A DNA stretch of 32,568 bases from Bacteroidota bacterium (lineage in GTDB: Bacteria > Bacteroidota > Rhodothermia > Rhodothermales > JANQRZ01), in NCBI GenBank assembly GCA_038746285.1, contig JBCDKT010000046.1, positions 1-32,568 of the forward strand, in the 5' to 3' direction. The notes beneath the pieces were generated by a model. The model was not told where the DNA came from and did not search any database. It saw only the letters and a program-made list of their open reading frames with translations. Below are positions 1-32,568 of this stretch, piece after piece; position 1 is the first letter of the stretch, and the number at the start of each line of letters is the position of its first letter. The position numbers and the translations under genes are program-made.

Positions 1-1088
1 CCGCCCAGCAGCACCTCGGCGCCCTCCTGCTTGCCGATGTCGAGGTAGCTGAGGATCTTCTCGAACTGGTCGTTCGAGGCCTGCGCGCCGATCGTGGTGG
101 CGGGGTCCAGCGGGTTACCAGGCACGTGGGCCTTGGCCCGCTCGACCGCCAGCTCCATGAACGCGCCGAAGATTTCCTCCTGCACGAGCGCGCGTGACGG
201 GCAGGTGCACACCTCGCCCTGATTGAGCGCGAACATGCCAAAGCCTTCGAGGCACTTCTGCAGGAAGTCGTCCTTCTCCTGCATCACGTCGGCAAAGAAC
301 ACGTTGGGGCTCTTGCCGCCGAGCTCGAGCGTGACCGGGATGATGTTCTCCGAGGCGTACTGCATGATGAGGCGGCCCGTCGTGGTCTCACCCGTGAAGG
401 CGACCTTGGCGATGCGCTCGCTCTGGGCGAGCGGCTTGCCCGCCTCCGGCCCGAAGCCGTGGACGATGTTGACTACGCCCGGCGGGAGCACGTCCTTGAT
501 CAGGTCGATCCACTCCATGATGCCGACCGGCGTCTGCTCGGCGGGCTTGATGACGACGCAGTTGCCGGCGGCGAGCGCCGGGGCGAGCTTCCAGGCCGCC
601 ATCAACAGCGGGAAGTTCCACGGGATGATCTGCGCCACCACGCCGAGCGGCTCGGGGAGCTGGATCGAGACCGTGTCGGCGTCGTGCTCGGAGATGCCGC
701 CCTCCTGGGCGCGGATGACGCCGGCGAAGTAGCGGTAGTGGTCGACGACGAGCGGGAGGTCGGCGTTGAGCGTCTCGCGGACCGGCTTGCCGTTGTCGAC
801 GGTCTCGACGCGGGCGAGGTACTCGAGGTTGTCTTCGGTGATCTGCGCGATCTTGAGGAGGATGTTCGAGCGCTCGGCGACGGAGGTCTTGTTCCACGTC
901 TGGGCAGCTTTGTGCGCCGCGTCGAGGGCGCGCTCGACGTCCTTCTCGTTCGAGCGCGGGATCTCGCAGAAGTTCTGCCCGTCGATCGGCGACGGGTTCT
1001 CGAAGTAGCGGCCGTCGACCGGCTCGGCGTACTCGCCGCCGATGAAGTTGTGGTAGCGCTCCTTGAGTTGGGGGCGGTCGTAGATCAT
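1..1088 (-). CDS. NAD(P)-dependent aldehyde dehydrogenase (3' end outside window)
   Basis: The enzyme oxidises an aldehyde to the carboxylic acid with NAD(P)+ in the cytoplasm. The first 362 residues are visible; relatives have about 500, so the C-terminal third lies beyond the left edge. Visible motifs are the oxyanion Asn in PWNFP (Asn158), the general base Glu255 in LELGG, and the nucleophile Cys294 in [11 protein letters not shown], which has a second Cys two residues on. That CTC pattern is typical of the acetaldehyde/ExaC-AldB branch, so a short-chain aldehyde is a likely substrate (inference). The ATG at 1088 begins a normal N-terminus ([12 protein letters not shown]). The gene is divergent from an AraC-type regulator and has a recognisable promoter in the shared gap. 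Confidence 0.93.
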
Positions 1089-1141
1089 AGCGGTGTGGGG
1101 TTGGTGAAGGAGGAAGCGGTAGCCGCCTTGCGACAGCACAG

Positions 1142-1170
1142 ATTATATCGTTTATTTAGGGTACCTGCAA
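1142..1170 (-). promoter_or_regulatory. Candidate promoter of the aldehyde dehydrogenase gene
   Basis: Read on the minus strand there is a perfect -10 hexamer TATAAT (1142-1147). Seventeen bases upstream lies TTGCAG (1165-1170), which keeps the TTG core of a -35 box. The predicted transcript would start about 45 bases before the ATG at 1088. This is pattern matching only. Confidence 0.5.
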
Positions 1171-1172
1171 GC

Positions 1173-1201
1173 GCTTCCAGCCGTCTAGCGGAAGGCTTCC
1201 A
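1173..1201. promoter_or_regulatory. Direct repeats GCTTCCA, candidate AraC-regulator site
   Basis: GCTTCCA occurs at 1173-1179 and again at 1195-1201, so the copies are 22 bp apart, about two helical turns. The pair lies directly upstream of the TTG box of the aldehyde dehydrogenase promoter. AraC-family activators commonly bind two direct half-sites with about this spacing next to the -35 box. Assignment to the adjacent regulator is inference. Confidence 0.4.
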
Positions 1202-1231
1202 AAAAATCGCGGGATTCTGTCAGGTCGCCCG

Positions 1232-2194
1232 ATGCCGTCTGCCCACCCCACCGACGCCTTCCACACCCGCCTCGCCCGCGTCGAGCGCGAGCGCCCGCCG
1301 CAGGACCTCGTCGAGAACCGCGTCACGTTCGGGGCCGAGGGGGCCGAGTTCGCGGTCTACGACACGTTCCGCCCCGCCGAGCGCGTCCCGCTCACCGCTC
1401 CGAACCCGCTCTACTGCGGCATGGTGACCGGCAAGAAGGTGGTCCACACTGCGCGGGGCGCAGCCATTCCGTTCCTCCCCACTGAGTCGCTCGTCGTCCC
1501 CTCGGACCAGACCATCGAGATCGACTTCCCCGGAGCCTCCGACGAGACACCGACGAAGTGCCTCACGATCGAGATCGACCGGGTGCGGGTGCAGCGCGTG
1601 GTCCAGCGGCTCAACGAGGCCGCCCCGCGCCACGCCGAGGCTGGCGAGTGGGCCTACGAGGACGAGACCGTCTGCCACTTCCACAACACGCCCGGCTTCG
1701 AGCGGACGATCCACCAGCTCGCCGGGCTGTTCGTCGAGGACCACCCGGACAAGGAGACGCTGATCGACCTCGGCGTGCAGGAGCTCGTCGTGCGGATGCT
1801 GAGGATGGAGGCGCGGCGGCTCCTGCTCGAAGCCAGCCGCGCCCAGGCCGCGCGCGACCCGCTCGCCGCCGCCGTGGAGTACGCCAAGCAGCGCCTCCAC
1901 GAGCCGCTCACGGTCGGCGACCTCGCCGCTGTCGCCTGCATGAGCGAGCCGACGTTCTACCGCCACTTCCGAGGCACCTTCGGGCAGACGCCGGTCGCCT
2001 TCCTCACCGGCGAGCGCATCCGCCGCGCCCGCCGCCTGCTCGCCGGGGACCCGCACCGGACCGTCTCCGCCGTGGCCGCCGCCGTCGGCTTCGCCAGCCC
2101 GAGCCACTTCATCCGCGTCTTCCGCGCCCACGTCGACCAGACGCCGAAGCAGTACCAGCTCGCGCAGCGCGCCGGCCGGCTGAGTGAAGCGTGA
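1232..2194 (+). CDS. AraC-family transcriptional regulator
   Basis: This 320-residue protein has an N-terminal AraC_N-type sensing domain (about residues 15-190) and a C-terminal double helix-turn-helix (about 205-310). The first HTH reads LTVGDLAAVACMSEPTFYRHFR and the second contains VSAVAAAVGFASPSHFIRVFR, followed by TPKQY, the usual AraC ending. It is divergent from an aldehyde dehydrogenase with only 143 bp between the two starts. Regulators of this subtype often control a neighbouring oxidoreductase, so it probably activates that gene in response to an aldehyde or related compound (inference). No alternative start is better supported. Confidence 0.9.
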   Translation: MPSAHPTDAFHTRLARVERERPPQDLVENRVTFGAEGAEFAVYDTFRPAERVPLTAPNPLYCGMVTGKKVVHTARGAAIPFLPTESLVVPSDQTIEIDFPGASDETPTKCLTIEIDRVRVQRVVQRLNEAAPRHAEAGEWAYEDETVCHFHNTPGFERTIHQLAGLFVEDHPDKETLIDLGVQELVVRMLRMEARRLLLEASRAQAARDPLAAAVEYAKQRLHEPLTVGDLAAVACMSEPTFYRHFRGTFGQTPVAFLTGERIRRARRLLAGDPHRTVSAVAAAVGFASPSHFIRVFRAHVDQTPKQYQLAQRAGRLSEA

Positions 2195-2242
2195 CGGGGA
2201 AAGCAGCTACGGGTCCACCGTCTGCGCGCGGGCGATGAGGCG

Positions 2243-2257
2243 GCCGGGTAGCCCGGC
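2243..2257. terminator. Short hairpin between convergent genes
   Basis: GCCGGG-TAG-CCCGGC forms a 6-bp GC stem in the 63-bp gap between the convergent AraC and SDR genes, ending next to the SDR stop. It has no U-run, so it is only a possible bidirectional terminator. Confidence 0.3.
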
Positions 2258-3052
2258 TCAGGCGGAGGTCTGGTGCGCGGTCATCCCGCCCATCACACGA
2301 GCCATCATGCGGACCTTGCCCCAGCGAGGCAGCAGGGCGAGGCCGCCAGAGAGAACCTTCGTCAGCAAGCCGGGCCGCACAGTCTGCCGCCGCCCGAGCG
2401 CCGCGAGCGTGGGCTCTGCGACATCGTCCGGCGCGACCGTGGCACCCATCCTCATGTCGGCGCGTTCGGCGAAGCCGGTGCGGACGGGGCCGGGCGCGCA
2501 CACCAGCACGTCCACGCCCATTGGTTTCAGCTCGACGTGCAGCGCTTCGCCGAGCGTCTGCACGTACGCCTTCGTCGCCGCGTAGTGCGCCGCGAACGGC
2601 GTCCCCTGGAACCCGACGAGCGAGCCGAGCAAGATCAGCCCGCCGCGCCCGCGCTCGGCCAGACGCCGCCCGAAGTGGTGCACCTGCCGGAGCACAGCAC
2701 GCCCATTCACGTCGAGCATGTTCACCTCGTCCCCGAGGTCCGACTCCAGAAAGGCTCCTGACGTGCCGAAGCCCGCCGAGGCCACGAGCAGCCCCACGTC
2801 GAGGTCGGCCGTCGCCGCTTCAAGGTCGGCTAAACCAGACTCGGTTCCGAGGTCGGCTGCGACGGTGCGGGTCTCGGTGCCGTGCGAGGCGGTGAGGTCG
2901 GCAGCGAGGGTGTCGAGGACGCCGCCGCGACGGGCGACAAGGACGAGGTGCAGCCCGCGCTCGGCGAGTCGCCCGGCGAAGGCCCGGCCGATGCCGGAGG
3001 AGGCTCCGGTGACGACGGCCCACGGGCCGTACTGCGTGCGGAAAGAGGTCAT
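2258..3052 (-). CDS. Short-chain dehydrogenase/reductase (SDR)
   Basis: A classical SDR of 264 residues that would reduce or oxidise an alcohol/carbonyl pair with NAD(P)H. The cofactor motif TGASSGIG spans residues 15-22. The usual NAG is SAG (92-94). The catalytic set is Ser144, Tyr157 and Lys161 (YAATK). The arginine pair following the second strand (VARR, 40-42) suggests NADPH preference (inference). The substrate cannot be read; relatives are annotated as ketoreductases of the YqjQ/DltE type. The gene starts 4 bp after a small membrane-protein gene on the same strand, and both sit behind the promoter overlapped by a TetR-type operator. Confidence 0.9.
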   Translation of the reverse strand: MTSFRTQYGPWAVVTGASSGIGRAFAGRLAERGLHLVLVARRGGVLDTLAADLTASHGTETRTVAADLGTESGLADLEAATADLDVGLLVASAGFGTSGAFLESDLGDEVNMLDVNGRAVLRQVHHFGRRLAERGRGGLILLGSLVGFQGTPFAAHYAATKAYVQTLGEALHVELKPMGVDVLVCAPGPVRTGFAERADMRMGATVAPDDVAEPTLAALGRRQTVRPGLLTKVLSGGLALLPRWGKVRMMARVMGGMTAHQTSA

Positions 3053-3056
3053 GAGG

Positions 3057-3305
3057 CTAGGAGGCAGAAGGAGCGGAGGCTGATGCGCAGGAGCCGCACG
3101 ACGAGCCGTTGCGGTGGAAGAAGAACAGCTTCATCGTTCCCATCGCAACACCGAAGACGGTCCACCATGCCCACGCCGGGACCGAGCCGACCAGCGCAGG
3201 CGCTGCCGCGACGGTAGGGGCGAGCCCGGCCCATGTGGCGCGGCCGAACACCGTCAGGGTGAGCGTGGCGAGGATGAGGACGAGCGTTGCCTGAAGGCGA
3301 GTCAT
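3057..3305 (-). CDS. Small two-helix membrane protein
   Basis: This 82-residue protein has two hydrophobic segments (about residues 5-22 and 38-62) and a short, Ser-rich tail containing a CGSC motif. I do not recognise the family. It is the first gene after the TetR-controlled promoter and is followed 4 bp later by the SDR gene, so the two are almost certainly co-transcribed. Codon use is as GC-rich as its neighbours. The small size, hydrophobic character and position support a real gene; a role alongside the SDR is inference. Confidence 0.65.
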   Translation of the reverse strand: MTRLQATLVLILATLTLTVFGRATWAGLAPTVAAAPALVGSVPAWAWWTVFGVAMGTMKLFFFHRNGSSCGSCASASAPSAS

Positions 3306-3332
3306 GGTTGGAACCGGAGGGTGAACTGACGG

Positions 3333-3366
3333 GTGCTAAGATAGAATACTATCTGAGCACTGCCAA
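3333..3366 (-). promoter_or_regulatory. Promoter with palindromic operator (TetR-type)
   Basis: On the minus strand TTGGCA (3361-3366) and TATCTT (3338-3343) are separated by 17 bp, a plausible sigma-70-like promoter for the membrane protein/SDR pair. A 28-bp near-perfect palindrome covers 3333-3360. Its left arm GTGCTAAGATAG and right arm CTATCTGAGCAC differ from exact symmetry only at one outer position and at the centre. It overlaps the whole spacer and the -10 box, the expected place for a TetR repressor, and lies 27 bp from the tetR start, so autoregulation is likely too. Confidence 0.7.
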
Positions 3367-3386
3367 GTTGCACGCACAAGAAAAAA

Positions 3387-3977
3387 ATGCCTGACACCTA
3401 CCATCACGGCGACCTCCGCCGCGCCCTGCTCGATGAGGCCCACGCCGTCCTCGCCGAGCGCGGCGTGGGGGCGCTCTCGCTCCGCGACCTCGCCCGCCGC
3501 ACCGACGTCAGCCCGACGGCTCCGTACCACCACTTCAAGGGCAAGACCGACCTCGTCTGCGCCCTCGCCGAAGACGCGCTCGACGGCCTCGACCGTGCCC
3601 TCGCCGCCCCCGACCACGCCGACCCCGCCGAGCGCATCCGGGCGATGGGTGTGGCCTACGTCCGCTACGCCGTCGCGCATCCCGAGCGTTTCCGCCTCGC
3701 GTTCCGGCCCGAGATGGGGGACCCGTTCGCGGGTCTGGCGCAAGACGACGGGGCACTCCCCGACGACATCGCCGGGTTTCGCCACCTGCTGCGCGCCGTC
3801 TCCGAGCTAGACGCCGACGCGGCCGAGCAGGTGCCGCTGGCCGTCGCGCTGTGGAGCCTCGTCCACGGTCTCGCGGCCCTCCTCGTGGACGGCCCGCTCC
3901 GCACGCTGGCCGCCGACCCCGACCGCGTCGAGGCGCTGGCTCAGGACGTCACCAACCAGGTCTGGTTCACCGGGTAG
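3387..3977 (+). CDS. TetR-family transcriptional repressor
   Basis: This 196-residue protein has a TetR_N helix-turn-helix at about residues 8-55 (LSLRDLARRTDVSPTAPYHHFKGK in two halves) and a C-terminal ligand domain resembling the WHG subtype (WSLVHGLAALLVDG near residue 155). It probably binds the 28-bp palindrome in its own upstream region and represses the divergent membrane protein/SDR pair until an unknown small molecule releases it. Start choice follows the conserved YHHGDLRRALLDEA opening. Its 3' end converges on the hydrolase gene with 23 bp between; a short palindrome GCCCGCGGGC sits at 3992-4001. Confidence 0.9.
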   Translation: MPDTYHHGDLRRALLDEAHAVLAERGVGALSLRDLARRTDVSPTAPYHHFKGKTDLVCALAEDALDGLDRALAAPDHADPAERIRAMGVAYVRYAVAHPERFRLAFRPEMGDPFAGLAQDDGALPDDIAGFRHLLRAVSELDADAAEQVPLAVALWSLVHGLAALLVDGPLRTLAADPDRVEALAQDVTNQVWFTG

Positions 3978-4000
3978 CGCGAGTTCCGACGGCCCGCGGG

Positions 4001-5536
4001 CTAGGGCAGGCGCACGATGGTCTGCGAGAGCCTGACCTGCCCAGCGCGAAGGTGCACCACGTAGAGCCCGGCGCTGACCGGTCGCCCGGCTTCGTCGCGG
4101 CCGGTCCACTGTGCCTCGTGCTGTCCGGCTGCGTGCTCACCCGCCGCGAGGACTGCCACGCTGCGGCCGAGTACGTCGTACACCTCGACCCGAGCGTGAC
4201 CGGCGTCGGCGAGGTCGTAGCGCACCGTGAGGTCGGTGCGGAACGGGTTGGGGTAGACCTCGCCGAGGCCCGTCGCGGTGGCGAGGTCGCCTCGGGCGGC
4301 GGCAACTGGGGCGGCTGCGCTGGCCCCGGCGCGGGCGTCGAGCCGCGTGACGCTCCCGATGGCACCCAGCGCGAGGCCCTGCACGAAGACGCTGTCGGCC
4401 CCGGCGAGGTCGGCCAGCGGCAGGAGAACCTCAGTCGTGCCCTCGGGGCCGGCGGGACCCCGGAAGAGAATCTGCTCCGGCGCGGGATCGATGCCGACCT
4501 CGCCGACGGGCGTCGGGCGCGGGGCGCGGGTGTCCGACCACGCGAGGACGACGTCGGTGTCTGGCCGGGCGGCGGCCCCGACGACGAGCGCCGGGGCGGT
4601 CTCGCTCGGGCGCACCCAGAGCACCGGGTCCGGGGTGACAGCCTCGATCTCCACCGGCTCGCCGGCGATCCCCTCGCCGAGAATCTCGGCGTAGAGGTTC
4701 TGCTCGCCCTTGATCTCGGCGCGGAGGATGCCCGTCACGAGGCGCTTGTGGAGCCGCTTCTGGTCGGCAGCGGGAAGCGGTTCGTTGTCCGGCACCGTGT
4801 CCGTCGGCCCGCTGTGGCCCATGCCGACGACCTCGAAGTAGACGTTGCGGCTCGCGCTCTCGGCCTCGTCGAAGTAGCGCACCACCTGCGACGGCGGGAC
4901 GATGCGGTCCACCGATCCCGCGATCTGAACGTGCCGGCCGGTGTACTCGTTGATGTTGCCGATCCGTCCGTCGTTGACGAACGCCGACTGGAGCCCGATG
5001 ATCGTCTGCACGCGCTCTTCGATCCCGATCAGGAGCGCCAGCACGCCGCCGCCCATCGAGTGCCCCGAGGCCGCCCAGGGGCCGTCGTCGACCATGCCGC
5101 TAAACGGGCCGGGCGCATCGGACTGGTCCTCGACGTAGTAGAGCAGCGAGCGCGTGTCGCGGGCGTACTGCCGCTGGTTCGGGAAGAAGCCCGTCTCGGT
5201 GCCCGTCGAGGCGACGACGAAGCCCCAGCTCGCGATGTGGGTGCAGAGGTCGTCGTAGTTGCTCGGGCGGCCGAGGTAGCCGTGCTGGAAGGCGACGAGC
5301 GGAAACGGTCCGCTGCCCGCGTCCGGCGGCGCCTCGACCCCGGCGGCCGTCGCCGGATAGTAGATGCGGCCCCGAATCTGTCCCTGGCCGAACACGGCGT
5401 CTTGGAACACCACGTCGGTCCGGCCAACAAGGAAAGGCCCATCGTCTTCGATGGGCTGGGCGGGCTGCGCTATCGCCGGAGCGAGGGCGAGGAGCAGCGC
5501 GAGAGGGACGAGGCGGCGCACGGCACGGAAAAGCAT
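4001..5536 (-). CDS. Secreted alpha/beta hydrolase with T9SS sorting tail
   Basis: This 511-residue exported serine hydrolase starts with a signal peptide (residues 1-23, ending AIAQ). The alpha/beta-hydrolase core spans about 35-275. It shows an oxyanion-type HGYLG (85-89), nucleophile Ser160 in GHSMGGG, acid Asp210 in GSVDRIVP and His241 in GMGHSG. The layout resembles the dienelactone hydrolase/chlorophyllase/cutinase-like group. A middle region of about 150 residues has no recognised domain. The last 85 residues, beginning near YPNPF (about 428), match the Por-secretion C-terminal sorting domain (VYDVLGRSVAVL, SAGLYVVHL), which directs proteins through the type IX system. TATATTCG at 5569-5576 (minus strand) is a weak -7-like box upstream. 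Confidence 0.88.
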   Translation of the reverse strand: MLFRAVRRLVPLALLLALAPAIAQPAQPIEDDGPFLVGRTDVVFQDAVFGQGQIRGRIYYPATAAGVEAPPDAGSGPFPLVAFQHGYLGRPSNYDDLCTHIASWGFVVASTGTETGFFPNQRQYARDTRSLLYYVEDQSDAPGPFSGMVDDGPWAASGHSMGGGVLALLIGIEERVQTIIGLQSAFVNDGRIGNINEYTGRHVQIAGSVDRIVPPSQVVRYFDEAESASRNVYFEVVGMGHSGPTDTVPDNEPLPAADQKRLHKRLVTGILRAEIKGEQNLYAEILGEGIAGEPVEIEAVTPDPVLWVRPSETAPALVVGAAARPDTDVVLAWSDTRAPRPTPVGEVGIDPAPEQILFRGPAGPEGTTEVLLPLADLAGADSVFVQGLALGAIGSVTRLDARAGASAAAPVAAARGDLATATGLGEVYPNPFRTDLTVRYDLADAGHARVEVYDVLGRSVAVLAAGEHAAGQHEAQWTGRDEAGRPVSAGLYVVHLRAGQVRLSQTIVRLP

Positions 5537-5623
5537 GGCTGTAACGGGATAGATGAAGCGAGGGCGCGCGAATATACAGGCACCGCGCGCGACCCGCCGA
5601 AGACGCTCGGGCGGAGCCTGCCG

Positions 5624-6052
5624 CTACGAGAGATCGGGGGCCGGAAGCTGGTGCTGCGCCTCCCACGCCCCGTAGAGTTCGACCTCGGCGTGGAGCGTGC
5701 GGAGCACGTAGCTGAGCACCGCTGCGTCGTCGAGGTAGCCGACGACCGGGAGGAAGTCCGGGATCAGGTCCAGCGGGTTGAGGAAGTAGAGCACAGCCCC
5801 CACGATCAGCACGATCGCCTTGAGCGGGACGCGGCGGTATTCGCCGCCGAGCCACGCCCGGACGAGGCGCAGCAGCACCGGCAGGTCGGTGCGGATCTGC
5901 CCGATCTCCTCGCGGTGCTCGGCGATCTTATCGTACGCCTCGCGGACCACGGTGCGGACGCGCTTCGGGTTGCGGGTGACGCGCTCGGCCTTGCGGCGGA
6001 AGTACTCGAAGCGCGGCGGCGGCTCGGACGGTCGGGACGAAAGAAGTGGCAT
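5624..6052 (-). CDS. DUF1232 (YkvA-like) membrane protein
   Basis: This 142-residue protein ends in a DUF1232 domain (about residues 75-125) recognised by YRRVPLKAIVLIVGAVLYFLNP followed by LDLIPDFLPVVGYLDD, with one hydrophobic segment. The N-terminal half is basic and probably cytoplasmic. The biochemical role of the family is not known. I chose the ATG at 6052. An in-frame ATG at 6088 would add 12 residues, but it lies just after a TATCTTGG promoter-like box on this strand, leaving almost no leader. The gene is divergent from the Asp-box protein at 6137 and is followed 87 bp later by the secreted hydrolase on the same strand. Confidence 0.8.
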   Translation of the reverse strand: MPLLSSRPSEPPPRFEYFRRKAERVTRNPKRVRTVVREAYDKIAEHREEIGQIRTDLPVLLRLVRAWLGGEYRRVPLKAIVLIVGAVLYFLNPLDLIPDFLPVVGYLDDAAVLSYVLRTLHAEVELYGAWEAQHQLPAPDLS

Positions 6053-6136
6053 CGGGACGAGGGAAAAGTGGTGCAGCGTGCCTATCATCGGGAGGTAGTC
6101 TGCCAAGATACATCCCGCCCTTACCGTTCCAACGCT

Positions 6137-9112
6137 ATGCACCGTCTGCTTCCGCTGCTGCTCGCCGCCCTCGCTCTCCCGGCTGCTGCCCAGCCGTTCG
6201 CTCAGCCGTTCGCCCCGCCGCCTGCCGCCGATCCCGGCGACGCCGCCTCGAACCCTGTCGCCGCGACGCCCGCTGCCGAGCGCCTCGCCGGGTTCGCCGC
6301 GCGCCGGTCTCTCGCCGAGCGCTCGCTCCTCGGCAACGTCCCGTTCCGCAGCGTCGGCCCAACGGTGATGAGCGGGCGCGTCACCGACGTAGACGTTTCG
6401 CCGGCCGACCCGGCGACGTTCTACGTGGCCTACGCCTCGGGTGGGCTGTGGCGCACGACGAGCGGCGGGGCCGCCTTCGAGCCGCTCTTCGACGACCAGG
6501 CCGTGATGACGCTCGGCGACATCGCCGTCGACTGGCGCGACCCGGAGGGCGACGGCGTGACGATCTGGGCCGGGACCGGCGAGAACAACTCCAGCCGCTC
6601 CTCCTACGCCGGCACCGGGGTCTACAAGTCCACCGACGGGGGTGCGTCGTGGCAGCACCTCGGCCTCGGCGAGACGCAGCACACCGGCCGCATCGTCCTC
6701 CACCCGGGCGACCCGGAGACGGCCTGGGTCGCCGCCATCGGGCCGCTCTACTCGCCCGGCCCCGACCGCGGCGTCTACAAAACCACCGACGGCGGCGCGA
6801 CGTGGGAGCGAACGCTCTTCGTGAGCGACGATGCCGGGGTGATCGACCTCGCCCTCGATCCGTCTGACCCCGACGTGCTCTACGCCGCGGCGTGGGAGCG
6901 GACGCGGCGGGCGTGGGACTTCACCGAGGCCGGCGCGGGCTCGGGCATCTACAAATCCGCCGACGGCGGGGCGTCGTGGACGCTCCTCACCGTCGAGGGC
7001 AGCGGCTTCCCGACCGGCGCGGGCGTCGGGCGGATCGGTCTCGCGGTCTACCCCGGCAACCCGCAGACGATCTTCGCCTCGCTCGACAACCAGAACCGCC
7101 GCCCCGCCGAGGCCGACGAGGAAGCGCTGGCGCTGACAAAGGACGCGCTTCGGACGATGCCGCGCGACGCGTTCCTCGCGCTCGCCGAGGACGAGCTCAA
7201 CGACTACCTCGACCGCAACGGCTTCCCGATCTCGTACACCGCCGCCTCGCTCCTGGAGATGGTCGAGGCCGGCGACCTCGAACCGGTCGCGCTCGTCGAG
7301 TACCTCGAGGACGCCAACCGGCAACTCTTCGACACCCCGGTCGTCGGGGCCGAGGTCTACCGCTCCGACGACGGCGGGCAGACCTGGACCCGCACGCACG
7401 AGGGCTACCTCGACGACCTCGTGTTCTCCTACGGCTACTACTTCGGCGAAGTCCGCGTCGCCCCGGACAACCCCGACCGGCTCTACCTGCTCGGCGTCCC
7501 CATCATCGCCTCCTCCGACGGCGGGGCGACGTGGGAGAACATCGGGCAGGCGCACGTCCACGTCGACCACCACGCGCTCTTCGTCAACCCGAACCAGGCG
7601 GGCCACCTCGTCAGCGGCAACGACGGCGGGATCAACGTGAGCTACGACGACGGCACTTCGTGGTTCAAGGCGAACGTGCCGCCGGTCGGGCAGTTCTACA
7701 CGGTCGCCGTGGACGCCCAGGAGCCCTACCACGTCTACGGCGGCCTCCAGGACAACGGCGTCTGGGCCGGGCCGCACACCCACACGCCCGGCCCCGGCTG
7801 GCTGGCCTCGGGCGACTACGACTTCGACTGGATCATGGGCGGCGACGGGATGCAGATCGCCGTCGACACGCGGACCAACAACACGGTCTACACCGGCTTC
7901 CAGTTCGGCAACTACTTCCGCCTCGACCGTCCGGCCCCCGGCGCGGACTACGAGCGCACGCGCATCACGCCCCGCCACGACCTCGGCGAGCGCCCGCTCC
8001 GCTTCAACTGGCAGACGCCGATCCACCTCTCGCGCCACAACCAGGACATCCTCTACCTCGGCTCCCAGAAGCTCCACCGCTCGCTCGACCGGGGCGAGAC
8101 CTGGACCGCGCTCTCGGACGACCTCACGCTCGGCGGCATCCCCGGCGACGTGCCCTACGGCACCCTCACCTCGATCGACGAGTCGCCGCTTCGGTTCGGG
8201 CTGCTCGTCGTCGGGAGCGATGACGGGCTCGTGCACGTCACCGAGGACGGCGGGCGGAAGTGGACAAATGTCTCGGCGGGCCTGCCGGCGGACCTGTGGG
8301 TCAGCCGCGTCGTCGCCTCGGCGCACGACGAGCGGCGGCTCTACGCCGCTCTCAGCGGCTACCGGTGGGACCACTTCGACGCCTACGTCTACCGCTCCGA
8401 CGACCTCGGCCAGACCTGGCAGCGCATTGGGATGGATCTCCCGGCGGAGCCGGTCAACGTAGTCGTCGAGGACCCGGCGAATGAGGACCTGCTGTTCGTC
8501 GGGACCGATCACGGGCTCTACGCGAGCCTCGACGGGGGGGCGTCGTTTATGACGATGATGGGCGAGCGCACCGGCGAGAGCCTGCCGCACACGCCGGTCC
8601 ACGACGCCGTGATCCACGAGGGCGAACACCACCTCGTCCTCGGCACGCACGGCCGGTCGATCTGGGTGGCCGACCTGGAGCACGTCGCCCAACTCACGCC
8701 GGAGGTGCTGGCCGGCGGGCTTCGTCTCTTCGAGGTCGAGCCGGTGCAGCACTCGGAACGCTGGGGCGAGCAGGGCTGGACCTGGGGCGAGCCGACGACT
8801 CCCGAGGCGGTGCTGACCTACTTCGCGCCCGCCGCCGGGCAGGCCACCGTCACCGTCACCGACTCCCTCGGCACCCTCATCACCGCCACCTTCGACAGCG
8901 CCGAGGCCGGGCTGAACACGATCACCTACGACCTGACGGTCGATCCCGACGAGGTCCGCGACGACCAAGTCTCGGCCGAGGACGGGCGGGTCTACCTCGG
9001 ACCTGGCGACTACACCGTCTCGGTTGCGCTAGACGGTGAGACCGCAGCCGAGCGGCTGACCGTCGAGCCTGCTCCTGCGCCGCCTTCGAGAGGGCGGAAG
9101 AAGACGCCCTAA
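6137..9112 (+). CDS. Exported Asp-box/VPS10-sortilin-like beta-propeller protein
   Basis: This 991-residue protein has a signal peptide (about residues 1-18, LLLAALALPAAAQ) and a long repeat region rich in BNR/Asp-box motifs S/T-x-D-G-G-x-T/S-W. I count nine, including KSTDGGASW, KTTDGGATW, KSADGGASW, RSDDGGQTW, VTEDGGRKW and RSDDLGQTW. This is the layout of the sortilin/VPS10-like and glycosidase-like propellers widespread in this phylum, whose substrates are mostly unknown. The last 120 residues resemble a FlgD/Ig-like fold (LFEVEPVQ, VTVTDSLGTLI, LGPGDYTVSVALDGE), and the end is basic with no T9SS tail. The frame is open for 2.3 kb upstream, but the signal peptide fixes the start at 6137. 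Confidence 0.85.
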   Translation: MHRLLPLLLAALALPAAAQPFAQPFAPPPAADPGDAASNPVAATPAAERLAGFAARRSLAERSLLGNVPFRSVGPTVMSGRVTDVDVSPADPATFYVAYASGGLWRTTSGGAAFEPLFDDQAVMTLGDIAVDWRDPEGDGVTIWAGTGENNSSRSSYAGTGVYKSTDGGASWQHLGLGETQHTGRIVLHPGDPETAWVAAIGPLYSPGPDRGVYKTTDGGATWERTLFVSDDAGVIDLALDPSDPDVLYAAAWERTRRAWDFTEAGAGSGIYKSADGGASWTLLTVEGSGFPTGAGVGRIGLAVYPGNPQTIFASLDNQNRRPAEADEEALALTKDALRTMPRDAFLALAEDELNDYLDRNGFPISYTAASLLEMVEAGDLEPVALVEYLEDANRQLFDTPVVGAEVYRSDDGGQTWTRTHEGYLDDLVFSYGYYFGEVRVAPDNPDRLYLLGVPIIASSDGGATWENIGQAHVHVDHHALFVNPNQAGHLVSGNDGGINVSYDDGTSWFKANVPPVGQFYTVAVDAQEPYHVYGGLQDNGVWAGPHTHTPGPGWLASGDYDFDWIMGGDGMQIAVDTRTNNTVYTGFQFGNYFRLDRPAPGADYERTRITPRHDLGERPLRFNWQTPIHLSRHNQDILYLGSQKLHRSLDRGETWTALSDDLTLGGIPGDVPYGTLTSIDESPLRFGLLVVGSDDGLVHVTEDGGRKWTNVSAGLPADLWVSRVVASAHDERRLYAALSGYRWDHFDAYVYRSDDLGQTWQRIGMDLPAEPVNVVVEDPANEDLLFVGTDHGLYASLDGGASFMTMMGERTGESLPHTPVHDAVIHEGEHHLVLGTHGRSIWVADLEHVAQLTPEVLAGGLRLFEVEPVQHSERWGEQGWTWGEPTTPEAVLTYFAPAAGQATVTVTDSLGTLITATFDSAEAGLNTITYDLTVDPDEVRDDQVSAEDGRVYLGPGDYTVSVALDGETAAERLTVEPAPAPPSRGRKKTP

Positions 9113-9301
9113 AACGGGCAGCGGGGAAATCAGTAAGTCGTCGGTCAGGGTTGTCCCCTTTTGCCGTATCCTGCTGCAACAGAGAGGTGCGACGTAACCG
9201 CTGCGTTACAGAGCCCACGCCCAAGGGGCTCTCGCACACCCTTCTCTGAGGTAACCACCACCGATCTTTGTCATCGTTACCACATCCCGAGAGGCCACTC
9301 C

Positions 9302-9958
9302 ATGTCCTACTCTCGCCCCTTCTACAGGAGTGCCCGCTTGCGCCACTTTGCTGGCGGCGCGGCGGCGTCCTTCCTCGTTCTCACGTTTTTGCTCGGTTTC
9401 GTGGGCTGCGACCGTAACCTAGCCGATGCTAACCAGCCAGGCGTCGATGTCGAAGTCGACGTGCGCCCGGCCCCGTGCGACAGCACGCGGTACGAGGAGC
9501 CGCCTGTCTCGGAGCGCCGCGAGGTCGACCCGAGCGGCAACGTCCGCGTCAAGGTCACCGTGCGGACGTGCTGCTGCTGCTGTGGCGAGCCGGTCAGCCG
9601 CCGCACGGGCTACGTCCCCCCCGTCCCGATCACCGGAACCGGCCCCGGCAGCCCGCCGCCGACCCGGACCACGCCGCCGGCGGACCTGCCGGAGCTGCCA
9701 GAGCTTCCGCCCGTCGCCGAACTCCCGCCGATCCAGCCCGGCCCGCCGCTTCGGACGACGCCTCCGACGGCCGGCGGCTTCCCCGGCGGCGTCCCGGCGC
9801 TGCCGCCGATCGCGCCGCCCGCGCAGGCCGGCATCCCGTGGTGGCTCGGCCTGCTAGGAGCCCCGCTCCTGCTGTTCACCGTCGGCGACAACGAGGGCGT
9901 GATCTGCGGCCCCGACTCCGGCCTCCCGACTGGTCCCAACCGGCCACGCTGCAACTAG
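9302..9958 (+). CDS. Probable lipoprotein with five consecutive cysteines
   Basis: This 218-residue protein of unrecognised family has a lipoprotein-like N-terminus: basic residues, a hydrophobic run to about residue 35, then GFVGC with Cys36 as the possible lipidated residue. A short folded-looking segment ends in five cysteines in a row (residues 90-94, bases 9569-9583), inside RTCCCCCGEP. A Pro-rich linker follows (LPELPELPPVAELPPIQPG), then a hydrophobic segment IPWWLGLLGAPLLLF near the C-terminus and a tail with two more Cys (VICGPDS, PRCN). An upstream in-frame ATG at 9161 would add 47 unlikely residues. The 189-bp gap before it holds GTAAC/GTTAC inverted pairs (9194-9209, 9251-9282) but no clear promoter. 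Confidence 0.65.
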   Translation: MSYSRPFYRSARLRHFAGGAAASFLVLTFLLGFVGCDRNLADANQPGVDVEVDVRPAPCDSTRYEEPPVSERREVDPSGNVRVKVTVRTCCCCCGEPVSRRTGYVPPVPITGTGPGSPPPTRTTPPADLPELPELPPVAELPPIQPGPPLRTTPPTAGGFPGGVPALPPIAPPAQAGIPWWLGLLGAPLLLFTVGDNEGVICGPDSGLPTGPNRPRCN

Positions 9959-9964
9959 GAGTCT

Positions 9965-10020
9965 GGGAGTCTCAAGAAAAGCCAAGCAAGTTACGGAGGC
10001 CGCTGCTCTTCGCGCCGACG
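9965..10020 (+). repeat. Dispersed intergenic element, copy A
   Basis: After two near-copies of GGGAGTCT there is TCAAGAAAAG, then CAAGTTA and a GC-rich stretch. The same order (purine-rich 8-9-mers, TCAAGAAAAG, a CAAAGTTA-like block, then GCTCTnCGCGCC) occurs at 14213-14265. It lies between the convergent lipoprotein and pduO genes. No coding potential is seen. Confidence 0.4.
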
Positions 10021-10097
10021 TTCGTTCTCCCTCTCGCTCGTCCTCCCATCCCCCTGTTCCCTCCTCGCTCTCCACGCCGGAGAATCTCTAGGAGAGG

Positions 10098-10676
10098 CTA
10101 GCCTCCCTGCTTCGCCTTCCGGTCCACGGGCACCCACTTGGCCTCCGCCACGCCGGCACGGTGGTTGACCCAGCGGGCGAGGACGAAGAGGAAGTCCGAG
10201 AGCCGGTTGAGGTAGCGCGCCGCGTGGTCGTTGACTGCCTCCAGCGCGGCAAGCTCGACGGTGTAGCGCTCGGCGCGGCGGGCGACGGTGCGGGCGACGT
10301 GGAGGGCGGCGCCGGCCGGGGAGCCGCCCGGCAGGATGAAGTGCTTGAGCGCTGGCAGGTCTTCTTCCAGCGCGTCGATGTCGTGCTCCAGCTGCTCGAC
10401 GTGTGAAGCCTCCATGCGGGGCACGGGGTACTTGGTTTCGCGCGGGGCCGCGAGGTCGCCGCCGAGAACGAACAGTTCCTGCTGGATGCGGTCGAGGATC
10501 GGGTCGGCGTGGTCGAAGCCGGGTGCATCGGCGCTGAGCGAGCGGGCGAGGCCGAGCGCGGCGTTGGTCTCGTCGACGGTGCCGTAGGCCGTGATGCGCG
10601 GATGCGTCTTGGCGACGCGGTCGCCGCCGAAGAGGGCCGTCGTGCCGTCGTCGCCGGTGCGGGTGTAGACTTTCAT
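10098..10676 (-). CDS. pduO: PduO-type cob(I)alamin adenosyltransferase
   Basis: It transfers adenosyl from ATP to cob(I)alamin to make coenzyme B12. The 192-residue protein carries the family marks: KVYTRTGDDGTT at the N-terminus (ATP loop), HFILPGGSPAGAALHVAR in the middle, and RYLNRLSDFLFVLARWVN near the C-terminus. The start at 10676 gives the standard N-terminus MKVYTRTG. The frame stays open to an ATG at 10937, across a 15-bp tandem repeat that would encode acidic pentapeptides (DGETE-like); I treat that as non-coding or an optional extension. It is divergent from a small lipoprotein gene and convergent with the Cys-rich lipoprotein. Confidence 0.93.
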   Translation of the reverse strand: MKVYTRTGDDGTTALFGGDRVAKTHPRITAYGTVDETNAALGLARSLSADAPGFDHADPILDRIQQELFVLGGDLAAPRETKYPVPRMEASHVEQLEHDIDALEEDLPALKHFILPGGSPAGAALHVARTVARRAERYTVELAALEAVNDHAARYLNRLSDFLFVLARWVNHRAGVAEAKWVPVDRKAKQGG

Positions 10677-10748
10677 GGGTCGGGAGGTCGGGAGGTCGGA
10701 AGCAGAGCCGGTCAAGGTACCAAGACACCTGCGCAGCGCGCCAACCGT

Positions 10749-10890
10749 CTCACCGTCCTCCGCCTCACCGTCCTCCGCCTCACCGTCCTCCGCCTCACCG
10801 TCCTCCGTCTCACCGTCCTCCGTCTCACCGTCCTCCGTCTCACCGTCCTCCGTCTCACCGTCCTCCGTCTCACCGTCCTCCGTCTCACCG
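10749..10890. repeat. 15-bp tandem repeat, nine full copies plus a partial
   Basis: The unit CTCACCGTCCTCCGY begins at 10749 and recurs every 15 bp through 10869, then ends with a partial CTCACCG at 10884-10890. The first three units end in C and the next six in T, showing block-wise expansion. It lies between the divergent starts of pduO (10676) and the lipoprotein (10949). Read on the minus strand each unit holds GGAGG and is in frame with pduO. Confidence 0.95.
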
Positions 10891-10948
10891 AAACGGGAAC
10901 CGGACAGGGCACGCGCCGGTGCATCCGCCGCTCCCACTGCGGCCTGCT

Positions 10949-11437
10949 ATGACACGAACGCTCCTCGCTCTCTCCGCCCTGCTGCTTGTCCTACCGGGAT
11001 GCGACACCGGTGAGGGACAGAACCTCTTCTTCGAGCAGTCCAGCTTTCCCGCCCAGGGGCTCACAGTGACGGATGAGAGTGGTACCATCGAGGACGGGAG
11101 CGAGGACCCCGACGACTGGCGGGTGGCTCCGTTCTTCGCCAACCAAGTCACGGTCCGCCCCGCGTTTCCGAACCCGGTCGCCCGCAACGGCCTCGTCACG
11201 ATCACCGTGCAGGACACCTTCGGCGACGCGCTCACCGGAGCCCTCACCGTAACCGGCCGCCGCGACGACAATCGGATCGAGGCACTCGTCTCCGACCAGG
11301 GCCCGGACTTCTACACGCTGACGTTCAACCCGACGCGGCTCCGGCTCACCGGCGGCGAGACGGCCCGGCTCTACCGCGTCCGCGTCTTCGACGGCCAGCA
11401 GCGCATCGTGACCTACGGCGACATCCTCGTGCGCTAG
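10949..11437 (+). CDS. Small lipoprotein of unknown function
   Basis: This 162-residue protein has a clear lipoprotein signal: TRTLLALSALLLVLPGC, with lipobox LPGC and Cys at residue 18. The mature part is acidic at first (DESGTIEDGSEDPDDW). It then shows an Ig/FlgD-like beta domain, with AFPNPVARNGLVTITVQD reminiscent of the FPNP strand found in cell-surface proteins of this phylum, and ends YGDILVR. No enzyme motif is visible. The start at 10949 is chosen because the signal peptide begins there; an ATG at 10919 would add ten residues. The stop abuts the stop of a truncated minus-strand gene (11438). Confidence 0.75.
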   Translation: MTRTLLALSALLLVLPGCDTGEGQNLFFEQSSFPAQGLTVTDESGTIEDGSEDPDDWRVAPFFANQVTVRPAFPNPVARNGLVTITVQDTFGDALTGALTVTGRRDDNRIEALVSDQGPDFYTLTFNPTRLRLTGGETARLYRVRVFDGQQRIVTYGDILVR

Positions 11438-11545
11438 CTACGAGCCCGAGCTGTTGCGCCGCTGGAGGAGGTCGAAGTAGCGCTTGATGAGCTCCTGGTA
11501 GTCCGGCGCGTAGCCGCTCTCGAGCGCCCGGATCAGGTCGCGCCG
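11438..11545 (-). pseudogene. 3' remnant of a truncated host gene
   Basis: From the TAG at 11438 upstream, the minus-strand frame has the GC-rich codon pattern of the chromosome and encodes a plausible helical C-terminus (RRDLIRALESGYAPDYQELI, then KRYFDLLQRRNSSGS). At 11546-11560 a perfect 7-bp palindrome (GAGGCAG-T-CTGCCTC) occurs, after which the sequence becomes AT-richer and stops looking coding before the IS left end at 11623. The rest of the gene is not found on the far side of the IS, so it seems lost. I do not recognise the family. Confidence 0.5.
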
Positions 11546-11622
11546 GAGGCAGTCTGCCTCAGCTTCGGATGAGCAAGTCTTGTTGATTCGGCACAAAAAA
11601 TGTACTGTGCTCACTTTGATCA

Positions 11623-11640
11623 AGGGGCTGGCATAGATAA
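11623..11640 (+). repeat. Left terminal inverted repeat of the IS
   Basis: AGGGGCTGGCATAGATAA; its partner is at 12350-12367. One internal mismatch (A for C). Confidence 0.85.
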
Positions 11641-11663
11641 GGTCTGGTGGCTTAGCCTCTGCC

Positions 11664-12357
11664 ATGACCCGACGACGAAGCAAACTGCCACTTGCGATCC
11701 AGCACAAGCTCACCGAGCACTTCGTCGCGGGCACTACGGCCCGCACGGCTGCTGAACTCGCTGGTGTCAACCGTAACACGGCCACGCTCCACTACCTCAA
11801 GCTGCGCGAGATCATCGCCGAGCACATTGCCCACGAGAGCCCCTTCGACGGAGAAGTCGAGATCGACGAGAGCTACTTCGGAGGCCGACGCAAGGGCAAA
11901 CGGGGCCGTGGAGCCGCAGGCAAGGTCGTTGTCTTCGGCATCCTCAAGCGCGGCGGCAAGGTCTACACCGCCGTGCCGCCGGACCTCAAGTGCGCCACGC
12001 TCTTGCCGATCATCCGCCAGCAGGTTGAACCTGATTCCATAGTCTATACCGACGGCTTCAGCGTCTATGACACCTTGAATGCGTCGGGGTTCGAGCACTA
12101 CCGGATCGATCATGGTGAGGGTTACGTGGACTATGAGATAGGCGAGGCTAACGGGCGCTTAGCTCACATCAACGGGATCGAGAACTTCCCGCCCGCCGAC
12201 AGCGGGTCGGCGGAACCAGGCGAAGCGGCATCTGCGTCGGTATAATGGAGTGCCAAAGGCTCATTTCGAGCTGTTTTTGAAGGAATGCGAGTGGCGGTTC
12301 AACTACGGATCGCCGCGCGAGCTACTGAAGACTCTTCTGAACTGGACCGTTATCTAG
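11664..12357 (+). pseudogene. IS1595-family (ISXO2-like) transposase, frameshifted
   Basis: The intact 5' frame gives IDESYFGGRRKGKRG (first catalytic Asp), VYTDGFSVYD (second Asp) and HINGIENF (third catalytic region), the DDE/N pattern of the IS1595 group. After ENF (base 12188) there is a 23-base segment, 12189-12211, that replaces a single expected base. It contains a hairpin, CCGCCGAC at 12193-12200 pairing with GTCGGCGG at 12206-12213. The family's usual continuation resumes in another frame at 12214 (NQAKRHLRRYNGVPKAHF, ending LLNWTVI, stop 12355-12357). In the original frame translation ends at 12245. It is therefore probably inactive unless frameshifting occurs. Confidence 0.85.
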
Positions 12358-12367
12358 GCCAGCCCCT
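12350..12367 (-). repeat. Right terminal inverted repeat of the IS
   Basis: Read on the minus strand it is AGGGGCTGGCCTAGATAA, pairing with 11623-11640. It contains the transposase stop codon. Confidence 0.85.
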
Positions 12368-12417
12368 ATGGGAATGTCCGCCGGTAGGCTGCTCTTTATC
12401 GTCTATCGAATGAGAGC

Positions 12418-12440
12418 AAGCGCCCAACAAGCGAGCGCTT
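12418..12440. terminator. Hairpin downstream of popT
   Basis: AAGCGC (12418-12423) and GCGCTT (12435-12440) pair across 11 bases, just past the stop of the DUF368 gene on the minus strand. There is no U-run, so this is weak evidence for a terminator. Confidence 0.25.
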
Positions 12441-12444
12441 CAAC

Positions 12445-13422
12445 CTAAACGCGCACGTCGTCGTGCTCCTCGGCCAAGACCTCGTCGCCCGTGGCGATGC
12501 GGCGGCGGCCGAGCCAGGCGAGCGCCGTCACGAAGGCGAACCCGCCGAGCGCGAGGGCGAGCGCGACCGGCCACTCCGGTCCCGGCGTGAGCAGCACCGA
12601 CGGATCGGGGATTGCTTCGATGGCCCCGTCCGAGCCGACGTGCTCGACGGTCCCCACCCACGGCCAGAGCGCCCGGAGCGACCCGGCGAGGAGGCCGACG
12701 AGGACGGCCATCGTGAGGTCGTGGTGCCGGTCGAGGAGCCACGAGAGGAGCTTCGCTACGGCCCCGAGGCCGAGGCCTGCGCCGAGCGCGAAGACGGCAA
12801 CGTAGCCAACGTCGAGGTCGCGGAGAGCCTCCAGCGTGGTCCGGTAGAGGCCGAGGACTTCGAGCAGGAACGCGCCGCTCACGCCGGGCAGGATCATCGC
12901 GTTGATCGCCACCGCCGCCGTTAGCCCGATCCGCAGCGCCGACGGGTCCGCGAGGTCGGGGCTGCGCGGCAAGCCGACGAGCAGAAACGCCAGCGCGGCG
13001 GCACCGGCGGCGACGGCGTAGTGCCAGGTGCGGTGCGTGTGCCGCTCCTGCCACGGGATCACGAGCGACGCCGCCACGAGGCCGAAGAACAGCGCCCGGC
13101 ACTCGACCGGGTAGCGGTCCAGCAGCTCGGGGATGAAGAGCGAGCCGAGGCCGATGGCGAGGAAGATGCCCGCCGCGAGCGGGAGCAGCAGGCTCCACTC
13201 CAGCGCCAGCACCGCCGTCCATGCCTCGCGCCCGCGGCCCCGGACGAGGAGCAGCACCGCCGTCACCGCCTCGCCGATGGCGTCGATCAGGTTCTTGTAG
13301 ATCCCGACGATCAGCGCCATCGTACCGCCGCTCACGCCGGGGATGATGTCGGCCGAGCCCATCAGGAGGCCCTGGCTGAAGTGCGTGAAGAGCGCGCGCG
13401 GGCGCCGAGGGGACGAGGCCAT
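12445..13422 (-). CDS. popT: DUF368 membrane protein, undecaprenyl-phosphate translocase candidate
   Basis: This 325-residue polytopic membrane protein has about eight hydrophobic segments. The DUF368 family is marked by an inverted-repeat layout with two similar re-entrant motifs, IIPGVSGGTMALI (about residues 26-38) and ILPGVSGAFLLEV (about 176-188), both present. Members of this family (PopT), like some DedA proteins (UptA), were shown to recycle undecaprenyl phosphate across the cytoplasmic membrane for cell-wall synthesis; applying that here is by homology. The C-terminus is acidic (AEEHDDVRV). It is the last gene of a co-directional run folP-cdaA-pcm-popT, 61 bp after pcm, and lies just beside the IS scar. 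Confidence 0.88.
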   Translation of the reverse strand: MASSPRRPRALFTHFSQGLLMGSADIIPGVSGGTMALIVGIYKNLIDAIGEAVTAVLLLVRGRGREAWTAVLALEWSLLLPLAAGIFLAIGLGSLFIPELLDRYPVECRALFFGLVAASLVIPWQERHTHRTWHYAVAAGAAALAFLLVGLPRSPDLADPSALRIGLTAAVAINAMILPGVSGAFLLEVLGLYRTTLEALRDLDVGYVAVFALGAGLGLGAVAKLLSWLLDRHHDLTMAVLVGLLAGSLRALWPWVGTVEHVGSDGAIEAIPDPSVLLTPGPEWPVALALALGGFAFVTALAWLGRRRIATGDEVLAEEHDDVRV

Positions 13423-13444
13423 GCAGAACGAGGCAAGAAAGGGC

Positions 13445-13468
13445 GTAGGGGCGAGGCACGCCTCGCCC
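13445..13468. repeat. GTAGGGGC-type palindrome in the pcm-popT gap
   Basis: GTAGGGGCGAGGC leads into AC and then GCCTCGCCC; the perfect stem is 9 bp (13449-13457 with 13460-13468). It belongs to the same sequence type as the palindromes at 25243-25271 and 26890-26917. It may fold in the transcript. Confidence 0.55.
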
Positions 13469-13483
13469 GAAGCAGCGTGGGCG

Positions 13484-14143
13484 TTAGCGACCGGCGTGGT
13501 CGGCGACGAGGGGGACGAAGAGGCAGTCCATCAGTTCCTCGCGCTCGAACCCCGTGGCGGTGCGGGTGATGCGGAGCATAGTCTGCTTGTCCGCCTCGCC
13601 GATGGGGATGATGAGACGGCCGCCTGCCCGGTCCGCGTCCGGCCCCCGAAGCTGGTCTAGGAGGGCTTCTGGGACCTCGCTCCCGCCCGCCGTCACCACG
13701 ATCCCGTCGAACGGGGCCGAGGCGGGCCAGCCGAGCGTGCCGTCGCCGTGCCGGGCGAGGACGCGGTAGCCGAGGTCGTCCAGAAGCGCGCGGGTCCGTT
13801 CGAGAAGCGGTTCATGGCGCTCGATGGAGAGCACGCGGGCACCGAGTTCGCAGAGCACCGCTGCCTGGTAGCCGCTCCCGGTACCGATTTCCAGGATGCG
13901 GTGGCCAGGCTGGACGCCGAGGAGGCTGGTCTGATAGGCAACCGTGAACGGCTGCGAGATCGTCTGCTTCAGCCCGATGGGGAGGGCCTCGTCCCGGTAG
14001 GCGCGGTGGCGCAGCGCGTCGTCTACAAACGCGTGGCGCGGCACCGCTGCCACCGCGCTCAGCACGCGCTCGTCGGCGATGCCTTTGTCCCGGAGCAGAG
14101 CGACGAGCGCTCGGCGCTGGTGGTCGTAGGAGCGGGCGGGCAT
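13484..14143 (-). CDS. pcm: Protein-L-isoaspartate O-methyltransferase
   Basis: The enzyme uses S-adenosylmethionine to methylate isoaspartyl residues so that damaged proteins can be repaired. The 219-residue product is of normal family length. Motifs present are AYRDEALPIG, TISQPFTVAYQTSLL before the cofactor domain, and the SAM-binding ILEIGTGSGYQAAVL (residues 83-97). The acidic residue after the second strand is in SIERHEPL. The start at 14143 (MPARSYDHQRRALV) gives the standard N-terminus. The frame remains open upstream through a 9-bp tandem repeat encoding Thr-Leu-Pro repeats to an ATG at 14224; I regard that as non-coding. It lies 212 bp after cdaA and 61 bp before popT. Confidence 0.93.
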   Translation of the reverse strand: MPARSYDHQRRALVALLRDKGIADERVLSAVAAVPRHAFVDDALRHRAYRDEALPIGLKQTISQPFTVAYQTSLLGVQPGHRILEIGTGSGYQAAVLCELGARVLSIERHEPLLERTRALLDDLGYRVLARHGDGTLGWPASAPFDGIVVTAGGSEVPEALLDQLRGPDADRAGGRLIIPIGEADKQTMLRITRTATGFEREELMDCLFVPLVADHAGR

Positions 14144-14158
14144 GGGGCTTTGTCTGGC

Positions 14159-14221
14159 GGGGAGAGTGGGGAGAGTGGGGAGAGTGGGGAGAGTGGGGAG
14201 AGTGGGGAGAGTGGGGAGAGT
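14159..14221. repeat. 9-bp tandem repeat, seven perfect copies
   Basis: GGGGAGAGT is repeated exactly seven times, immediately upstream (16 bp) of the pcm start. On the minus strand it keeps the pcm frame open. It runs directly into the TCAAGAAAAG element. Confidence 0.95.
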
Positions 14222-14265
14222 CAAGAAAAGGCACCAAAGTTAACGAGACCCTCGCGCTCTGCGCC
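14213..14265 (+). repeat. Dispersed intergenic element, copy B
   Basis: It starts with the last GGGGAGAGT unit, then TCAAGAAAAGGCACC, AAAGTTAACGAGACC and a GC-rich block with GCGCTCTGCGCC. Copy A (9965-10020) has the same order with small gaps, and 28166-28189 repeats the first half (GGGGAAGAGT, A-run, GCACC). It lies between cdaA and pcm. Confidence 0.45.
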
Positions 14266-14355
14266 AACGTGTCTTCGCCGGTTCGTCCTCTCGCCCCTTC
14301 GCCCTTTCCCGCCGTTCTTCCCAGGCCGAACAATCCCTCCACGCCGACACTCGCC

Positions 14356-15171
14356 TCACGCCTGCACGAACTCGTCCTCGGCGGGAGGCGGGTCCTCGGC
14401 GCGGCGCTGGATGAGGGCCTCGGTGAGCCGCTCGCGCAGCTCTTCCGGCGAGAGGGCCGTCTGGATCACACCGTCCTCGGCGACCGAGATGCGCCCCGTC
14501 TCCTCGCTCGTGACGACGACGAAGGCATCGGTCCGCTCGGTCAGGCCGACGGCGGCGCGGTGACGCAGGCCGAGCTGCGGGTCGAGGCGGCGCGCGTCGG
14601 AAACGGGGAGGATGCAGCGGGCCGCGGCCACCTTCTGGTCCTCGATGATGACGGCCCCGTCGTGCAGCGGCGAGTTCGGGAAGAACACGCTCGTCAGGAG
14701 GTCGCGCTCGACGTTGGCGTTGATCGCGGTCCCGCTCTCGATGTAGTTGCGCAGCCCGGACGAGCGCGAGAACACCGTCAGCGACCCGATCCGGTTCTCG
14801 GACATCTCGCGCGCCGCCGCCACCATTTCCTCGATGGTCCGCTCCCGGGCCGGCGTCGCCACGAAGCGGCTGACGAGCGGGTTGCGGCCGAGCATGAACA
14901 GGAGCCGCCGGATCTCGGGCTGGAAGAGGATGATGACGACCACCACGAACACCTCGCTCACCGCCCCGAAGAGGACCTCGAGCGTCGTCAGCCCGAGGAA
15001 CTGGACGAGCACGTTGAGCCCGTAGATCACGAGCAGCAGGAGCGACACCTGCACGGCGATCGTTCCCCGGATCAGCCGGTAGAGCTGGTAGACCAGGAAG
15101 GCGACGATGAGGATGTCGAGCACGTCCTTCAGCTCGAACGGGATGAAGAAGACCTCGAGCGCCAGCCTCAT
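14356..15171 (-). CDS. cdaA: Diadenylate cyclase CdaA
   Basis: The enzyme makes cyclic di-AMP from two ATP; it is a 271-residue membrane-anchored protein of normal length. Three hydrophobic helices lie at about residues 18-33, 40-58 and 68-84. The DAC domain follows, with DGA at 171-173 (PLHDGAVII) and RHR at 203-205 (GLRHRAAVG), the two motifs that bind ATP and metal. The start ATG overlaps the folP stop (bases 15168-15171 on the minus strand read ATGA), so translation is coupled. This gene order, folP then cdaA, is common in Bacteroidota. c-di-AMP controls osmolyte and potassium transport and cell-wall balance in other bacteria. Confidence 0.95.
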   Translation of the reverse strand: MRLALEVFFIPFELKDVLDILIVAFLVYQLYRLIRGTIAVQVSLLLLVIYGLNVLVQFLGLTTLEVLFGAVSEVFVVVVIILFQPEIRRLLFMLGRNPLVSRFVATPARERTIEEMVAAAREMSENRIGSLTVFSRSSGLRNYIESGTAINANVERDLLTSVFFPNSPLHDGAVIIEDQKVAAARCILPVSDARRLDPQLGLRHRAAVGLTERTDAFVVVTSEETGRISVAEDGVIQTALSPEELRERLTEALIQRRAEDPPPAEDEFVQA

Positions 15172-16088
15172 GGCCTCGCCTCCCGAAGCGCGCCGCCGGC
15201 CTCGGCTGCGGCCGTTAGCCCCGCCAACATCTCGACTGTCTCCCGGACGTCGTGCGTGCGGACGATCGACGCGCCGCCGAGCACGGCCACCGCCGTCATG
15301 CCGAGCGTCCCGAACAGCCGCTCGCCGACCGGCACCGGCTGCTCCACTGTGCCGAGCACCGCGCCCACCGTGCTCTTGCGCGAGATGCCGACCAGCACCG
15401 GCCGCCCAACTTCCAGCAGCGCGTCCACGCGCCCAACGAGGCACAGGTTTTCCGCCACCGACTTGCCGAACCCGAAGCCGGGATCGAGGACGACGTCGCG
15501 GACGCCCGCCGCCTCGGCCGCGTGCACCGACGTCCGGAGCGACGCCGCCACGTCGGCCACGACGTCGGCGTAGGCGTGCTCGTGCGGCATCGCGCCGGGC
15601 CGCCCGAGCGAGTGCATCACAATGAGCGGAGCGCCGGCCCGAGCTGCGGCGCGGGCGGCCCCGTCGCCGTAGCGCAGGCCGGTGATGTCGTTGACCAGGT
15701 GCGCGCCCGCGCCGAGCGCGGCCTCGGCCACCACCGGCTTGTAGGTGTCCACCGACAGCAGCGCCTCCGGCAGCCGCGCCGCCAGCGCCTCGACGACCGG
15801 GAGGACGCGCCGCATCTCCTCGTCCGCCGCGACCGCCTCGGCCCCGTCGCCGTAGACCGCGCCGCGCGGCCGCGAGGACTCGCCCCCGATGTCGATCAGA
15901 ACCGCACCCTCCTCCAGCATCGTCTCGGCGCGGCGGAGGGCGTCGCCGGGGTCGAGGAAGTCGCCGCCGTCGGAGAACGAGTCCGGGGTCACGTTCAGGA
16001 TGCCCATGACGTGCGCCCGCCCCGGCTGGCAGTCGAGGACGCGGCCGCGGCAGTCGAGGAGGAAGGGGTCGGAGGAGGCAGGGCGCAT
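15168..16088 (-). CDS. folP: Dihydropteroate synthase
   Basis: It condenses p-aminobenzoate with hydroxymethyl-dihydropterin diphosphate in folate synthesis and is the sulfonamide target. The 306-residue protein shows both DHPS signatures: MGILNVTPDSFSDGG (residues 28-42) and LIDIGGESSRPRG. It also has DTYKP, HLVNDITG, DPGFGFGK and the sulfonamide-loop GISRKS. I chose the ATG at 16088 (MRPASSDPFLLDCRG); an ATG at 16139 would add 17 residues that look non-homologous. It is the first gene of the folP-cdaA-pcm-popT run and is divergent from sigma factor A. Confidence 0.95.
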   Translation of the reverse strand: MRPASSDPFLLDCRGRVLDCQPGRAHVMGILNVTPDSFSDGGDFLDPGDALRRAETMLEEGAVLIDIGGESSRPRGAVYGDGAEAVAADEEMRRVLPVVEALAARLPEALLSVDTYKPVVAEAALGAGAHLVNDITGLRYGDGAARAAARAGAPLIVMHSLGRPGAMPHEHAYADVVADVAASLRTSVHAAEAAGVRDVVLDPGFGFGKSVAENLCLVGRVDALLEVGRPVLVGISRKSTVGAVLGTVEQPVPVGERLFGTLGMTAVAVLGGASIVRTHDVRETVEMLAGLTAAAEAGGALREARP

Positions 16089-16324
16089 AGCACCGGAGAG
16101 GGCGGGGCGAAATCTACGAAGCCCAGCGCCGCGCCGCACGGTCGGGAGTGGGTGGCGGGTGAGAGGCAGACGCAGCGCGGCGGGGAACCTGAGGCACCGG
16201 CTCTTCCGTCTAACAAAAGCAGCCTCGTGCCGGCCTCCGTGCCGAGGTGTGCGACTCGACTAATCGAAAGACGCTTGCGCTGCTGTGCTTACTGTTCCGT
16301 TGTAGTACACAACCGGCTGTTCCC

Positions 16325-17164
16325 ATGTACGTCCCTCGCCAGCAGCGGATGTTGGACCAGTACCTCCAGGAGATCGGGCAGATTCCGCTCCTGAAGCCCG
16401 AGCAGGAAGTCGCCCTTGCTCAGCGGATCAAGGACGGGGACGACGAGGCACTTCAGATCCTGGTCCGGTCCAACCTCCGGTTCGTCGTCTCGGTGGCGAA
16501 GAAGTACCAGGGGCAGGGCCTCACGCTCTCCGACCTCATCAACGAGGGCAACTACGGCCTCATCAAGGCGGCCCAGCGCTTCGACGAGACGCGCGGGTTC
16601 AAGTTCATCTCGTACGCCGTGTGGTGGATCCGGCAGGCCATCTTCCAGGCCCTCGCCGAGCAGAGCCGCGTCGTCCGCCTCCCGCTCAACCGCATCGGGA
16701 CGATCTCGAAGGTCCGCAAGACGAGCGCGCTCCTCGCCCAGCGCCACGACCGCGACCCCAACATCGACGAGCTGGCCGCCGAGCTCGACATCAACCCGGA
16801 GAAGGTCCGGGAGGCGCTCAAGCACTCCGGCCGCCACCTCTCGGTAGATGCCCCCTTCGGCGAGGACGACGACAACTCGCTCCTCGACGTGCTCCCGAGC
16901 GAGCACGAGGCCGCGCCGGACCACTACCTCGTCGGCGAGAGCCTGAAGATCGACGTCGAGCGGGCGCTCGGCGCGCTGCACGCCCGCGAGGCGGAGATCA
17001 CGCGGCTCTACTTCGGCATCGGGCGGGAGCACCCGCTGACGCTGGAGGAGATCGGGCAGCGCTTCGACCTGACGCGCGAGCGGGTCCGGCAGATCAAGGA
17101 GAAGGCGCTCCGCAAGCTCCGCCAGCGCCACCGACGCGACGACCTCCGGGTCCACGTCGGCTGA
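16325..17164 (+). CDS. RpoD-like sigma-70 factor, paralogue A
   Basis: This 279-residue sigma factor of the Bacteroidota type lacks region 1.1. Region 1.2 begins at [15 protein letters not shown]. Region 2 has [19 protein letters not shown] and [19 protein letters not shown] for -10 recognition. Region 3 has [14 protein letters not shown], and region 4.2 has [20 protein letters not shown] with the -35 helix. The start [14 protein letters not shown] is shared with paralogue B at 28289; the frame upstream to 16247 is open but unlike it. No Shine-Dalgarno is seen. Length and intact regions fit a group 1/2 factor; I cannot tell which paralogue is the primary one. The 236-bp gap from folP holds no clear box. 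Confidence 0.93.
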
Positions 17165-17207
17165 GGGCGTAGCAGGTCGCGTTGCCTGTCCGGCGTTCGC
17201 CTCAACC

Positions 17208-17262
17208 GCTGTAGGACCGCTGTGGGACCGTACGCCCCTACGACACCGGCATGTGCTGCCGG
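17208..17262. terminator. Tandem 11-mers and hairpin between convergent genes
   Basis: GCTGTAGGACC and GCTGTGGGACC follow one another (17208-17229), then a GTACGCCCCTAC half-palindrome of the GTAGGGGC type, then a hairpin CCGGCA-TGTGC-TGCCGG (17246-17262). The block lies between the ends of sigma A and the kinase gene. The hairpin may end transcription; no U-run follows. Confidence 0.35.
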
Positions 17263-17278
17263 ATCGTAAGAGATGGCA

Positions 17279-21730
<4,452 letters not shown>

Positions 21731-21990
21731 GCTGGGGCGGGCAACGTCTGACGAAGCAGGCGGTATTCCGAGAAAGGAGACGTAGGACTGAAGATATCGT
21801 CTGTTCAGCCGAAATCATTAGGGTCTGCAGGTACCGGGACGCTCGGCGCGGGGGAGGGGTAGGCGGTGCCCTGTTGCATCCTCTTAGACCAGATTTCACT
21901 ACCTCTCCCCGGCCTCTCCAAGCGGCCCTCTCGTAGTTTGATCGCCTGCTCCCCAGAGCGGTCCTCTGCCCCCGATTTCCCATCCACGCC

Positions 21991-22329
21991 ATGACGCCTG
22001 ACATCTTGCTGGGTCTGACGCTGGGCGCGGGTATCGGGATAGCAAACGCGGCAGCGAGCTACGGTCTCTACCGCATCGCTCGCGACCGGCCGGACAAGAC
22101 GTTCTACGCCATCGTCCTGATGGGGCTGCTCGGCCGGCTCGGTACGTCGCTGGTGCTGGTGGTACTGGTGCTGCTCTCCGCCTCGGCGAACGTCTACGCG
22201 TTCGTCGGTGCGCTCTTCGTCAGCGTTGCCCTCGGCCTGGCCGTCGAGACGGCCCTGATCTACCGAGGGCACCGCGAGACAAGTGCCGCTACCGTTTCTC
22301 AGACTCCCTCACCTCAGGCTTCGCTGTGA
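21991..22329 (+). CDS. AtpI-like small membrane protein at the head of the atp operon
   Basis: This 112-residue protein has three to four hydrophobic helices (about residues 5-28, 38-62 and 66-92) and a short polar tail. It lacks strong sequence marks. Its position directly before atpB, and its size, match the ATP-synthase subunit I/AtpR-type proteins that help c-ring assembly or ion uptake; this is inference from context. Its TGA stop overlaps the GTG start of atpB (bases 22326-22329 read GTGA), so the two are translationally coupled. The 260-bp gap to the divergent kinase gene holds GTAGTTTG at 21933-21940, a weak -7-like box 50 bp upstream of the start. Confidence 0.65.
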   Translation: MTPDILLGLTLGAGIGIANAAASYGLYRIARDRPDKTFYAIVLMGLLGRLGTSLVLVVLVLLSASANVYAFVGALFVSVALGLAVETALIYRGHRETSAATVSQTPSPQASL

Positions 22330-23594
22330 CGACTCGGTTCTTCCGCGCCTCGCTCTTCGCTGCCCTCGTCGCCCTCGTGACGGTAGGTGCCGCCGCTCCG
22401 GCCCAGGCCGCGGGCGAAGGGGGCAAGTTCGACGCCATCGGCCACACGATGGACGGCAACTACCTCGACTTCTCGCCCTTCGGAAAGGTCGAACTGCCGC
22501 GCATCTTCCTCGTCCGCACCGCCGACGGCAGCCTCAGCTTCGAAGTCTACGGTAGCACCAAAGAGGCCATCCGCTCCGGCACCTACGTCCTCGCCCCGGT
22601 CTACGGCGAAGACAGCGTCCGCGCCGAAGACGGCGAGGCTGCCCCGTACGGAGCTGGCGAGCCGGCCACGGCCGACCTCACGGTCATGAACGAGGTCTTC
22701 GAGAAGGGCGAGCACCTCTACGGCAGCATGGCCCGCGCCGAGGGCAGCGTCCTCGTCGACTTCTCGATCACGCGCCACCTGCTCTTCGCGTTCCTGGCCA
22801 TCATCATCCTGTGCTCGCTCTTCATCCCGATGGCCGGGAAGTACAAGCGCGGCATCGGCCGGACCGAGGCCCCGCGCGGGAGCAAGATGAACCTCCTCGA
22901 GGTCATCGTCCTCTACATCCGGGACGAGGTCGCCCGCCCGAACCTCGGCGAGAAGACGGATAGGTTCCTGCCGTATCTGCTGACGGTCTTCTTCTTCATC
23001 CTGACCTGCAACTTGCTCGGCCTTGTCCCCTTCGGCGCAACGGCCACGGCCAACATCACGACGACTGCCACGCTCGCCCTCTTCACGTTCATCGTGACGC
23101 AGTTCGCCGGGACGAAGGACTACTGGATGCACATCTTCAATCCGCCCGGCATCCCTGCTTTCGTCAAGCCGATCCTGATCCCGATCGAGTTCGTCGGTCT
23201 GTTTATCAAGCCCTTCGCACTCGCCATTCGGCTCTTCGCCAACATGACAGCGGGCCACCTCATCATCCTCAACCTGATCGGGCTGATCTTCGCGATCCGC
23301 GCCATCCTCGGCGACGGGGCTGGCTGGGGCACGGCGGTTCCGAGCTACATCCTGACGGTCTGCATCTACGGCCTCGAAGTCCTCGTCGCCTTCATCCAGG
23401 CGTACGTCTTCACGATCCTGAGCGCCCTCTTCATCGGCATGGCCGCCGCTGAGCACGAGCACCACGGCCACGAGCACGACGAGCCGGACGCGCATGATGT
23501 TGCGGTAGCGGCCTCGGCTCCGCTGGTTCACGGCGACGGCTACCCGCTCGACAAGAAGACCATCGGGACCGAGGGCGTCCTCTCGCCAACCTGA
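22326..23594 (+). CDS. atpB: F0F1 ATP synthase subunit a
   Basis: Subunit a forms the proton half-channels beside the c-ring. The product is 422 residues, longer than the roughly 270 of E. coli because of a signal-peptide-like N-terminus (ALVTVGAAAPAQA), a periplasmic segment to about 145 as found in Bacteroidota, and a C-terminal tail. The essential Arg is Arg302 in FALAIRLFANMTAGH. Other family marks are NLLGLVPFG and a final helix LEVLVAFIQAYVFTILSALF. The tail after it is rich in His and Asp/Glu (EHEHHGHEHDEPDAHD). GTG start overlaps the previous stop. Confidence 0.95.
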   Translation: MTTRFFRASLFAALVALVTVGAAAPAQAAGEGGKFDAIGHTMDGNYLDFSPFGKVELPRIFLVRTADGSLSFEVYGSTKEAIRSGTYVLAPVYGEDSVRAEDGEAAPYGAGEPATADLTVMNEVFEKGEHLYGSMARAEGSVLVDFSITRHLLFAFLAIIILCSLFIPMAGKYKRGIGRTEAPRGSKMNLLEVIVLYIRDEVARPNLGEKTDRFLPYLLTVFFFILTCNLLGLVPFGATATANITTTATLALFTFIVTQFAGTKDYWMHIFNPPGIPAFVKPILIPIEFVGLFIKPFALAIRLFANMTAGHLIILNLIGLIFAIRAILGDGAGWGTAVPSYILTVCIYGLEVLVAFIQAYVFTILSALFIGMAAAEHEHHGHEHDEPDAHDVAVAASAPLVHGDGYPLDKKTIGTEGVLSPT

Positions 23595-23700
23595 TCCCCG
23601 ACCCTGTTTCCTGGCGGCCTCGCCGGTCGCTGCTGAGTACTCCTGCGAGCCCCCTGCTCGCCCTCCCAACAACACCCCCTCACCCAACACGAGTTCTACA

Positions 23701-23937
23701 ATGGACGCAGTTTCTCTCGCATGGTTCGCCGCCGGTATTGGAGCCGGCCTCGTCGCAATCGGTGCCGGTGCCGGCATCGGTCGGCTCGCCGCGAGCGCGC
23801 TCGAAGGCTCCGCCCGCCAGCCCGAAGCTGGCGGCGACATTCGGACCACGATGATTATCGCCGCCGCCCTCATCGAGGGCGTGGCCTTCTTCGGCCTCGT
23901 GGTCTGCATCCTCCTCGCGCTCAAGGGCGCGGCCTAG
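23701..23937 (+). CDS. atpE: F0F1 ATP synthase subunit c
   Basis: This 78-residue hairpin protein builds the rotor ring. Helix 1 holds the glycine motif AIGAGAGIG (19-27), the polar loop reads ARQPE (38-42), and helix 2 carries the ion-binding Glu59 in LIEGVAFFG. The Gln and Ser that sodium-type rings have at the binding site are absent, so protons are the likely ion. It is separated from atpB by 106 bp and followed by a strong hairpin before atpF. Confidence 0.96.
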   Translation: MDAVSLAWFAAGIGAGLVAIGAGAGIGRLAASALEGSARQPEAGGDIRTTMIIAAALIEGVAFFGLVVCILLALKGAA

Positions 23938-23975
23938 GCGGACCCCGCTTCCTGGCGAAGCGATACCCCCGGACG

Positions 23976-24008
23976 GGAGGCAGCCGGTGGCGCTCACCGG
24001 CTGCCTCC
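23976..24008 (+). promoter_or_regulatory. Perfect 14-bp hairpin between atpE and atpF
   Basis: GGAGGCAGCCGGTG (23976-23989) pairs exactly with CACCGGCTGCCTCC (23995-24008) around a 5-base loop, GCGCT. It starts 38 bp after the atpE stop. No U-run follows. It could stabilise the upstream mRNA or act as a partial terminator, which would suit the high copy number of subunit c. Confidence 0.75.
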
Positions 24009-24082
24009 GCCGTCTCGCTCTGTTACCGGTACCCACGCGCCGCAGCGCCCAGCCTCCGCTGGCGACCTCTACCGCTTGGACT

Positions 24083-24592
24083 ATGACCTTCTTTCTCGCC
24101 GCAGACCTGCTCTCTCCGAACGCCGGGCTGATCTTCTGGATGGCCCTTGCCTTCCTGACACTGTTCTTCCTCCTGAGGAAGTTCGCATGGCCCTTCATAC
24201 TCGGAGGCGTGCAGGAGCGCGAGCAGACCATCGAAGACTCGCTAGCAAGTGCCCAGAAAGCCCTCGCCGAAGCCAAGCAGCTCTCGGCCGACAACGAGAA
24301 GGCGCGGCGCGAGGGCGAGGCACAGGCCCAGCAGATTCTCCGCGAGGCGCGCGAGGCCGCCGAGGCGCTCCGCACCGAGCAGGTCGAGAAGACCCGCGCC
24401 CAGATCCGCACGATGCAGGACCAGGCCCAGGCCGAGATCGAGCGCGAGAAGCAGCAGGCCCTCGCCGAGCTCCGCACCGAGGTCGCCGACCTCGCCATCC
24501 AGGCCGCCGAGAAGATTCTCCACGCGAACCTCGACGCCCCGCAGCAGCGCAAGCTCGTCGAGGACTTCATCGCGGACCTTCCGAAAAACTGA
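24083..24592 (+). CDS. atpF: F0F1 ATP synthase subunit b
   Basis: This 169-residue stator subunit has one membrane helix near the N-terminus (about 12-32, LIFWMALAFLTLFFLL) and a long charged coiled coil (about 45-150) that reaches F1. The motif RKFAWPFIL after the helix is common in this family. I chose ATG 24083, giving MTFFLAADLLSPNAG; the frame opens upstream at 23987, but that stretch runs through the hairpin and looks non-coding. It is followed by an 88-bp spacer of simple repeats before atpH. Confidence 0.93.
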   Translation: MTFFLAADLLSPNAGLIFWMALAFLTLFFLLRKFAWPFILGGVQEREQTIEDSLASAQKALAEAKQLSADNEKARREGEAQAQQILREAREAAEALRTEQVEKTRAQIRTMQDQAQAEIEREKQQALAELRTEVADLAIQAAEKILHANLDAPQQRKLVEDFIADLPKN

Positions 24593-24680
24593 GGGCAGGG
24601 TCGAGTGGCGAATGATGAGTGACGAGTTTTTGCCCTCCATTCGACATTCGACATTTGGCACTCACAACTCGACATTCGAC
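24593..24680. repeat. Spacer of CATTCGA-type repeats between atpF and atpH
   Basis: The 88 bp hold three copies of ATTCGACAT (or ATTCGACATT), plus GAATGATGAGTGACGAG and ACTCACAACTCGAC, which form partial inverted repeats with each other. The base composition is lower in GC than the genes around it. It ends immediately before the atpH ATG (24681). No ORF is seen. Confidence 0.7.
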
Positions 24681-25235
24681 ATGAGTGATGCCATCGTTGC
24701 CCGGCGCTACGCCCAGGCGCTCTACCAGGAGGCCGAGGCGGCGAGCAAGGCCGAGACGGTCGACGAGGACATGCAGAGCCTGCACGAGACGCTCGACGCC
24801 TCGCGCGACCTCAACCAGTTCTTCCGCAGCCCCATCGTCTCCCGGGAGAAGAAGGAGGCCGTGACCGGCTCGCTCTTCGACGGCAAGCTCGACGCGCTCA
24901 TCGTGCGCCTGATGCGGATGCTCATCCAGAAAGGGCGCGAGGACATCCTCCCCGGTGTGGTCCGGCAGTACGCCGCGCTCCGCGACGAGCGCCTCGGCCT
25001 GGTCGAGGCGACCGTCAGGACCGCGATGCCGATGGAGTTCGACGAGACCGAATCGCTCCGCAAGGCGCTCGAAGCGCGCACCGGGCAGAAGGTCCGCTTG
25101 AAGATCGAGATCGAGCCGGACCTGATCGGCGGCGTGATCGTCCGCATCGGCGACCGGGTCTACGACGGCAGCGTCCGCCACCAGCTTTCCACGCTCCGCG
25201 ACCAGTTCGAGGAGCGCGCCTATTTGAGTAACTGA
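24681..25235 (+). CDS. atpH: F0F1 ATP synthase subunit delta
   Basis: The subunit links the b stalk to the top of F1. The 184-residue length is normal. It starts [14 protein letters not shown], the usual opening, and contains [18 protein letters not shown] and, near the end, the family signature [22 protein letters not shown]. The ATG follows directly on a CGACATTCGAC repeat, without a Shine-Dalgarno. It is 53 bp from atpA, with a palindrome between them. Confidence 0.94.
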
Positions 25236-25242
25236 CAACCCC

Positions 25243-25271
25243 GTACGGGCGGGTTTCAAACCGGCCCCTAC
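25243..25271. repeat. GTAGGGGC-type palindrome between atpH and atpA
   Basis: GTACGGGCGGGTTT, a central C, then AAACCGGCCCCTAC; the two 14-base arms match at 12 positions. It lies 8 bp after the atpH stop and 17 bp before the atpA start. It belongs with 26890-26917 and 13445-13468. Confidence 0.7.
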
Positions 25272-25288
25272 CGCGACACCCAACCCTC

Positions 25289-26881
<1,593 letters not shown>

Positions 26882-26889
26882 ACGAACCT

Positions 26890-26917
26890 GTAGGGGCGAC
26901 CGGCCGGTCGCCCCTAC
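26890..26917. repeat. Perfect 28-bp palindrome between atpA and atpG
   Basis: GTAGGGGCGACCGG (26890-26903) is followed at once by its exact reverse complement CCGGTCGCCCCTAC (26904-26917). It fills most of the 49-bp gap. This sequence type resembles the REP-like palindromes seen in many GC-rich bacteria; a RAYT transposase is not in the window. Confidence 0.85.
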
Positions 26918-26930
26918 CACCTGAATCTCG

Positions 26931-27851
26931 ATGGCTAGTCTTCGCGACATCCGTACCCGCATCGGGTCGGTCCAGAACACGCAGCAGATCACGCGCGCCA
27001 TGAAGATGGTGGCGGCGGCGAAGCTGCGCCGGGCGCAGGAGTCGATCTTCCAGACCCGCCCCTACGCGTTCAAGATCCGCGAGATGATCGCCCACCTCCG
27101 CGAGTTCGTGGACCCGGCGAGCCACCCGCTCTTCCAGGCCCGCGAGGTCGAGACCGTGCTGATGGTCGTCGTGACGAGCGACCGCGGGCTCGCGGGTGCG
27201 TTCAACACCAACATCCTCAAGCGCGCCGAGGCCGCGATCAGCGAGCAGTTCGCCGAGTTGCGCGGCACCGAGCGCCTGAAGATCCTCGCCGTCGGACGCA
27301 AGGCGCATGACTACTTCAGCAAGCGCGGCTTCACGATGGAGGGCGACTACCGCGGCTTCTTCAACGATCTCTCGTTCGCCCGCACCGACGCGATCGCTGA
27401 CCGCGCCGTCGAGGGCTGGATCGAGGGCGAGTGGGACGAGGTCGTGGTCGTCTACAACGAGTTCAAGAACACAATCTCGCAGAACCGCATCGTCGAGCCG
27501 TTCCTTCCGGTCCCGCAGGGGACGTTCACCACGCCGGTGATGGAGGCCGACGAGGGCTACAGCGCCGAGGAAGAGCTAGGCCGCGACGTGGACTACATCT
27601 TCGAGCCCGACGCCGAGTCGATCCTCCGGCAGCTCATCCCGCAGTACCTCAGCTACCAGCTCTGGCGCGTCGTCCTGGAGAGCAACGCCGCCGAGCAGGG
27701 GGCCCGGATGGTGGCGATGGACAACGCGACGAGCAACGCCGGCGAACTCCTCGACCAGCTCAAGCTGACCTACAACCGCGCCCGCCAGGCCGCCATCACG
27801 ACCGAGATCATCGAGATCTCGTCCGGGGCCGAAGCGCTCCAGGCAGGCTAG
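26931..27851 (+). CDS. atpG: F0F1 ATP synthase subunit gamma
   Basis: The central rotor shaft of F1, 306 residues. The N-terminal helix reads LRDIRTRIGSVQNTQQITRAM, with MKMVAAAKLRRAQ, the family signature. The C-terminal helix has RMVAMDNATSNAGELLDQL, then TYNRARQAAITTEIIEI. A middle domain of about 150 residues has the usual fold and is slightly long, with an acidic stretch (EADEGYSAEEELGRDVDY). It ends the operon here: atpD and atpC are absent from the window, as often in this phylum, where they are encoded elsewhere. Confidence 0.96.
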   Translation: MASLRDIRTRIGSVQNTQQITRAMKMVAAAKLRRAQESIFQTRPYAFKIREMIAHLREFVDPASHPLFQAREVETVLMVVVTSDRGLAGAFNTNILKRAEAAISEQFAELRGTERLKILAVGRKAHDYFSKRGFTMEGDYRGFFNDLSFARTDAIADRAVEGWIEGEWDEVVVVYNEFKNTISQNRIVEPFLPVPQGTFTTPVMEADEGYSAEEELGRDVDYIFEPDAESILRQLIPQYLSYQLWRVVLESNAAEQGARMVAMDNATSNAGELLDQLKLTYNRARQAAITTEIIEISSGAEALQAG

Positions 27852-27863
27852 CGCGATCTTCGC

Positions 27864-27914
27864 TTTTGGATTCCGGGCGTTCGGATTTATCTTCGCTCCC
27901 TGCCGAATCCAAAA
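27864..27914. repeat. Inverted repeat TTTTGGATTC / GAATCCAAAA
   Basis: Exact 10-base arms lie at 27864-27873 and 27905-27914; with one bulged C the stem gains two more pairs. It follows atpG by 12 bp and could help end the operon, but the loop is long and the same DNA carries a possible tRNA promoter. Confidence 0.45.
27866..27893 (+). promoter_or_regulatory. Possible promoter of tRNA-Ser(GCU)
   Basis: TTGGAT (27866-27871), 16-bp spacer, TATCTT (27888-27893), 43 bp before the tRNA. The -10 form is the same as in the TetR-controlled promoter. Weak pattern evidence. Confidence 0.3.
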
Positions 27915-27936
27915 CGGCAGTCAGTAACTCCCGACC

Positions 27937-28026
27937 GGAGAGGTGGCCGAGTGGCTGAAGGCGCTCCCCTGCTAAGGGAGTATACCGTTTATAGCGGTAT
28001 CGAGGGTTCGAATCCCTCCCTCTCCG
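27937..28026 (+). tRNA. tRNA-Ser (anticodon GCU)
   Basis: Acceptor GGAGAGG pairs with CCTCTCC, and the discriminator is G. The anticodon stem is CTCCC/GGGAG and the loop CTGCTAA with anticodon GCT at 27971-27973. A long variable arm (TATACCGTTTATAGCGGTATC) marks it as class II. The T arm is GAGGG-TTCGAAT-CCCTC. The 3' CCA is not encoded. It reads AGU/AGC codons. Confidence 0.97.
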
Positions 28027-28045
28027 CCCCGACCTGAGGGTCGGC

Positions 28046-28080
28046 GAAGCCCGCTGCCGAAGCACTCGGCGGCGGGCTTC
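28046..28080 (+). terminator. Strong hairpin after tRNA-Ser(GCU)
   Basis: GAAGCCCGCTGCCG (28046-28059) pairs with CGGCGGCGGGCTTC (28067-28080) with one T-G wobble and a 7-base loop. A smaller stem CCGACC-TGAG-GGTCGG precedes it (28029-28044). This is a likely terminator of the tRNA transcript, although only a short T-containing tail (CCTAATC) follows. Confidence 0.65.
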
Positions 28081-28165
28081 CCTAATCAGGCCTGTTCAGC
28101 AGAACGCTGTACGCAGCGCAGAACACGGCCAATGCTAGCGCGGCCGGTCAAGAAAGCGAAAGAAC

Positions 28166-28189
28166 GGGGAAGAGTAAAAAAAAAGCACC
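28166..28189 (+). repeat. Dispersed intergenic element, partial copy
   Basis: GGGGAAGAGT, nine A residues, then GCACC. It mirrors the GGGGAGAGT-CAAGAAAAG-GCACC order of copy B at 14213. It lies 100 bp before sigma factor B. Confidence 0.3.
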
Positions 28190-28288
28190 CCGATCTCGCC
28201 GCTTTGGAAACGGATAAGGGTTTTCACCATAGGAGAGGGGGCAGCGTCCCGTTCGACCCCTCCCACGTTTAGACTAGACCCGACGAGT

Positions 28289-29128
28289 ATGTACGTTCCC
28301 CGACAGCAGCGGATGCTGGACCAGTACCTGGATGAAATCAGCCAGGTTGAGCTGCTCACGCCCGACGAAGAGGTAGACCTCGCGCAGCGGATCAAGCAGG
28401 GGGACCAGGAGGCGCTCCACAAGCTCGTGCGGGCCAACCTCCGGTTCGTCGTCTCGGTGGCGAAGAAGTACCAGGGGCAGGGCCTCACGCTCTCCGACCT
28501 CATCTCGGAAGGCAACTACGGGCTCGTCAAAGCCGCCCAGCGCTTCGACGAGACGCGCGGGTTCAAGTTCATCTCGTACGCCGTGTGGTGGATCCGGCAG
28601 TCGATCCTGAAGGCGCTCTCGGACCAGGCCCGCACCGTCCGCCTGCCGCAGAACCGGATCGGGACGCTCTCGAAGATGCGCAAGGCCAGCGCTCGCCTCG
28701 CCCAGGAGCACGGCCGCGCCCCGACCGTCGACGAACTCGCGGGCGAGCTCGAGATGAAGCCGCACAAAGTCGAGGAGGGCTTCCGCCACGGTCGCCGCTC
28801 GCTCTCGATGGACGCCCCGTTCTCCGAGGACGGCACCCAGAGCCTGCTCGACGTGGTCCCCGACGAAGAGCTCGTCTCGCCTGACGAGCCGATCACGGCC
28901 GAGTCGATCAAGATCGACGTCGAGCGCATCCTCTGCCAGCTTCAGCCGCGCGAGGCCGAGATCACCCGGCTCTACTTCGGGATCGGCCGCGAGCGTCCGC
29001 TGACGCTCGGTGCCATCGGCGAGCAGATCGGGCTGACGCGCGAGCGCGTGCGGCAGATCAAGGAGAAGGCGCTCCGCAAGCTCCGCCGCCACCACGCCCA
29101 CGCCGACATCCGGGCGCACCTCAACTAG
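28289..29128 (+). CDS. RpoD-like sigma-70 factor, paralogue B
   Basis: This 279-residue factor has the same length as paralogue A at 16325 and the same first 14 residues. Regions 1.2, 2, 3 and 4 are all present: [19 protein letters not shown] for -10 recognition and [18 protein letters not shown] for the -35 helix. Differences cluster in region 3 and in the turn before the region 4.2 helix (LGAIGEQIG here, LEEIGQRFD in A). The two genes share tracts of 70 and 66 identical bases (see findings). It follows tRNA-Ser and a hairpin, and is followed 101 bp later by a small membrane-protein gene. No Shine-Dalgarno is seen. Confidence 0.93.
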   Translation: MYVPRQQRMLDQYLDEISQVELLTPDEEVDLAQRIKQGDQEALHKLVRANLRFVVSVAKKYQGQGLTLSDLISEGNYGLVKAAQRFDETRGFKFISYAVWWIRQSILKALSDQARTVRLPQNRIGTLSKMRKASARLAQEHGRAPTVDELAGELEMKPHKVEEGFRHGRRSLSMDAPFSEDGTQSLLDVVPDEELVSPDEPITAESIKIDVERILCQLQPREAEITRLYFGIGRERPLTLGAIGEQIGLTRERVRQIKEKALRKLRRHHAHADIRAHLN

Positions 29129-29227
29129 GACCGGAAGAGCGGAGGCGGGGAAGAGCGAAAGGCATTCTGAACTCGCCAGCGCGTCCCTCTTTCTCGCTTC
29201 CGCTCTTTCTCCCTTCCGCTCTTGGTC
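29129..29227. repeat. Nested purine/pyrimidine inverted repeats after sigma B
   Basis: GACCGGAAGAGCGGAGG (29129-29145) is nearly complementary to CCCTTCCGCTCTTGGTC (29211-29227); a second inner pair, GGAAGAGCGAAAGG with CTCTTTCTCGCTTCC, lies inside. The whole 101-bp gap between sigma B and the small gene is such repeat. It may act as a terminator or be a small mobile remnant. Confidence 0.5.
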
Positions 29228-29229
29228 TC

Positions 29230-29415
29230 ATGTCCGAGTCTTCCCATCCGCCCAGCGCCCCACATGGGGACGACCACCACCACGGTGCCGATCCGGCCCC
29301 GGTCTCGATGTGGGAGGACACGTTCTACGACGGCAAGCAGACGGCACTGGTCCTCGGCTCGATGGGCCTCGGCTTCCTGGTGCTGATGGTGCTCCTGTAC
29401 GTCGTCGGTTCCTAG
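29230..29415 (+). CDS. Small His-rich single-pass membrane protein
   Basis: This 61-residue protein has a polar N-terminus with a His/Asp cluster (HGDDHHHGADPAP, residues 12-24) and one C-terminal hydrophobic helix (ALVLGSMGLGFLVLMVLLYVVG, from about residue 39). I do not recognise the family; its size resembles small subunits of respiratory membrane complexes, but this is only an impression. The reading frame has normal codon bias, starts with ATG and lies between sigma B and gdhA. The cluster may bind metal. Confidence 0.6.
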   Translation: MSESSHPPSAPHGDDHHHGADPAPVSMWEDTFYDGKQTALVLGSMGLGFLVLMVLLYVVGS

Positions 29416-29591
29416 CGTGTTTTGCGGAGCGGTTCGGCAGAGCGGACGCCTCGGCGAGGCCTCCGTACCTCGCTATATCCACTAGGGTTATGTCTGGTAG
29501 GGCACGCTCGCCGAGCGCGCCGCTGCACCGGACCCCAGCGCAACGTGCTCCAGTCCCGGCGTAGCGCTTCTTTTGCAGCCCGGGTTGTATC

Positions 29592-29624
29592 CTGTCTCTC
29601 CCATTCACCCAGGCGAGAGGACAG
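29592..29624 (+). promoter_or_regulatory. Hairpin just upstream of the gdhA start
   Basis: CTGTC-TCTC (29592-29600) pairs with GAGA-GACAG (29615-29624, one G bulged), a 9-bp stem ending one base before the ATG at 29626. Its 3' arm includes GAGAGG, the only Shine-Dalgarno-like stretch here, so the fold would hide it. Confidence 0.4.
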
Positions 29625-29625
29625 T

Positions 29626-30957
29626 ATGCAGCTCGACGCGTTCATGGCGGAGCAGGAGCGCCGCAACCCCGGCCAGCCCGAGTTTCTGCAAGCGGTGCGC
29701 GAGGTCGCGGAAAAGGTCATCCCCCACATCAACGCGTACCCCGAGTACGAGGAGGCGCGCGTGCTGGAACGCATCGCCGAGCCGGACCGGGTGCTGATGT
29801 TCCGCGTGGCGTGGGAAGACGACAGCGGAGCCGTCCACGTCAACCGGGGCTACCGGGTGCAGCAGAACAACGCCATCGGCCCGTACAAAGGCGGGCTCCG
29901 GTTCGACCCGTCGGTCAACCTCGGCATCCTCAAGTTCCTCGCCTTCGAGCAGGTCTTCAAGAACGCCCTGACCACCCTCCCGATGGGCGGCGGCAAGGGC
30001 GGCAGCGACTTCGACCCGAAGGGCAAGTCGGACCGCGAGGTGATGCGCTTCTGCCAGGCGTTCATGACCGAACTGCACCGGCACATCGGCGAGAACACGG
30101 ACGTGCCGGCGGGCGACATCGGCGTCGGCGGGCGCGAGATCGGCTACCTTTTCGGGCAGTACAAGCGGCTCCGAAACGCCTTCACCGGGGCCATCACGGG
30201 CAAGGGCACGGGGTGGGGCGGAAGCCTGATCCGGCCTCAGGCTACGGGCTACGGCAGCGTCTACTTCGCCCGTGAGATGCTCGCCTACCGGAGCGCGTCC
30301 ATCGAGGGCACGCGCTGCCTCGTCTCCGGCTCCGGCAACGTCGCCCAGTTCACCGCCGAGAAGCTCCTTGACCTCGGCGCGACCGTGCTCACACTCTCCG
30401 ACCGCTCCGGCACGCTCCACGCCGAAGGCGGCCTGACGCGGGACGACCTCGACGCGGCGATGGACCTCAAGAACAACCGCCGCGGGAGCCTCGAAGAACT
30501 CGCCAGCCGCGACGGGCTCAGCTTCGAAGCCGGTGCCAAGCCGTGGGGCATCGCGTGCGACGCCGCCTTCCCGTCGGCGACGCAGAACGAAATCCAGGAC
30601 GACGACGCACAGACCCTCCTTGACAATGGCTGCACGCTGGTCTGCGAGGGGGCCAACATGCCGAGCTCGCCCGAGGCGGCGCACCGATTCGAGCAGGCAG
30701 GCATCATGTACGGCCCCGGCAAGGCCGCAAACGCGGGCGGCGTGGCGATCTCCGGCCTGGAGATGACGCAGAACTCGATGCGCATCTCGTGGTCGCGCGA
30801 GGAGGTCGACGAGCGGCTCCAGGGCATCATGAAGAGCATCCACGCGACGTGCGTCGCGCACGGCGGCGGCGGTGACCGGGTCAACTACGTGCAGGGAGCC
30901 AACATCGGCGGCTTCGTCAAAGTGGCCGACGCGCTCCTGGCCTACGGGACGGTGTAG
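29626..30957 (+). CDS. gdhA: NADP-type glutamate dehydrogenase
   Basis: It interconverts 2-oxoglutarate plus ammonium and glutamate. The 443-residue length is typical of the hexameric bacterial enzyme. Substrate lysines lie in GPYKGGLRF (Lys88) and PMGGGKGGSDFDPKG (Lys124), and the catalytic Asp is in PAGDIG (Asp164). The nucleotide site is VSGSGNVAQF, and the following strand ends LSDRSG, similar to NADP-specific relatives, so assimilation is the likely direction (inference). ATG 29626 gives MQLDAFMAEQERRNPGQPEF, the standard opening; the frame upstream to 29422 is non-homologous. The gap to the previous gene is 210 bp, with no convincing promoter beyond TATATC at 29474. Confidence 0.95.
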   Translation: MQLDAFMAEQERRNPGQPEFLQAVREVAEKVIPHINAYPEYEEARVLERIAEPDRVLMFRVAWEDDSGAVHVNRGYRVQQNNAIGPYKGGLRFDPSVNLGILKFLAFEQVFKNALTTLPMGGGKGGSDFDPKGKSDREVMRFCQAFMTELHRHIGENTDVPAGDIGVGGREIGYLFGQYKRLRNAFTGAITGKGTGWGGSLIRPQATGYGSVYFAREMLAYRSASIEGTRCLVSGSGNVAQFTAEKLLDLGATVLTLSDRSGTLHAEGGLTRDDLDAAMDLKNNRRGSLEELASRDGLSFEAGAKPWGIACDAAFPSATQNEIQDDDAQTLLDNGCTLVCEGANMPSSPEAAHRFEQAGIMYGPGKAANAGGVAISGLEMTQNSMRISWSREEVDERLQGIMKSIHATCVAHGGGGDRVNYVQGANIGGFVKVADALLAYGTV

Positions 30958-31014
30958 CGCACAGAAAGCAAACAGTCCAGCGCACGACGATGTCGGTATG
31001 TTCTATGGCCGCCT

Positions 31015-31102
31015 GGAGGGGTGGCAGAGCGGTCGAATGCACTGGTCTTGAAAACCAGCGTGCCGCAAGGTACCGTGGGTTCGAATCCCACCCCCTCCGC
31101 CA
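31015..31102 (+). tRNA. tRNA-Ser (anticodon UGA), CCA encoded
   Basis: Acceptor GGAGGGG pairs with CCCCTCC, with discriminator G and an encoded CCA (31100-31102). The anticodon stem is CTGGT/ACCAG, loop CTTGAAA, anticodon TGA at 31049-31051. It has a long variable arm, and the T arm is GTGGG-TTCGAAT-CCCAC. It reads UCA and, with wobble, other UCN codons. The gene ends 22 bp before the LacI start. Confidence 0.97.
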
Positions 31103-31124
31103 GTAGGTCCTCTCTGTTCTCGCC

Positions 31125-32144
31125 ATGAGCGTCACCATCCGCGACGTTGCCCGCCGCGCCGGGGTGTCCATCTCGACCGTCTCGCGCGTGCTCAACGGCA
31201 CGGCCGCCGTCCACGAGGACAAGCGGCGGTCCGTCGTGGAGGCCGCCGAAGCGCTCGGGTACAGCCCGAACCCGGTTGCCCGCAGCCTGCTCGGCAAAGA
31301 GACCGGCGGCATCGGGGTGCTGCTGCCCTACGTGAGCGGTGAGTTCTTCGCCGAGTTTCTCAACGGCCTCGACGAGGCGGCGCAGCACAGCGGCCGGTTC
31401 CTCATCATCTCGACCTCGCACCGTCACCGGCACGAGTTCAACGCCGCCGTCCGAGCGATGGACCGGCGTGTGGACGGGCTCGTGGTGATGGCACCGGAAC
31501 TCGGCGCGGAGGGGGTGGAGTCGATTCTCCACTCGGGCATGGCAGCGTCCTTCATCAACACCTCCGTCGAGAGCGGTGCCGCCGACCTGCTGAACTTCGA
31601 CAACTTCGGGGGGACGTTTGCGCTGACGCAGCACCTCCTCGGGCTCGGCCACCGCCGGATCGCCGTCGTCAAGGGCGCGCCGGGGACGTGGGACATGCAG
31701 GAACGGCTGCGCGGCTACCGAACGGCGATGGCCGAGGCCGGCCTCGACACGGCAGGTCTCGAGTACGACGGCGAGTACACACAGGCGGCAGGCTACAACG
31801 CCGCACGGCTGATGCTCGCGGCCGATCCGCGACCGACAGCCGTCGTCGCGGCGAACGACTACTGCGCGGCGGGCGTCCTCAGCGCTCTGAGCGAAGCAGG
31901 CGTGCCAGTGCCCAGCGAGATGGCCGTAGCCGGGTTCGACGGGGTGATGAGCGCGCAGTACGCGTTTCCGCCTCTCACGACGGTCCGGGTGCCCATCCGG
32001 GACATCGGCTACCGGGCAGTGCGCTACCTCATAGCTCGGCTGGAAGACAAAGAGGGAATCGTCGCACCTCGGCAAGAGGTGGTGCCCGTCGAACTGGTCG
32101 TGCGGAGGTCGACGGTGGGAACGATACCGGACGAAGAGGCCTAG
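31125..32144 (+). CDS. LacI-family transcriptional regulator
   Basis: This 339-residue protein has an N-terminal HTH (TIRDVARRAGVSISTVSRVLNG, residues 4-25 in two pieces) with hinge helix NPVARSLLG. The periplasmic-binding-like effector domain follows (about 60-330), with GLGHRRIAVVKG and a DNA-binding-linked AVAGFDG. It probably responds to a sugar and acts on the operator at 32211-32224, 66 bp past its stop, upstream of a secreted-protein gene. It starts only 22 bp after a tRNA, which leaves little room for its own promoter. Confidence 0.92.
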   Translation: MSVTIRDVARRAGVSISTVSRVLNGTAAVHEDKRRSVVEAAEALGYSPNPVARSLLGKETGGIGVLLPYVSGEFFAEFLNGLDEAAQHSGRFLIISTSHRHRHEFNAAVRAMDRRVDGLVVMAPELGAEGVESILHSGMAASFINTSVESGAADLLNFDNFGGTFALTQHLLGLGHRRIAVVKGAPGTWDMQERLRGYRTAMAEAGLDTAGLEYDGEYTQAAGYNAARLMLAADPRPTAVVAANDYCAAGVLSALSEAGVPVPSEMAVAGFDGVMSAQYAFPPLTTVRVPIRDIGYRAVRYLIARLEDKEGIVAPRQEVVPVELVVRRSTVGTIPDEEA

Positions 32145-32209
32145 ACGCCTCGCCGCCGAGACGGCGTATGTGCGATATGTGACTGGAACGGCGGGGACCA
32201 TATCCCACT

Positions 32210-32237
32210 TTGAAAACGTTTTCATATCTACTATATT
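32210..32237 (+). promoter_or_regulatory. Promoter with LacI-type operator
   Basis: TTGAAA (32210-32215), 16-bp spacer, TATATT (32232-32237): both boxes match the sigma-70 consensus at five of six places. The perfect 14-bp palindrome TGAAAACGTTTTCA (32211-32224) sits on the -35 box. Central CG and flanking A/T are typical of LacI-family operators. The gene start follows at 32305. A second AT-rich box, TATATTTC, lies at 32251-32258. Confidence 0.7.
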
Positions 32238-32304
32238 AAGGCGTGGCTGCTATATTTCAAGGGGCCATTCTCAACGCAAACAATCCACCAGACCGCGACC
32301 GACC

Positions 32305-32568
32305 ATGACCCATCTGCTACCCTCTCTTCTCGCTCCGCTCTCCCGCTTTAGCGGTGCGCTCGTGGCCGCTGCACTGCTGGCCGGGCCCGCACTCGCGCCC
32401 CAGACGGCCCACGCCCAGGTGGTCATCGACGACTTCAACGACGGCACGGTGGACGACGTGCAGGTCTTCTCCGGCGGGGCCGACATGATCGGCATCGGCG
32501 TCGGCCCCGGCGTCGGCTCCGACGGCACGCCCGACACCGGGCTCTCGGTCGGCATCAACCCCGGCGCG
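32305..32568 (+). CDS. Secreted protein, N-terminal fragment (runs off window)
   Basis: The first 88 residues are visible. A signal peptide covers about residues 1-34 (ALVAAALLAGPALAPQTAHAQ). The mature part begins VVIDDFNDGTVDDVQVFSGG, reminiscent of the IDDF-type openings of carbohydrate-binding modules such as CBM11 (weak). It then has a Gly/Asp-rich stretch. It follows a LacI-controlled promoter, which suggests sugar-responsive expression and a polysaccharide-related role (inference). The frame is open to the window end. Confidence 0.6.
   Translation, partial: MTHLLPSLLAPLSRFSGALVAAALLAGPALAPQTAHAQVVIDDFNDGTVDDVQVFSGGADMIGIGVGPGVGSDGTPDTGLSVGINPGA

Follow-up and report, generated by a model that had tools for sequence, protein, structure and literature searches.

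The hydrolase gene considered here occupies positions 4001-5536 of the minus strand (the strand was absent from the initial annotation) in the window, i.e., the whole 32,568-nucleotide stretch of Rhodothermales DNA that was analysed (contig JBCDKT010000046.1 of assembly GCA_038746285.1). This 511-residue open reading frame, which begins with ATG, is a genuine gene. Its G+C content at the three codon positions (0.75/0.50/0.90) resembles that of other plausible genes of the window, and differences from the copy in a congener are mostly silent, with dN/dS values of 0.088 for the hydrolase core, 0.17 for the middle region and 0.29 for the tail; the core is under purifying selection. The reading frame, Pfam, TIGR04183 and alignment together define a protein of four parts: signal peptide, α/β hydrolase core, planctomycete-type C-terminal domain and sorting tail of the type IX secretion system (T9SS). 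A probable Sec signal peptide (residues 1-23; 5468-5536) was recognized by eye from its charged start, hydrophobic run and AxA motif, with cleavage guessed to follow AIA. The PETase/cutinase-like core (residues 29-287; 4676-5452) is followed by the middle domain (residues 288-405; 4322-4675), which alignments and profiles show to be homologous to a C-terminal domain of planctomycete proteins. An Ala-rich linker (residues 406-424; 4265-4321), delimited by alignment and of low pLDDT, then leads from the donor-type domain to a FlgD_ig-like T9SS type A sorting tail (residues 425-511; 4004-4264).

Gene order in the congener is the same as in the window, including the hydrolase, TetR and short-chain dehydrogenase (SDR) genes. 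A 14-kb stretch from another genus of the family matches the cobalamin adenosyltransferase gene and those lying immediately upstream of the hydrolase, and within that stretch there is no match to the hydrolase, TetR or SDR genes. The comparison points to acquisition by the genus (or to loss from the other one) and argues against a mis-binned contig. The SDR and TetR-type genes lie beside the hydrolase at 2258-3977, the regulator gene being convergent with it at a distance of 23 bases; the two may have been gained together with the hydrolase, or may regulate it. An open reading frame of 1114 codons on the minus strand (5624-8968) was considered as the upstream neighbor and rejected, as it has mostly an antisense codon-position pattern. 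Its codon-position G+C is inverted from about position 6224 onward, the opposite plus strand at 6149-9109 matches Sortilin-Vps10/BNR propeller families (5624-9112 region), and the 5624-6200 part, with a match to DUF1232, is the sole portion resembling a minus-strand gene. Elsewhere in the window are a 1483-residue hybrid two-component protein (17279-21730) with propeller, Y_Y_Y, kinase, receiver and Hpt domains, and two separate sigma-70 factors, each with regions 1.2 to 4, encoded less than 12 kb apart (16247-17164 and 28289-29128). At 14356-16139 a CdaA-type diadenylate cyclase reading frame overlaps one for a pterin-binding (dihydropteroate-synthase-like) protein by 277 bases as listed, so that a start codon there probably needs revision.

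The core scores 46.5 bits against the PETase family PF12740 (Pfam cut-off 28) over residues 31-245, and it is placed in the family by this score together with Ser, Asp and His in α/β hydrolase order. Translation and alignment bear out the residues named by the initial annotation: HGY at 85-87, the nucleophile Ser160 (5057-5059) within GHSMGGG, and the triad residues Asp210 (4907-4909) and His241 (4814-4816). In a 74-sequence alignment Ser160 and Asp210 are invariant and His241 is at least 90% conserved, the conservation of Ser160 being partly a matter of set selection, since sequences were gathered through the GHSMGGG pattern. The AlphaFold model built with 74-sequence input has a mean pLDDT of 82.4, and most of its core exceeds 90. 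Alignment A3, made for the structure, holds 73 of the at least 80 loci of the pattern scan, 68 of the 73 being given as core regions only; L055, L081, L090, L099, L106, L107 and L110 were omitted because they were truncated or short, had odd starts or nearly duplicated another locus.

Structure comparison with the PDB gave PET hydrolases, cutinases or variants thereof in all 50 rows listed by Foldseek, and likewise in the 50 listed by VIA-align, where GlacPETase aligns at Z 32.5 (rmsd 2.0 Å, 252 residues) and IsPETase entries at Z about 30. Over the IsPETase/cutinase-type rows listed, the likeness amounts to Z of about 30-32, rmsd of 2.0-2.4 Å, 240-254 aligned residues and 17-23% identity, and extends to the GHSMGGG-type elbow. 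The present protein differs from them in an alanine for the clamp tryptophan, in having no possible disulfide and in its two added C-terminal domains. Matches in a viral structure library were to general α/β hydrolases and some sorting-domain proteins and were of no use for identification. The earlier suggestion of a polyester-hydrolase-like fold stands, both by PF12740 and because the solved structures listed as nearest belong to PET hydrolases. Platelet-activating-factor acetylhydrolases (PAF-AH), which that suggestion had named as the relatives whose closer resemblance would speak against it, are absent from the 50 rows listed for each PDB comparison. Pfam does record passing scores for PAF-AH (PF03403, 25.4 bits, cut-off 20, residues 76-110) and for chlorophyllase (PF07224, 28.9 bits, cut-off 26, residues 74-164), from which a lipid esterase of either kind with a more closed site might be argued. 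We regard this as most improbable, because the PAF-AH match takes in 35 of 372 profile positions, as against the PETase match over residues 31-245, and because the rows listed in both PDB comparisons belong to PET hydrolases or cutinases; PAF-AH identity as such was set aside on the 35-residue span.

PET cleavage is nevertheless not predicted. The position of the clamp tryptophan (W185 of IsPETase) is occupied by Ala185 (4982-4984) in profile and row alignments, which are sequence-based, and the protein has a single cysteine, residue 98, so that it has neither the C-terminal disulfide, impossible with one cysteine, nor the cysteines of the M5 motif. On these two features PET activity is not indicated, and a lipid or a natural polyester, rather than PET, is the probable substrate in nature. 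Among 41 rows compared at the clamp position, one (L152) has Trp and four are gapped. The planctomycete loci L156, L158, L159 and L160, in which GHSNG replaces GHSMG and the clamp position is gapped, form a divergent branch of the family.

What is reported of PET30 and related enzymes weakens any verdict on PET activity drawn from pocket residues. Active PET30 has a Phe-Met-Tyr pocket, and its change to Trp abolished activity; PET38 (Phe-Met-Ala) was inactive, but the inactive enzymes, PET38 among them, were produced poorly, and one carries Phe-Met-Trp; the study cautions that single pocket residues are insufficient to decide activity (PMC8767016). A study of ocean PETases reports activity solely in enzymes whose M5 motif bears cysteine (PMC12224614). 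It might be held that the core is a true hydrolase of PET or aromatic polyesters, with the middle domain as its polymer-binding module. The PETase fold at VIA Z of about 30-32, the activity of PET30 with Tyr for Trp, and the Trp of the relative L152 would all accord with this, but the combination of Ala185 and a single cysteine, and the association of activity with the M5 motif, count against it. The middle domain, moreover, ends many proteins that are not hydrolases, which better fits a general address or anchor, and we judge a polymer-degrading assembly of this kind unlikely.

Among characterized enzymes, PET30 of Kaistella jeonii (PDB 7pzj) and PET27 of Aequorivita have the same fold, an Asp-His-Ser triad, a signal peptide and a PorC/TIGR04183 tail, as described in PMC8767016; since T9SS-tailed esterases of PETase fold are thus already known, the present enzyme is not new in kind. 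It differs in a sequence match to 7pzj of only E 2.8e-5, in a Tyr-Met-Ala pocket versus Phe-Met-Tyr or Phe-Met-Trp in PET30/PET27 (PMC8767016), in an extra domain of ~118 residues before the tail, and in having planctomycete proteins as nearest relatives. PET38 of Fluviicola taffensis, likened here from its published description, also has a T9SS tail and Ala as the last of its three pocket residues (Phe-Met-Ala), but was inactive and poorly produced (PMC8767016). The proposed affinity to Bacteroidota polyester hydrolases therefore holds for layout and fold and fails for close kinship with PET30.

The sorting tail matches TIGR04183 at 31.6 bits (NCBIfam cut-off 23; residues 427-508) and FlgD_ig at 38.9 bits (Pfam cut-off 27; residues 437-497), while the Pfam Por_Secre_tail family scores 24.9, slightly under its cut-off of 27. 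Such tails number at least 150 in each of two genomes of the host genus and none in four planctomycete genomes; in 14 control genomes the same search matched two, one of them above the cut-off. PorU (NF033707), which is the evidence taken for T9SS machinery in the host, scores above its cut-off in the genome of the window and in the congener and is absent from the four planctomycetes, and among the 14 control genomes two match and none exceeds the cut-off. The layout of a T9SS cargo, put forward in the initial annotation, is supported by the two tail families and the host PorU, with export itself predicted.

The middle region had been described as lacking any recognized fold. This is correct for Pfam, in which neither the query domain nor three planctomycete examples find a match, and for NCBIfam, in which the query domain obtains a chance-level match alone (E 0.12), but profile searches show it to be homologous to an uncatalogued planctomycete domain. 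The planctomycete proteins of L034-L037 can be aligned with the query as far as the middle region, with which they end, and the query and its congener copy (L033) continue into the T9SS tail. Together with L146, these loci, all from metagenome-assembled genomes, have cores 46-61% identical to the query and the same middle domain, and differ in having no T9SS tail, in having Trp for Tyr87, and in ending with the middle domain. In all eight non-hydrolase planctomycete examples, too, no more than 14 residues separate the end of the domain match from the stop codon. To avoid circularity a profile was restricted to these eight non-hydrolases, and it finds the middle region of the query at E 1.5e-6, the best of 200 shuffled sequences reaching 0.005; profile-profile comparison of the domain gave 97.8-98.1%. 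After the middle domain there are 106 residues here and 108 in the congener, versus 0-14 in the planctomycete examples examined. This departure from the very C-terminus indicates a fusion. The gene beside the homologue in L035 (L035:1972-2325, minus strand) also ends in a middle domain, a weak match (E 0.00068) that stops five residues before its end. Description of the domain as all-beta comes from the full-length model, in which the block has pLDDT 43-84; the L035 domain folded alone from its single sequence has a mean pLDDT of 36.3, and the full-length VIA comparison, spanning residues 25-306, barely covers the domain.

The distribution of the domain is one-sided. A region profile locates it at four to eight places per genome in four planctomycetes and at one in each genome of the host genus; with this profile, the narrower of those used, all 86 candidates in the window's genome were scored and gave that one match. 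A widened profile places it at at least 94, at least 63, at least 75 and 21 sites in the four planctomycete genomes (the first three being lower bounds, with 150 candidates scored in each) and at one in the congener. Of seven further genomes, which include several planctomycetes, six gave none and one a marginal match, so that across the genomes tried the domain appears confined to part of the Planctomycetota. Within the order, 3 of 114 genomes match it, namely through this gene, the congener copy and one sequence with two internal stops, and the same three account for the matches in the 395-genome phylum sample (the best 41 and the best 11 candidates per genome, respectively, were scored). 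By the counts of tails and middle domains across genomes, each of the two C-terminal domains is native to one side only. A literature search on the domain, the planctomycete family and T9SS tails on transferred genes, judged by titles and abstract openings, returned neither the domain nor the fusion.

The relatives of the whole enzyme point in the same direction, to an origin that the initial annotation had overlooked. A close copy (86% identity) occurs within the 114 genomes of the order in the congener only (L033; genome G468 is the same as G032 in contig and coordinates), and two others have partial matches. The phylum sample of 395 genomes has 23 with some match, T9SS-tailed proteins such as L013 included, and the best by E-value outside the genus is 30% identical. 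In a scan of one genome per species, made with a single pattern around GHSMGGG and yielding at least 80 loci, the matches listed run from L033 (88% identical) to four Planctomycetota loci with cores 46-57% identical and then to 34% or less. A sample of the class to which one of these planctomycetes belongs matches in 76 of 101 genomes at E <= 0.001, many of them weakly, with best cores of 61-62%. Among the matches listed, then, it is Planctomycetota proteins lacking a T9SS tail that stand closest to the enzyme outside its own genus.

A tree of 42 rows was built from the query, L033, 21 loci of the class search and 19 further loci of the pattern scan (20 of the at least 80, with L033), L034-L037 appearing in it as L141-L144. 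Both Rhodothermales rows share a clade of 14 (100/96) with 12 planctomycete rows, and this clade lies inside a group of 23 rows (100/100) that excludes four Bacteroidota homologues; a tree of 23 rows concurs (99/98). Nesting of the Rhodothermales copies within the planctomycetes is favored by these topologies. The tree was set aside as proof of direction, since approximately unbiased (AU) tests did not reject trees in which the planctomycetes were held together (p 0.384) or the 12 near rows were (p 0.0988). The spread of the middle domain and of T9SS tails is the stronger argument for direction.

Two other histories were weighed. An ordinary polyester hydrolase of the PET27/PET30 kind, inherited vertically within the Bacteroidota and bearing a lineage-specific insert between core and tail, would explain the T9SS tail on a PETase fold and the 23 matching genomes of the phylum, among them that of the T9SS-tailed L013. 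It is highly improbable, given that identity is 30% for the match ranking first by E-value in the phylum sample outside the genus and reaches 61-62% for planctomycete cores, that the four Bacteroidota homologues lie beyond the 100/100 branch, and that the middle domain elsewhere in the phylum sample amounts to the one stop-broken match. Transfer in reverse, in which the tailed enzyme arose in Rhodothermota and planctomycetes received the gene and lost the tail, draws on the basal Rhodothermales position that the AU tests allow. It is very unlikely, as the middle domain occurs at 21 to at least 94 places per planctomycete genome and in the host genus in this gene only, the family is common across the planctomycete class (matches in 76 of 101 genomes at E <= 0.001, many of them weak), and the close copy within the order sample is limited to the genus.

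What we consider likely is that the ancestor of this Rhodothermales genus gained a planctomycete exoenzyme, which kept its original C-terminal domain and had a T9SS tail joined behind that domain. The gene would have moved from a Planctomycetota lineage with its C-terminal beta domain retained, and attachment of a host type IX sorting tail behind that domain would amount to re-addressing of the product. The protein would then be exported through Sec by its N-terminal signal, T9SS would recognize the Ig-like tail and carry the protein across the outer membrane, and PorU, for which the host has the gene, would remove the tail or exchange it for an anchor. At the surface or outside the cell, the Ser160-Asp210-His241 triad would be expected from conservation and fold to hydrolyze ester bonds, with an oxyanion hole presumably formed by the backbone amides of Tyr87 and Met161. 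The middle domain, presumably a former tag or binding module of the donor, would now be internal; in the donor it was probably a retention or binding module. A bolder reading, offered tentatively and with doubt, is that the domain is a tag for sorting or surface retention, belonging to an as yet undescribed export route that part of the Planctomycetota would use, and the gene a natural address-swap: the tag would stand at the C-terminus of tens of secreted-looking but otherwise unrelated proteins in each genome, and here a T9SS tag would have been added behind it, overriding it.

What is new in this enzyme, then, is its probable planctomycete origin and the donor C-terminal domain that it retains between core and sorting tail. 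The chimera illustrates how a foreign exoenzyme may be put onto the export route of its host, while the retained donor domain reveals its source. It also brings to light a domain that neither Pfam nor NCBIfam matches and that stands at the end of tens of secreted-looking proteins in certain planctomycetes. Extracellular targeting in planctomycetes is, to our knowledge, little understood, and the middle domain offers a concrete candidate signal for it.
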